A stretch of 64,000 bases of DNA from Bacteroidales bacterium. GTDB lineage: Bacteria > Bacteroidota > Bacteroidia > Bacteroidales > VadinHA17. This document shows positions 1 to 64,000 of this stretch, piece after piece. The notes under the pieces were generated by a model. That model did not search any database. It worked only from the letters and a program-made list of their open reading frames with translations, and was not told the DNA's origin. How positions within the stretch are numbered: the stretch's first letter is position 1; the number at the start of each line of letters is the position of its first letter. The position numbers and the translations under genes were made by a program. Location of the stretch: assembly GCA_029974835.1 (NCBI GenBank), contig JARKQN010000065.1, positions 29,123 to 93,122 of the forward strand. The letters run 5' to 3'.

Positions 1-102
1 AATCATAATTTATGTCATACCCGGACAACATTTTAGGTTAAAAATACGTCTTATATTTGTTTGTTGGAGGATGTATCATAACTTTGAATGAAATTTTATT
101 TT

Positions 103-333
103 ATGAAAAAGAAAATAGCTTACGGCGTTTTTCTCGTGGCAGTGGCCATATCGTTTACCTCGTGCGAGGCGCTTTTCAAGAAATGTAAAGTGTGCAGGAC
201 GGTTACATACGAGAATGGTGTTGAGATAAATTCAACTGATGGTGTGGAATATTGTGGTGCAGACCTTGTTAAACAGGAAGCTATCCCCGACGTTAAGGTG
301 GGAGATCTTGTTACAAAAGTTGAATGCCAGTAA
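103..333 (+). CDS. small putative lipoprotein, hypothetical
   Basis: ORF; start moved to the internal ATG at 103; signal peptide with lipobox-like FTSC. Confidence 0.6.
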   Translation: MKKKIAYGVFLVAVAISFTSCEALFKKCKVCRTVTYENGVEINSTDGVEYCGADLVKQEAIPDVKVGDLVTKVECQ

Positions 334-2277
334 TCAGTACCTGATTCCGATCAGGGTAACGTCATCCACCTGGGGGTTATCGCCCCTCCACTCCTCAAAT
401 ATCCTGTCGAGGATCTCACCCTGCTCGAGCATTGGTTTTGAGTGTATCTCAATCAAAGTCTCCTTAAGTTTTCCCGACATATATTTTTTCTGCTCCGGCC
501 CACCGAACTGGTCGGCATAACCATCCGAGAAAATATAAAATGCATCGCCTTTCTGCAGGTCAATCCTGTTTAATGTGAAAGGCTGCATTTTGTAATGGAT
601 TGCAACCGGCATTTTATCGGCCCTGTAATGAAGCAACTCATTGCCCCTTATCAGATAGAGAGGGTTGTTGGCTCCCGCATACCACAGAGTGTTGTTGCTG
701 AAATCGATTGTGCATACCGCTGCATCCATGCCGTCCTTGACTGATTCTTCATCGGCGACCTGTTTAAGAGATTTTATGACCTCATCTCTCATCCTGTTTA
801 GGATCTGGTCGGGCATCAGTATGTTCTTTTCATTTACAATCTCATTAAGAAGGGTTACACCCAGCATACTCATGAATGCGCCCGGCACGCCGTGCCCGGT
901 ACAGTCGGCAGCGATAATAACGTGCATATTGTCTTTCGAGCTTACCCAGTAGAAGTCGCCGCTCACAATGGCCAGGGGCTTGTAGAGGACAAAATGTTCA
1001 AGCCTGTCGCTGAAGAGTTCGAGCGACGGAATGAGTGCCGCCTGAATTCTCTTGGCATACATGATACTGTCGGTGATATGCTTTTTCTGGTAGGCTATCT
1101 GGTCGCGCTGAGCAGCTGCAATATCCCTCTGTTTCTCAATTTCATCCTTTTGGGCAGAAATCAGCCTGTTTTTTTCCTCGAGAATGATATTAGCCTCTTT
1201 CTTGATTTTATAGGCTCTGAAAATATAATAGGCCAGGATGCCGACAAGCAGCAGGGCAACAAGGACAAAGTACAGCACCAGTTTTTGCTTTTCGAGCGTC
1301 TCGAGCTGTAGCTTAATCCTGCCCTCCTGTTCTGTTATTTTATCGAGTTGGGAATTTATAAGTGCCAGTTGTGTATCTATTTTGGCTTTCTGGGCTGCCA
1401 GGGTGTCTTTCTGTATCTGCACCTCTTTCTGTTGGCCGGCAATAGTCTGCCTCTGTACGGTTATCTCCCCCTGCTGCCGCGAAATCATGGCCATCTGTGT
1501 ATTTAGAACCTTTTGTTTTTCAGAGAGTTCTTTTTCCTTCAGAGTGATTTGCCTGTCGAGACTGTCGAGAAGATTTTTCTGCTTCATAATCTCAAGGCGC
1601 TGCTGCTCAATGGTTTCAAGCTGCTTCCTTATAGTTTCCTTCTGCAATTCAATCTCTTTGCTTGCCTGATCGTATAGGTTCTCCCAGTCTTCCTTTGTCT
1701 TGACAGCTGTGAGAAGAAGGCTTTCAGGTACCGACATCCCTTCATTTTTCACATATTCCTCGTTAATATCGAACCTTGGTTTGCCGTTTACGACGATGAA
1801 ATTGATCATTGACTCTCTGAATTCATATCCTTCGGTGATCAGCATTGTCTGTTTTCCGGCAATCTTTTCCTTAATCTTTTTAAGGTCGAAACCTGCATTT
1901 TTGTTGACATATAGAACCTGGCAATGAGTAAGGCTCTCAAGGTTTTTAAAGCCGCCGATCCTTACGGGTTTATCCTGTATGCGGTTCCTTGTCCTGGCCA
2001 GTTTCATCATTTCGTCTATAAGTTCGTAATCACCCAGCAGAACCCCTATCCTGAAGGCCGATGAATCGGCAAAGCCCGGGCCGTAATCTATATACCGGGC
2101 CAGGTCGAATATGTATAAAGCCCTGGTGGGGTTATCAAAACCGGTCTGGGCATCAAGCCTGGCTGCAAAAACCATAAAAACGGCTGCAGGCAGTATCATC
2201 CGGAATATATGCATGAATTTAAGCTCCTTCCTCGCAAAGAGAAGGCCGCGAAGGTGGTTAATACTTAAGATGGACAT
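334..2277 (-). CDS. YfiR-like (DUF4154) sensor - coiled coil - TM - SpoIIE/PP2C-type phosphatase
   Basis: N-terminal YfiR-like segment, long Q-rich coiled coil, TM LVLYFVLVALLLVGILAYYIF, C-terminal SGDFYWV...DCTGHGVPGAFMSMLG...FSDGYADQFGG SpoIIE motifs. Confidence 0.85.
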   Translation of the reverse strand: MSILSINHLRGLLFARKELKFMHIFRMILPAAVFMVFAARLDAQTGFDNPTRALYIFDLARYIDYGPGFADSSAFRIGVLLGDYELIDEMMKLARTRNRIQDKPVRIGGFKNLESLTHCQVLYVNKNAGFDLKKIKEKIAGKQTMLITEGYEFRESMINFIVVNGKPRFDINEEYVKNEGMSVPESLLLTAVKTKEDWENLYDQASKEIELQKETIRKQLETIEQQRLEIMKQKNLLDSLDRQITLKEKELSEKQKVLNTQMAMISRQQGEITVQRQTIAGQQKEVQIQKDTLAAQKAKIDTQLALINSQLDKITEQEGRIKLQLETLEKQKLVLYFVLVALLLVGILAYYIFRAYKIKKEANIILEEKNRLISAQKDEIEKQRDIAAAQRDQIAYQKKHITDSIMYAKRIQAALIPSLELFSDRLEHFVLYKPLAIVSGDFYWVSSKDNMHVIIAADCTGHGVPGAFMSMLGVTLLNEIVNEKNILMPDQILNRMRDEVIKSLKQVADEESVKDGMDAAVCTIDFSNNTLWYAGANNPLYLIRGNELLHYRADKMPVAIHYKMQPFTLNRIDLQKGDAFYIFSDGYADQFGGPEQKKYMSGKLKETLIEIHSKPMLEQGEILDRIFEEWRGDNPQVDDVTLIGIRY

Positions 2278-2453
2278 GGCGGCTGGTTTTCATTTAAGAT
2301 ATAATCACGAAATTGCTAAATAATATTCACTAAAACAAATTTTTAAGGGCCGAGGTTTATAATTGTGTTGATAAAATGTTAATAACTGCATTCGGTGCCG
2401 CAGCGTTCTCAAAATACATGTCGTAATTTTAATGCAATCAGAATGATTTTCAG

Positions 2454-2876
2454 ATGAGCCTGATATTCAACAATCTGGATTTACAACATAAAACTATTGT
2501 AATCGTTGAAGACGATCTTCCCTCTTTAAAGTATTATAAAACCATACTGGAAAGTGCCGGTGCAGATCTTAGGGTTTTTGAGAACGGGAAGGATTTTATA
2601 AATTATATTAATTCAACCGATGATGTTATTGATGTTGTAATTGTTGATTATCTTATTCCTTTCATTAACGGGATTGACTGCGTAAGAATACTTAAGAGAA
2701 AATTCCGTACGGTTCCCGTGATTATGATTACTGCATTTTTTTCCGAGCAAACCCGGAATGAAGCACTGATTGCCGGGTGCAATGAATATGTTCTTAAACC
2801 TGTCTTTCCCGAGAAGCTGTTCTGTGTGCTGGAAAAATTCCTTAATCCCCAGCACAGCTTTTACAATTACCGGTAA
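2454..2876 (+). CDS. single-domain response regulator (receiver)
   Basis: IVEDD, VIVDYLIP, ITAF, LKPV receiver motifs; no output domain. Confidence 0.88.
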   Translation: MSLIFNNLDLQHKTIVIVEDDLPSLKYYKTILESAGADLRVFENGKDFINYINSTDDVIDVVIVDYLIPFINGIDCVRILKRKFRTVPVIMITAFFSEQTRNEALIAGCNEYVLKPVFPEKLFCVLEKFLNPQHSFYNYR

Positions 2877-5800
2877 CTATTGTTTCATTCCCGGCTGCAG
2901 CAACCTGATATAGTTATTGTAATAACCATCAAGCTTATTGTTAAGCTCCTTTGCCACTTCGGTAAAACCGTTTGCCTGGGCGGCATTGGCCGTCCTTGAA
3001 ATCAGCTGTATTGCTGTCTGAATTTCATAGTCGGCTGATTCAATTAAATCCTGCTTCTGCCTGAAAAAATAATCAAGCCTGGCCGTATAGTATTCTGAAA
3101 GGCCTGTTGTAAGTTTAAGAGCTTTTTCACTCCCGCCGCACAAATAATAAGCTTCGATAATATCGGGAATAAACATGTCGTAGGGGACCTTATCAACCGG
3201 GATTGTTTCCATGCAGTGATCGAGGACCTTCATGGCTTTTTCTTTTTCACCCGAGGATGCAAGTTCTTTGGCAAGTCTGGCGTGATTATATCTGGCTTTA
3301 ACGACAGTAAGTGTGCGCTTGTGGTTATAGTCGATGAAAACGCCTTCCTCCTTTGCGCCTCCCCATACGAACCTGTTCATAAGATTATCGTAGAGGATAT
3401 CCGTATCGATTCTGCCGTAATCGAGCCAGCTTCGGTTTTGTGATTTTACGGGTACAAGCCTGTAGGCCAGACCTTCAAGCTGAAAATATTCCTCAAGCCC
3501 CATAGCATCGTTATGGTATCCTGTAACGAAATATACCGGCCTTTTCCAGTTGTTGTTGGCAAGTATGTCGAGAACGATCAGCTGGCTCTTTATGATTGAA
3601 CTGCCTTTAAGGGTTATGTCGATGTATGGAACGATTTTATCGGCATCTTCTCTTTTAACCGTTCCGGAGGCCAATACCGCTGCCGTATCGACAGGAATCC
3701 GTATGGTACGGGTGGGAATTACGTCAAGTATTTCAGTAGGTGAGACCCTGACCTTGGTTCCTTCATTTTCGCTCATCACCCAGTCGATTACGGTTTTGAT
3801 GTTAACCGGGTCTTTGGTTTTTTCGACTATAAAAATCTGGTTGTTGACGCCGTCATAATATTTTGACGGAGGCAGTGACAGAGGGAGCGGCGCCGATTCG
3901 TAGGTTCTCCGCTTCATCTGGTCGATATACCAGTCGGTGTTAAGAAGCATCAGGTTGCATACCCTGACATCGGTCCGCATTCCTTCAACTTCCTGGGCAT
4001 ACCAGAGAGGGAAGGTATCATTATCACCGTTTGTAAACAGAATTGCATCGGGAGCGCATGAATTCAGATAATTGAAAGCAACATCCCGTGCAAGATAACG
4101 TCCCGATCTGTCGTGATCATCCCAGTTCTGGGTTCCCATAATCAGGGGAACAGCAGCCAGGCACAGCACCCCGGAAACTACAGATGACAACCGTTCGCCC
4201 GTCAGCCCTGAAAGCCATTCAAAGAGAGCGAGTACTCCAAGTCCTATCCAGACCGCATAGAAGTAGAAAGAGCCTGCGTAGGCATAATCCCTTTCCCTGG
4301 GCTGGTTGGGATACTGGTTAAGATAAACCACGATGGCCACCCCGGTCATTATGAACAACAACATTATTATGCCCCAGTCGCGGTTATCCTTCGAGAGATG
4401 GTAAAATAAACCGATAAGCCCCAGGATAAAAGGAAGCATGTAATACACGTTTCTTGAAGGTTCATTTTTCATCTCCTCAGGCATGTCTTTGATAGTTCCC
4501 ACCCTCGGGGCATCAAGAAACCCGATTCCCGTGATCCAGTTGCCGTTCACGGCTCCTCCGTAACTCTGTGTATCATTTTGCCTGCCCGAGAAATTCCACA
4601 TAAAATAACGGAAGTACATAAAGTCGAGCTGGTACCTGAAGAAGAACCGGAGGTTCTCGCCGAAAGTCGGTTTTCGCAACGTTTTACGTTCGCCGCCGCG
4701 TTCTGTTACCTGCATGGGTATCCCTTTCATACGCGACCATTCCTGGTAAATCTGCTGGTGATCGCTCTGGTCGCTCCACATCCTGGGGAAAACAGTTTCA
4801 AACCTTTCATCGTATTTCCTCACCAGATCGTGGCTGGTAATCTTGTATTTTCCGTCAACAACACTGTACCGGGGTTTGCCGTCCTGGTAATCGGTTACAG
4901 GCGCATTGAAGTAAGGCCCGTGGAAAAGAGGACGCGAACCGTATTGCTCCCTGTTAAGGAAATAGAGAAGATTAAAGGGATTTTCCGGATTGTTTTCGTC
5001 AAGCGGAGGATTTGCCGAAGAACGAATAACAATAATTGCTGTGGCTGAATATCCTATGTAAATTACAGCGATGGCTGTAAGAACCGTATTAAGAAGACGA
5101 GTGTTGCCGGCGGCGGCATAGAATACGAATGCGGCAAGAAGCCCCAGTGCAATAATATTCAGAAAGAATGAACCTGAGATAATCCACATCCCTGAAAAGA
5201 AAAGAGCCCCCATGGCATAAACCGAAATCTTGCTTTTTCCCCGCGAAAGAAGTGTTGACCTTATTGCAAGTGTAAAAAACAAAACTATCAGGATGGCCAG
5301 GAATATCATTCCGCTGTTAACCGGCAGGCCGAGAGTGTTCACAAAGAAAAGGTCAAATTTCGAAGCAAGCGTTACAACTCCCGGTATAATACCGTAAAGC
5401 AGCAATGCAAGGAGGATAAAGGAGATGCCTGTTGAGATGATGAATCCTTTCCATGAAAATGGGTATTTCTTAAAATAATAAACAAGGACAATTCCCGGCA
5501 GGGTAAGAAGGTTAAGCAGATGTACTCCGATGGAAAGGCCCATCAGGAAGGCAATGAGTATTATCCACCTGTCGGCCCAGGCTTCTTCGGAAGACTCTTC
5601 CCATTTCAGAATTGCCCAGAAAACAGCTGCAGTGAAGAGAGAAGAAAGAGCATAAACTTCTCCCTCAACGGCCGAGAACCAGAAAGAGTCGGAAAACGTG
5701 TATGCAAGCGCGCCGACAACTCCGGCCGACATTATCGCCGTAATGCGCCCCGGAGTATAATCCTCTTCACTCCTGATCAGGATCTTCCCTGCGAGATGTG

Positions 5801-6095
5801 TTATTGTCCAGAAAAGAAAAAGAATGGTGAACGCACTTGCAAGAGCCGACATTGCATTAACCATTGCGGCAACCTTCGATACATCACCTCCGGCCAGAAG
5901 GGTGAAGGCCCGCCCGATCACCATAAAAACAGGGTTTCCGGGAGGGTGCCCAACCTCAAGCTTAAAAGCCGAAGCAATAAACTCGCCACAGTCCCACAGA
6001 CTTGCGGTAGGCTCGATTGTAAGAAGGTAGGTTGCAGCTGCGGCCAGGAAAACCACCCAGCCGGTTATCAGGTTTATCTGCCTGTATTTTATCAT
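2877..6095 (-). CDS. DUF2723 family multi-TM protein (protein O-mannosyltransferase-like)
   Basis: SLWDCGEFIASAFKLEVGHPPGNPVF motif, multi-TM, C-terminal soluble region; likely start at MIKYRQ (6095). Confidence 0.85.
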   Translation of the reverse strand: MIKYRQINLITGWVVFLAAAATYLLTIEPTASLWDCGEFIASAFKLEVGHPPGNPVFMVIGRAFTLLAGGDVSKVAAMVNAMSALASAFTILFLFWTITHLAGKILIRSEEDYTPGRITAIMSAGVVGALAYTFSDSFWFSAVEGEVYALSSLFTAAVFWAILKWEESSEEAWADRWIILIAFLMGLSIGVHLLNLLTLPGIVLVYYFKKYPFSWKGFIISTGISFILLALLLYGIIPGVVTLASKFDLFFVNTLGLPVNSGMIFLAILIVLFFTLAIRSTLLSRGKSKISVYAMGALFFSGMWIISGSFFLNIIALGLLAAFVFYAAAGNTRLLNTVLTAIAVIYIGYSATAIIVIRSSANPPLDENNPENPFNLLYFLNREQYGSRPLFHGPYFNAPVTDYQDGKPRYSVVDGKYKITSHDLVRKYDERFETVFPRMWSDQSDHQQIYQEWSRMKGIPMQVTERGGERKTLRKPTFGENLRFFFRYQLDFMYFRYFMWNFSGRQNDTQSYGGAVNGNWITGIGFLDAPRVGTIKDMPEEMKNEPSRNVYYMLPFILGLIGLFYHLSKDNRDWGIIMLLFIMTGVAIVVYLNQYPNQPRERDYAYAGSFYFYAVWIGLGVLALFEWLSGLTGERLSSVVSGVLCLAAVPLIMGTQNWDDHDRSGRYLARDVAFNYLNSCAPDAILFTNGDNDTFPLWYAQEVEGMRTDVRVCNLMLLNTDWYIDQMKRRTYESAPLPLSLPPSKYYDGVNNQIFIVEKTKDPVNIKTVIDWVMSENEGTKVRVSPTEILDVIPTRTIRIPVDTAAVLASGTVKREDADKIVPYIDITLKGSSIIKSQLIVLDILANNNWKRPVYFVTGYHNDAMGLEEYFQLEGLAYRLVPVKSQNRSWLDYGRIDTDILYDNLMNRFVWGGAKEEGVFIDYNHKRTLTVVKARYNHARLAKELASSGEKEKAMKVLDHCMETIPVDKVPYDMFIPDIIEAYYLCGGSEKALKLTTGLSEYYTARLDYFFRQKQDLIESADYEIQTAIQLISRTANAAQANGFTEVAKELNNKLDGYYNNYIRLLQPGMKQ

Positions 6096-6226
6096 GATAA
6101 AGGGTTTGATCTGTATCCGTTTAAAACAGGTGTCGAAATTACTCAATTTTTCTTAAAGATTATGTCCGGGAGCAAGTGGGAAGTAAACCTGCCCGCCATG
6201 CCGGAGCAGGTATAATTTTACAAACA

Positions 6227-6258
6227 TTGCTCAGGGTAGGTTTAATTCTTTATTTTTG
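6227..6258 (+). promoter_or_regulatory. possible Bacteroidota-type promoter (TTG -33 / TATTTTTG -7)
   Basis: TTG at 6227-6229, 21-nt spacer, TATTTTTG at 6251-6258, upstream of the CDS at 6273. Confidence 0.3.
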
Positions 6259-6272
6259 GGTAAAATATTCCC

Positions 6273-9158
6273 ATGAGAGTTGCCCCGGCCGGTTTAATTC
6301 TGATTCTTTCCCTTGGCTTCAGCTTAAAAGCCTCGGCACAGTACTATGATACAGGTGAAGATCCGGCATCAGTTAAATGGCTTCAGATAAAAACCGACAG
6401 GTTCAGGGTGATCTACCCGGAATCATACGGAAAAGAGGGGGTTAATTTTGCCAGGACTCTTGATTATGCCTATTCAGAACTTGTAAATTACTACGGTGAA
6501 AGAAAGTTCAGAATTCCGGTAATTATTCACAACTATACGGTGAAATCGAACGGATATGTGGCGTGGGCTCCCAGGCGGATGGAGTTATTTCCGACACCTG
6601 AACAAAATGCCGTTCCGATGGACAATGCCCTGCAGCTTTCACTTCATGAAATGACCCATGTTATGCAGATGAGTTCGCTCAGGCAGGGTATCTCGGGAAT
6701 TCTGTCTCTGCCGCTCGGAGAACATTACATCGGTGCAATTGCAGGGTTTCTGCCAATGTGGTTTATGGAGGGTGACGCCGTGCTGATGGAGACAATGCTT
6801 TCTGAATCGGGCAGGGGAAGGGCTCCCTCCTTCAACAAGGAGGTCAAAGCCCTTGCAGTCGAAAGAGGTAAAATGTACAGTTACGACAAAATTCTGCTGG
6901 GATCGTACAGGAACTTTACACCCGACGAATACAAATACGGCTACCGTATGGTTGAATGGGTTGCAAAGAACCAGGGATATAATGTATGGAACAAAGCCCT
7001 TGGATTTACGGCAAAATATCCTTTTACAATTGTGCCCTTTAACCTCGGCTTGTCATCTGGAGCCGGTCTTACAAAACAGAAGGTATTCACCCAGACTTTC
7101 AGATCCCTTGCCGGGGAATGGAAGAAAGAAGAAGAAAGATTTCCAACTGATTCATATTTGCCGGTTAACACCTCAAAGGGAAGGAACTACATAAACTATT
7201 ATTCGCCTGTTATTGCAGGCAGCGGACATATAGCAGCAATAAAGGTCTCAATGTACGATCCTCCGGCAATAGTAATGATAAATACCGCAACCGGGGAGGA
7301 GAAGAAACTTGTCACTCCCGGTTATCTTTACCCGTATTTTATTTCGGGGGCTGCCGGAAAAATCGTTTGGGTTGAGACGCAACCTGATCCGCGGTGGGCA
7401 AACAGGGAATACTCTGTAATAAGGTTATATGACATTAATCGTGGCTCCGTGCGTCAGTTAACTTTTCGCAGCAGATACATGGCCGCAGCAATCTCTCCCG
7501 ACGGCCGGTTCATTGCTGCAGTCGAAAACAGTGTCTCAAATGAAAACAGTGTTTCCATTGTGGATGCCTTTAACGGCGATATTTTGGAAAAATTTAATGT
7601 CCCCGGCAACCTCTATCCCCAGCGTCCCCAATGGTCTCCTTCCGGCGACAGGATAACTTTTATATCTCTCTCCGGCGAAGGAGAAGGGATCATCTGCCTG
7701 GATACGAAGAACGGAACATGGCAGACACTCCTGAAACAGGGAAGAAATGATATTCAGTCGGCATTTCTGAGAAATGATTCGCTGTTTTACATCAGTTCAG
7801 CCTCCTCTGCCGACAATCTCTGGCTTCTTACTCCTTCGGGGGAGGAGAAGAGGCTGACCGGTTCGAGGTTTGGAGTCTATGACATTACCTTAACTGGCGA
7901 CACTCTTTTCTTCACCGATTATAAAATGTCGGGATATGATATCTGCATGCTCAGTCTGAGAAAGGTCTCCATTCGCGAAGCCCATTCTCAATTCGACACA
8001 AAGCTTCTTCCTGATATTCAGCGGAACAGTGTTAATAAATTAACAGAAACCGGAGGGGCACCGGAATATACGCCAAAGCCTTACCGGAAATGGCTACACC
8101 CTCTGAGGGTGCATAGCTGGTTGCCTTTTTACGCCGATATTGAACAGGTTAAGAGTGATCCTCTGGCTCTGTCGCCGGGCCTGACATTATTTTCCCAGAA
8201 TGACCTCAGTACACTGGTAACCACGGCCGGATATGAGCGGTCGAATGGCTTTGATTATCTGCACCTTGGGTTAACATGGAAGGGATGGTTTCCGGTCATT
8301 GAAACGGGTGCAGACTACGGAGGTTATCCCGAAATACTGAAATTTTCCAATAATGTACCCGATCCTTCATTTGTACCTGTGGCTTTGAAATTCAGAAATA
8401 CAGTTTCACTGCCGTTATCGTTCAGAAGAGGAAACCTTTCGGCCTATATAAGACCTTCAGTAACGGCCGTTCACAACACAAGTTTAATCTATATAAAAGA
8501 AAGCAATGTTTATGACAGGGGTCAGACGGAGATGACAGGCAGGGCATTCCTTTCATTGTACTCCGCTTCGGGGATGAGAGACATTTACCCCAGGTGGGCG
8601 CTGGTGGCTGATTATTCATATACGTCCTTTCCGTGGGACCGTGATATTTATGGCACTATGTCGACCTTCAGTACAACTTTATACATGCCGGGCCTTGTAA
8701 AAAATCACGGGCTCAGGCTGAGATATAACACAGATCATCAGAACCCCGAAAAACTGGTATTATACAACAGGGCGGAATGGCCGAGAAGCTACAGTAATAT
8801 AATTTCAAAGGAGCTTAATTCTTTTTCGGCGGATTATGTTTTCCCGCTGCTTTATCCTGACCTGAATATACCATCGTTTTTGTATGTGAAAAGACTCAGA
8901 GGAGGTTTGTTTTATGATTATGCAACCGGCACCGACAATATTTATCTCCAGAGTTCAGGTAATATTTATGTAAACAAGACCGAGACTTTCAGGTCGTTTG
9001 GAACGGAACTTCTTGCCGACTTTTTTGTGCTGAGGATTCCGTTTATGATTTCCGGAGGAGTTGAGGCCGCATGGCGTAATGTAAATGAGGCCCCCTGGTT
9101 CAGGCTCATTTTTAATATTGACATTTACGGGATGATGGTTGGCCGTTACAGAATGTAA
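6273..9158 (+). CDS. gluzincin-like (peptidase MA type) domain + PD40 beta-propeller + C-terminal outer-membrane barrel-like protein
   Basis: HEMTHVMQM with downstream WFMEGDA; propeller-like repeats (AAISPDGRFIAAVE, PQWSPSGDRITF); beta-rich C-terminus. Confidence 0.75.
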   Translation: MRVAPAGLILILSLGFSLKASAQYYDTGEDPASVKWLQIKTDRFRVIYPESYGKEGVNFARTLDYAYSELVNYYGERKFRIPVIIHNYTVKSNGYVAWAPRRMELFPTPEQNAVPMDNALQLSLHEMTHVMQMSSLRQGISGILSLPLGEHYIGAIAGFLPMWFMEGDAVLMETMLSESGRGRAPSFNKEVKALAVERGKMYSYDKILLGSYRNFTPDEYKYGYRMVEWVAKNQGYNVWNKALGFTAKYPFTIVPFNLGLSSGAGLTKQKVFTQTFRSLAGEWKKEEERFPTDSYLPVNTSKGRNYINYYSPVIAGSGHIAAIKVSMYDPPAIVMINTATGEEKKLVTPGYLYPYFISGAAGKIVWVETQPDPRWANREYSVIRLYDINRGSVRQLTFRSRYMAAAISPDGRFIAAVENSVSNENSVSIVDAFNGDILEKFNVPGNLYPQRPQWSPSGDRITFISLSGEGEGIICLDTKNGTWQTLLKQGRNDIQSAFLRNDSLFYISSASSADNLWLLTPSGEEKRLTGSRFGVYDITLTGDTLFFTDYKMSGYDICMLSLRKVSIREAHSQFDTKLLPDIQRNSVNKLTETGGAPEYTPKPYRKWLHPLRVHSWLPFYADIEQVKSDPLALSPGLTLFSQNDLSTLVTTAGYERSNGFDYLHLGLTWKGWFPVIETGADYGGYPEILKFSNNVPDPSFVPVALKFRNTVSLPLSFRRGNLSAYIRPSVTAVHNTSLIYIKESNVYDRGQTEMTGRAFLSLYSASGMRDIYPRWALVADYSYTSFPWDRDIYGTMSTFSTTLYMPGLVKNHGLRLRYNTDHQNPEKLVLYNRAEWPRSYSNIISKELNSFSADYVFPLLYPDLNIPSFLYVKRLRGGLFYDYATGTDNIYLQSSGNIYVNKTETFRSFGTELLADFFVLRIPFMISGGVEAAWRNVNEAPWFRLIFNIDIYGMMVGRYRM

Positions 9159-9179
9159 AAGAAAAATCATCGGGGGCTT

Positions 9180-10601
9180 TCAACGGGGGGCCATACTCCT
9201 GGCGGTTTCTTTTATCAGAGTCCAGGAATTTTCAACGTGTTCCATGGTAACGTTTGTCTGTGCAGTAACCATGCGGAGAGTGTATCTGCCGTTCACTTTT
9301 GTATGGGTAAGATACATTTTGCCGGAGTCGTTCAGCGCATGATTCAGTTTCTCATTTATTTTATCCGTTTCTTCAGCGTTTGCGTTACGGGGCCTGTACC
9401 TGAAACAGACGGTGTTAAGGGTAACCGGTGCCGCGATCTCAAAATCAGGTTCCCGCGAAATCATTCCGGCAAGTCTGCGGGCAATATCTATGTGATTTCT
9501 TACCATTCTTGCAAGACCTTCGCGGCCATATATCCTGATTACGCACCACAGCTTCAAAGCTCTGAATCTTCTGCCCAGCGGCACCCCCCAGTCGCGGTAA
9601 TCATTTACCTGTCCCCTGGTTCTTGTTTTCAGGTATTCGGGCAATATCTCAAATGTGCGGATCAGCGCTGCGGCATCCCTTACAAAATATGCACTGCAGT
9701 CGAAGTTTGTAAACATCCATTTGTGCGGGTTAAAGACAAAACTGTCGATATATTCACTGCCATCGATCATCCACCTGTATTCGGGGAGTATCAGTGCCGT
9801 GCCTGCAAGAGCAGCATCGACATGAAGCCAGACACCGTGGCGGTGACAGATTTCGCCGATCTCCCTCAGGGGATCTATTGCCGTAACACCTGTTGTGCCA
9901 AGGGTTGCGACCACACAAAAGGGCTTAAATCCGGCCTTCAGATCTTTTTCAATGGCTGCCGAAAGTTCCTCAGGGTCCATTGAGAAGTCGGGCCGGGTTT
10001 TTATTTTAATAAGATTTTTAATGCCGATCCCTGCTATCTTAACTGCTTTGTCGACCGATGAGTGGGCCTGAGTGGAGCAGTAAATACGCAATACGGGGTT
10101 TCCTGTAAAACCATTCTCATTGATACTGTATTGGGTGGTTTTTTCCCTGGCTGTCAGAATTGCGGCCAGTGTTGAAGTTGAGGCCGTGTCCTGGATGACG
10201 CCCTCGAAGGTTTCGGGAAGGCCTGTCATATCGCGAAGCCAGTGCATCATCCTTTCCTCGAGTTCGGCTGCGGCAGGCGAGGTCTCCCATATCATGCCCT
10301 GGACAGCCAGCGTTGAAGTGAGCATCTCGGCGAGTATGGATGGCGGGCTGGCATTTGCAGGAAAGTATGCATAAAAGTTCGGGCTCTGCCAGTGGGTAAT
10401 TCCTGGCATTATGATATTCAGAAAATCATCGAAAAAATCGTGAAAAGATTCAGGTTCGTCAGGTGGATTGTCAGGAAGCCGGCTTAAAATTTCACCCGGT
10501 TTTGATTTTGATTTTACCGGGTAGGAAGCCACATTCTCCATGTAGGAGGCCATCCATTCCACAAGGTCGTGAGCATGCTTTTTAAATTCTGACGGTTCCA
10601 T
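9180..10601 (-). CDS. PLP-dependent group II decarboxylase (aromatic amino acid decarboxylase-like)
   Basis: HVDAALAGTALILPEYR...SFVFNPHKWMFTNFDCSAYF; N-terminal EFKKHAHDLVEWMASYMENV. Confidence 0.9.
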   Translation of the reverse strand: MEPSEFKKHAHDLVEWMASYMENVASYPVKSKSKPGEILSRLPDNPPDEPESFHDFFDDFLNIIMPGITHWQSPNFYAYFPANASPPSILAEMLTSTLAVQGMIWETSPAAAELEERMMHWLRDMTGLPETFEGVIQDTASTSTLAAILTAREKTTQYSINENGFTGNPVLRIYCSTQAHSSVDKAVKIAGIGIKNLIKIKTRPDFSMDPEELSAAIEKDLKAGFKPFCVVATLGTTGVTAIDPLREIGEICHRHGVWLHVDAALAGTALILPEYRWMIDGSEYIDSFVFNPHKWMFTNFDCSAYFVRDAAALIRTFEILPEYLKTRTRGQVNDYRDWGVPLGRRFRALKLWCVIRIYGREGLARMVRNHIDIARRLAGMISREPDFEIAAPVTLNTVCFRYRPRNANAEETDKINEKLNHALNDSGKMYLTHTKVNGRYTLRMVTAQTNVTMEHVENSWTLIKETARSMAPR

Positions 10602-10602
10602 T

Positions 10603-10857
10603 TCAGGAAGCCACGGCGATTGATTCGGCCAGGAGGATAATGTGATTCATTTTAACTTCAATAACTCCGCCCGTTATTTCGTAATTAAGCACGTTGCCGG
10701 CCTGGTCAACAACTATAACGGGGCCTTTATCGAGAGTGGAAACGATCGGGGCATGGTCTTTCAGTACCTGGAAAGAGCCTTTACTTCCCGGGACTCTTAC
10801 GGACTTAATGTCTCCCTCGTACACCTTCTGGTCGGGAGTTATTATTTCGATTTTCAT
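10603..10857 (-). CDS. atpC: ATP synthase F1 subunit epsilon
   Basis: MKIEIITPDQKVYEGDIKSVRVPGSKGSFQVLKDHAPIVSTL; adjacent to atpD. Confidence 0.93.
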   Translation of the reverse strand: MKIEIITPDQKVYEGDIKSVRVPGSKGSFQVLKDHAPIVSTLDKGPVIVVDQAGNVLNYEITGGVIEVKMNHIILLAESIAVAS

Positions 10858-10863
10858 CTCGTT

Positions 10864-12480
<1,617 letters not shown>

Positions 12481-12549
12481 TTATCCGGATTGTAATTTTT
12501 AACTTGTTTTTAATACTTATCTTTAAGGCAACAATTAAAAATAAATGTT

Positions 12550-13146
12550 ATGAAGAAAGTTTATACACTTTTATTTATCGGTTTATTTGCTCTCCAGGCT
12601 GCTGAAGGTCAGTTTACAAAAGCCGGAGGGGGTCTGGGTTTTACGACGGGTTTCCCTTTTCACCAGCAGACCTGGGAGTCCAATCAGAGTACGAACTTTG
12701 ATCTGTTTGCAAAAGGCATTTATGAGATCAGTGTTCCTCTGCACGTATCTCCATCCTTTACCTGGTTCATCCCGAATATTACAAAGTCAACCATGCAGGC
12801 AGGTGAGGAAAAATATGTTGTATCGGCAATTATGTTTGATCTGAACGGGCACTACGTTTTCAACTCACTCGACAGGTTCGAATTTTACGGGCTTGCAGGG
12901 CTTGATATATTGCTGGCAAAAAGGAAATTTGTTTCCAATATTGACAATTATGAGCTCAAGGAAGTGGAGAAAGACAATGCTATAGGGCTCAATGTCGGCG
13001 CAGGTACCTACATCAAGGTCACAAACCAGTTCGACCTCTTTGTTGAGGCCAAATACCTGGTAAGCAAATACGACCAGTTTATGCTTAATGCCGGCATACT
13101 GCTTAATCTGCAATGGATGAGCAGGAACGAGAATCCCGGATTGTAA
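12550..13146 (+). CDS. outer-membrane beta-barrel protein
   Basis: signal peptide, alternating beta-strand pattern. Confidence 0.7.
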   Translation: MKKVYTLLFIGLFALQAAEGQFTKAGGGLGFTTGFPFHQQTWESNQSTNFDLFAKGIYEISVPLHVSPSFTWFIPNITKSTMQAGEEKYVVSAIMFDLNGHYVFNSLDRFEFYGLAGLDILLAKRKFVSNIDNYELKEVEKDNAIGLNVGAGTYIKVTNQFDLFVEAKYLVSKYDQFMLNAGILLNLQWMSRNENPGL

Positions 13147-14124
13147 TCATGTGCTTCTCCGGGCAAGTGATTCGGCAAATGCCCTGAGCTCGCTCTTTCT
13201 CTCGGCAGGTACAGATAAATTTTCAAGATTATCCATGGCTGAAGAAATATACTCTTCAGCTTTTTTTTCGGAAATGGATTTTATGTCCAGGGAATCGTAT
13301 ATCTCTGTCACAGTGCTTATCTTCCCTCCGGGGTCGTAGCTTCTGTCATTTATCAGCGACTGGAGAATTTTTAATTTGTTGCCTGTAGCCAGTTCCATAG
13401 CCTTGACAAGCAGGAAAGTTTTTTTCCCTGAAATAATATCACCCCCCTTTGCCTTCCCGAATTTACCAGGCTCACTGTAAACATCCAGGAGGTCATCCTG
13501 TATCTGGAAGGCCAGGCCCAGATTTTTGCCCATTTCGCCGAGAAGATTAATCTCCTTCTGTCCGGCCCCTCCGATCAAAGCCCCTGTTCTAAGGCATCCG
13601 GAGAGAAGCACGGCGGTTTTGAGTTCTATCATTCTCAGGTATTCTGATTCGGAAACGGTTACCAGCTTCTCAAAATCCATGTCGAGCTGCTGTCCGATGC
13701 AGACTTCCACGGCTGTCTGGTTATAAATCTTAAAAGCCGGCAGGAACTGTTCCGGCGGGAGATGGAGAAAACATGAATTCGCGATGAAAGCCATCACATC
13801 ACCCGATAAAATCGCCTGGTTAAGGTTCCATTTCACATGAACCGCGGGAAGATTTCTTCTTACCGCGGCATTATCCATTATATCGTCATGTACAAGTGTG
13901 AAGTTGTGGAATATTTCGAATCCGGCCGCAGGAAGAACGGCATGGTCGATTTTGTCGGTAAAAATATTACAGGCCATAAGAGTCAGTACGGGCCTGATTC
14001 TTTTGCCTCCTGCAGAAAGGGTGTATCTGACCGGTTCGAATAATGCACCGGCTTCATCGGGCAGGTTCAGATTTCCGAGAGCCTTTTCCGAGAGATCTTT
14101 CAGATGATCATAAGTGTACAACAT
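13147..14124 (-). CDS. polyprenyl synthetase family protein
   Basis: GGKRIRP, LVHDDIMD (DDxxD), FQIQDDLLDVY motifs. Confidence 0.95.
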   Translation of the reverse strand: MLYTYDHLKDLSEKALGNLNLPDEAGALFEPVRYTLSAGGKRIRPVLTLMACNIFTDKIDHAVLPAAGFEIFHNFTLVHDDIMDNAAVRRNLPAVHVKWNLNQAILSGDVMAFIANSCFLHLPPEQFLPAFKIYNQTAVEVCIGQQLDMDFEKLVTVSESEYLRMIELKTAVLLSGCLRTGALIGGAGQKEINLLGEMGKNLGLAFQIQDDLLDVYSEPGKFGKAKGGDIISGKKTFLLVKAMELATGNKLKILQSLINDRSYDPGGKISTVTEIYDSLDIKSISEKKAEEYISSAMDNLENLSVPAERKSELRAFAESLARRST

Positions 14125-14163
14125 ATGATGGAGAGATAAGCGGTACCTCAGGGCTTCCGGAGG

Positions 14164-15051
14164 TTAACCTTTCAGAGCTTCTGCTCCCGTTACAACTTCG
14201 AGTATCTGGTTGGTGATTGCTGCCTGTCTTGCCTTGTTATACTGCAGGGTAAGTTCCCTGATAAGGTCAGTTGCATTGTCGGTTGCCTTATGCATGGCGG
14301 TCATCCTGGCTCCGTGTTCAGCCACAAAGGAATCAAGGATGGCCTTGTAAAACTGTATTCTTAATGATCTGGGAATAAGGTCTTTTATTATATCCTCTTT
14401 TGTGGGTTCGTAGATATAGTCAGTGTGTCCTTCGGCTTTTTTTCCCTCCTGCTGTTTGGGTTCAACAGGCAGAAAAGCCTCGTTGGTAAGGTTCTGAACG
14501 GCAGCATTTTTAAACTGGTTGTAGATTAGCCGCACCCTGTCGAACCGGCCGCTTGTAAAACTTTCCATTATTCTTGCGGCGAGGGGCATGCATTTATCGA
14601 AAGAAAGCTGGTTGACCAGATCATTGGCTTCCTCCAGTATGTTAAGTTTTTGTTTCCTGAGGAAATCGTGGCCTTTTTTCCCGATGGCAACAAACCAGAG
14701 ATTACCTTTCCGGTATTGTTCGTTGTAGTCTTCGGCAATGATTCTGCGGGTTTCTCTCAGTACATTTGTATTGAAGCTTCCGCAGAGCCCCCTGTTTGAT
14801 GTAATTATAACTATCAGAATCTTTTCCGGATCGGATTTTCTGCCGTAGATATTATCATCTTCGGAATCGGCCAGACTCTTTGTAAGGTCGACAAGAATCT
14901 GGTTTAGCTTACCTGCGTATGGCCTGAGCCTCAGGATTTTATCCTGGGCTTTTCGCAGCTTTGCAGCCGCAACCATCTTCATGGCCGAGGTGATCTGCCT
15001 GGTCGATCTTACCGAATTTATCCTTACCCTGATTGCCTTAAGGTTTGCCAT
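14164..15051 (-). CDS. atpG: ATP synthase F1 subunit gamma
   Basis: MANLKAIRVRINSVRSTRQITSAMKMVAAAKLRKAQ; SNRGLCGSFNTN. Confidence 0.98.
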   Translation of the reverse strand: MANLKAIRVRINSVRSTRQITSAMKMVAAAKLRKAQDKILRLRPYAGKLNQILVDLTKSLADSEDDNIYGRKSDPEKILIVIITSNRGLCGSFNTNVLRETRRIIAEDYNEQYRKGNLWFVAIGKKGHDFLRKQKLNILEEANDLVNQLSFDKCMPLAARIMESFTSGRFDRVRLIYNQFKNAAVQNLTNEAFLPVEPKQQEGKKAEGHTDYIYEPTKEDIIKDLIPRSLRIQFYKAILDSFVAEHGARMTAMHKATDNATDLIRELTLQYNKARQAAITNQILEVVTGAEALKG

Positions 15052-15072
15052 GCGGATTAACTCTGACTTGTT

Positions 15073-16653
15073 TTAGTAACTGTATCTCAATGCAATTTCT
15101 GCAGCTGCCTTATCGAGAGTATCTGTTATCTGATCGTTCAGATTTCCGGCTGCCAGAGCATCCAGTACATCCCTGTGTTTTGTTTCGAGGTACTCGATGT
15201 ACGATCTTTCAAACTCCCTGACTTTTTCGAGGGGGACATCTTTCAGCAGTCCTCGCGTTCCGCAATAAATAATTGCAATCTGTTTTTCAACGGGAATGGG
15301 GCTGTACTGACCCTGTTTCAGTATCTCGACGTTTTTGGCGCCCTTGTCGAGAATGGCAAGGGTGGCTGCATCGAGGTCGGAGCCGAATTTTGCAAAAGCC
15401 TCCAGCTCGCGGTACTGAGCCTGGTCGACCTTAAGGGTACCTGCAATTTTCTTCATCGATTTTATCTGGGCGTTTCCGCCGACCCTTGATACGGAGATTC
15501 CGACGTTGATAGCCGGCCTCACACCTGAATTGAAGAGGCCCGATTCAAGAAAGATCTGACCGTCGGTTATGGAGATAACGTTTGTCGGGATATAGGCTGA
15601 AACATCGCCTGCCTGGGTTTCGATGATGGGAAGAGCGGTGAGCGAGCCTCCTCCTTTGACCATGTGTTTTATTGATTCGGGGAGGTCGTTCATCTGCCTG
15701 GCCACCTCGTCCGATTCGATGATCTTTGCTGCTCTTTCAAGAAGCCTCGAGTGGAGGTAAAACACATCACCCGGGTATGCCTCACGCCCCGGAGGACGGC
15801 GCAGAAGCAGTGACACTTCACGGTACGAAACAGCCTGTTTTGAAAGATCGTCGTAAATGATCAGGGCATCACGGCCTGTATCGCGGAAATATTCTCCGAT
15901 GGCTGCCCCTGCAAACGGAGCATAAAACTGGGAGGCAGCAGGGTCGGATGCCGTAGCGACCACAATAACCGTATACTCCATGGCACCGTGTGCTTCAAGG
16001 GCTGCCGCTATATTGGCAACAGTCGATCCTTTCTGCCCCACAGCCACGTAAATGCAGTAAACAGGTTTCCCTTTCTCAAAGTTGCTCCTCTGGTTTATTA
16101 TTGTATCAATGGCGATAGCCGTTTTGCCCGTCTGGCGGTCGCCGATAATAAGCTCTCTCTGTCCCCGTCCGATGGGAATCATCGCGTCAATGGCCTTGAT
16201 ACCTGTCTGCAGGGGCTGTTTCACGGGCTGCCGGAATATAACCCCGGGGGCTTTTCTTTCGAAAGGCATTTCATAAAGTTCCCCTGTAATGGGGCCTTTT
16301 CCGTCGACAGGTTGTCCGGTTGGGGTGATAACCCTGCCGAGCAGACCCTCGCCGGCCATGATTGAAGCAATACGCCCTGTGCGTTTAACAATGTCGCCCT
16401 CTTTTATCTCCTCCGAAGGCCCCAGCAGTACAACACCGATGTTATCCTCTTCAAGGTTGAGCACGATGGCTTCAATACCGTTTTCAAATTCGACCAGCTC
16501 ATTCGATTGTGCATTCAACAGGCCGTAAACACGGGCAATACCGTCGCCAACCTGAAGCACCACACCCACTTCCTCGAGTTCAACTCCGGTCTGAATGCCT
16601 TCGAGCTGCTGTTTAAGAATCTTTGATACTTCCGCAGGTTTAATACTTGCCAT
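15073..16653 (-). CDS. atpA: ATP synthase F1 subunit alpha
   Basis: [63 protein letters not shown]. Confidence 0.99.
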
Positions 16654-16690
16654 ATCTGTTAATTTGATGGAATTTCCGTTATTAAAATTT

Positions 16691-17236
16691 TTACCAATTT
16701 GTTTTGCCCGATAATTCTTTCCTGATCTTTCTTAGCCTTGATCTCAGGCTTGCGTCAATGAAGTAATCGTTGACTTTCAGAACAAAACCTCCGATTATTT
16801 CGGGGTCAACACTTTCTTTCAGGAGAGCTTTTGTTTTGAATTTTTGCGAAATAAGATTTTCAACTGCTTTTTTTGTTTTATCTCCAACCGGCACCGCCGT
16901 AACCAGGCTTGATTCCGTTATCCCTTTGTGTTTCATGGTCCGGTCTCTGAAGTTTCTTGCGACGGCCGGAAGAAAGGATTCCCGTCCGTTTTTAACCATA
17001 AGTCCGATAAGTGACATTGTCAGACCGGAAATATCTTTACCGAAGATTTCAGTGAGGACTTTTGTTTTAAGGGATGGAGTTATTACCGGGCTTTTAAGCA
17101 ATTCATCAATCTGAGGTATTCTGCACACCTCGCCGACGTAATTCATATCATCAAAAACCCTGTCGAGAGTATTACGGCTTAAAGCCGTTTCGAAGAGGGC
17201 TTTTGCATATCGTACCGGTATTTTTCCTTCGTTCAT
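16691..17236 (-). CDS. atpH: ATP synthase F1 subunit delta
   Basis: position between atpF and atp[44 protein letters not shown]. Confidence 0.94.
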
Positions 17237-17249
17237 TCAGTTCCGGATG

Positions 17250-17762
17250 CTAGTTATTGTTGGTTCCCAGTTCCTTAAGGTATTTACTGATCAGTTTTTC
17301 CTGTTCGTCATCCTTCTTAAGATGTTCGCCCAGCAGTTTGGAAGCAATCTCCACCGAAAGGGAAGCAACCTGATCCTGAATCTCCGATAGGGCTTTCAGT
17401 TTTTCCCTTTCTATCTCAGTACGGGCCTTTTCGATCATTTTTCCTGCTTCTTCCGAGGCTTTGTCACGGGCTTCCGTAATCATCTTCTCACGTGCATCGC
17501 GTGCATCCTTCAGAATATTCTCCCTTTCCTCCCTTGCTTTGCGGAGAATAGCCTCGTTATCGGCCTGCAGCCTTTTCATGTCTTCGCGTGCTTTTTCAGC
17601 CGATTCAAGGGAGCTTTTAATGATTTCCTCACGGGCTTTTACGGCGTTGAGAATAGGCTTCCATGCGAATTTGGCCAGTACCAGGAAGAACAAAATGAAT
17701 ACAAGTGTTGTCCAGAATACGGTCCCTATCTGCGGTGTTGCCAGGCTGGTTGCTAGAATCAT
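17250..17762 (-). CDS. atpF: ATP synthase Fo subunit b
   Basis: N-terminal TM and long charged helix; operon position. Confidence 0.95.
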   Translation of the reverse strand: MILATSLATPQIGTVFWTTLVFILFFLVLAKFAWKPILNAVKAREEIIKSSLESAEKAREDMKRLQADNEAILRKAREERENILKDARDAREKMITEARDKASEEAGKMIEKARTEIEREKLKALSEIQDQVASLSVEIASKLLGEHLKKDDEQEKLISKYLKELGTNNN

Positions 17763-17790
17763 ATCGTGAAAGTTTAATGTTTAATTTAAA

Positions 17791-17824
17791 AAGAAGCACT
17801 GCAACCAACCGTTGCAGGCTTCTT
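17791..17824 (-). terminator. intercistronic hairpin after atpE (attenuator/processing or terminator-like)
   Basis: AAGAAGC-ACTGCAACCAACCGTTGCAG-GCTTCTT inverted repeat, T-rich on the minus strand. Confidence 0.5.
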
Positions 17825-17832
17825 AAACTTTT

Positions 17833-18048
<216 letters not shown>

Positions 18049-18066
18049 TTAGTTATACATAGTTTA

Positions 18067-19158
18067 TTAATGGTGTTCTTCCTTAACGGCAAGACCTATG
18101 AAGAGTGCCGACAGAAGAGTGAATACGTACGCCTGAAGGAATGCCACCAGTGTTTCGAGGCAGTCCATGAAAATTACAAATAACGCCGATACGGGAGCTA
18201 ACCACAGCGATTCGAAAATAAAAATAAGAGCGATAAGGCTCAGAACAATTATATGCCCTGCCGTGATATTGGCAAAGAGTCGGATCATCAGTGCAAAGGG
18301 CTTTGAAAACATACCGATGATCTCAACGGGTATCATTATGGGCAGAAGCCAGAAGGGAACTCCCGGAGTTGCAAAGATATGTTTCCAGTAAGTCCGGCTG
18401 CCGTTGATGGTTGTGATTGTGAAAGTAAAGACGGCCAGAACCATGGTTACGGCAATATTTCCCGTAACATTTGCCCCGAACGGCGGAGGAAACGGTACAA
18501 GGCCGAAAATGTTATTAATTAAAATAAAGAAGAAAGCTGTAAGAAGATAGGGCATAAATTTTTCATAGTGTTCATGCCCGAGGTTGGGAATGGCAATGTC
18601 ATCGCGCACCAACAGTATTACAGGTTCCAGGAAGCTTTGCAACCCTCGCGGATGGCTGATGCCCGATTTGCGGTATGACCTTGCAAGCAAAAGGAAAAGA
18701 ATCAGTCCTGTCAGGGCCGCAAAAAGCATTCCCGCTACGGCTTTTGTTATGGAAAAATCGAGTGGCAGGTTCTTCTCATCGACGCTACCATCGCTGCCGG
18801 CATTTACGATTCTGCCTTTTAATTCTCCCTCTTCGACAAGCATATAACCATTATGAATATGCCCGTGCGCCAGTTTCCCTGATGAAAAAATACTCAGTCC
18901 CTTTTCCTTACTCCACAGGATGACAGGCAGATAAATAACCACATTCTTTCCGTTACCCAGGGTCATAATATGCCACTCATGCGAATCGGAAATATGATCC
19001 ATAATAAATTCACTGGGATTGAATCCCTTTTCGGCTTCTGAACCGGCCCGGGTTTTTTCAGGATGTGCTGAATGTTCACCTTCCTGCGCCGCCAGTGTGA
19101 AAAAGGGAAGAAGGAAAACAATAAATGATATAACCGATATCCAGATTTTCTTTTTCAA
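18067..19158 (-). CDS. atpB: ATP synthase Fo subunit a
   Basis: C-terminal PFALMIRLFANITAGHIIVLSLI; N-terminal signal-like extension. Confidence 0.97.
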   Translation of the reverse strand: MKKKIWISVISFIVFLLPFFTLAAQEGEHSAHPEKTRAGSEAEKGFNPSEFIMDHISDSHEWHIMTLGNGKNVVIYLPVILWSKEKGLSIFSSGKLAHGHIHNGYMLVEEGELKGRIVNAGSDGSVDEKNLPLDFSITKAVAGMLFAALTGLILFLLLARSYRKSGISHPRGLQSFLEPVILLVRDDIAIPNLGHEHYEKFMPYLLTAFFFILINNIFGLVPFPPPFGANVTGNIAVTMVLAVFTFTITTINGSRTYWKHIFATPGVPFWLLPIMIPVEIIGMFSKPFALMIRLFANITAGHIIVLSLIALIFIFESLWLAPVSALFVIFMDCLETLVAFLQAYVFTLLSALFIGLAVKEEHH

Positions 19159-19167
19159 AACCTTTTC

Positions 19168-19554
19168 TTATAAATCTTTAATTTTCAAAGTTTTAAGTAT
19201 CGATATTAAAGTGGCAATTGTGAATGCTAAATATAGCAGAAAAAATAATAAAATATCAGCAAAACCGGTTTTTTTCAAAACGGCAAACCAAACAAGGGTA
19301 ATCACAAGTTCGGCAAGGAACTTTGAAGATACGGCTATAAAAGTGTGAAATGTCTGATCTTTCGGGTTTTTGCTGAAACCCCGGAAGAAAATTAAAAGTG
19401 CAGCCGATGAGGAGAGGAGAAAAAAGAGTGATAAAACAGGAAGGCTCCAGAGGGTCAGGCCGGAATTGAATTGAGGAAAGATTATAAGCCAGATTACGTT
19501 AATTCCCAGAAAGAGTGCGGAAACAGGTGCATATTGTCTGACAAGGGTTTTCAA
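19168..19554 (-). CDS. small membrane protein in ATP synthase operon
   Basis: four predicted TM segments; operon position. Confidence 0.6.
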   Translation of the reverse strand: MKTLVRQYAPVSALFLGINVIWLIIFPQFNSGLTLWSLPVLSLFFLLSSSAALLIFFRGFSKNPKDQTFHTFIAVSSKFLAELVITLVWFAVLKKTGFADILLFFLLYLAFTIATLISILKTLKIKDL

Positions 19555-19563
19555 AGGGTTTGA

Positions 19564-19836
19564 TTATTTCGTGATGAAATCCCTGACTGCAACGTAAATG
19601 GCGGCTGCCACCCCGAAAAGTGAAAGAATAATGGTAAACACAGGAGTTTCGAGAAGGAACAATTTATCGAGCTTGCTGCCGCCCCAGACGGTGACAAGGA
19701 TAATTGCGATCATCTGAAATGCAAGCCCCGAGTACTTTACGTAATTTTGCAGGCCTGAGTTCTTATCCTCATCTTTTTTCCGGGGGTCTTTCGTTTCCAT
19801 TTGAGTTGTTTGATCCTGCATTGTCGTCAGATTCAC
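19564..19836 (-). CDS. AtpZ/AtpI-like F0F1-ATPase accessory membrane protein
   Basis: YSGLAFQMIAIILVTVWGGSKLDK two-TM family pattern; operon position; exact start uncertain. Confidence 0.75.
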   Translation of the reverse strand: MNLTTMQDQTTQMETKDPRKKDEDKNSGLQNYVKYSGLAFQMIAIILVTVWGGSKLDKLFLLETPVFTIILSLFGVAAAIYVAVRDFITK

Positions 19837-20173
19837 TCATCTTACAGGTGCCGGTAAACCTTGCTCCCGGTTCAATAGCAAGTTTATAGGTCACAATATC
19901 TCCCTGTATTTTTGATGATGCTTTAAGATTTAAAAGCTGCCCGACCGAAATCTTTCCTTCAATGGAGCCCGATACCTCTGAGTTTCTGCAGGTAACCTCT
20001 CCCTTTACTTTTCCTGTCGGGCCGATTACTACTTTCCCTTTTGTTGAAAGATTACCTGTCAGTGATCCGTCAATTCTTATATCACCGTTCGATTTAATGT
20101 CTCCGGTAATTTCCGTCCCCTGGCTGATCAGGTTAATTGTCGTGTTTTCTGTTTCTCCGTTTGTCTTTGCCAT
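19769..20173 (-). CDS. bactofilin / polymer-forming cytoskeletal protein
   Basis: ISQGTEITGDIKSNGDIRIDGSLTGNLSTKGKVVIGPTGKVKGEV beta-helical repeat. Confidence 0.92.
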   Translation of the reverse strand: MAKTNGETENTTINLISQGTEITGDIKSNGDIRIDGSLTGNLSTKGKVVIGPTGKVKGEVTCRNSEVSGSIEGKISVGQLLNLKASSKIQGDIVTYKLAIEPGARFTGTCKMSESDDNAGSNNSNGNERPPEKR

Positions 20174-20218
20174 AATCTTCCGCTTTAAGCTCGGTGTTTA
20201 CTTTGGTAAATATAGCAA

Positions 20219-21217
20219 CTATTTCGGGTCATATGCCCATTTAAGCCATAACGATCCCCATGTAAAACCTCCTCCGAAGGCTGCCAGAATAAGGTTATCA
20301 CCTTTCCTGAGCCTATTCTCATATTCCCATAAAGCAAGGGGAATTGTAGCAGCCGTGGTATTGCCGTATTTTTCAATGTTTATCATCACCTTTTCGGGTG
20401 GGAGGCCCATTCTTCTGCCGGTGGCATCAATAATGCGGAGGTTTGCCTGGTGGGGAACCAGATAAGCAATATCGTCGGGCTTAAGATTATTTTTTTCCAT
20501 TATTTCCGCAGCAACATCAGCCATGCTGGTGACTGCGAATTTAAATACTGTCTGTCCTTCCTGATAGATAAAGTGTTCTTTGGCATCCACTGTTTCGTGC
20601 GAAGGAGGCCTGACGGAACCTCCGGCCTTCATGTGCAGGTATTTCCGCCCCGACCCGTCAACCCTGAGTATCTGATCCATAACTCCCAGCTCTTCGGTAG
20701 TGGGTTCGAGCAGCACTGCAGCAGCGGCATCCCCGAAAAGAGGGCATGTGGTGCGGTCGGTGTAATCAGTTATAGACGACATCTTATCGGCGCCAACTAT
20801 AATAATCTTCTTGTATCTGCCCGTTTCAATAAAGGAGGCTCCGGTATGAAGAGCAAAGATAAACCCGGAACAGGCGGCACTAAGGTCAAAACTGAAAGCG
20901 TTTTTTATCCCTGCCTTATCGCTGATAATGTTGGCCGTTGCGGGGAAAAGCATATCGGGGGTAATTGTGGCGCAGATAAGAACTTCGATTTCATCGGGAG
21001 AAGTTCCTGTTTTCTCAAGCAGTCCCATTACGGCCTTGTCGGCCATATCGGAAGTGCCAAGGCCTTCGCCCCTGAGTATCCTGCGTTCCCTGATTCCGAC
21101 TCTCTGCATTATCCACTCATCGGATGTGTCGACCATCCTTGAGAGTTCAAAATTATCGAGCCTGTATTCGGGGACCCAGGCATGAATACCGGTAATGGCC
21201 GCCCTTATTTTTCCCAT
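20219..21217 (-). CDS. fabH: beta-ketoacyl-ACP synthase III
   Basis: [43 protein letters not shown]. Confidence 0.97.
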
Positions 21218-21218
21218 T

Positions 21219-22157
21219 TTAAATTTCTTCTTTTATTCTTTGTGCAAGATTGGCCGAGACTACCGACCTTGTCTGAAGTATCATATTCATTATGGCCTTC
21301 CTGTTTGAGTTCCCGTGGCCTATTACAACATTAGCGTTAACCCCTATCACAGGCGTTCCGCCGATATTTTCGAAATCGAGAAGGTCAAAAAATGAGTCCT
21401 TGAGTTTCCGCATCCGGTAGATGGTATAAAACGCCTCAGCCTGTTTAAGAACAATATTTCCGACAAACCCGTCGCATACTATTACATCGGGCATATCTTC
21501 ATGAAACAACTGGTTGCTTTCAATATTTCCCCGGAAATTAATTGAGGAATCCTCCTTCATCATTTCGTATGCCGACCTTACTGCTGATGCCCCTTTTGAA
21601 TCTTCAGCTCCTATATTCAACAGAGCTACTGTCGGGTTCTTTTTGCCAAGTACGTACCTGGCATAAATTGAGCCAAGCTTTCCATACTGCAGAAGAACTT
21701 CAGGTTTGCAGTCGGGGTTAAGTCCGACGTCGAGCAAAACAGAATACCTGCCCGAAACGGAGGGTACATTTGTTACAAGGGCCGGTCTCTGCACTCCCGG
21801 GACAACATTTACCGTATAACTTGCGCCAACAAGCATTGCACCGGTGTTCCCTGCACTGCAGAACCCGTCAATAAGGCCGCTTTTAAGGAGGCCGTATCCT
21901 ACTGCAATGCTTGAATTCTTTTTCTGAGAAAATGATTTCGCCGGATGATCTCCCATGTCTATCACCTGGGATGCATGGACAATGTCAAAATCGGATGGTT
22001 CTGCCGAGAGTTCACTCAGCTTTGCAAGGATTGATCTCTCATCGCCCACAAGAACCAGCCTCTCATTTCCTGAGAGATGCTTCAGAGTGTCAACAGCTCC
22101 CTCGACAACAACTTCAGGAGCATAATCACCTCCCATTACATCTATACCCAGTTTCAT
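21219..22157 (-). CDS. plsX: phosphate acyltransferase PlsX
   Basis: [35 protein letters not shown]. Confidence 0.97.
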
Positions 22158-22191
22158 ACCTTAAAGGTGTTAATCAGGGAAGCAGGACTCT

Positions 22192-22377
22192 CTACGATGC
22201 AGCTTTCTTTTCAATAGCCGGTTTGCCCCTGTAATAACCGCATTCGGGACAAACACGATGATATTCGACTGTTGAACCGCAGTTTGAGCAGGCCATCGTG
22301 GTGGGCTTGGTTGCCTTATAATGAGTCCTTCTCTTGTCTCTCCTGGTACTCGAATGTTTATGTTTCGGATGTGCCAT
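22192..22377 (-). CDS. rpmF: 50S ribosomal protein L32
   Basis: MAHPKHKHSSTRRDKRRTHYKATKPT...CSNCGS...CPECGYYRGK. Confidence 0.98.
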   Translation of the reverse strand: MAHPKHKHSSTRRDKRRTHYKATKPTTMACSNCGSTVEYHRVCPECGYYRGKPAIEKKAAS

Positions 22378-22388
22378 TTTTCTGCCTT

Positions 22389-22901
22389 TTAATTGTTATT
22401 TAATAATTTTTTAAGCTCGTTCATTTGTTTATTTTCATTTTCGGCCCTGTGACTTTCGAGGCGGGCTATCATGTCGGGGTTACACCCGCACCGCCCGTCT
22501 TTTCCATCGGGATGGATTCTCCTGAGAGGAAGAGCCAGGTGTATGTATTCGTAAAAAAGCTGACTCAGATCAAACTCATGACTTGAAAAAGGTACAAAAA
22601 TTATTTCGGGATCGCCTTCATCAGTATCATGCCCGGTCTTTAATATGATATTGTTTTCACATTCAACCTTTTGCATAAAAAACTCAAGACACCGGTCACA
22701 ACTGATTTTAACTGCCCCGGAAATGACTATTCTGAGATTAATGCATGCAGATCCTTTTTCAAGCAGAACATGCGCCCGGAGGTCTCCCTCTTTTATTTCC
22801 GAATCTTCAAAGCCATCAAAGAACTTATTGCCGATTCCAAACTCAAAAGTGTGTTTCCCCTCTTTAAGACCGATTAATGGTATTGTATATAACCCGGTCA
22901 T
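22389..22901 (-). CDS. DUF177 / YceD family protein
   Basis: CDRCLEFF motif; upstream of rpmF. Confidence 0.85.
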   Translation of the reverse strand: MTGLYTIPLIGLKEGKHTFEFGIGNKFFDGFEDSEIKEGDLRAHVLLEKGSACINLRIVISGAVKISCDRCLEFFMQKVECENNIILKTGHDTDEGDPEIIFVPFSSHEFDLSQLFYEYIHLALPLRRIHPDGKDGRCGCNPDMIARLESHRAENENKQMNELKKLLNNN

Positions 22902-23083
22902 TCTTTTGATTTTTGGTTTGCAAAAATATAAATGATTGGCTAATTAAAAAAATAATACCTGAAAAAGTGACATTTATATCATTAAAGTCTCCGGCTGCCG
23001 GTGTTTTTCCGCCGTTTACCGGAAAATTGTTTCCCGGCCTCCGTTCAAGGTTTATTTTTGCTGTCAACCAATAGGGAAAAGTC

Positions 23084-23437
23084 ATGAAGTATAAAGAACA
23101 TCATCCGCTCGTCAGCCTTGGACTCTTTTTTATTGTCCTGGGGGTGGTGCTGCTGACAGCAACAAACGATTTGCTGGGACTTGGCAGCGTTAGGGATTAC
23201 TTCACCTGGGAGACAGCCCTGGTCTTCATCGGCCTGCTTTTGCTGGTCAATCTCAGGTTTACCGGAGGAATACTGCTGATTGCAGCCGGAACCTGGTTTA
23301 TGCTCGAAAAACTTTTATTTGAGATACCCCCCCTGGTTAAAACCCTTTACTGGCCCGGCGTAATAATCTTACTGGGCATTTCATTTATTCTTTCCTATTT
23401 GTTTTCAGGAAAAAGAAAATCGGTAATTAAACAATAA
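23084..23437 (+). CDS. LiaF/LiaI-like TM-domain protein
   Basis: repeated four-TM-like glycine-rich pattern; adjacent to LiaF-like gene. Confidence 0.6.
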   Translation: MKYKEHHPLVSLGLFFIVLGVVLLTATNDLLGLGSVRDYFTWETALVFIGLLLLVNLRFTGGILLIAAGTWFMLEKLLFEIPPLVKTLYWPGVIILLGISFILSYLFSGKRKSVIKQ

Positions 23438-23455
23438 TAAAATAAATTTACAGCT

Positions 23456-24208
23456 ATGGAAACGAATGATAATTTTTACGGTAAAAATAACCCTGAGAAT
23501 AATCACCGGCATCATCACTCTTCCTACAACAGGGTTGTTATTGGTGTAATACTTGTTCTGGCAGGCCTGCTTATGATAATGAAAAATGCAGGGTTCTTCA
23601 GCCATTTTATCGAAGAGGTGATCTTCAGCTGGCAGATGCTGCTGGTTACAATAGGGCTTATAATTACAATCGGATCTTCAGGAAGTAAAACAGCCGGAAT
23701 TATTCTGATGGCTGTCGGATCCTTCTTCCTCATCCCGGAAATTTTCAGCGAGGCCTTTAATATTTACAACATGTTCTGGCCATCCATCTTCATTATTATC
23801 GGTGTTATTTTTATCTTTTCGAGGAGAAGATGGAGACCTTCAGGCCATATATCTGAAACCGGGGAGGAGTTTATCGATTATGTATATGTTTTCAGCGGCG
23901 GTGAACGCCAGATACAGACCGGCAATTTCAGAGGAGGCAAAGTGACAGCGGTTTTTGGCGGGGCTGAACTTGATCTCACCAGGTCATCGCTTGCACCGGG
24001 CGTTAACACTCTTGAAGTGGCTTGCGTTTTCGGAGGTGTGACAATCAAGGTTCCCGATGAATGGGATATTAAAATTGAGGTTACCCCTGTACTGGGAGGC
24101 TTCAGTGATGAAAGAAAACTGAGGGAGGGGAGAACCGTAATTCAGGGTAAGCAACTGATTATAAAAGGAGCTGTGGTATTTGGCGGCGGAGAAGTAAAAA
24201 GCGCTTAG
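23456..24208 (+). CDS. LiaF-like membrane protein with C-terminal beta domain
   Basis: GGGAELDLTRSSLAPG-like VFGGAELDLTRS...VACVFGGVTIKVPDEWDIKIEVTPVLGGFSD. Confidence 0.8.
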   Translation: METNDNFYGKNNPENNHRHHHSSYNRVVIGVILVLAGLLMIMKNAGFFSHFIEEVIFSWQMLLVTIGLIITIGSSGSKTAGIILMAVGSFFLIPEIFSEAFNIYNMFWPSIFIIIGVIFIFSRRRWRPSGHISETGEEFIDYVYVFSGGERQIQTGNFRGGKVTAVFGGAELDLTRSSLAPGVNTLEVACVFGGVTIKVPDEWDIKIEVTPVLGGFSDERKLREGRTVIQGKQLIIKGAVVFGGGEVKSA

Positions 24209-24214
24209 TTAATA

Positions 24215-25264
24215 ATGAAACATCCTCTCTTCCAGAATAAACTCAGGATGGTCGTGTGGTGGCTGACCTGGCTGGTACTCAGCCTTGGTCAGCTGCTCCT
24301 TTACTATATTGTGTATGACAGGAATATAAATTACAATATTGCCGATGTTGCAGTATCTTTTATAATCTACTCGGGAATAGGTATCGCAATATGGTATCCT
24401 TTCAGGTTTTTCAACTCCCGCACAATAAAATCAGTGATGCTTGTCACCAATATACTTCTGCTGGGTGCGGCAGTTATAGTAACATGGATAGTCCTTTCAA
24501 GATATCTGCTGGTTATTATTATTCCCGATTCGGCGGAAATGGAGCTCTACTGGGAAGCCACCCTTCCTTACCGGGCGGGAAGCGGCACCCTTATTTTCGG
24601 ACTTATCATCCTAACGTATTACCTGATAATGAGCATGTCGGCTCTCGCCGAGAAAAAAGCCAGGGAAGCAAAGCTTGAGGCTGTCATCAGGGATACAGAA
24701 CTCAGAATGCTGAGGTCTCAGATTAACCCCCATTTCCTCTTTAACACTCTTAATTCCATAAGTTCCCTCACTGTCACCAACCCCGAGAAAGCCCGGCTGA
24801 TGGTTATTAAACTATCCGATTTTATGAGGTATTCGCTTTCAAGTAAAGATGAGCAACCGGTCACTCTTGAAAGTGAGATGGAAAATATACGGCTTTATCT
24901 GGATATCGAAAAAGTGAGGTTCGGCGACAGACTGGCTTATGAAGAAATGATTGAAAAAGAGTGCCTGAAAATAAAAATTCCGGTGCTCCTCCTTCAACCT
25001 CTTTATGAAAACGCTGTCAAGCATGGCGTGCATGAAAGCACTGGAACCATTAAAATCACGACCAGAATAACATGCGGAGGGAAATATGTGAGGATTGATA
25101 TCGGTAACAACTACGAAGCCGGTGCTGTCAGCGCAATGGGGACGGGTACCGGACTGGCAAACGTGTCAAAAAGGCTCGACCTCTATTATGGCGGAAACGC
25201 CTCAATAAATGTCAGCCGTGAAAATAATCTTTTCAGGGTGGTATTAAACCTTCCGATGGAATAA
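24215..25264 (+). CDS. LytS-family sensor histidine kinase (His_kinase type)
   Basis: LRSQINPHFLFNTLNSISSL; LLLQPLYENAVKHG; GTGTGLANVSKRL. Confidence 0.95.
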   Translation: MKHPLFQNKLRMVVWWLTWLVLSLGQLLLYYIVYDRNINYNIADVAVSFIIYSGIGIAIWYPFRFFNSRTIKSVMLVTNILLLGAAVIVTWIVLSRYLLVIIIPDSAEMELYWEATLPYRAGSGTLIFGLIILTYYLIMSMSALAEKKAREAKLEAVIRDTELRMLRSQINPHFLFNTLNSISSLTVTNPEKARLMVIKLSDFMRYSLSSKDEQPVTLESEMENIRLYLDIEKVRFGDRLAYEEMIEKECLKIKIPVLLLQPLYENAVKHGVHESTGTIKITTRITCGGKYVRIDIGNNYEAGAVSAMGTGTGLANVSKRLDLYYGGNASINVSRENNLFRVVLNLPME

Positions 25265-25313
25265 AATTCTGTCTTTAAAAGGCAACCGGACCTGAAATTA
25301 TGTACCGTATTTT

Positions 25314-26057
25314 ATGAAAAGAATCAGAACAATTATTATTGACGATGAGGCCCCCGCAAGGGAAATACTCAGGCACTATCTCAGCACAATAAATGAAATT
25401 GAGATTGTTGCAGAATGCTCAGACGGGTTTTCCGGACTGAAAGCAATATCGGAAATCAAGCCCGATCTGATTTTTCTTGATATCCAGATGCCACGCCTGA
25501 ACGGGTTTGAACTCCTGGAGGTTCTTACTGAAAAACCGGAGGTAATATTTACCACCGCTTACGATCAGTATGCAATAAAGGCTTTCGAGATGAATGCGGT
25601 TAATTACCTGATGAAACCCTTTCCGGAGGAGAGGCTTAAGGATGCCGTCGGTAAGGCAATGGACAGATTGCCAGGCAAAGAATCACGTTCCGGTGCAACA
25701 GGCAACCCTATCGAAAAACTGCCGTCACCTCTTGCAAGAATCGTAGTCAGGAAGGGAAACGGAATAAACATTATTCCGGTTGATGATATAAGATACCTTG
25801 AAGCCCAGGATGACTTCGTGATGATATATTATTCATCAGGGAAGGCCCTTAAGCAGCAAACCATGAAATTCTACGAAGATAACCTGCCATCCGACAGGTT
25901 TGCAAGAATTCACCGGTCGTATATTGTAAAGATCTCGGAAATCAAGAAGCTGGAACCCTACAGCAAAGACAATTATGTAGCTGTGCTGGCAGGAGGCGAG
26001 AAAATTCCCGTCAGCCGCTCGGGTTACCGGAATCTGAGGGAAGAGCTTAATTTCTGA
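25314..26057 (+). CDS. LytTR-family response regulator
   Basis: receiver IIDDEAPARE, DIQMP; C-terminal RIHRSYIVKISEI...IPVSRSGYRNL. Confidence 0.95.
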   Translation: MKRIRTIIIDDEAPAREILRHYLSTINEIEIVAECSDGFSGLKAISEIKPDLIFLDIQMPRLNGFELLEVLTEKPEVIFTTAYDQYAIKAFEMNAVNYLMKPFPEERLKDAVGKAMDRLPGKESRSGATGNPIEKLPSPLARIVVRKGNGINIIPVDDIRYLEAQDDFVMIYYSSGKALKQQTMKFYEDNLPSDRFARIHRSYIVKISEIKKLEPYSKDNYVAVLAGGEKIPVSRSGYRNLREELNF

Positions 26058-26061
26058 ACCG

Positions 26062-26358
26062 TCAGTGTTTCAGCCTGTTCGACCGGGGAAACTTTCTTAA
26101 AAAAGTGCCGGCCGGCCGGTATCTTTTAATACGTATAAGCGGAACAGGATCATAGCCATGAGTCCCGCCTGGCCTGCACCTTAATATCCTGTCCAGTCCC
26201 ATTATCGATCCCCGTACGGGACCGTGAAGCTTCAATGCATCCAGCATATACATGGAACATGACGGCACATGACGGCAGGAAGGCCTCAGCATAGGCGAAA
26301 TGGCATACCTGTAAAACCAGACCGGTACCGACAACAGAAAGACAAGGAGCCTTCTCAT
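26062..26358 (-). CDS. yidD: membrane protein insertion efficiency factor YidD
   Basis: YRYAISPMLRPSCRHVPSCSMYMLDALKLHG...RCRPGGTHGYDPVP; start trimmed to 26358. Confidence 0.92.
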   Translation of the reverse strand: MRRLLVFLLSVPVWFYRYAISPMLRPSCRHVPSCSMYMLDALKLHGPVRGSIMGLDRILRCRPGGTHGYDPVPLIRIKRYRPAGTFLRKFPRSNRLKH

Positions 26359-26478
26359 GCAACAAAAATAACCATTATGAAACACAAATCCTGCCAAATT
26401 GTCAATATATCTGTACTGTGAACAGAGTGGCAGATATTTTGTTGAATTAAAATAAACCAAATTCAGGAGGGTACTTTT

Positions 26479-27159
26479 ATGACGATATGGGTAATTTTTA
26501 TTGGAATAATGATCCTGAGCTGGATCGTAAGCGCAAATCTTAAATCAAAGTTTAAAAAATACTCGAAGATACCTGTTGAGAACGGTATGTCGGGAAGGGA
26601 AATTGCCGAAAAGATGCTGCGCGACAACGGGATATACGATGTTAAAATCGAAAGCGTCCCCGGTCAGCTTACCGACCATTATAATCCTCTTAATAAAACA
26701 ATCAACCTGAGCCCCGAGGTTTACAGTGGCAGGAGCATTGCCGCAGCTGCGGTTGCCGCACACGAAACCGGCCATGCTGTTCAGCATGCAACTTCTTATG
26801 CATGGCTCGGGATGAGGTCGAGCCTGGTCCCTGCAGTAAGTTTTGCCTCAAAATGGGTACAGTGGATTCTGCTTATCGGGATTCTGGTCATAGAAAGATT
26901 TCCGGCTCTGCTTCTTTTCGGAATAGGACTTTTCGCCCTGACGACAATTTTCAGCTTCGTCACACTCCCGGTTGAAATAAACGCAAGTAAAAGAGCCCTT
27001 GCCTGGCTTTCGGTGTCGGGTATCACAACCTACGAAAATCATGACAGGGCGGAGGATGCTCTCAGGTCAGCCGCATACACCTATGTGGTTGCCGCACTCG
27101 GATCCTTGGCAACTCTGATTTACTACGTGATGATTTTCCTTGGGGCCACCCGCGACTGA
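26479..27159 (+). CDS. YugP-like neutral zinc metallopeptidase
   Basis: AAHETGHAVQHATSY (HExxH), DHYNPLNKTINLSPEVY. Confidence 0.92.
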   Translation: MTIWVIFIGIMILSWIVSANLKSKFKKYSKIPVENGMSGREIAEKMLRDNGIYDVKIESVPGQLTDHYNPLNKTINLSPEVYSGRSIAAAAVAAHETGHAVQHATSYAWLGMRSSLVPAVSFASKWVQWILLIGILVIERFPALLLFGIGLFALTTIFSFVTLPVEINASKRALAWLSVSGITTYENHDRAEDALRSAAYTYVVAALGSLATLIYYVMIFLGATRD

Positions 27160-27165
27160 AGTCTG

Positions 27166-27903
27166 TTACCTGCCGGGCACCGTAAGAAGCGAGCTTGTTT
27201 TGTGAATTGTGCGGATTATTAACCATATTATTGCTGCACCGGCAAAAAGGTAAAGCCAGAAAGGTGTAATCGCAGGCTTTCCGTCAACGGAATAGTTTCT
27301 GACAAAATCGAGTGCGGTAAAGATTACAAAGATGTTTATGAAGCTGTTGTACTCTCTTCTCAGGACGGTCTTTAATGAGAAGGTCAGCGATGGAGCCCTG
27401 TACTGCCTGAAAGACGGCAGAACTGCATTGGTTTTTTCCGCCCACCTGTCGTAAAGGTCCCCGAACTTTTTTCTGAGATACTGCTCCTCGGCAAACATTA
27501 TCCTTTCGTAATAAATCCAGTAAACAAGAAAAAATATGACGGCAAACTAGGCAGATCTCAGGAAAAGGACGGGCCCGAGCCACATGAAAAAGTTGCCAAT
27601 ATATAGTGGATGCCTGACAAGCGAATAGATACCTGTTGTGTTAAGTTCATCGGCAATCTGTCCTCCTGCAGTGTTCCTTCCTGAAGTGTTACCCGGAGCA
27701 AACCCCACCGTAAGTACCCGCACAAGCTGGCCGGCAAGGCTGACCGCGAGAAAAATTATCTCCTCCCTTAAATCGAATTTAATGATTAACGGATTTGTAA
27801 ACCAAAGAATTATAAAGCCCGGTATAGCAAACAGGACAGGAAACCAGCTTCTCCTTCTGAAAAGCCAGTTACCGCTGTTCTCAAATTCATGGACAAGGGA
27901 CAT
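27166..27903 (-). pseudogene. isoprenylcysteine carboxyl methyltransferase-like membrane protein interrupted by in-frame TAG
   Basis: 27547..27903 and 27166..27498 are in the same frame; intervening codons read FAVIFFLVYWIYYERI after TAG at 27549-27547; LVRHPLYIGNFFMWLG motif. Confidence 0.8.
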
Positions 27904-27936
27904 AACGATGTTGAAAGCGGCAAAATTAGGAAAATT

Positions 27937-29085
27937 CTAGAAACTGTACTTTATTCTGACGAAGACAAGGTTTATCCTGCTTTTTTCACCTGCAAATCTG
28001 CCTTTGAAATGCTGCCAGATAAGTGTAAAATCTACATTTTCTGCCATTGAATAGTCAAGAGAGGGGCCGGCAAAATAACCTTCAAGATCAGGGAACCACA
28101 TCGCGGAAGTCCCCAGGCTCAGCAGTGGGTTGGCCGCCCACGTAAAACTGCCGAAGGCCGAAAACTCTGAAAAGGCAAGGTTCTTTGCCGACAGGGTTCC
28201 GGAGTAAAGTGAACTGAAACTGCTCAGGTCGGGAGGTTCGTTACAGTACATCACCTGAAACTGAAAAACCGAATTGTCACTGAACACCCTGTCAATACCT
28301 GCGGTGACAAGGAAGACTCCGGAAGTATCACTGAAATTTTTTACCGGCCTGAACCAGGTCGCCTCTCCCCTGAATGAAGTTTTAAACAGATTGCCCGACC
28401 ATCCTGCCCCTGCCACCAGGTCCGATCCATCCATGAAGCCTCCGAGAAGCTGCATATCGTATCCCCACTTGTTCCAGCGATAGAGTCCTGCAGCAGTAAT
28501 CTTGTCATCATATCCCGCTTTGACTACTGCCTCAATAGCCGACGACCAGGAAGGAAAATACTGCAACCTTACTGCATCGCTGCCCGGACGTTCGGTGTAA
28601 TCAAAGTCAAAAAACGAATAAGCGTTGAAAATGTCATTGGGATTCCAGACGAATGCCTGCCCCCAGTTTATTCTCTGCCTGCCTATCCGGGCCTGGAACT
28701 TTTCGTAGTTCAGGTCAATATAGAATCTGTCGGCCGTTGTGTTCAGTAAAAAGGAATTCCTGCTGATAATATTCCAGGAGAGGTCCAACCATCCGCGGTC
28801 AGCGGCGATCATTTCAGGGTAAGAAGGATTTAATCTGAGCATGTCTCCCGTAAAGAGCCTGTTCCTGAGTTCGAGGACCACAGCGACTTGGCTGCCTGCA
28901 CTGTAACTAAAGTTCAGCCTGTTATGGATAAGAAAATCATTGATAAACGGCCCGCTCAGGGAGTCGAACATGGCACTCTGCATGGTGGTGAAATAACCCG
29001 ATACTCTGAAATCCGGATCTTCCTGTCCCGGAGATAACAATGGTATCAGCAGGGCTGATGTCAGAGCCAGAAAATATTTTTTCAT
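27937..29085 (-). CDS. outer-membrane porin-like / DUF1302-like beta-barrel
   Basis: signal peptide, IGRQRINWGQAFVWNPNDIFN, barrel strand pattern, C-terminal F. Confidence 0.75.
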   Translation of the reverse strand: MKKYFLALTSALLIPLLSPGQEDPDFRVSGYFTTMQSAMFDSLSGPFINDFLIHNRLNFSYSAGSQVAVVLELRNRLFTGDMLRLNPSYPEMIAADRGWLDLSWNIISRNSFLLNTTADRFYIDLNYEKFQARIGRQRINWGQAFVWNPNDIFNAYSFFDFDYTERPGSDAVRLQYFPSWSSAIEAVVKAGYDDKITAAGLYRWNKWGYDMQLLGGFMDGSDLVAGAGWSGNLFKTSFRGEATWFRPVKNFSDTSGVFLVTAGIDRVFSDNSVFQFQVMYCNEPPDLSSFSSLYSGTLSAKNLAFSEFSAFGSFTWAANPLLSLGTSAMWFPDLEGYFAGPSLDYSMAENVDFTLIWQHFKGRFAGEKSRINLVFVRIKYSF

Positions 29086-29798
29086 CAGGCAGGTTTGTTT
29101 TCTTTCTTCCTTATTTCATCCGACACCACTTTCCCGTCCAGCAGCGTTATAACCCTTCTGGCCATATTAACGACTCTCGGATCGTGAGTGGAAAAAATAA
29201 AAGTTATCTTCTCCTCCAGGTTGAGTTTTTCCATTATCTCCAGCAGTGTGGCAGCAGCTTTGGAATCGAGGTTGGCTGTAGGTTCGTCGGCCAGAATAAA
29301 CTTTGGTTTTGATGCAAGTGCCCTTGCCACGGCTACTCTCTGCTGCTGCCCGCCCGACAGCTTTGCAGGGCGGCTGTTAACACGTTCGGCAAGGCCTACA
29401 GCTGTTAAAAGCTCCATGGTGCGGGCATCGCGCTTTTCTGCCGGCCATTTCTGCAGCGACATAATGAAATCAACGTTTTCCTTTGCGGTCAGAACGGGGA
29501 TGAGATTATAGGACTGAAATACAAATCCGATATTCCGTAGTCTGAAATCAATAAGTTGGGAGGGTTTCAGCAGGGACAGATCGGTCCCGTCAATAATAAT
29601 CGTGCCCGAAGTCGGAATATCAAGACCGCCGATCAGGTTAAGCAGAGTGGTTTTTCCCGAGCCGGAAGGACCTACAACAGCGGCAAATTCTCCTTCCTCA
29701 AAGTCAAGGGAAATATTGTTTACGGCATGAACGTGTACCTCCGACCCGTCATATATCTTATTCACATTTCTTAATTCAAGTATTTTCATAACTGGCAT
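29085..29798 (-). CDS. ABC transporter ATP-binding protein (LolD/MacB type)
   Basis: VGPSGSGKTTLLNLIGGLDIPTSG; LSGGQQQRVAVARAL; LADEPTANLD. Confidence 0.97.
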   Translation of the reverse strand: MPVMKILELRNVNKIYDGSEVHVHAVNNISLDFEEGEFAAVVGPSGSGKTTLLNLIGGLDIPTSGTIIIDGTDLSLLKPSQLIDFRLRNIGFVFQSYNLIPVLTAKENVDFIMSLQKWPAEKRDARTMELLTAVGLAERVNSRPAKLSGGQQQRVAVARALASKPKFILADEPTANLDSKAAATLLEIMEKLNLEEKITFIFSTHDPRVVNMARRVITLLDGKVVSDEIRKKENKPA

Positions 29799-29806
29799 TT
29801 TTAATA

Positions 29807-31231
29807 TTATTCTGTTCTTAGAGTTTCAACCGGATTTAACTTCAGGGCCTTCCGGGCCGGCCAGACAGAAGAAAGTACAGCTGTTGCTATAACCATCAGG
29901 ATAACAAAAATGAAAAACTCCGTTGTAATGTAAGGATAAACAACTGCGGCGAATCCGATTGCCTCAAAACCTTCGCCCCAGCCCGCGAAGTGTATGCCCG
30001 TTTTTCCCAGCATTGAAACGATTAGCCATCCTGAAATCATTCCTGCAATGGCTCCAACCCCTGTAAGAAAAGTTGTCTCCAGCATAATCATGCTGAAAAT
30101 TTTCCTGCGGTTCATGCCGATGGCCATCAGCATTCCGAGTTCTTTTGTACGTTCGAGAATGGCCATCATCATGGTGTTTATAATCCCGAATGCAAGGGCA
30201 AACATTATAATGCCGATAATGATGAAATAATACAATATCATGAAATCATTCATATATGCCGCATCGGGAGCAAGATCTTTCCATGTGCTTACAACGTTGC
30301 CGGGCGGCAGTGATGAAAGCTTCCGCCTCACGCTTTCAGCATCTTCTATGTTATGGAGCAAAACGGCTATTTCATGAATCATTGGCTTTCCGGTGCCGCA
30401 CAGGGAGGCCAGTTCACCGGCATTAACAAAGGCCGACATCTGGTCATAACCTGTATTGGTTGTCTTGTAAATTCCGCACACCCTGAATGTGCCCTGAACA
30501 GGATTGCCGGCAGAGTCGGTTAAGGTGATCTGAATGCGGCTTCTTATCCTGTAATCAAGCGCACTGTCGATCAGGATTTTCCCGTATTTATCGAGTTCTT
30601 TCTTCGAAAGCCTGCTTCTGAGAGCCTCCCTGAAATCTTTGGGCGATCTGAACCTGACTTCCTTTAATGAATCAAGTTTTTCCATTACGGAATACGGGAT
30701 ATGTCTCCCGCCAAGGCGATCAAAAAGACCGGAAGTGATGATGTAATGTTTAAGTTTTAATATTTCCGCTGTTTTATCACTTATTAAAATCGTTCCATCT
30801 TTGTTTTTGTCGATATATTCACCAGCTCCCGGGACAATTTTTTTGTAAATCTCCGACAATGATTTTTCCTTTTCAGGGTCGATGCCATAAATAAATAATC
30901 CGGTTGCAGCCCAGGGCGTCGCGGCCATGGCGGTCAGTTTTGTCCTTTGTACAAATGCCCTGACCCCGGGAAGTGCCTCAACTGATGAAATTACCTCTTC
31001 GGGCCTGATGACGGTGAAAAGCGGCTCTTCATTTCCAAGATATTCTTTATTATGAATCTGAATATGCGAGACTTCATTGTAAATGGCATCATGCATTCTC
31101 TGCTCAATCCAGCCCTGCATAACACCCATTATCATTACACCTGATATAATTCCCACTGTGACTGCTGAAATTACCACAAGGCTGCGGGTTTTGTTCCGCC
31201 ATACATTCTTCCAGGATAGAGACCAGATCAT
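29807..31231 (-). CDS. ABC transporter permease (FtsX/MacB type)
   Basis: N-terminal W-K-N-V-W-R-N-K-TRS motif, C-terminal FtsX TMs. Confidence 0.93.
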   Translation of the reverse strand: MIWSLSWKNVWRNKTRSLVVISAVTVGIISGVMIMGVMQGWIEQRMHDAIYNEVSHIQIHNKEYLGNEEPLFTVIRPEEVISSVEALPGVRAFVQRTKLTAMAATPWAATGLFIYGIDPEKEKSLSEIYKKIVPGAGEYIDKNKDGTILISDKTAEILKLKHYIITSGLFDRLGGRHIPYSVMEKLDSLKEVRFRSPKDFREALRSRLSKKELDKYGKILIDSALDYRIRSRIQITLTDSAGNPVQGTFRVCGIYKTTNTGYDQMSAFVNAGELASLCGTGKPMIHEIAVLLHNIEDAESVRRKLSSLPPGNVVSTWKDLAPDAAYMNDFMILYYFIIIGIIMFALAFGIINTMMMAILERTKELGMLMAIGMNRRKIFSMIMLETTFLTGVGAIAGMISGWLIVSMLGKTGIHFAGWGEGFEAIGFAAVVYPYITTEFFIFVILMVIATAVLSSVWPARKALKLNPVETLRTE

Positions 31232-31245
31232 AACTTTTAATTTTC

Positions 31246-32664
31246 TCAGCCGCGAAGGGCTTCTATTTCCTTTAGTTTTTTAATCTTTCGCATCGGATAA
31301 AGAGAGGCAATTATAACCATAAGGGCTACAATCACAGCCTGCCAGTAAAAATAGGGACCGAACCATGCAGCGGGCATTACCGCATCCCAACCGTAATCCT
31401 CCATCATTTTGCCGAGATTACCCTTAAGGACAATCGGGTTGTAATAGAAATACATTATCAAAGGAGAAGCGGCTGCCATTCCTCCGGCAAGGCCAAATAC
31501 CCCAAGCAGGCTCATTTCTGTAAGAATAATCCGTTTCAGCCTGCTTTTCTGCATCCCGATTGAAACAAGCACGCCGAACTCCTTTCTTCTTTCCGCCACC
31601 ATCATCAGTACGGTTCCGAATATGCCGAAGAAGATTATAAAATAGAGCAGGCCGAGCATTAACATACCGCTCTGGCTGTCGCCCTGTATCTGCTGATAAA
31701 GGATAGGATTCAGTTCTATCCATGTTTTAACTGTCGTTCCGTCAGGAATAATGGCAGCGATCTCTTTTTTGGCCTGGTTCATCACTCTGTCGGACCGGCC
31801 GGTAAGGCTGATGGCGAGTGTGGTTATTTTCCCCGGACAATCCAGAAATTCCTGGGCTTTTTCGATTGTCATCATTATAAGCCTGCTGTCAATCTCGGGA
31901 GAAGGCATTTTTATAATTCCCCTTACCGGGAAAAGACCGGCTGCCGAAGCCCCCTGGTATCCCTGCCCCAGAAGAACCAGTGTGTCACCTATCCCGGCCT
32001 TCAGATAGCCTGCCAGCCTGTCGGATATAACCACACCGTCATCGTGCTCGCCAAGGAAGCCGTTTTCGGTTTTACAATACCTTAATATTTCCGGCAAATA
32101 TTTAAGCGCCTCACTGCCTGTCAGGCCGGTCTCAAGTTCAAGCCTGGCATCAGATGAGTAAGCCCTGCCGGCATTTTCGCGCACCTTTTTCATGACTTCT
32201 GAAGGAAAGAGCCCGCTCTTTTCCATTGCTGCAACTGCACTCTCGCTAATCCTGTACTTTACAAGCTTGTTTTCGGGATTGGAAAACATCCTCTCCTTAA
32301 GCGGGTCAATTGCAACAATTGCCACCGGTTTGGTCTGAGGTCCGTTTGAGGCCAGTGCAAATGACTCGAGATGCGGGGTTGCTGATACAACATTTTTTAT
32401 ACGACTCACTGCTGAAATTAAGGTGTCGTCATAGCCGAATGAATAATCTATCATCGGATTATCCTGGTATTCCTTATGCTGTATCTGGAGATGACCCGTA
32501 TATGATTCGATAAGGTTCGTAATCATCTGGTCGTATGTGCCAAGTTGGTACGACCTCATAATTGTTGCGAAGAATACCGCGAAGAAAACAGAAGCGGAGG
32601 TGATCATTGTTCTCCGGCGGTTCCTCCAGAGATTGCGCCAGGCTATTTTGAATATGTCATTCAT
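31246..32664 (-). CDS. ABC transporter permease (FtsX/MacB type)
   Basis: IAWRNLWRNRRRTMIT; FtsX-type TM organization. Confidence 0.93.
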   Translation of the reverse strand: MNDIFKIAWRNLWRNRRRTMITSASVFFAVFFATIMRSYQLGTYDQMITNLIESYTGHLQIQHKEYQDNPMIDYSFGYDDTLISAVSRIKNVVSATPHLESFALASNGPQTKPVAIVAIDPLKERMFSNPENKLVKYRISESAVAAMEKSGLFPSEVMKKVRENAGRAYSSDARLELETGLTGSEALKYLPEILRYCKTENGFLGEHDDGVVISDRLAGYLKAGIGDTLVLLGQGYQGASAAGLFPVRGIIKMPSPEIDSRLIMMTIEKAQEFLDCPGKITTLAISLTGRSDRVMNQAKKEIAAIIPDGTTVKTWIELNPILYQQIQGDSQSGMLMLGLLYFIIFFGIFGTVLMMVAERRKEFGVLVSIGMQKSRLKRIILTEMSLLGVFGLAGGMAAASPLIMYFYYNPIVLKGNLGKMMEDYGWDAVMPAAWFGPYFYWQAVIVALMVIIASLYPMRKIKKLKEIEALRG

Positions 32665-32701
32665 GTCAAATTAATTGAGGATTACCCGGTAAGCCGTAAT
32701 A

Positions 32702-33469
32702 TTATCTCACTGTTTTCATGTTCTGCTGTGAAAAGAAGTTTTCATTGACGGCGATGTTAAACTTAATTTCCTTTATAACTATTATTGTCTTTTTCCCGGG
32801 TTCTTCAGCCGGTATAAGTTCAATTCTTGTAGGGATGTTTCTGCCATCCATAATCTTTATTTCAGACCCTGTTTCAGTTCTGACCAGGGAGCCGTCCTCA
32901 TCATAGAGCTCCGATTTCAAAAACAGAAACTCTTTCTTGTCGATCCACCTTATCTGGTGTCCCCATATTACAGACGCTTCCTTTCGGGCGGTCATCATTA
33001 TTTTGTAACATTCCCGTCCGTCAATAATCTCTTCGCCGGCAAACTCGTGTATATAATCTGAAACTACGGAAGATTCCCGCATGATGTCATCATTTGTATA
33101 ATCTGAACCCATCCAGCCCTGCGACATCATTGAGGGCGGCAGTTTAATAAGACGGTTTATCGAGGGATTCCAGTTCCACATTTCGTTTCCTCTTTTCAGG
33201 AAAGACTGGCCGGCATCCCTTGCGGGAGCTGTTATCAGAGTGAGGGCATAGTCGCGTCCCATTGTCCAGTTTTTGAACTCAACGGTTCTTTGCCAGGATG
33301 GCCTGACAATGGTCATCGACATTACGGAATAACCCGATTTTTCACCGTTGAATTTTTCATCGGCCTTTTTGATCACTTCAACTGCCGTAAGTGACTGGGC
33401 TGCCATGTAAGCGGGTGCAGTCAACAGCAATGGAACAAATAAAAGTTTAAGTTTTCTGAAAGATTTCAT
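32702..33469 (-). CDS. outer-membrane lipoprotein-sorting (LolA-like) protein
   Basis: MSMTIVRPSWQRTVEFKNWTMGRDYAL...FLKRGNEMWNWNPSINRLIKLPPSMMSQGWMGSDYTNDD. Confidence 0.88.
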   Translation of the reverse strand: MKSFRKLKLLFVPLLLTAPAYMAAQSLTAVEVIKKADEKFNGEKSGYSVMSMTIVRPSWQRTVEFKNWTMGRDYALTLITAPARDAGQSFLKRGNEMWNWNPSINRLIKLPPSMMSQGWMGSDYTNDDIMRESSVVSDYIHEFAGEEIIDGRECYKIMMTARKEASVIWGHQIRWIDKKEFLFLKSELYDEDGSLVRTETGSEIKIMDGRNIPTRIELIPAEEPGKKTIIVIKEIKFNIAVNENFFSQQNMKTVR

Positions 33470-33474
33470 TATTT

Positions 33475-34077
33475 CTATTTGTATTGCTCAATAATTTTTT
33501 TCACAACATCATCAAACCGGAAGTCATATTGATCGTCTGAAAAGACGAAGGTCAGGGCAAACCCTTTGAGGGTAATAATGAACATATTCATATCGAGAAA
33601 AGGATCGTACCCCGGCGGTTTTATTTCCTTTTTACGGTTGAAATATTCGGAAAGCATGGCGGTTATTCCGGGCAGGTCCCTGAACTGATTTTCGTTTTCG
33701 GTAAAGAATTTCTGCACATCCTCCTGCATCAGAAGCCTGAAAAACAGGCGCCAGACAGCCTTTTTCCTTTTCAGTAATTCTGCAATGCGTAAGACAAAAT
33801 CTTCAAATTCGTCACCGCTGAGATATCCGTCATGATCAGGATCGAAATACTGGTACATCTCATCAACCGATTTTCTGATAATCTCTTTAAGCAGTTCCTC
33901 CTTGCTCGGAAAATAATTGTACATCAGTCCTTTTGAAATGCCGGCATGTTTTGCGATATGACTTATTGTAGTTGCGTGGTAACCGTTAAGGGAAAAATGT
34001 TCCAGGGCACTCTGCATAATCAGCGCCCTTTTTTCCTCCCTGATATCCGCATATTGTTTTTTTGTCCGTGGCGACAT
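33475..34077 (-). CDS. TetR/AcrR family regulator with EF-hand-like loop
   Basis: HTH ALEHFSLNGYHATTISHIAKHAGISKGLMYNYFPSKEELL; loop DPDHDGYLSGDE. Confidence 0.93.
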   Translation of the reverse strand: MSPRTKKQYADIREEKRALIMQSALEHFSLNGYHATTISHIAKHAGISKGLMYNYFPSKEELLKEIIRKSVDEMYQYFDPDHDGYLSGDEFEDFVLRIAELLKRKKAVWRLFFRLLMQEDVQKFFTENENQFRDLPGITAMLSEYFNRKKEIKPPGYDPFLDMNMFIITLKGFALTFVFSDDQYDFRFDDVVKKIIEQYK

Positions 34078-34099
34078 CGTTCTGCGGTTTATAGATTAA

Positions 34100-34117
34100 T
34101 GACTGAACGGTCAGTCA
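34100..34117. promoter_or_regulatory. putative TetR-family operator
   Basis: 18-bp near-perfect palindrome TGACTGAACGGTCAGTCA, 22 bp upstream of the TetR start. Confidence 0.75.
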
Positions 34118-34165
34118 AAAATAAATACTTTTTCCGAGACTTCAAAATTTCTGATAAGGCATTTT

Positions 34166-35179
34166 TTATTTTGCCCCTTTATTCAGGAAAACAGGTTTAC
34201 GGTGTTCCTCGGAGGGAATGCTGTTTTTGACATAAGGCCAGTCGTCATTCCACAGAATTTCATCGAGCATAAGTTTTCTGCCCTCCGGCCTGGTTCTGTC
34301 GTAGGCATGGTAAAGAAGCCAGGTGTTTCCCTGGTCATCTGTTATAATTTCCGAATTATGGCCTGTTCCGGTGAACCTTTCACTTCCGCGGATAATAATT
34401 TCATGCCTGTTATCGTTCATGCTTTCGCCTTTCCGGTTGAAATATGGTCCGAAAAGATTTTCCGACCGTCCGGTCACTGTGGTGTAGGTGCTCTTTAGTC
34501 CTTCACAGCAGGTGCCCGTTGAGCAGAAGAGGTAATAATATTTTCCTTTCCTGAAAATACAGGTGCCTTCATAGGCGGTTCCTGCTATCTGTCTTTTTTC
34601 TGCTCCGGGGTTAACTGAAAGCCCGTCATCGGACAGTTCGATGCAGAATATTCCGTGAAAGCTGCCCCAGAAAAGGTATTTTTTGCCATTATCCTCGATA
34701 TAAAAAGGGTCGATAGAGTTTTGCACTCCTATTTCTGAGCTGATAAACAATTTGCCCTTGTCTCTGAAAGGTCCTTCAGGCTTATCGCTTACAGCCACTC
34801 CTATGCCGCAGGTCCATTCACCTCCCCAAACCGACATAGAATAATAAAGGACATATTGTCCGTTGATATAGTTTATATCCGGTGCCCAGATGCTTCCCTT
34901 CGGAACAAATTTCGGCCTGGTGGTATCGGTAAAAGCCCGGCCGGCAAGTTCCCAGTTTACAAGGTCGGCCGATTTCATTATGGGTGTATTTCTTATGTTT
35001 TCGGTTGCGTAAAGATAAAAGTAACCGTTCTCTGCTCTTAATAATGTCGGGTCGGGGAGACTGAAAGTCGATAAAGGATTGGAGTACCGGTTATCATACA
35101 AAGCCGGAGGATTAATATGGTGATCAATGTTAAGGATAAAATTCAGAGCCAGCGTGATGAATAATAATAAGAGCTGCAT
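34166..35179 (-). CDS. glycoside hydrolase family 43 protein (arabinanase/arabinofuranosidase-like)
   Basis: LPDPTLLRAENGYFYLYATE, GSIWAPDINYINGQYVLYYS, SIDPFYIEDNGKKYLFWGSF. Confidence 0.88.
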   Translation of the reverse strand: MQLLLLFITLALNFILNIDHHINPPALYDNRYSNPLSTFSLPDPTLLRAENGYFYLYATENIRNTPIMKSADLVNWELAGRAFTDTTRPKFVPKGSIWAPDINYINGQYVLYYSMSVWGGEWTCGIGVAVSDKPEGPFRDKGKLFISSEIGVQNSIDPFYIEDNGKKYLFWGSFHGIFCIELSDDGLSVNPGAEKRQIAGTAYEGTCIFRKGKYYYLFCSTGTCCEGLKSTYTTVTGRSENLFGPYFNRKGESMNDNRHEIIIRGSERFTGTGHNSEIITDDQGNTWLLYHAYDRTRPEGRKLMLDEILWNDDWPYVKNSIPSEEHRKPVFLNKGAK

Positions 35180-35226
35180 GGATTTGTAGTGTGGTATAAA
35201 AACAATAGTAACATTGCGTAATCCGG

Positions 35227-36042
35227 CTATCCCAGACCGACATCAAGCAGCATCATTGCAGCAAAACCTGCCATTGCACCAACAGTTGAGAGGTCTGTTT
35301 CATCGCCGGCCTGTGATTCGGGGATCAGTTCTTCCACAACGACAAAAATCATTGCCCCGGCGGCGAATGAGAGTGCAAAAGGGAGCAGGGGTTTAAGCGC
35401 TGAAACAAGGAAAGCTCCGAGCACCCCTGCTACAGGTTCCACAACGCCCGAAAGCTGTCCGTACCAGAAGGCTTTGCGCCTGGTAAAGCCTTCGCGCCTC
35501 AGCGGTATGGAAACTGCAGCACCCTCCGGAAAATTCTGGATTCCTATGCCTAGGGCCAGAGCGATGCCTCCCGCCAGAAGGCCGGGATCGGGATTGTTGG
35601 CGAGGGCGCCGAAAAGAACGCCCACTGCCAGGCCTTCCGGAATATTGTGGAGGGTTATGGCAAGTACCAGCAGGACACTCCGCTGCCAGCCTGTTTTTAT
35701 TCCTTCGGCTTTCTCTTTCGAAAGGCCCATGTGAAGATGAGGAAGCAGCCTGTCAATCAGATAAAGGAAAGCTCCGCCTGCAAGAAACCCTGTTACGGCA
35801 GGTATCCATGCCGTCATGCCGTTCTCTTCGGCCATTTCTATAGATGGTTTTAGAAGTGACCAGAAGCTGGCTGCAATCATTACCCCGGCCGCAAAACCGA
35901 GCATTGAGTTAAGTATTTTACGGTTTATCGATTTAAAGAAAAAAACCATAGCGGCACCCAGGGCAGTCACTCCATAAGTAAACATGGTGGCAAACAGTGC
36001 CAGTAAAACAGGATTATATTCCAGCAGAAACTCCGGGTTCAT
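35227..36042 (-). CDS. ZIP family metal transporter
   Basis: ALTLHNIPEGLAVGV-like ITLHNIPEGLAVGVLFG; FPEGAAVSIPLRREG. Confidence 0.93.
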   Translation of the reverse strand: MNPEFLLEYNPVLLALFATMFTYGVTALGAAMVFFFKSINRKILNSMLGFAAGVMIAASFWSLLKPSIEMAEENGMTAWIPAVTGFLAGGAFLYLIDRLLPHLHMGLSKEKAEGIKTGWQRSVLLVLAITLHNIPEGLAVGVLFGALANNPDPGLLAGGIALALGIGIQNFPEGAAVSIPLRREGFTRRKAFWYGQLSGVVEPVAGVLGAFLVSALKPLLPFALSFAAGAMIFVVVEELIPESQAGDETDLSTVGAMAGFAAMMLLDVGLG

Positions 36043-36061
36043 AAAATTGATTTACCCAAAA

Positions 36062-37018
36062 TTAACTTTTTTTTGTCCAGGATGCTTTCCTGAGGCGGTC
36101 CATGATTGCAATGCCGATTCCAGTTTCGGGTACCGGCTCGGCTACAATGAATTCAACTTCCGACTCCTCCAGGGTGTGCATTGCCTCAAAAAGATTTACC
36201 GCATACTCCCTCAGGTCCATACTTTGCGTTAGAAGCATAACCCTCCCGTAATTTTCGGTATCCTGTCCGGAGAATGATAGGAGTCCTGCCTTAGGCCTTT
36301 CTGACTCGCTGATTTTGCCCGGCGGGGATACTATCATGTGTTTTGCCGGACTGTAGTGAGATTTAAGCATACCGGGAGCGATTACCAGAACATCTGACTT
36401 CGAAGTGTTATCGTAAGGCACAATTGTTTCGATCTCTTCCCTTGTAACGACGCCGTGCCTCAGCAAACGGAAACCGTATTCTGTTATTCCGATAACAGTG
36501 GATTCAATCCCCACCCTGGTTTTTCCGCCATCAATGATGAAATCGATATCGGGGAAGTATTTTCTTACATGGGCGGCGGTGGTGGGGCTTGTCCTACCGA
36601 ATTTATTTGCGCTTGGTGCTGCAACAGGGCAGCCGGCAGTCATGATCAGGGAAAGGGCTATTTCATTGTCGGGCATCCTGATGCCTACTGTCGGGAGCCC
36701 CGAGGTGACAATATCGGGGATAATTCTGCTTTTGTTCAGAACCATTGTAAGAGGCCCGGGCCAGAATCTTTCTGCAAGCGCCAGGACTCTTTCGTCGGGC
36801 TCAACAGTAAGTTTCTCCAGTTCTGACAATTCTGCAATGTGTACAATTAGCGGATCGAAGGAGGGGCGTTCTTTCAGCTCGAATATCTTTGCCACCGCCA
36901 TCGGATTCAGGGCATCTGCGCCCAGCCCGTAAACGGTTTCAGTAGGAAAGGCAACAAGCCTGCCCTCCCTTAAGTAAGCTGCCCCCTTCTCAATGTCTGC
37001 TGATGTATTAATATCCAT
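36062..37018 (-). CDS. L-threonylcarbamoyladenylate synthase (Sua5/YwlC/YrdC)
   Basis: GRLVAFPTETVYGLGADA; KERPSFDPLIVHI; APSANKFGRTSPT; C-terminal Sua5 domain. Confidence 0.95.
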   Translation of the reverse strand: MDINTSADIEKGAAYLREGRLVAFPTETVYGLGADALNPMAVAKIFELKERPSFDPLIVHIAELSELEKLTVEPDERVLALAERFWPGPLTMVLNKSRIIPDIVTSGLPTVGIRMPDNEIALSLIMTAGCPVAAPSANKFGRTSPTTAAHVRKYFPDIDFIIDGGKTRVGIESTVIGITEYGFRLLRHGVVTREEIETIVPYDNTSKSDVLVIAPGMLKSHYSPAKHMIVSPPGKISESERPKAGLLSFSGQDTENYGRVMLLTQSMDLREYAVNLFEAMHTLEESEVEFIVAEPVPETGIGIAIMDRLRKASWTKKS

Positions 37019-37078
37019 TATTTATGATTCCGGGTGCCAAAATTAATATAAAAAGGATGAGACATTCTCAGAAGGAGT

Positions 37079-39091
37079 TTAAATCATTGGCCAGCTGGTA
37101 TAATAATAAGTAAATGCGTTTCTTGGAACCGTAAGTCTTTCGTTAAAAGTATTTTCATTAAGAATATTAAATGATTTCACCTTTTCTGCCCTGAATGTCT
37201 GGGAAGACGTTGTTCCGTTGAGCCTTATTACTTCTTTTCCGTTAAGGCATATGCAGAATGGCATGGTAAATTTGGGCCCGGTTTTTGTCCATTGATAAGT
37301 GAATTTCAGGTTTCCCTTATTATCAAGTTCATAGGTGCAAAATAGCACCGGAGGCTCAGCATCGTAGAGAAACTTTCTGAAAAAGTCGTCCAGGTCAAGG
37401 CCCGAGTATTCATGTACCAGTTTCAGGAAATCTTCCGTTGTGGTAATCCTGAATTTATATTTGTTGTAATAATCTTTTATTATCCTGAAGAAAAGGGAAT
37501 CGTTATCGAGAATACAGCGAAGGTTATTTAGCATGGCAGCTCCTTTATTGTAAATATCACCCGACAGGAAGGTATTTTCATTAATATTTCTCTCCCCGAC
37601 TACAGGATAAAGGTTATTAATGCTTCTTTGTTTGGAGGCTATCATTTTCAGATAGTCGGTGTACCCCGACGCCTTCTCGGCGAGGAGACATTCCGCAAAA
37701 GTCGTGAATCCTTCATTTATCCAGGCATCTGCCATGTCTCCAATGGCAACCGCATTTCCCCACCATTCATGGCCTGTTTCGTGCACCAGAAGGTAATCAT
37801 ATTTCTCAGGCCACATTTCCATTTTCTTGTTTTCCTTTCCGTAATCGCCTCCTATGGCAATGGCCCCCTGGTGCTCCATTCCTGCAAATGGTGCTTCAAC
37901 CATAGCGGCGCCGTCTCTCATAAAAGGATACTCACCGAAAAGGTCCTCATATATCTTAATGATTTCTTTTGTCTGGGCGTAATATTTCTTTGCTTTTTCC
38001 AGATTTTTGGGAAGAACATAATAGTCAATGTTATATTTTCCCAGGCTGTTTGAATATTCTTCAGTAAAATTCACGAAATCACCTATATATAAAGTGACAT
38101 TGTAAGTGTTAATAGGATAGCTTACAAACCATTCGAAGTTTGTGTACATATTTCCAAGGTCTTTTACCGACCGCAGATTGCCGTTTGATATACCCTGGTA
38201 GCCTGCAGGAACCTGCAGGTTGATCCTCATTGAATCGGGTTTGTCGGATAAATGATCCTTGCAGGGCCACCATGAACTTGCTCCAAGATGTTCGCATGCC
38301 ACACCAATGTGGTATCTGCCTTTCTCCTTGTCCCAAACAAAACCTCCGTTCCAGGGAGCTTTTGGGGCAACCCTGGGCTTGCCTCTGTAAGTGACGGTGA
38401 GGGAATGTTTTTCCCCAGGCTCAAGTCTCTTTTCCGTATCCACAAACACGGCACCGAACAATCTGTCGTATTTGAGAGTACTTTCATCAAGTTTGACGGA
38501 AGTTATTTCATAATTTGGGAAAAGGTCGAACTGCAGCCGTCGGGTGCCGGATATAGTCGTAAACCAGATGGTATTACTTCCTTCGATGCTCTGGTTCTCG
38601 GGGATTACCTTTACTGACAGATCATAGAAGAATACATCATAGCATGTTCTTTCGGGCCGAATACCACCCTGAAGGGTATCGGAAGGTTGAATTCTTATTT
38701 TAAATCCCCTTGCTGAATCAAGTTCAGCATCAAGTTTTAAATTCTTCAGGAACATCTCCGCCATTGCTCTTTTTGAGGTAAAATAATCTATAATGGTTTC
38801 TCCTTCCCTGTAACCGGTTTGTCTTGCCAGTAACAAATCTTTTTCAGCCGCAGACCTGTTGTTTAGATTCAGATTTGCAATACCCCTCACATAATACAGA
38901 TAACCGTTAGTGGGGTTCCGGGGAATAAAATAATTCAGTTCCCTGAGAGCGCTTAAATAATCCCCCGACTTTAAATAACCATCTATTCTGGCAACAGATG
39001 CCTGGTCGACAGAATTAGGTGCAGATACATTCTGCGAAAAGCAAACGCCGACGTAGACCGACAGCAATATTAATACAGCATGGGCTCTCAT
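37079..39091 (-). CDS. M1 family metallopeptidase with N-terminal TPR-like segment
   Basis: VEAPFAGMEHQGAIA; LLVHETGHEWWGNAV; WINEGFTTFAE; N-terminal TPR-like repeat. Confidence 0.92.
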   Translation of the reverse strand: MRAHAVLILLSVYVGVCFSQNVSAPNSVDQASVARIDGYLKSGDYLSALRELNYFIPRNPTNGYLYYVRGIANLNLNNRSAAEKDLLLARQTGYREGETIIDYFTSKRAMAEMFLKNLKLDAELDSARGFKIRIQPSDTLQGGIRPERTCYDVFFYDLSVKVIPENQSIEGSNTIWFTTISGTRRLQFDLFPNYEITSVKLDESTLKYDRLFGAVFVDTEKRLEPGEKHSLTVTYRGKPRVAPKAPWNGGFVWDKEKGRYHIGVACEHLGASSWWPCKDHLSDKPDSMRINLQVPAGYQGISNGNLRSVKDLGNMYTNFEWFVSYPINTYNVTLYIGDFVNFTEEYSNSLGKYNIDYYVLPKNLEKAKKYYAQTKEIIKIYEDLFGEYPFMRDGAAMVEAPFAGMEHQGAIAIGGDYGKENKKMEMWPEKYDYLLVHETGHEWWGNAVAIGDMADAWINEGFTTFAECLLAEKASGYTDYLKMIASKQRSINNLYPVVGERNINENTFLSGDIYNKGAAMLNNLRCILDNDSLFFRIIKDYYNKYKFRITTTEDFLKLVHEYSGLDLDDFFRKFLYDAEPPVLFCTYELDNKGNLKFTYQWTKTGPKFTMPFCICLNGKEVIRLNGTTSSQTFRAEKVKSFNILNENTFNERLTVPRNAFTYYYTSWPMI

Positions 39092-39248
39092 AAATTCAGG
39101 TAATTATTTATTAAACAGACATTAATTAATAAAATCAAAAATAGTAAATTTTGAAATCTTTTTTTTGCCTGCCTGAAAAGTTGAGCGCTAATAAATTAAA
39201 AATCACGAACACCCTGATTTCAGTTGGAAAATGAATCACTATTGGCGC

Positions 39249-39279
39249 AAAAAAAGGTGTGGAAATCTGGTTCCACACC
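39249..39279 (-). terminator. Rho-independent terminator
   Basis: GGTGTGGAA-CCAGAT-TTCCACACC followed by T7 on the minus strand, downstream of 39307..40590. Confidence 0.8.
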
Positions 39280-39306
39280 CCGCGGATATCTTTCGCAGAA
39301 AACCTG

Positions 39307-40590
39307 TTATTCGAAGAAAGGAACGCCCTGTACGGCGTATTTCTTCATTGCCTCAATGTTGAGGTCAACACCTATGCCAGGTTTGTCGGAGACTTTAAGG
39401 AAACTTTTTTCAACCCAGTTGCCTTCATCAAAAATAACGATCTCCTTATACATCGGGGTTGTATGGAAATATGACTGCCACTCCATTATAAGGAAATTCG
39501 GTACAGAGACACATACGTGTGCGCAGGCCATTGCACCAAGCAGGGAAGCGACCATGTGAGGTGCGAAAGGTATGTAATAAAGGTTTGCCAGGTTGGCAAT
39601 TCGCTGCCCTTCACCAAGTCCGCCGCATTTCTGAAGATCAGGCATGATGGCATCAACCCCCCCGATCTCAAGAAGTTTCCTGAAACCGTAGGCAAGATAG
39701 ATATTTTCACCGGCAGCGATAGGGGTGCCGGTCTCCTGTGAAATCAGCCTGTAAGCTTCAATGTTGTCTGCGGGGATGGGTTCCTCGAGCCACAGCAGGT
39801 TGAGGTTTTCAACCCTTCTGGAGATTGCCAGGGCGGTATTCAGATCATATCTGCCGTGCATGTCCACTGCAATATCGATTTTAGGACCGACAGCCTGTCG
39901 TACTGCTGCAAGCTGATCGTACATCCTCTGCAGTTCCCCCTGACTGGCAGTCCAGTTGTACCTGTCGAATTTATCAGGATCAGCCGTATAATCAAGGTCA
40001 AACTTAAGGGCATTGAATCCAAGCTTTACTGCCTCAACAGCGGAATCGGCAAATTCCTTTGGAGACGGGAATCGTGACCGGTAAAGAGCTGTATCGCAGT
40101 AAACCCTGACACTGTCCCTGAACTTGCCTCCGAGCAGCTGGTAAACAGGCAATCCCAGGGCTTTGCCGCAAAGATCCCACAGGGCTGTCTCGATTGCGGA
40201 AAGCACAGCCACATACACACCTGACTGGGCTCCTCCGAAGAATCCTGCTCTGCGTATATCTTCAAATATCCTGTGGATGTTGAACGGGCTTTGGCCTCTC
40301 AGCCTTCTGCCCATACTCATAACGAGGTGGTAGGTCCCGGATATTGCATCCACACCTTCGCCGCAACCATAGATATCCTGATTGGTAAGGATCTTTACAA
40401 ACAGGCTGCCCCTTACGTATCCGCATTTGACATCTGTTATCCTCAGATCGGACGGAATAGAATTCCTGCTGGTTTGTTCCATGGCTTTTTCCAGGCCATT
40501 TCCGAATCCGGATAACGGAGCAACGGCGGCGGCGGCGGTTACAGCAGCAGCTTTTCCAAGAAAAGCCCTTCTTGAATTTGTGTTTTTCAT
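39307..40590 (-). CDS. mandelate racemase/muconate lactonizing enzyme family (enolase superfamily), Tat-like signal
   Basis: SRRAFLGKAAAVTAAAA; DIAVDMHGRYD, WLEEPIPADN, GENIY, DAIMPDLQKCGG. Confidence 0.92.
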   Translation of the reverse strand: MKNTNSRRAFLGKAAAVTAAAAVAPLSGFGNGLEKAMEQTSRNSIPSDLRITDVKCGYVRGSLFVKILTNQDIYGCGEGVDAISGTYHLVMSMGRRLRGQSPFNIHRIFEDIRRAGFFGGAQSGVYVAVLSAIETALWDLCGKALGLPVYQLLGGKFRDSVRVYCDTALYRSRFPSPKEFADSAVEAVKLGFNALKFDLDYTADPDKFDRYNWTASQGELQRMYDQLAAVRQAVGPKIDIAVDMHGRYDLNTALAISRRVENLNLLWLEEPIPADNIEAYRLISQETGTPIAAGENIYLAYGFRKLLEIGGVDAIMPDLQKCGGLGEGQRIANLANLYYIPFAPHMVASLLGAMACAHVCVSVPNFLIMEWQSYFHTTPMYKEIVIFDEGNWVEKSFLKVSDKPGIGVDLNIEAMKKYAVQGVPFFE

Positions 40591-40707
40591 GGTATTGTAA
40601 GTTTTATTTATCAAAATAATGTTGCTACAACCGGCAAAATAATCAAAATCCTGTTTTCCGGTATTCCCGGGATGCCGGTTTATAGTTTTTTAACATAAAA
40701 CCGAACC

Positions 40708-42069
40708 TCAGTCACGGCTATAAAAAATCCTGACTTTATCATAGTTCAATCTTTGTTTCAGCCACTCATTTATTTTCTGCCTGTCACCGGCTTTTAAATC
40801 ATTCCTGACCGAAAGAGTAACTATAATTGTTTTCAGCGGAACTGATGTTGAATCGCTGTAATAAAGAAAGGTCTCGGAATAGCTGCACCCGTAGATCTGC
40901 GGATAGATTGCCTTTATTTCTTTAAGGAGATTCTCCCCAAACTTCTGCCTGTTTAAAATACTGTCGGTGGCAGCACTCTTTTTATTAAGTGCTGTATTAA
41001 GGTTGATAATCTGCTCTTTAAGCTTATAAAGCTCCAGATTCTTTTCATCTTCGGTAGTGAATGCCAGTCCCTGTTCAATTTCAATCTTTGCATCGCCTAT
41101 ATTGAAATTTCCGGCTTTCTGGATTATCGCGGATTTCTGGGAATCTGTCAGTGTTGTACCGCCGTATACAAGCAATATTTTCCGGGCTTTGGCGTCAATG
41201 CCGGATTTAAGGAGATAGTTCCCTTCGAAGAACGAGATATTTGAAATATAGTGGTTTGCATTCTGAAGGAACTCTTCCTGCCTCACAAGTTTGTATCCGA
41301 AGTAAATACTTGGCAGCAGCACTATTGTAATGATAAAAGTTATGGTTCTGTTAATTCTCCTTTTTCTGCTTTCGTTTATTATACCCCTTATAGGAAAATT
41401 GAGCAATTGGGAAATCCATACAGATGCAAGGGCAATGAAAATGGTATTTATTGTAAACAGATAAAGAGCTCCGAAAAAGAATTGGAACTGTGCGGTTGCA
41501 AGTCCGTAACCGGCAGTGCATAAAGGAGGCATAAGGGCTGTGGCGATAGCAACACCCGGAATGACATTTCCTTTTTGTTTGCTGCAGATAGCCACAATGC
41601 CTGCGAGTCCGCCGAACAGGGCTATAAGGACATCATAAATTGTAGGACTTGTACGGGCCAGAAGTTCTGAATGGGCGGTTGATACAGGACTAAGAGCGAA
41701 ATAGGTTGTGGAAGCAATAAGACTGGCAATTATTGCAAAAGAAAAATTCTTTACAGATTGCCTGAACAGTTCTGAGTCATAGGTAGCTATACTGTAACCT
41801 ATGCCGTTGATGGGCCCCATAAGAGGTGAAATCAGCATGGCGCCGATTATGACTGCCGTGGAATTCATGTTCAGCCCTACCGAGGCAACTATTATGGCAA
41901 AGATTAGAATCCATAGGTTGGTACCTTTGAAAATTATACCTTTTTTGATCTCCTCATAAACAGTATCCTGAGCTTCAAGCTCTGATTCAAGGTTGAAAAA
42001 TTGCAGCAGTTTCCTGATAATTCCGGTTATCTTCATTATTCGGAGATTGAAAGAGGTTGTGCTTTGCAA
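40708..42069 (-). CDS. DUF389 domain membrane protein
   Basis: VASVGLNMNSTAVIIGAMLISPLMGPINGIGYS; likely start at internal MKITG (42036). Confidence 0.9.
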   Translation of the reverse strand: MQSTTSFNLRIMKITGIIRKLLQFFNLESELEAQDTVYEEIKKGIIFKGTNLWILIFAIIVASVGLNMNSTAVIIGAMLISPLMGPINGIGYSIATYDSELFRQSVKNFSFAIIASLIASTTYFALSPVSTAHSELLARTSPTIYDVLIALFGGLAGIVAICSKQKGNVIPGVAIATALMPPLCTAGYGLATAQFQFFFGALYLFTINTIFIALASVWISQLLNFPIRGIINESRKRRINRTITFIITIVLLPSIYFGYKLVRQEEFLQNANHYISNISFFEGNYLLKSGIDAKARKILLVYGGTTLTDSQKSAIIQKAGNFNIGDAKIEIEQGLAFTTEDEKNLELYKLKEQIINLNTALNKKSAATDSILNRQKFGENLLKEIKAIYPQIYGCSYSETFLYYSDSTSVPLKTIIVTLSVRNDLKAGDRQKINEWLKQRLNYDKVRIFYSRD

Positions 42070-42084
42070 TAATAAGGCAAAGTT

Positions 42085-42118
42085 ATAAAAAAGATAAAGC
42101 CGGCAGTTTGCTGCCGGC
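42085..42118 (-). terminator. Rho-independent-like terminator
   Basis: GCCGGCAG-CAAA-CTGCCGGC then TTTATCTTTTTT on the minus strand, downstream of 42142..42486. Confidence 0.7.
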
Positions 42119-42141
42119 AGAGATGCAAATAATGCAGGTTT

Positions 42142-42486
42142 TTAGCTCGCTTTTCCTCCCGGACCGACATATTTTGCGTCACCGAAGGCAAGGATAGGCA
42201 GAAAGATAATCGAAAGAAGTATCAGTCCGACAGTAAACCCGGCTCCTTTCCCGAATGAAAGCGAAAGATTGTGATATACAATTATTGCAATCACAATATT
42301 CACAATTGGAATGAGCATAAGCAGCAGCCACCACCATGGCTTACCGACAATGTCGAGCAGCACAATGATATTGTAAATCGGGATAATTGCTGCCCACCCG
42401 GGCTTTCCGGCTTTGGTGTAAATAACCCACATTGAGGCAATTATTAACACAAAGATTGCCAGATAAAGTACAATTACAGCTCCCAT
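42142..42486 (-). CDS. DUF5684-like small membrane protein
   Basis: GKPGWAAIIPIYNIIVLLDIVGKPWWWLLLMLIPIVNIV. Confidence 0.8.
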   Translation of the reverse strand: MGAVIVLYLAIFVLIIASMWVIYTKAGKPGWAAIIPIYNIIVLLDIVGKPWWWLLLMLIPIVNIVIAIIVYHNLSLSFGKGAGFTVGLILLSIIFLPILAFGDAKYVGPGGKAS

Positions 42487-42829
42487 ACGATCAGGTTTTA
42501 GTATGACCTACTCTTAAGGCTTTTCGGATTACGCCCCGTTTTTTAAGTGGTTTCTGGTCTCCACTTTATTAATTCAATATTAGTGGTTTTTAAGTAAAAA
42601 ACAAATATTAAACCTGCAATATTCAGGTAAGGTATCTTTAATCCTGAAAACTTCTGACTGCACAGAAATGTCGGTTACTAAACGGCTTCGATGGTTGAAG
42701 CGGCTCCGGGATTTTATAGCCGAATGCCTTCTGCGGGTCTATCCCAAGCTGCCCAAATACATTGTGCTGCCGCTTAAGGAAGAAACAAAGCAGACATGCG
42801 AATTTTCCGTTAACACTCTTTTTGGGGCG

Positions 42830-43636
42830 TCAAAACAATAATCTTAACAGATATGCAATCAATCCTGCCGGTGTGGTGGAGATCATGGGATGAAATCCCC
42901 TCCTGTAACCTTTCTGCCTGTACTTTCTTACCAGTGGAAAAGTACCTGCATGAAAAAATTTCGATCTGACCCCCTTCAGGTTGTAAAACCCCATTGTTAT
43001 AAGCCCTCCGGTAATGACGAGGGAAAACGCCGAAATGATTCTTACTGCCGGGCTGTAATCTGACAACAGCTTGCACCTTAATGCTGCGATGCAAAGGGCG
43101 AAAAACAGTACTTTGATGAATAATCCGGTTTGATGGTATAAATATGCTTTCCTGCTCCTGGGTACGGGGATGTTTATGATTTTGGATCTTATACTTCCCA
43201 TCGGCCCTGTGCCACCTGAAATACCAACATTTTTATGCATGTTGTAGATATAGGGTTTACCGTCAGCCTTCAGCCCGGGCATGAAATGGCAATCCATATC
43301 TTTAATGAAATCCCTGTATCTGATCTTTGCTTTCTCCTGAGCCTTTTCACGTGCTGCATAAGATACATTCTGAATATCGGTTCTTATATGTTCCTCGTCG
43401 GGAATACGGACTTCGGAGTTAATGATATACTTATCGTAAAGCAGGTCGTAACGGGCTTTTTTATCGGGCTGGCTTAAGATTTGATATGCCTCGTATATCT
43501 CTATGAAGATTTCATTTGCATTTTCCTTGTCACTTACATCGGGATGATTCTCAAAAGCCATCTCTCTGAACCTCTGCCGTATCAGATCCGGAGAGGCATC
43601 TCCGGGTATTCCCAGAATTTTATAGTAGTCTTTCAT
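42830..43636 (-). CDS. DnaJ (J-domain) membrane protein
   Basis: KDYYKILGIPGDASPDLIRQRFREMAFENHPDVS (HPD motif). Confidence 0.92.
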   Translation of the reverse strand: MKDYYKILGIPGDASPDLIRQRFREMAFENHPDVSDKENANEIFIEIYEAYQILSQPDKKARYDLLYDKYIINSEVRIPDEEHIRTDIQNVSYAAREKAQEKAKIRYRDFIKDMDCHFMPGLKADGKPYIYNMHKNVGISGGTGPMGSIRSKIINIPVPRSRKAYLYHQTGLFIKVLFFALCIAALRCKLLSDYSPAVRIISAFSLVITGGLITMGFYNLKGVRSKFFHAGTFPLVRKYRQKGYRRGFHPMISTTPAGLIAYLLRLLF

Positions 43637-43790
43637 TATGCGGATATCTTAAAACCCTATATTGCGGTTGAATCTAATCGTGTATCAATGTACGAAAAAA
43701 ACGCCGGCGATTACCGGCAGTATGTATTTTGTTGTAAAATTGATTTCTCTTATTTACCTTTTGGGCTGAATATAAAATAATTTTTTAGCA

Positions 43791-45482
43791 ATGAGACATT
43801 TTTTCCCGATTCTGCTGTTGATTTCAGGCTGTTTGATCGTTGCATCGGGTCAGACAGGAGGCTTGGCCGACAATGTGATAATTACATATAGTAAAAATAA
43901 AACCTCTTTCAGCACAGGCGGGAAAGGGGAGTTAATTATTAATGTGGCACCGGCTGATGCCCGTAAGTTTAAGTCAAATGGTGTAGTCCGTTACAGCGAC
44001 TTTGGCGCAAAGGGTGATGGCAAAACCGACGATATAGACGCCATTGCTGCAACCCATGCCTTTGCCAACAGGGAGGGCCTTCGCGTGAAAGCCGACAACG
44101 GGGCAACATACTATATAGGAGGAAAAAACCGCACCGCAGTTATACGTACCGATACCGACTTCGGAACAGCCTCCTTTATTATTGATGATACTGAGGTTGA
44201 GAACCGTAATGCAAATATCTTCCTCGTAAGCTCCGGCCAGCGGTCCTTTAAGCCTGAAGGAATCGCCTCTCTGAGAAAAAACCAGGAAAAGATAAATGTC
44301 TCCTTGCCCGCTACCTGTATTATTACCGTTACAAATTCAAAAATAAAACGTTATATAAGATTCGGGCCCAACCAGAACGACGGCTCCGCCCAGACCGATA
44401 TTTTTATTGCTGACCGGGCAGGAAATGTGGACATGAATGCCCCCATAATATGGGATTTCGATCAGATAACCGATATAAATGCTCTTCCCATAGATGAAAC
44501 CACACTTACAATAACGGGAGGACACTTCACCACAATTGCAAACAGGGCTGAATCGAAGTACAATTACTATGGGAGGGGAATTGCAATCAGACGTTCAAAT
44601 GTTATTGTAACCGGCCTTGAGCACCGTATTACAGGCGAAGGAGACCATGGCGCTCCTTACGGTGGATTTCTCAATATAGGAGATTGTGCCTATGTGACTG
44701 TCAGAAACTGTGTTCTCACCGGGCATAAAACTTATGAAACGATTGGTTCTGCAGGAGTGACGGTTTCAATGGGAACGTATGATATCTCCTTAAACCGGGC
44801 CACTAATGTATCATTTGTTAAATGCAGTCAGACCAACGACATTAATGACAGCAGATACTGGGGGATAATGGGGTCGAATTACTGCAAGAATCTTGCTCTT
44901 GACAGCTGTACTTTCTCCAGGTTTGATGCCCACATGGGAGTGGCAAATGCCACCATACGTAACTCGGCACTGGGCCACCAGGGTATAAATGCCATTGGAA
45001 CCGGAACTTTTCTGGTGGAAAATTCCACAATAAACGGGAGGAGCCTGATAAATCTGCGTTCCGATTACGGCAGTACGTGGCAGGGTGAATTCATAATACG
45101 CAACTGTACGTTTGTGCCCGCAGGCGGCAGATCTGTCACTGCAAATATTATCGGAGGCTCCTATTCCGGTCAGCACAATTTCGGCTATACTTGCTATATG
45201 CCCGAAAAAATTATAATTGAAAACCTGAGGATAGACGACTCAAATCATCCGGCCGATTACAAAGGTCCGGCCATATTTGCAAATATAAACCCGAAAATGG
45301 TTGATGATTTCTACCGTGAGGAGTTCCCTTATGTTATCACCCGCGAAGTCATACTGAGGAATGTTACAACCGCAAGCGGCAAGCCGCTCAGGCTGAGCGA
45401 TAATCCTTATATGTTCAGAAATGTTAAGGTTGTTGCCGATCAGAAGACTTTGTATGAAGATAAGAGTGTGCAGGAGAAATAA
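43791..45482 (+). CDS. secreted right-handed parallel beta-helix protein (pectate lyase-like fold)
   Basis: VRYSDFGAKGDGKTDDIDAIAATHAFAN; repeated NCVLTGH / SCTFSRF / NSTINGRS rungs. Confidence 0.8.
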   Translation: MRHFFPILLLISGCLIVASGQTGGLADNVIITYSKNKTSFSTGGKGELIINVAPADARKFKSNGVVRYSDFGAKGDGKTDDIDAIAATHAFANREGLRVKADNGATYYIGGKNRTAVIRTDTDFGTASFIIDDTEVENRNANIFLVSSGQRSFKPEGIASLRKNQEKINVSLPATCIITVTNSKIKRYIRFGPNQNDGSAQTDIFIADRAGNVDMNAPIIWDFDQITDINALPIDETTLTITGGHFTTIANRAESKYNYYGRGIAIRRSNVIVTGLEHRITGEGDHGAPYGGFLNIGDCAYVTVRNCVLTGHKTYETIGSAGVTVSMGTYDISLNRATNVSFVKCSQTNDINDSRYWGIMGSNYCKNLALDSCTFSRFDAHMGVANATIRNSALGHQGINAIGTGTFLVENSTINGRSLINLRSDYGSTWQGEFIIRNCTFVPAGGRSVTANIIGGSYSGQHNFGYTCYMPEKIIIENLRIDDSNHPADYKGPAIFANINPKMVDDFYREEFPYVITREVILRNVTTASGKPLRLSDNPYMFRNVKVVADQKTLYEDKSVQEK

Positions 45483-45506
45483 ACACTGCCCGGCGGATAA
45501 CCGGGT

Positions 45507-47102
45507 TTATCTTTTCAAAATCCTGTCGGCAGCCAGTTTGCCCGTAAGGATTGACATGGGGACACCGGCAGGGCTGTAAACCCACTGGCCGGCCTGATAA
45601 ACCGAAGGTATGGGTGTCAGCACCGCGCGGTCAGCTATCTGGATTTTATTTATTACGGGCATGGAGTCAGTGAAGGCCCATCCGGTTATTCCTCCTTCTG
45701 AACTCCCCACCCTGTTTTCGATACTCAGAGGAGAAAAAGAAAACCGGGAAATAACCTTGTCACTGAGAAAAGGATATACTGTTTCAGATATGACCTTCAA
45801 TATGCGGCTTTCCAGTTCATTTGTAAATTCCTCAAGCCAACCGGCTTCCTGCACTTTTCTGAAGAGGTCATATTCGGCCAGCAGACTTATAATGACCCCT
45901 GTCTTTCCTTCGGGTGCCATAGCCGGGTCTTTCAGTGCCGGGATGGAAATCTCATAAGTGTTCAGGCCTGTGAACCTGCCGAGCCAGGAAAGAATCTCTT
46001 CTTTTTTAAGGTCAACGGAACGGGCTAACAGATCCGAAAGTTCCTTTCTGTGAGTTTCTCCAAGTCCCTGCCCTGAAGGCGTATAGAAAAAGTGGCCGTG
46101 AGCAATCTCCGCGAATGCTTCGGGCGGTGCGTCCACTTCAAGGAACAGGGTAAAAACGGAATCGCCTCCCCTGCAGGAAAGCATCTTCTCTTTTGTTTCT
46201 TCAATGCTCTTAACTGTTTCGGAAGGGAGATTTCCTTTTTCAATTATCCTGTAGAGTGTTTTTAAATCAGCTGCCCATACAAGGTTATTGTACCTGTAGA
46301 TGATATTGTTACTGTCTTTCACAAGCTTCTCCGATGGAGTCACCTCCGTGATCAGGGTATTTGTCCTTATTTCTCCTCCAAGCGACAGGAGCTTATCATG
46401 GATTACTTCAGCCAGCCTGCCGACGCCTCCTTTGGGATAGAAATAGTCGAGGTAAAGGGAAAAGTAACTCAGGGCAAAAAATGACGGCGTGTTTTTAAAA
46501 AAATGCTGGGAAATAATATCCCGGAGAGATGGATTCTTTATGAAATTTTTCAGGTACTCTTCAACAGGTGTTTTCATTCGGTTTATTTTCCCGACGGTGA
46601 AAAGAAACCTTGGGAACCATGGAAGTATCTTTTTTAGTATGAAGCCAGGTTCATGCACAAGATCTTTGAAAACAGGATTTTCTATTCCGTAGAGGACATC
46701 CATATGTTTCATGATCTTACGTATGATCCTTACCAGTTCATCAATATCTTTTTCATCATCGGGATAAAATTTCACGAGCAGATTACGGTAATCCGAAAGA
46801 CTGCCGGTGTCTTTAATGTTTATTATTTTATTCCCGATACCGACTGACACCGGGCTTTTGACTACATCAAGTCTGATACCGAGATCGTTGAGCATCGTAA
46901 AAATTATACCCGCGTCAAGCAGGGCTCTTACGCCTGCATCATAACAAAACCCGTTACGGCAGAAGGTATTTACCAGACCTCCGCAAACGTTGTTTTTCTC
47001 GATAAGCAGTACTTTCCCGCCTGCCCTCGACAGGTATGTTGCAGCGGTCAGTCCCGCAATGCCTCCTCCGACAACGACAGTGTCGTATTTATTCTCGGTC
47101 AT
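45507..47102 (-). CDS. phytoene desaturase / retinol saturase-like FAD oxidoreductase
   Basis: YDTVVVGGGIAGLTAATYLSRAGGKVLLIEKNNVCGG; C-terminal VYQAGQWVYSPAGVPMSILTGKLAADRI. Confidence 0.88.
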   Translation of the reverse strand: MTENKYDTVVVGGGIAGLTAATYLSRAGGKVLLIEKNNVCGGLVNTFCRNGFCYDAGVRALLDAGIIFTMLNDLGIRLDVVKSPVSVGIGNKIINIKDTGSLSDYRNLLVKFYPDDEKDIDELVRIIRKIMKHMDVLYGIENPVFKDLVHEPGFILKKILPWFPRFLFTVGKINRMKTPVEEYLKNFIKNPSLRDIISQHFFKNTPSFFALSYFSLYLDYFYPKGGVGRLAEVIHDKLLSLGGEIRTNTLITEVTPSEKLVKDSNNIIYRYNNLVWAADLKTLYRIIEKGNLPSETVKSIEETKEKMLSCRGGDSVFTLFLEVDAPPEAFAEIAHGHFFYTPSGQGLGETHRKELSDLLARSVDLKKEEILSWLGRFTGLNTYEISIPALKDPAMAPEGKTGVIISLLAEYDLFRKVQEAGWLEEFTNELESRILKVISETVYPFLSDKVISRFSFSPLSIENRVGSSEGGITGWAFTDSMPVINKIQIADRAVLTPIPSVYQAGQWVYSPAGVPMSILTGKLAADRILKR

Positions 47103-47136
47103 ATTTTCACGCACCGTAATGAAAACCGGCACTTCT

Positions 47137-48117
47137 TCACCGGGTGGTTGTATTTCTTTTGTTTAAACCTGTCAATTGGAGTGTAACATCCCAAAGAGCC
47201 CTGGCCGCATCCTGGTCGAGAGCCGGGGGGGCAGGTTCCTCCGGGGTTGTTAAATTAAAAAACTTTCCGCTAATATTGTCAAGATTTTTTGATACCCCGA
47301 GATAATATAATGCTTCGGCAGATATTTCAGGAGATTTCAATGTTTTGTCAAGGAAATTTCTCTTAAACCATTTGTATACGGGACCGTTTTCCTGACCAGT
47401 TTCCGTTTTGACGGCCCCCGGGTGCATCGCATTGATCGTGACACCCGAGTTTCTGAAATAATCGTTGAAGACAATCATCGACAGAAGCTGTGCCGTTTTG
47501 GCTGAACCGTAACTTTTCAGTCCGGAATATCTTCTTTTTTCCCAGTTCAGATCATCAAGCCTCAGTCCCCAGGCTGCAAACCTGTGTGCTTCTGAACTGA
47601 CCATGATTATCCGTGCCTTCTCCTGCGATTTCAGCTTATCTTTAAGGATGTAGTTAATTATAAATGAAGAAAGGTAGTGTACGGCAAATACTTTTTCGAA
47701 TCCGCCCGGAGTCAGTATTCTTTTTGTCAGGTAAACACCGGCATTATGGATAAGCACGTCGATTGGTGTGGCTGAATTTAAAAGCTTTTCAGAAACCCTG
47801 AAAACATCGTTTAAATTGCTAAGGTCGGCAGTTTCATAACTGCACCTGACACCATACTCTTTTTCAATCTTCCGGCAGAGGAGTTCTGATTTCTCGGGAT
47901 TACGGTTTATGCAAAGCAGGTTTGCACCGTGAGAAGCGTATTTCAGGGCTGTGTAGTATCCAATGCCCGATGTAGCCCCGGTAATAACTACAAGTCTGTT
48001 ATGAAATTCTTCAATACATTTTTCAGGATCAGCGCTGCTGTTCCTGATCATGGCGAAAATATTGGACCATTTATACTCCCTGAAATATTTTCTGAATTTG
48101 TTTTTACTGTTCATCAA
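47137..48117 (-). CDS. short-chain dehydrogenase (retinol dehydrogenase-like SDR)
   Basis: VVITGATSGIGYYTALKYA; VLIHNAGVY; YGSAKTAQLLS (YxxxK). Confidence 0.93.
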   Translation of the reverse strand: MMNSKNKFRKYFREYKWSNIFAMIRNSSADPEKCIEEFHNRLVVITGATSGIGYYTALKYASHGANLLCINRNPEKSELLCRKIEKEYGVRCSYETADLSNLNDVFRVSEKLLNSATPIDVLIHNAGVYLTKRILTPGGFEKVFAVHYLSSFIINYILKDKLKSQEKARIIMVSSEAHRFAAWGLRLDDLNWEKRRYSGLKSYGSAKTAQLLSMIVFNDYFRNSGVTINAMHPGAVKTETGQENGPVYKWFKRNFLDKTLKSPEISAEALYYLGVSKNLDNISGKFFNLTTPEEPAPPALDQDAARALWDVTLQLTGLNKRNTTTR

Positions 48118-48130
48118 TCCATTTATTCTG

Positions 48131-48604
48131 TTATCCGAACCTCTTTTTCATAAACCTCCTGTAAGCTCTGCCGAAACGCGGTATGTTGTCGAATATATCA
48201 CCCCAAAGGTCGTAATAGTCCCTTTGTTCCGCTATTTTGCCGTCATCATTTAAGGTGAGGCGACTTGTGCCGTACATTACCGAACTGGGGTTTTTCCTGA
48301 ACCTGATGGTCATCTCCCACTCCAGGAATATTACATTTCCATCCTGAACTGCATTAACAATTTTCATCTTCAGATCCTTTGATCTTTTTGCCAGCCGTTC
48401 GGTCATGGCAGTGAATTCCTCTATCCCCCGTAATTCCTGTATGGAATCCCTGAAGTAAATATTACTGTCGTAATATGGGAGAATATGTGACCAGTCAGGT
48501 TCCCCCTCCGTATTGTATGTTTTTGACCATAATTCCTTTACGGTTTCCAGGTTAATAGAAGGATAATGCCGGTCGCTTTTCATTTCATTATTGTTGTTTT
48601 CCAT
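48131..48604 (-). CDS. NTF2/SnoaL-like protein
   Basis: LWSKTYNTEGEPDWSHILPYYDSNIYFRDSIQELRGIEEF. Confidence 0.8.
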   Translation of the reverse strand: MENNNNEMKSDRHYPSINLETVKELWSKTYNTEGEPDWSHILPYYDSNIYFRDSIQELRGIEEFTAMTERLAKRSKDLKMKIVNAVQDGNVIFLEWEMTIRFRKNPSSVMYGTSRLTLNDDGKIAEQRDYYDLWGDIFDNIPRFGRAYRRFMKKRFG

Positions 48605-48915
48605 CAGCTTAGGATAGTGGTAAATCAGTTAAAGGATAATTCTTAAAAGTAATGTTTCGTTTTAAAACAAAAAAGTATTTAAAAAAGTTCCGGAGAGATA
48701 TAACTGATTAATATCTTAAATCTCTGCATTATTTCTGATTTCACATGAATCAGGCCGGACTGAAAAGAACATATTGATGGTTTGTTCAAAAAGAGATGTC
48801 CAAAACTATTTTTTTCTATGTTTGTGCTAACGGTAAAATTTGAAAATCCACGGATATCACCATCGGAGAGTCAACAGTTATTAAAATCAGAAAAATCATC
48901 CTCAGGAAATTAAAA

Positions 48916-51033
48916 ATGACAGATATGAAAAAAGCTTTATCAGTATTGACCAGACCACAGGTTTATTTGCTGGCCTGTATTTTGTTTCTGTTTTCTGCGG
49001 CAGATCCCGGGTCAAAAAATGAGAAGTCGGATAACGGCACATCTGCGGGTGGCTACGTCCATCGCGGGTCGGGTAATCCTTATCTGCCCCTCTGGGAACA
49101 TCTGCCCGACGGGGAGCCTCGTGTTTTTGAAGATCCCGATAATCCGGGTAAATATCGTATTTACATCATCGGATCGCATGATGTCAGATTTAACAGCTAC
49201 TGCGGACCCGACATAAGGGTATGGTCGGCGCCTGTTGAGGATCTCTCTTCATGGCGCGACGAAGGGCCGGTTTTTACTTATAAGATTGACGGCCAGTGGG
49301 ATGTTATGTATGCTCCCGACCTCGTTGAGGTGAAAAGAAAGGACGGCAAAAAAGAATACTATCTGTATCCACACAGCCGCGGCCGGAACAGGGAGGCGAT
49401 GGTGACGAAGGGAGATCGCCCCGACGGCCCCTTTACACCCATAAACATGACTGAAGACGGTCTCAGAACAGTACCCGGCAGTACTATGGGATTCGATCCG
49501 TCGGTGTACATTGAATATGTCACTGATCCGAAGGATCCTGATTACGAAACGGGATTCAGAGCATACGGTTTCTGGGGCTTCCAGAGATCCGTGGCCGGTC
49601 AGCTGGATCAGAATACAATGTACTCACTCAGGCCCGGCACCCAGGCAATTGACCGTTTTATACCCGCCAGCTCGAGATACGGTGTTATCAGGGACCCTGA
49701 AGGAACGGTTTATCCGCATGTCTTTCCAGGCGAGGATCTTGGCAGATTCAACTTCTTTGAGGCCGCCTCCATCCGTAAGGTCGGCAATAAATATGTATGG
49801 GTTTACAGCGGATATTCAGGCCCCGATTACGGACTCAGCAGTACCAATTCAGCACTGCGCTATGCCTATGGAGACACCCCTCTGGGCCCATGGAAAAGCG
49901 GCGGAGTGCTTGTCGATTCCCGTGCCGTGGTGCTGAACAAGGATGGTTCCAGTCTCCAGACAACTTATTCAGGACATAATACTCATGGCAGCATAGAGAA
50001 AATAAACGACCAGTGGTATGTATTCTATCACCGGGCTCCAAGGGGTTTCGGGAATGCCCGCCAGCCAATGGTGGCTCCAGTAAAAATTCAGTGGGATGAA
50101 AAGCCGGTGGCCGAAGGTGGAAAGGTTATTATCAGAGGATATGACCCTTACTCTGAAGATAATACATGGACAGCCAGAGACAGCCAGGGAAGAGAATACA
50201 CGGGTGCCGAAGTAACCTCTGAAGGTTTCCACATTTACGGCCTTGACCCATATAAATACTACTCAGCCGGATATGCATGCTATCTTTCCAATCCCGCCGG
50301 CCAGCAGGATTCGTGGGATATCTGGGATAATAACATGCCCATCACAAACGTGGAGAATGGTCACATAATCGGATACAAGTATTTCGGTTTCGGAGGGCTC
50401 AGAAAAGACATTAAAGGTCTTAAGGCATTCGAGGGAACAAAACCGGGGAACCGGACAGCTTTTAACCTGTTTCTGGCTCCGAAGACAAAAAGTGCTTTTA
50501 AGATAAATGTCTGGCTCGACGGCCCCTGGGACAATGATATATGGAAAGGCAAAAAAATCGGTGAAATAAATGTTCCAGCCAATTCTAGGCAGGAAATAAC
50601 AAAATTCACAATAGATGTATCCGCTTTTGTCGACAAACTGGATAAAAAGCATGCTGTTTTCCTCGTTGCCGAATGCCCGGAGCCGGGAGCACTTTTTGAC
50701 CTTATTGGTCTTGGGTTCAGCTCGAAAAAGAAGAAGATTGTACGACCCGTTGCTCCTGCAGTAACTATCAGTGCCGACGGAAAGGCAATAGAACTTCCGG
50801 CTGCACCTCTAAGATCGACAAATGCCAACGGTATTGTCGGTTATGATATTTATGAAGCCGTATGCAAACTTTCCCCCGGTGTAACCAGGGTTCCGGTGAT
50901 AAATGCATCTTCAGGCGATCCTGAAGTAAAAGTGTCTGTAATCCAGGCCGAATCAATAACCGGGACGGCTGTAGTGCGTTTCGATTACCGTGGGGTTGTC
51001 AAAACATACAGGGTGATATTCCGCCGGGAATAG
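48916..51033 (+). CDS. glycoside hydrolase family 43-like protein
   Basis: five-bladed-propeller-like motifs: NPYLPLWEHLPDGEPRVFEDPDNPGKYRIYIIGSHD; WDVMYAPDLVEVKRKDGKKEYYLYPHS; HNTHGSIEKINDQWYVFYHR. Confidence 0.85.
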   Translation: MTDMKKALSVLTRPQVYLLACILFLFSAADPGSKNEKSDNGTSAGGYVHRGSGNPYLPLWEHLPDGEPRVFEDPDNPGKYRIYIIGSHDVRFNSYCGPDIRVWSAPVEDLSSWRDEGPVFTYKIDGQWDVMYAPDLVEVKRKDGKKEYYLYPHSRGRNREAMVTKGDRPDGPFTPINMTEDGLRTVPGSTMGFDPSVYIEYVTDPKDPDYETGFRAYGFWGFQRSVAGQLDQNTMYSLRPGTQAIDRFIPASSRYGVIRDPEGTVYPHVFPGEDLGRFNFFEAASIRKVGNKYVWVYSGYSGPDYGLSSTNSALRYAYGDTPLGPWKSGGVLVDSRAVVLNKDGSSLQTTYSGHNTHGSIEKINDQWYVFYHRAPRGFGNARQPMVAPVKIQWDEKPVAEGGKVIIRGYDPYSEDNTWTARDSQGREYTGAEVTSEGFHIYGLDPYKYYSAGYACYLSNPAGQQDSWDIWDNNMPITNVENGHIIGYKYFGFGGLRKDIKGLKAFEGTKPGNRTAFNLFLAPKTKSAFKINVWLDGPWDNDIWKGKKIGEINVPANSRQEITKFTIDVSAFVDKLDKKHAVFLVAECPEPGALFDLIGLGFSSKKKKIVRPVAPAVTISADGKAIELPAAPLRSTNANGIVGYDIYEAVCKLSPGVTRVPVINASSGDPEVKVSVIQAESITGTAVVRFDYRGVVKTYRVIFRRE

Positions 51034-51060
51034 TACCCTGGAATCTGGCCTTTTGAAATA

Positions 51061-51091
51061 AAAAACAGCCCGTTTCTTACGGGCTGTTTTT
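51061..51091. terminator. bidirectional Rho-independent terminator
   Basis: AAAACAGCCCGT-TTCTT-ACGGGCTGTTTTT between convergent genes. Confidence 0.88.
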
Positions 51092-51176
51092 ATTACCGGC
51101 TTTGTAAGCGCGGTTTTAATTTCCTGCAGGAGTCAAATCCAGGCAGTAAGCTGATGTAAATTCCCAGAAAGGCTGT

Positions 51177-52622
51177 TTAGTGAACTTTGAAATTCCATTT
51201 TGAGTTGTCGCTGTTGAAGTCAAACTTTGCAAGTGTCGGTGTGCTGTCGCCGATGGATACAAGAGCCAGTTTTTCATTGGAATTCGGAACCACTTTGGGC
51301 ATTATCCTGTAGGTTCCGTCAATAAGCTGATCAATTCGCCATAACTGTTCGGGCGCGCCAGTGAATTCGGGAACCGTTATCACTTCGGCATCGGCTGTTG
51401 CAGCCAGAGCCCTGTTGGTGCCTGCTATTACAATTTTATAATATGGCCCCCCCGGGTATCCGCCGGCTTCGGGCACTGCCGTGATGGTCCATTTCTGATG
51501 AGGGCGCATCATGTAATCGCCGATTCTCACGCCGATGTTTCCTGTTGGCCATGTGTTTATAACATCGGCAAGCTCCTGGTTGGGAACGGGTTTTAAGGGT
51601 TCGTCGGTATTACGCCCGAAACCCCTCATTCCGCCAGCCATTCTTACGAAGTCAACAACAAGTTCAAGGGCATATCCTCTTCTTTCAGATTCAATTTCGT
51701 AAGTTCCTTCCTTGAAATTATCTCCGGCGACAGGCCATCCGTTCTTCCATAGCAACGGTCTGATACCCAGTACGCTGCGTCCTCCCTGGTCCAGGTCGGC
51801 CTCATAGTGGCACGACATTTTCTGAACTCCGTCGCCAAGGTCCCAAAGTCCGAAATGACCTGGTCCGACGACCCTTCCTCCTGCTGCAAGCACCATTTTA
51901 CCGCCGCCTTTCAGCATGTCTCTTCCCATGTTATCGAGGTAAGGACCTGTTACTTTCCTGGAACGGCCTACAACTATATTATAGGTAGAGTTTGCTCCGT
52001 CGCAGCATGTACCGTGAGTGCCAAGAAGATAATACCAACCGTCGCGATACATTAATGTTGTTGCTTCGCAGTCAATGGCAATATCCAGTGCTTTATTGCC
52101 TTCAACGCGTTTACCTGTTTTGGGATCAAGTTCAACAAGGCGGATGAAGCCCCAGTATGTTCCGTATGTCATCCACAGGCGTCCATCTGTCGGATCAAGA
52201 AGAAGTCCGGGATCGATAGCATCATTATCTTCAATGCCGTCGGATGAAGCAACCACGACAGCTTCCGTGAATTTGAAATCGGGAGATTTCGGATCAAGGG
52301 TTTTGTTCCACATTGTAAGTATTCTTCCGTTATGGCCGCCGCCGAGTCCTCCTCCGGTAGCGCCATAGGCAAACAGGTAGCGGTCGCCGATTTTAATTAC
52401 GTCGGGAGCGGCTCCGCCGCCGGGCCGTGTTGCACCGCTGTTCCATACCCAGCCGTCTTCGGAAATTAATCCGCCTCCGCCCGTGCCATACGTGTAATAC
52501 TTCCCTTCACATTCCATTATTGTTGAGGGGTCGTGAATAAAAGGTCTCCCTGTCTGCGCGGTCAAAGTTCCAGCCAGCCAGAATGTTACAAGGACTGATA
52601 TAATAAATGTTCTTGTTTTCAT
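51177..52622 (-). CDS. GH43 arabinanase-like with C-terminal RICIN-like domain
   Basis: FIHDPSTIMECEGKYYTYGTG; NDAIDPGLLLDPTDGRLWMTYGTYWGFIRL; C-terminal APEQLWRIDQLIDGTYRI. Confidence 0.88.
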   Translation of the reverse strand: MKTRTFIISVLVTFWLAGTLTAQTGRPFIHDPSTIMECEGKYYTYGTGGGGLISEDGWVWNSGATRPGGGAAPDVIKIGDRYLFAYGATGGGLGGGHNGRILTMWNKTLDPKSPDFKFTEAVVVASSDGIEDNDAIDPGLLLDPTDGRLWMTYGTYWGFIRLVELDPKTGKRVEGNKALDIAIDCEATTLMYRDGWYYLLGTHGTCCDGANSTYNIVVGRSRKVTGPYLDNMGRDMLKGGGKMVLAAGGRVVGPGHFGLWDLGDGVQKMSCHYEADLDQGGRSVLGIRPLLWKNGWPVAGDNFKEGTYEIESERRGYALELVVDFVRMAGGMRGFGRNTDEPLKPVPNQELADVINTWPTGNIGVRIGDYMMRPHQKWTITAVPEAGGYPGGPYYKIVIAGTNRALAATADAEVITVPEFTGAPEQLWRIDQLIDGTYRIMPKVVPNSNEKLALVSIGDSTPTLAKFDFNSDNSKWNFKVH

Positions 52623-52673
52623 AATAATTGTGATTCTTAAATAATTGAGAACTTAATAGGTTGATTCATAGAA

Positions 52674-53408
52674 TTATTCCAGGGTAATTGTGATATCTTT
52701 TACCGGTGCTCCTTTTTCATCAATGAAGCGAACACAGAAATCACTCATGCCAGGGCCGTTAATAACTGCCCCCCTGATAATATTCTTTCCCTTGTTGAGA
52801 GTAAGGCGTTGTGAAACACAATCATCCATTACCATTCGTCTGTCGCCGGAGAGTATCACGGCTTCCTTTCCGTTCAGCCACCACATTGAAGCTGAATTTG
52901 ACCCCACAGCCATTCTGACATTTTTCATTTCCTGCGGGCAGTTGACAACGGTAACCGCCCAATAAAGAACCCCGTATAACTGTTTGTTCAGTCCGTAGGA
53001 GAAACGAAACAGTTTTACGTTGAAATTTGTACTCTCCAGGGCGTGCCATTTCAACTCCTGTTCGCCTACTTTTACCTTGTCTCCGGCTTTGGGAAGAACG
53101 GTAAACTGGTTTGGGAAATACTCGGTTGTGAATGCAGTTCTTATATAGCTGTCAGTGAATACCGTATTGGAACGGTTCGGCTTGATTATGGGTTCAAGCA
53201 ACAGCCAGCGCTGGATGAAACCATCGGCGTCAGGTGTCTTTTTTGATTTAGTGGCAGGTACGAAGTAAGGAGCAAGACTTCTTGTAGTGTCGCTCTGGAC
53301 GGCACTAAAAGTAGTGTCTCCCGGTTTGGCAGAATACAAATTCAATCCCTCTCCTGCAAGGATCATGAATCCCGCCGTCAGCAATAATGTTTTTAAAATA
53401 ATTTTCAT
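52674..53408 (-). CDS. secreted hypothetical protein in GH neighbourhood
   Basis: signal peptide; between GH43 and GH10 genes; beta-rich. Confidence 0.6.
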   Translation of the reverse strand: MKIILKTLLLTAGFMILAGEGLNLYSAKPGDTTFSAVQSDTTRSLAPYFVPATKSKKTPDADGFIQRWLLLEPIIKPNRSNTVFTDSYIRTAFTTEYFPNQFTVLPKAGDKVKVGEQELKWHALESTNFNVKLFRFSYGLNKQLYGVLYWAVTVVNCPQEMKNVRMAVGSNSASMWWLNGKEAVILSGDRRMVMDDCVSQRLTLNKGKNIIRGAVINGPGMSDFCVRFIDEKGAPVKDITITLE

Positions 53409-53592
53409 GACAGATTTGTAAAATGTTATTTATCTTTTTCTTTAAAATTCTTATTTTGATTGCAACAAAGCCAGAAATATTTTCAGAATTACTGAAGAAC
53501 CGTTAACAAATAATAAATCCGGCTTGGTCAGACGAAAGTATACCATACAGACTATTTTCGTTGTTTACGTTGAGACCAGGCAGGCTGCATGT

Positions 53593-54831
53593 CTACTTTT
53601 TTAAGCTGGCCTCAATTACCGCGTTAAATGCCGGTTTCGGATTAAGCTGTCCGTCAAACAGGAGAGCATCCTGTCCTCTGCGCCACGACCTGGTATCGCT
53701 GAGCCCCCAGAAGGTTACCCGGTCAATTACATCCGCATGACGCATGAATATTTCGAACAGTTTTTTGTACACCTCTGCCTGTTTCTGGTAATTTTCGGGT
53801 GGTATGGTTCTGTTACCCTGATTTACTCCAAAAGCTCCGCTGTTGCTTCCTGTTGCGGTAACATCAAGTTCCGTAATGGAAACCCTCAGACCCAGGGCTG
53901 CATAATTCTCGATGGCTTTTTCCACATCTTCCAGATTGGTGTCAAGATGCCAGTGTCCCTGTATACCTACACCCGTGATAGGGGCACCTTCGGCAATGAG
54001 ACGTTTAAGAAGCAGCAGAGAGCTGGCGTGTTTTCCCTTGTTTTCAACCGCCCCCTGTTCGATGTTATAGTCGTTATAGTACAATTGGGCGTTGGGATCA
54101 GCTTCATGCGCCCACTTGAAGGCAAGTGTTATAACTTCGGGTCCCACATACTGATACCAGCTGAATGTACGGAGGTTTTCTGTGGTACCATCACCGCCGT
54201 CAGCAATCGATTCGTTGAATACATCCCATCCCATTATACGGCCTTTATATCGACCGACCACAGTCATGATATGACTTTTAAGACGTTCAAGTATGACTTC
54301 CTTGCTTGCCGGAGGGCCTGTAATGCCACGACCTCCGAAACCTTGAGCTCCCTGGCGCGGCTGACCGGCAGGATTTGCGCCTGCTGCAGGAGGAGCTGCC
54401 TGAGCAGCCTGAGGATTTGCCGGCTGGGCTGCAGGTCGGGCAGCTGCCGTGGCATTGGGATCTTCCTGGAAGAACCATTGAGGCGACTGGGAATGCCAGG
54501 CAAGGGTATGCCCCCAAACCTTCAAACCATTCTTCTGACACCAGTCAACCATAGCATCGGCGGTAACAAAGTTGTAAGTGTCCACCGTGGGATGAATTGG
54601 CTGCGGTTTCATGCAGTTCTCCGGCGTAATGATGTCGTAATGCATTTTAATATTGGCAGCCTCTGCATCCGATATGGATGTCAGATCATTTGCGGCACCA
54701 ATAAGGAATTTCCCGGCAAATGCTTCTTTTAAGGCTTTCGGCGGTGCCGGTTTTGCACTTACCTGACCGTTTGCTGCAACAGCTGTTGCAGCAATCAGAA
54801 CAATGCTGGTAATCAAGTTTCTGATAATCAT
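53593..54831 (-). CDS. GH10 endo-1,4-beta-xylanase-like with Ala/Pro/Gln-rich insertion
   Basis: FLIGAANDLTSISDAEAANIKMHYDIITPENCMKP; WGHTLAWHSQSPQWFF; GWDVFNESI; VSITELDVT. Confidence 0.94.
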   Translation of the reverse strand: MIIRNLITSIVLIAATAVAANGQVSAKPAPPKALKEAFAGKFLIGAANDLTSISDAEAANIKMHYDIITPENCMKPQPIHPTVDTYNFVTADAMVDWCQKNGLKVWGHTLAWHSQSPQWFFQEDPNATAAARPAAQPANPQAAQAAPPAAGANPAGQPRQGAQGFGGRGITGPPASKEVILERLKSHIMTVVGRYKGRIMGWDVFNESIADGGDGTTENLRTFSWYQYVGPEVITLAFKWAHEADPNAQLYYNDYNIEQGAVENKGKHASSLLLLKRLIAEGAPITGVGIQGHWHLDTNLEDVEKAIENYAALGLRVSITELDVTATGSNSGAFGVNQGNRTIPPENYQKQAEVYKKLFEIFMRHADVIDRVTFWGLSDTRSWRRGQDALLFDGQLNPKPAFNAVIEASLKK

Positions 54832-55204
54832 AGTTTTATTTTTTTCTGGTTAGTGATTATTTTAAGATTGAAATGTAAGAATTTCAGCAGAAAAAAAATT
54901 GTATTATAAAACATATAATAAAAAGCGTTTCCCGATTTGGTTTAGAACTTGTTCCTTCAGTTTTATTAATAATTTTTAACATCTTTCTGTAAGCTTTGTT
55001 TTTTTAGTGCTTTTTCTGACTGTGGCGGGCTGAAGTCCCGTTAGCCTTTCCACGTATCTCCCGATTCACTGATACCCCGACTACCGGTTATAATATTGCA
55101 TTTAAAGTCAAATAAATTGGAGCCGGGAAAGGTATATTCTGATCACTCTTGCCCGGTTTTTCATGGTCCTGCCATACACAGGAAGTCTCCGGGGCAGATA
55201 TATT

Positions 55205-55849
55205 TTAAACCAGGGGAAACAATCGTTCGGATCTTGGCGCCCCGCAATTTATGCATCCGGCATCGTACCAGCTAATGGGATTTCCGCATCGGGGGCAGCG
55301 CCAACGCTCTTCCTCGTATTTAACCCATTCCTGAGCACCCATTTCACGTATCTTTTTAAGATTTGGCAGGTATTCCTGACGATGCAGATAGCCACCCATA
55401 TTGATTAAGCCCGTAATGCGATAGCACGGCAAATCTGCACAATTCGTACAGCGGGCATCTTTCTGCGTTTCCATAGCATGAAGCCTTATGCTGCATCCCT
55501 GGCAATGCCCTGCAAGCTGCCCTCCGCTGAGACAGCCGTCACACAGCAGGCCTTTCATCCAGTCGGAGGGAGGAATACCCTTTTGTGCCTTTACAGGCTC
55601 AGGTGAGATTCTTTTTTGCCTAATCTGCCCGTCTGCAGTGTGTCTGGCAAGATAGGCCGGGCAGGCTCCGCAGTAGGTTCCGCATGCTGCAGCAAGGGGA
55701 GCTTTGCCGGAGACATCCTGTTTAAAGTCAAATCCCGGGCATTTTAAAGAAAAACATAAACCACAAACAGTCGCACCTGCTACCCCGGCTTCCTTTAGAA
55801 AACTTCTTCTGGTTATTTTTACTTTAGTCAGCCCCATTTCCTTTCTCAT
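55205..55849 (-). CDS. DUF3795-type Cys-rich protein with Tat-like signal
   Basis: TRRSFLKEAGVAG; CGTYCGACPAYLAR; LLCDGCLSG; CQGCSIR. Confidence 0.85.
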   Translation of the reverse strand: MRKEMGLTKVKITRRSFLKEAGVAGATVCGLCFSLKCPGFDFKQDVSGKAPLAAACGTYCGACPAYLARHTADGQIRQKRISPEPVKAQKGIPPSDWMKGLLCDGCLSGGQLAGHCQGCSIRLHAMETQKDARCTNCADLPCYRITGLINMGGYLHRQEYLPNLKKIREMGAQEWVKYEEERWRCPRCGNPISWYDAGCINCGAPRSERLFPLV

Positions 55850-55969
55850 TTGAAAGAATTTTGTATTTTATTCTCAATACAAAGTATATAATGCATTTTT
55901 GATTTACAGCGTGTAAAATTTTTTTTAACGGAGGACTATATTTTTGTAAATCAAAATTACTGTAAAATT

Positions 55970-56203
55970 TTATTGCAGGCGACCAGGCTGACCTCCATTA
56001 ACGGTAGAAATAGAAACGGTCATTGCCGCTGTGCCGTTCATGGTAAAGATCTCATTGTCCCCATCCCTGTCACTATAAAATAAGAGAGGGATACTTTCGG
56101 CCATACCAGGCTCATTGTCCCTTGTACACCCCAAAAACATTGTTATTGGGATCAAAGTTGCGGAGAAGATAAGCAACTGCTTAATATTTAACGGTTTGTT
56201 CAT
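55970..56203 (-). pseudogene. truncated/frameshifted PD40 (TolB-like) lipoprotein remnant
   Basis: lipobox MFLGC, LLFYSDRDGDNEIFTMNG then early stop; an alternate frame just after reads W-S-P-A-I-K-F. Confidence 0.5.
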
Positions 56204-56294
56204 GGTTTTCGGTTTTAAATAATTAATCTGGTTATTAAGCAAAACTTAAACCCGGATGGAGGAAACAAATTTCCTGCAGGGTGTTCACATTTTT

Positions 56295-56615
56295 CTATTT
56301 GATTGATAGTAACGGTATTAGATATCCTAAAAGTGCTCCCAGAATCAGAGTCATAATAAAAACCGGAATCAAGGATTTTGGTTCTTTCCATCCAATAAGC
56401 ACTGCACAGGGGGTTAATACAAGGAAAGAAATAAGGATACCTTCTAAAACAGGATTCATGTTCAGGTCGACGGTGGCGATAAAAAAGCCAACGATTACCC
56501 ACATCAAAAATGCTGAGATATTTGCGTCCCAGGTCAGCTTTTTAATAATCATTGGTATTACGTCTATAACTCCGGCAGCAATACCCAGAATAATTCCGAT
56601 AATGATTGTTTTCAT
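56295..56615 (-). CDS. small membrane protein, hypothetical
   Basis: glycine-rich three-TM pattern. Confidence 0.6.
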   Translation of the reverse strand: MKTIIIGIILGIAAGVIDVIPMIIKKLTWDANISAFLMWVIVGFFIATVDLNMNPVLEGILISFLVLTPCAVLIGWKEPKSLIPVFIMTLILGALLGYLIPLLSIK

Positions 56616-56668
56616 GTTTTTGGGTTTTTATGTTGCTATTATCATTGTGCAGAGAGGTTTTACATGAC

Positions 56669-56785
56669 GCATAACGGTTCGGTAATATGGAGAGGTTCCC
56701 GATAAATCGGGACGGGAGCAAAAGGTGTAACTATATATCCCGCAAAGTGGAAAGCAAAGGACCTTGAAAGTCCATGTTAGTTGGT
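56669..56785 (-). repeat. attC-like intercassette site A
   Basis: GCATAACGGTTCGGTAATATGGAGAGGTTCCCGATAAATCGGGAC ... CATGTTAGTTGGT. Confidence 0.55.
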
Positions 56786-56817
56786 CTAATTTTAATCCTG
56801 TATAAATATGCCAATCT

Positions 56818-57114
56818 CTATTTCTTATTGTATACCAGAATTGTTTTTCTTTCTCCGGCTGGATTTTTGGAAAACGATTCTATTACCAGTGTTTTTCCGT
56901 TATCAATTAGTTTATAAGTATCATCAATTCTGTATTCAGCAGTACTTACGCCGGGGTCGAATGTCATAATTTTTGTTATCGTAAGAGTGTTCTTGTCATC
57001 AGACCATTTTGCGATTTTCTTGGTTATACCCATATCACTCTTTTCGACTGTCTCTTTTCCATTAAGGTAAAACGTATCATTATTTTTAATATCGTCGCTA
57101 CCTTGTCGTATCAA
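56818..57114 (-). CDS. secreted hypothetical protein, coding region likely extends to about 57300 without an ATG
   Basis: called start is TTG; upstream in-frame reads SKSCLILTVLLFSSISIIAQTPIDFSGKWVFDKSKSYPGEGGSFLEGDEILSITQTAASISIEH. Confidence 0.55.
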   Translation of the reverse strand: MIRQGSDDIKNNDTFYLNGKETVEKSDMGITKKIAKWSDDKNTLTITKIMTFDPGVSTAEYRIDDTYKLIDNGKTLVIESFSKNPAGERKTILVYNKK

Positions 57115-57440
57115 GATATGCTCGATTGATATTGATGCAGCTGTTTGGGTAATAGAAAGAATTTCATCTCCCTCTAAAAAGGAACCACCTTCACCAGGGT
57201 AGCTTTTTGATTTATCAAATACCCATTTACCTGAAAAATCTATTGGAGTTTGAGCAATGATTGAAATTGAAGAAAATAGAAGAACTGTGAGAATAAGGCA
57301 AGATTTGGAAATTAAGTTATTCTCTTTGATGAAAAGTATGTTGAATGTAATGATAAATAAATTTAAAGTTAGGTTTAAAATTGAATATAATTCTAAAGAT
57401 AGTAATTTCTTATATGTCTTAATTATGGAGGAAACAATCT

Positions 57441-57574
57441 GAATGCAACCTGCCTGAAAGCGGAAACAGGCCGTAAAAGCAAAAACCGTGTCTGACAGGC
57501 ATCAGCCCGGCAGGCGTGACAACTTGTCCCGAGACCACGGGAAACAACTTACCCTATTGTCCGTGTTAGCTTTA
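57441..57574 (-). repeat. attC-like intercassette site B (left end degenerate)
   Basis: ends ATTGTCCGTGTTAGCTTTA; internal AAAACCGTG and CGTGACAACTTGTCCCG shared with site C. Confidence 0.6.
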
Positions 57575-58102
57575 GGTTTTTAATTTAAGGTCATGGTAAT
57601 ACTTTTCCAAAGATTTTAAAGTAGTCCAGCTCTTTTGGTTTGGAATATGGATTTCAAATTTTCTAATTTTCTTCGATGTTTTGATATAAACAAAGTTATT
57701 TATGCCGCTATGGTAGGAGAATAGACTTAAAATTGGAACAATAAAAAAATCAGAAAAGGTAGAAGTATTTAATCCCTCATATCCCGCAAGCTTAAACTTA
57801 ATTATGTGGATTGATTCTATGTTAATTATCTCTTTGTCACCAAATATTTCAATTTCGATTTGTTCAGTTGAAAATGAAATGTGTCCAATGGATTTTTTGA
57901 ATTTATATGAATAGTTCATGATGAAAAGACAAATTAAAAAAGTCAAAGCAGAAATAGCCATTAGCAACTTCGCAATAGCAGAGGGAATCCTATGACCGAA
58001 AATACCAACCGTAATTATTAGCAGAACACCAAATAACAAACCATAGATGGCATAAAGCTTAACAGGCCGCCTCTTTTTACTTACAATTTCTAAAGTTAAC
58101 AT
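57572..58102 (-). CDS. two-TM membrane protein with C-terminal beta-rich domain, cassette-borne
   Basis: ORF; stop codon lies inside the attC-like boundary. Confidence 0.65.
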   Translation of the reverse strand: MLTLEIVSKKRRPVKLYAIYGLLFGVLLIITVGIFGHRIPSAIAKLLMAISALTFLICLFIMNYSYKFKKSIGHISFSTEQIEIEIFGDKEIINIESIHIIKFKLAGYEGLNTSTFSDFFIVPILSLFSYHSGINNFVYIKTSKKIRKFEIHIPNQKSWTTLKSLEKYYHDLKLKT

Positions 58103-58138
58103 TTATAGATGATTATATTAGTTGCATACGGTTGGATT

Positions 58139-58428
58139 TAAAGCTAACGGCCAGGCGGTTGAGGGAGTAAGCGTCCCCGAGTCCTCTGGGTGGCGCACTT
58201 TTTGCCGTCTTTGCCCTCCGAAGCCTTCTTTGAGAGCCGTAGCCTCGGTGAAGGCTCTGGCGAAGGAAGGCCGGGTACAAGGTAAGTTCGGTGCCGGTAT
58301 CCAGTCACGATATTAACTTGTTTAATTGCGAGCAGGAGCATCCCGATAGCTATCGGGAGCAAAAACCGTGACAACTTGTCCCGCCAAAGGCGGGAAGCTA
58401 ATTACACCTCCCGTCCGTGTTAGCCTTA
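58139..58428 (-). repeat. oversized attC-like site C
   Basis: TAAAGCTAACGGCCAGGCGG ... ACCTCCCGTCCGTGTTAGCCTTA. Confidence 0.7.
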
Positions 58429-58444
58429 GCTTTTTATTTTTTCT

Positions 58445-58768
58445 TTAGTCAACGAAGGTCTCCTTCAGAACAGCTTTAACCTCTTTAATCTCGGGTTTCG
58501 ATAATTTTCCAAGGTCCTTGAGGATGCGTTGTTTATCTATAGTCCTGATTTGATCCAGAACAATCCAGCCAATCTTGTTTTCATGTTTTATTTCAACTCG
58601 GGTAGGATAGTTTTTGGAACTTGTTGTCATAGGGGCAATTACAACAGTTCTTAAGTGGTTGTTCATTTCGTCTGGTGAAATTACAATGCAAGGTCTTGTT
58701 TTCTTAATCTCGCTGCCAATAGTTGGATCAAGGTTTACAAGAATGATCTGATACTGTCTTATTTCCAT
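58445..58768 (-). CDS. MazF/PemK-family toxin
   Basis: RQYQIILVNLDPTIGSEIKKTRPCIVISPDEMN...VVIAPMTTSS. Confidence 0.95.
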   Translation of the reverse strand: MEIRQYQIILVNLDPTIGSEIKKTRPCIVISPDEMNNHLRTVVIAPMTTSSKNYPTRVEIKHENKIGWIVLDQIRTIDKQRILKDLGKLSKPEIKEVKAVLKETFVD

Positions 58769-59004
58769 TCCTCAAGGTTTTCTTCTTCAAAGATGTCTGG
58801 CATGATGAGTTTGTCATCACCGTTTGCATGCATTTCTTTAAATGCTTTATCCCAGCCTTTTCGAGGTCTGGAAAGGGGTTTGATGATTATATGTCCTTTA
58901 TCCAGAATCATTTCTACAGTATCACGGATATTATATCTCTCAATAATGGTTTTGCTGAACCTTATCCCCTTCGAATTTCCAATTTTTACAACTGATACTT
59001 CCAT
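58759..59004 (-). CDS. MazE/AbrB-type antitoxin
   Basis: VVKIGNSKGIRFSKTIIERYNI; overlaps toxin start by 10 bp. Confidence 0.93.
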   Translation of the reverse strand: MEVSVVKIGNSKGIRFSKTIIERYNIRDTVEMILDKGHIIIKPLSRPRKGWDKAFKEMHANGDDKLIMPDIFEEENLEEWK

Positions 59005-59159
59005 GATTTAATCATTTTTGATGTAATTACAAAGTTATTACAGATTATTGAAATTTCCAAATACTTATTATCTTTTTGTTGGTAATCTGTCTCGGTGTTG
59101 CCAATGTCTCATTATGAGCAGAAACTAAAGAAAGCTTAATCTTTCACAAAGCCCCGTGT

Positions 59160-59567
59160 TAAGGCTAACTGCCCGGAAATATGGGGAGGTTGTGTCCCCG
59201 CCAACGACGGGGTGGCGCACTTTTTGCCGTCTTTGCCTTCCGTAGCCTTTTTTGAGAGCCGTAGCCTCGGCGAAGGCTCTGGCGAAGGAAGGCCAGGTAC
59301 ACATTTTATTTAGCATTACGCGTGTCGCGCCGTGCCCCGCAGAAGCGAAGCGAAAGCGGGGGTACAATTTTGATCGGAACCACGAATTTATCACTGGTTA
59401 CAAAACTTGTTGGGAGCACTGGCGCAGTGTCGCGCCGAAGGCCCTGACCGACCGGAGGGAGCGTCATGTGTGCAGGGGCAAATGTTGAGGTGCGCAGCGA
59501 CGAAACCCCGCCCTGGCGGGGCAAAAAGTGTGACAAACAACTTACCCATATTGTCTGCGTTAGTGGC
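59160..59567 (-). repeat. oversized attC-like site D
   Basis: TAAGGCTAAC ... GTTAGTGGC; outer arms AATATGGGGAGGTTGT / ACAACTTACCCATATT. Confidence 0.72.
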
Positions 59568-59596
59568 TGTTATATTTTCATAGGATCAATTTTTAT

Positions 59597-60196
59597 TCAT
59601 AGAGATGGGTAGAATCTGGGAGGAATTACATTATGAAATAATAATCCTGCAAATCCTACACTTAATGAAAAGATGTTACCAGAGATAGAATTGTCATTGT
59701 AATTGTCTTTTAAATTTAGCGTATGATAACCTCCCTCAAAGACTAATCCGATGTGTGATTTGACAGGGATAATCATACCAAAGCCAAAAAATATATCATG
59801 TCCTGAAGCATTAGCATTATCAAGACTCATTTCATAACGACGTATTCCTAAGTCAAGAAAAGGGTAAGCTATACTTTGAGCGTTTCCAAACACATAACCC
59901 ATTTGGGGACCAAAGCCAGTGGAATTAGATTTATAATTTTTTGTTGACCCATTTGAAAATTCAATTCCACCTCCAATAAAGAAATTCTTAAAGATAAAAT
60001 AATTGATATTTGCTGCAAAGTTTATGATTTTTGCATTATTACCACCGGGATCCACGAAAAGATCACCTCCCTGACTCGCATAACTGCCTAATCCAAAAAT
60101 GATTTTTGCATTCTTATCGATAGCATACGTTTGTGCTGAAACGGAAATGCAAAGTCCAAAAAAATAGAAGATTAAAAGTAAAGCTTTGTTTCTCAT
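59597..60196 (-). CDS. outer-membrane beta-barrel protein, cassette-borne
   Basis: signal peptide ALLLIFYFFGLCISVSAQ; barrel-like strands. Confidence 0.75.
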   Translation of the reverse strand: MRNKALLLIFYFFGLCISVSAQTYAIDKNAKIIFGLGSYASQGGDLFVDPGGNNAKIINFAANINYFIFKNFFIGGGIEFSNGSTKNYKSNSTGFGPQMGYVFGNAQSIAYPFLDLGIRRYEMSLDNANASGHDIFFGFGMIIPVKSHIGLVFEGGYHTLNLKDNYNDNSISGNIFSLSVGFAGLLFHNVIPPRFYPSL

Positions 60197-60258
60197 GATA
60201 TTATAATTTATATAGAATGTTTTTATATTTAAGTTTATGTTTGGTGTAGGTACAAATG

Positions 60259-60394
60259 GCCACTAACGTTCGGTGGTATGCGCAGTGCGTGAGTCAAAGC
60301 GCTAACTTGTCGAGTTACTGCAATGGTTATTAAATGAACTGATAATAAAACAGGCACAGCACCCCGGATTGCTTATGACTGCATGTTGTGTTCA
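60259..60394 (-). repeat. attC-like site E
   Basis: GCCACTAACGTTCGG ... GCATGTTGTGTTCA; shares GTGCGTGA-TCAAAG with site G. Confidence 0.65.
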
Positions 60395-60398
60395 GTTT

Positions 60399-60782
60399 TT
60401 ATTTTTTTCTTTTTTCAAATTCAATCAATTCAATAGGAGCCCCGTTATGCTCAATCATAGCAACTCTTGTTCCCTCGCCTGGAGAATTCGGAGAAGTGAT
60501 AATATTAAATTCTCGTCTTGTAAGTTCAAAGTCCAAGTCATCAACTTCAAAGGCTATGTGTGGTACTTTCTTAATCAAGTCGTTAATCGGACAATCCTTA
60601 TCGAACCTCATCCATTCTATACCATAGGGACTTGTTTCAAATCCGGAAACGTATAATTTAAACTGTGGCAAGTATCTTTCACCATCAATCGGCTTATCCG
60701 TGGGTATTCCTATGTGATGATAACGCCAACCCCATTCTGATGTTGCCAATGGGAGTTCATTATCTTGTCTTTTTACATTCAT
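60399..60782 (-). CDS. VOC/glyoxalase-fold protein, cassette-borne
   Basis: WRYHHIGIPTDKP...PHIAFEVDDLDFELTRREFNIITSPNSPGEGTRVAMIEHNGAPIELIEF; start trimmed to 60782. Confidence 0.88.
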   Translation of the reverse strand: MNVKRQDNELPLATSEWGWRYHHIGIPTDKPIDGERYLPQFKLYVSGFETSPYGIEWMRFDKDCPINDLIKKVPHIAFEVDDLDFELTRREFNIITSPNSPGEGTRVAMIEHNGAPIELIEFEKRKK

Positions 60783-60809
60783 AATTGGGGTGTGTCTTTT
60801 TTTTACAAT

Positions 60810-61220
60810 TGAACACAACCGGCCCGGCAATATGGGGAGGTTCCCGATAAATCGGGACAAGTCGTGTTACCCGACGCAGCATCCGGGCAGAAACCCGGTA
60901 CCCCGCCCCGCCTCAGGCGGGGGGGCCACAAAACTGTCACGCTGCGCCCCGCAGTAGCGAAGCGGAGGCGGGGGTGCAAGGAGGGGAAGCCTGCCCCGCA
61001 GAAGCGAAGCGAAAGCGGGGGTACAAGTTTGATCGGAGCCAGAAAGCTGTCACGGTGCAGGATTTAAATTGCGGACCGATGCGCGTATCCGGGTGCAAGA
61101 ACCATTACAAATTTGTCTTAGGAGCAGGAGCAAAAGTTGAGGGGCGCAGCGACGAAACCCCGCCCTGGCGGGGCAAAAACCGTGACAAGCTTATTACCCC
61201 AACCGTCCGTGTTATGCGTA
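60810..61220 (-). repeat. oversized attC-like site F
   Basis: TGAACACAACCGGCCCGGCAATATGGGG ... CCGTCCGTGTTATGCGTA. Confidence 0.7.
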
Positions 61221-61226
61221 GTTTTT

Positions 61227-63110
61227 TTATTCTATTATTAAAGTCCTGAATTTTGGATATTTGACAGAGTATTTCAGATCAATATCTTTTTTCTCAGTAG
61301 GCTTTAATTGAAAATCCCACTTTATTATTCCTGTTTCAGAATCTAGTTTGCCATTTGAGATATTGACTGGGCTAACCTCAATCTCCTCAAGCGTAGATAC
61401 GGGAATTTGATCTGAGAGAGAAATATTAATGCTTTGTTGTTTATTGTTTTTAACACTTATTAGCCATGTTTTAGTTTCTTCCTTCTTGCTCCCAAGAAAT
61501 TGCTTGGTTGTAAATTGTTTTTGAATTTCTCGTTTGATGCTAACTCCTTTGTCCTTTCCAAGCGATATTGTAAGGGTATCAGACATATATCTTACATCAA
61601 GAAGTGTTTTTCCTGTATAAGTGTCTTCGAAGAAAACATTTGCCTCACCTTCTAGAAGATTATATTTTTCCCAGTCAACAATTCGAGCTATCAAATATGC
61701 ATCCTTATCTATTTTTGGAGTACAGAAATACTGATAATCAGCAGGTAAAGAGTAATTATCAATGTCAATAGTCAAGTTTTTACCATCCGATGGAATTGTA
61801 TAGGGAGTTTTAATCTCAAATTCTACACTTGTTTGATTTGAGACTTGTTCTGTCTCAATAATTGTACTGCTGGGCTGTGTTGGTTCTAATGATTTTGTTT
61901 GCTTACTTCTTGTAGTACTTATCCCTGATACGCGCCCTTGCAAAGCATCAGATACTCCATAACCTGTAACAACTACCTCTTGTAGGGCAAGAACTTCTTC
62001 TTCCATTCTGAAATCCATTTGGGGGCTAGTAATGGGTGCTTCAATTTGTTTGTAGCCAATAAAAGAAATTTGAAGTACTCCGCCATTTTGTGGTACAGAA
62101 ATGGAATAAGCGCCATTAGCCTCAGTTACAGTTCCAATCGAAGTACCTTTAATCATAACAATTGCACCCGGTATTGGATCCTTTGCATTGCTATCATATA
62201 TGCGCCCAGAGACCTGTGAGATATTATTTCTATATGAGGGAGCAACTGTGTTGTAGTTTAAAAAATAGGGTTGTAGTTCTCTATAGGCATTTGAAGTATT
62301 TGGATCAGCCGATGATAATTTAAGTTTGATATTTTTCCAATCCTCATTTGTGAACTGGTGAACATTTGCTTTGTAGGTTAAGTCAGCAGGGAGTTCAATA
62401 TTTTTAACCTTAATGTCGTATGATGGAGTCCAACCGGCATTTGATACTATATATTTAATTTCAAAGGCAGCCTTTGTAGGACTTTTTGATTCAAGATTTA
62501 AAATGATTTCTCCAGTTGGAAGTTCCTTTTTATTGGTCAATGAGGACAGTTGACTTTCAACCTTTTGCAAGTCTTTTGCTAATTGGTCTAAAGTGGTCTG
62601 ACGATCTATCTGTTTTAATTTTATCGCAGTGATTTTTTCAATGAAATAAGCATTTGCCTCTTTCAGGGAAGTCAAGTTTGTCCCAGTATTTGCACCCCCT
62701 ATGGTACTATTTGTTTTAAGGAAAAGTAACTCCTCATTTAGGATGTCGAGATATGCACTTTCTGTTTTTATCTTTTTTTCTATATCAAGCTTACTTTTTG
62801 TCAATTCTTCGCTTTCTTTTGATTTAGATTGTTGAGTCAAAAAATTCTGCTGAAGATTGACAGATAGTACTTTAAAATCACCTTTTGCATTGACACTTAT
62901 GCTTTTTGAATCAATAAACGGAGAGAGGTTTACAAACTTAAGAGTTGTCCTGCCAGTCGGGATATCAATTGTCTTTGATCTTGTAATCTGTGCTCCGTTC
63001 GTATAAACAGTTACTTCACTTATTTCAGATTTTATTTCAATCTCTTGGGGAGTCTGGCTAAATGATGTAAGAGTCAATGTGCAGAGCAGAATTAGAATTG
63101 ATTTTTTCAT
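61227..63110 (-). CDS. DUF4139/MuiA-like protein with embedded carboxypeptidase-regulatory-like and TonB-plug-like segment
   Basis: N-terminal VTVYTNGAQITRSKTIDIPTGRTTLKFVNLSPFID; middle VSGRIYDSNAKDPIPGAIVMIKGT...LQEVVVTGYGVSDALQGRVSGI; C-terminal DUF4139-like. Confidence 0.85.
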   Translation of the reverse strand: MKKSILILLCTLTLTSFSQTPQEIEIKSEISEVTVYTNGAQITRSKTIDIPTGRTTLKFVNLSPFIDSKSISVNAKGDFKVLSVNLQQNFLTQQSKSKESEELTKSKLDIEKKIKTESAYLDILNEELLFLKTNSTIGGANTGTNLTSLKEANAYFIEKITAIKLKQIDRQTTLDQLAKDLQKVESQLSSLTNKKELPTGEIILNLESKSPTKAAFEIKYIVSNAGWTPSYDIKVKNIELPADLTYKANVHQFTNEDWKNIKLKLSSADPNTSNAYRELQPYFLNYNTVAPSYRNNISQVSGRIYDSNAKDPIPGAIVMIKGTSIGTVTEANGAYSISVPQNGGVLQISFIGYKQIEAPITSPQMDFRMEEEVLALQEVVVTGYGVSDALQGRVSGISTTRSKQTKSLEPTQPSSTIIETEQVSNQTSVEFEIKTPYTIPSDGKNLTIDIDNYSLPADYQYFCTPKIDKDAYLIARIVDWEKYNLLEGEANVFFEDTYTGKTLLDVRYMSDTLTISLGKDKGVSIKREIQKQFTTKQFLGSKKEETKTWLISVKNNKQQSINISLSDQIPVSTLEEIEVSPVNISNGKLDSETGIIKWDFQLKPTEKKDIDLKYSVKYPKFRTLIIE

Positions 63111-63154
63111 TGCTTATAGTATTTAGTTATATTTCATGTAGTTACGTTACGAAT

Positions 63155-63288
63155 TACGCATAACGTCCGCGTGTATGAACCGTTGCGTGATTCAAAGAGA
63201 TTTGTTGTCTAAATAGAACAAGGCAACCAAGTGAACTAACTTACGTAAACCTGCTACCAGCAATGGCTTATACACGCTGTTGTATGCT
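63155..63288 (-). repeat. attC-like site G (strong imperfect palindrome)
   Basis: GCATAACGTCCGCGTGTATGAACCGTTGC (63158-63186) vs GCAATGGCTTATACACGCTGTTGTATGC (63260-63287). Confidence 0.8.
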
Positions 63289-63294
63289 GGTTTA

Positions 63295-63930
63295 TTATCT
63301 TCTTTCATCTAGTCTTTTCTCAATTCTGAAAATCAGTCCAAAAACAAATTCAAAATAGGGTTTTGATGCTTCTTTCGCGAATGTTTCCATATTTAGTGCC
63401 TGTAAAAATGGGATAACCTTTTGATTTAAACCAACCTCATTTATATCGCCAGGTTTATTAAAATTACCTTGAAATGCTATTAGTTCATCAGGTAAACCAG
63501 CTAAAGTTTTACTTGAGTCTGCATGAGAAAACCCATTTCTCATTAGTTCTCGAATTGTATCAAAAAGAATTCTGTGTTCCTTATCAGTAATTATTTCTAA
63601 GTCTTTACATTTATCAATAGAGTTACCTAAGTTAATTGAACCGTACTTTTTATTTGGACCTTCAAATACTGAATTCCACTGGTCGACTGGTATTGGTCCA
63701 ATTCCAACTTCATAGTTTATTAACGCTAATTTTAAAAGTCGTTCTAATAAGTGATTTGTCAATGTAATTGCTGCTCTATGAAATTCAAGTATTAAGCATT
63801 TGTTTATTTCGAAAATTAAAGTATCTAATTCGTTAAATATCTTTAATTTAAAATCAAAGTATTTCGATAATTCTGGATAGTTCTTATTTAAACTATCAAT
63901 AAAGCTTTTTTCGAATAATTCTTTGTCCAT
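63295..63930 (-). CDS. HEPN-like protein, cassette-borne
   Basis: helical; IRELMRNGFSHAD carries Rx4H with RN (RNGFSH). Confidence 0.6.
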   Translation of the reverse strand: MDKELFEKSFIDSLNKNYPELSKYFDFKLKIFNELDTLIFEINKCLILEFHRAAITLTNHLLERLLKLALINYEVGIGPIPVDQWNSVFEGPNKKYGSINLGNSIDKCKDLEIITDKEHRILFDTIRELMRNGFSHADSSKTLAGLPDELIAFQGNFNKPGDINEVGLNQKVIPFLQALNMETFAKEASKPYFEFVFGLIFRIEKRLDERR

Positions 63931-63946
63931 GATTTTGTTTTAAACT

Positions 63947-64000
63947 AGCATACAACGGCCCGGCAATATGGGTAGGTTGTGTCCCCGCCAACGGCGGGGT
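63947..64000 (-). repeat. attC-like site H (truncated by window end)
   Basis: AGCATACAACGGCCCGGCAATATGGGTAGGTTGTGTCCCCGCCAACGGCGGGG. Confidence 0.7.

Follow-up and report, generated by a model that had tools for sequence, protein, structure and literature searches.

The imperfect palindrome at positions 63155-63288 (site G) of the 64,000-nt stretch of DNA analysed here, referred to as the window, is very probably one of the recombination sites of an integron-like array made up of mobile gene cassettes, each unit of which comprises an ORF and, behind it, an attC-like site. This reading draws on the anatomy of the array itself and on its comparison with related loci, the evidence base being MAGs.

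Cassette array of the window

The array occupied approximately 56.3-64.0 kb of the window, where minus-strand ORFs alternated with imperfect palindromes (six or more sites), and it ran off the contig end (contig position 93122, corresponding to window position 64000). The ORFs of all six cassettes lay on the minus strand, and since their stops were close to the sites, each unit reads flank, ORF and site on that strand; the array therefore reads from right to left, which would place an integrase past the end of the contig. The features are listed below in this direction.

63954..64000, minus strand: arm of the next site, of the long class (repeat D6), cut by the contig end
63279..63956, minus strand: cassette 1, flanks GTTGTATGCT / AGCATACAAC; ORF 63295-63930, 211 aa; flank match 7/7 after GTT
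63162..63281, minus strand: site G, attC-like, 120 nt; AAC-A-GCGTGTAT ... ATACACGC-GGAC-GTT on the coding (minus) strand, arms verified
61211..63164, minus strand: cassette 2, flanks GTTATGCGTA / TACGCATAAC; ORF 61227-63110, DUF4139/MuiA-like with a CarboxypepD_reg domain
60817..61213, minus strand: site E, long class, 397 nt; AACACGGAC... / ...GCCGGGCCGGTT
60385..60819, minus strand: cassette 3, flanks GTTGTGTTCA / TGAACACAAC; ORF 60399-60782, 127 aa, no family found
60265..60387, minus strand: site D, short class by length, 123 nt; degenerate arms, 13/24 pairs
59559..60267, minus strand: cassette 4, flanks GTTAGTGGC / GGCCACTAAC; ORF 59597-60196, outer-membrane beta-barrel protein (OMP)
59167..59561, minus strand: site C, long class, 395 nt
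58419..59169, minus strand: cassette 5, flanks GTTAGCCTTA / TAAGGCTAAC; MazF/PemK-like toxin 58445-58768 and 81-aa partner 58759-59004
58146..58421, minus strand: site B, long class, 276 nt
57565..58148, minus strand: cassette 6, flanks GTTAGCTTTA / TAAAGCTAAC; ORF 57572-58102, 176 aa, no family found
57436..57567, minus strand: site A, AACACGGACAATAGGGTAAGTTGTTT arm intact, other arm eroded, left border approximate
56281..56779, minus strand: distal, partly eroded array end; site remnant with arms 56669-56713 and 56770-56779, cassette with a 106-aa ORF at 56295-56615

All six cassettes were found to share complementarity between their own ends, in that the seven bases after the start GTT (GTTnnnnnnn) were complementary to the seven bases before the end AAC of the same cassette (nnnnnnnAAC). 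The matches summed to 41/42 positions, against a mean of 19.3 over the pairings, and the pairing of each cassette with itself was the only one among 720 assignments to reach this sum; a chain of six flank-matched units arose in none of 1000 shuffles of the last 9 kb, the longest comprising four. Chance repeats are thus ruled out by the flank permutation and the shuffles. The boxes facing each other across a site matched at only 2-7 of 10 positions, because they belong to different cassettes. Such own-flank complementarity is a signature of integron cassettes, and the pattern is what a cassette circularising through its own ends would give. Tandem cassettes with complementary start and end boxes of the GTTRRRY / RYYYAAC type, by which integrons are recognised, were accordingly present in the window, and chains of them were present in relatives. 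The remnant at 56776-57442 departed from the flank rule and was treated as eroded.

No family was found for the 211-aa ORF of cassette 1 in Pfam or PADLOC, and homologues of cassette 2 with 73% identity occurred in two other genomes (G112 and G314). Four of the five fully bounded window sites were without a clean short stem, site D being degenerate and sites B, C and E being long (276-397 nt). The long-class sites were built from reusable GC-rich modules, for example CCCCGCAGAAGCGAAGCGAAAGCGGGGG (58188-58280, 59210-59301, 59323-59367 and 60935-61026), which were common to different sites and different genomes. Elsewhere in the window, a DUF805 RNA element was located at 42501-42569 on the minus strand with 81.6 bits, above the gathering score.

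Structure of site G and its relatives

The first-pass annotation had described site G as a textbook-like attC, an imperfect palindrome with small gaps next to the GTT/AAC core. The palindrome and its gaps proved to be real, as the arms were present exactly as described and aligning the left arm locally, with gaps allowed, to the reverse-complemented right arm gave a score of 14, a value reached by 2 of 2000 dinucleotide shuffles (shuffle mean, 7.1). The functional borders were assigned to AAC at 63162-63164 and GTT at 63279-63281, between which the arms formed 17/24 ungapped pairs. On the minus strand, the spacer on the arm following the ORF of the upstream cassette was 1 nt (AAC-A-GCGTGTAT) and that on the other arm 4 nt (ATACACGC-GGAC-GTT), a difference of 3. 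The R boxes across the site paired poorly beyond AAC/GTT (3/10), as would be the case were the right box part of the following cassette. Thus, size, AAC/GTT ends, L-stem and neighbouring cassettes with self-complementary flanks make the site attC-like, while the weak R-box pairing takes it away from the textbook form. No Rfam family matched at site G. The single-strand folding with DNA parameters proposed in the annotation returned ordinary hairpin energies, -17.2 kcal/mol (z -1.5) for the plus strand and -14.7 kcal/mol (z -0.5) for the minus strand; the argument is accordingly built on comparison between sites, and fold energy was abandoned as the main test for sites as being too weak.

A 20-base pattern taken from the long sites was used to find related loci, and yielded 67 loci, mostly from MAGs labelled Bacteroidales or Bacteroidetes, several of which carried chains of 3-7 cassettes. 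The coding-strand consensus of 46 sites from these loci was AAC-ACGGAC-stem ... stem-GCCGGGCC-GTT. A stem of at least 7 bp was formed by the own arms in 36 of the 46 sites, against 16% of cross-site arm pairs, and the stems co-varied. In the short-class sites (n = 30, 120-127 nt), the arms paired ungapped at 18.3/24 positions compared with 13.6 for mixed arms, and the spacer beside GTT was longer than that beside AAC by 4 nt in 21 sites and by 3 nt in 7. With spacers of 1-3 and 4-7 nt, these sites possess the unpaired central spacer between R and L boxes that characterises attC. An extrahelical base in the L-stem, which likewise characterises attC, was not recognised, since a one-base bulge added at least 4 pairs in only 1 of the 30 sites; as a weak positive control, two canonical sites rose from 9 to 11 of 14 pairs with the bulge. 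Site G fitted the short-class pattern (17 pairs, difference 3) and site D did not (13 pairs).

These comparisons bear on a further proposal of the annotation, namely that the asymmetric unpaired bases of site G could be the extrahelical bases that confer strand polarity on attC. No such bases were needed in its L-stem, and the asymmetry resided in the spacer beside AAC/GTT. While strand choice in canonical attC is due mainly to extrahelical bases (PMC2727003), the unequal spacers are a candidate polarity mark of the present sites in their place. Taken together, the interpretation given in the annotation is partly supported: site G is attC-like, as its size, AAC/GTT ends and L-stem match those of the 118-119-nt sites of arrays having a recombinase and an attI-like leader and its neighbours are cassettes, but it is not a textbook attC. 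As the array-associated recombinase is not IntI, recombination with IntI1 would not be the decisive test for site G.

Recombinases and attI-like leaders in related arrays

In relatives, arrays were preceded by a recombinase gene (L101, L142 and L145), that of L101 encoding a 504-aa tyrosine recombinase (YR) directly 5' of the array. Recombinases of the L101 clade were detected in five more site-bearing genomes (three full-length, two as cut or frameshifted alignments), one of them of the window's genus, with an array or a contig end following the recombinase gene; this clade of 504-534-aa proteins was rare in the order. The family recombinases were of 345-534 aa and consisted of an N-terminal extension, PF13495 and PF00589. 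Between gene and array, a 66-bp leader was conserved without gaps in five genomes and ended exactly at the GTT of the first cassette, the rest of the leader not being conserved. A weight matrix built from the five leaders gave a further, untrained match in L037, exactly at a cassette border. A site next to the integrase gene, as expected for attI, was thus present in relatives. No attI-like leader was found for the window array, which is truncated where the contig stops.

The 395 genomes sampled from the class were searched with a family profile built from 12 recombinases (threshold, E <= 1e-95), which found members in 162 of them; the best 20 hits were inspected for leaders and arrays. The leader was present in 18 of these 20, ending TATAAAnnAGTT-like approximately 85-120 nt after the stop, and arrays of 2-7 cassettes, several of which had sites of 116-119 nt, started behind nine of them, while several others met the contig end first. 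The one-contig genome G764 carried recombinase, leader and four cassettes in order. In the relatives' arrays, the longer ORF was on the array strand in 36/40 cassettes. Furthermore, of 81 minus-strand hits, 17 had a contig end no more than 400 nt downstream of the recombinase, against 2 of 69 plus-strand hits with a contig end this close upstream (p 0.0009); a variable first cassette, or assembly breaks at repeats, would produce such a bias.

Several individual loci were also recorded. The contig of L149 (1-91) ended exactly at ...GACAAGTT downstream of the recombinase, which is the expected crossover point; in L244 and L260, the same kind of ORF appeared to be inserted between the recombinase and the expected leader, in the first 700-1700 nt downstream; and L107 encoded a YR with no array downstream. 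Some YRs from site-bearing genomes adjoined an IS91-type transposase, as in L151, where transposase-like sequence of this type (1037-1700) immediately followed a tyrosine recombinase from a neighbouring group; these were used only as other YRs.

The additional domain around patch III (I2), the insert specific to IntI, was absent from 15/15 family recombinases and present in 6/6 IntI, and the family scored 187-239 bits against the integron HMM (TIGR02249), below its cut-off of 265 that delimits IntI. The array system is therefore not a canonical integron by the accepted IntI-domain definition but, judged by its anatomy, would function as one. The nearest solved structures to the recombinase, whose fold model was of middling quality (pTM 0.53), were archaeal Xer (4a8e and 5hxy) and IntI4 (2a3v). 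In a first small tree, IntI was nested inside the cassette-associated recombinases; with more rows this placement lost its support and the clades split, and hence no ancestry is claimed. In the larger tree, Xer formed a separate clade (support 100/99) from which both IntI and the recombinase family stood apart, and the cassette-associated recombinases were not one clade, other YRs falling between them and IntI.

Among other explanations, the one that survives best, improbable as we judge it, is a CALIN of a canonical integron, whose ordinary attC sites would be acted upon by a canonical IntI located at another place in the cell or in the population. The GTT/AAC boxes and own-flank complementarity were the same as in the canonical control array L018, carried on the proteobacterial-looking IntI contig of G270, and IntI over the cut-off did occur in 5/295 genomes of the order and in 2/30 site-bearing genomes. 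However, the other 28 of those 30 were without it, it was another recombinase, with a conserved leader of its own, that headed the arrays, the spacers differed by 3-4 nt, and no extrahelical base was conserved. A canonical IntI heading the window array was also rejected, such a gene being rare in the order and, over the cut-off, absent from the window's genome (92% complete), in which no member of the recombinase family was seen either. The only such recombinases seen in that genome were XerC/XerD, which would suit passive cassettes using the host enzymes in the manner of IMEX phages; we regard this as still less probable, given that, leaving aside likeness to dif, the relatives' arrays were preceded by a dedicated non-Xer recombinase with its leader and the cassette borders were GTT/AAC with own-flank complementarity. 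Least probable of all is that unrelated genes are simply separated by intergenic repeats of an ordinary kind (REP/MITE-like or terminators), which would account for the recurrence of the GC-rich modules but leave unexplained the own-flank complementarity, the 118-119-nt spacing, the attI-first order and a 98%-identical cassette with GTT edges.

Probable cassette movement and relation to known integrons

This cassette, the OMP cassette of the window (59559-60267), was 98% identical in L037 (genome G304), where it was positioned directly behind the attI-like site; the homology started at GTT and ran approximately 24 nt into the following site. Considering that xerD of the two genomes shared 74% DNA identity, the cassette is far younger than the split of the genomes. 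In L037, the cassette with the 106-aa ORF came directly after the OMP cassette, whereas other units intervened between the two in the window, and the order had thus changed. Homologues of the toxin-antitoxin cassette (cassette 5) were found with other neighbours in G300, G307 and G310. These observations suggest that the cassettes recombine.

With respect to cargo, the anti-phage systems Pycsar, AriAB and PDC-S41, the last being a Schlafen-helicase defence candidate, were observed in cassettes (L101 13305-15090, L208 6696-8591 and L254 1715-3682), as were MazF-like toxins, and a cassette protein of L256 (1402-2172) contained a LinB-like nucleotidyltransferase domain. Chromosomal integrons of Vibrio also carry anti-phage cargo.

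In the mechanism that we propose for the integron-like array, one strand of a site would form a hairpin, to be bound by the recombinase at its AAC/GTT ends and its stem of 8-24 bp. The tyrosine recombinase would exchange strands at G|TT, the partner being either another such site or the double-stranded attI-like site that lies downstream of the recombinase gene. The unequal spacers may distinguish one strand or end from the other. Catalysis, the single-strand substrate and strand choice are here deduced from the comparisons above, as is the use of the family recombinase by the window array; since the window's genome yielded no family member, this link is by relatives, and the recombinase and attI of this genome would either have been lost or be located past the contig end, on the 5' side of the array.

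Like integrons, including chromosomal integrons and CALINs, the arrays combine cassettes of an ORF and a folded-site candidate, GTT/AAC boxes, complementarity between own start and end, an attI-like site beside the gene of a tyrosine recombinase, co-directional ORFs, and cassettes common to genomes in different order. They differ in that the recombinase is without the IntI-specific insert and its gene was oriented towards the array wherever the arrangement was read, that spacers are of 1-3 versus 4-7 nt with no conserved extrahelical base, and that some sites reach approximately 400 nt, compared with 57-142 nt for attC (PMC2727003). The recombinase resembles XerA/XerC/XerD in having archaeal Xer among its closest solved structures, but carries the N-terminal extension, adjoins cassette arrays and falls outside the Xer clade. 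IMEX of the CTX phage type share a stem-loop substrate without extrahelical bases (PMC4792948), whereas the present arrays adjoin their own candidate recombinase and attI-like site. A literature search, outside which lay preprints and most subscription journals, returned no description of this system.

On a broader reading, to which we give an even chance, Bacteroidota would harbour a widespread second kind of integron that recombines hairpins without I2 or extrahelical bases and uses spacer asymmetry for polarity, being either a living intermediate toward IntI or an independent origin of integrons. The origin of integrons has been framed as a chicken-and-egg paradox, in which selection for I2 would require existing attC sites, and selection for attC sites the domain recognising them (Escudero et al. 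2016, PMC4792948). Cassettes with attI-like and attC-like sites but without I2 or a conserved extrahelical base make this paradox testable, and a recombinase without the IntI-defining domain may represent a route to integrons that is earlier than, or parallel to, the known one. If this is true, cassette capture, including that of the anti-phage systems Pycsar and AriAB, would be common in the class despite the few integrons that IntI-based searches report there (PMC9024848).
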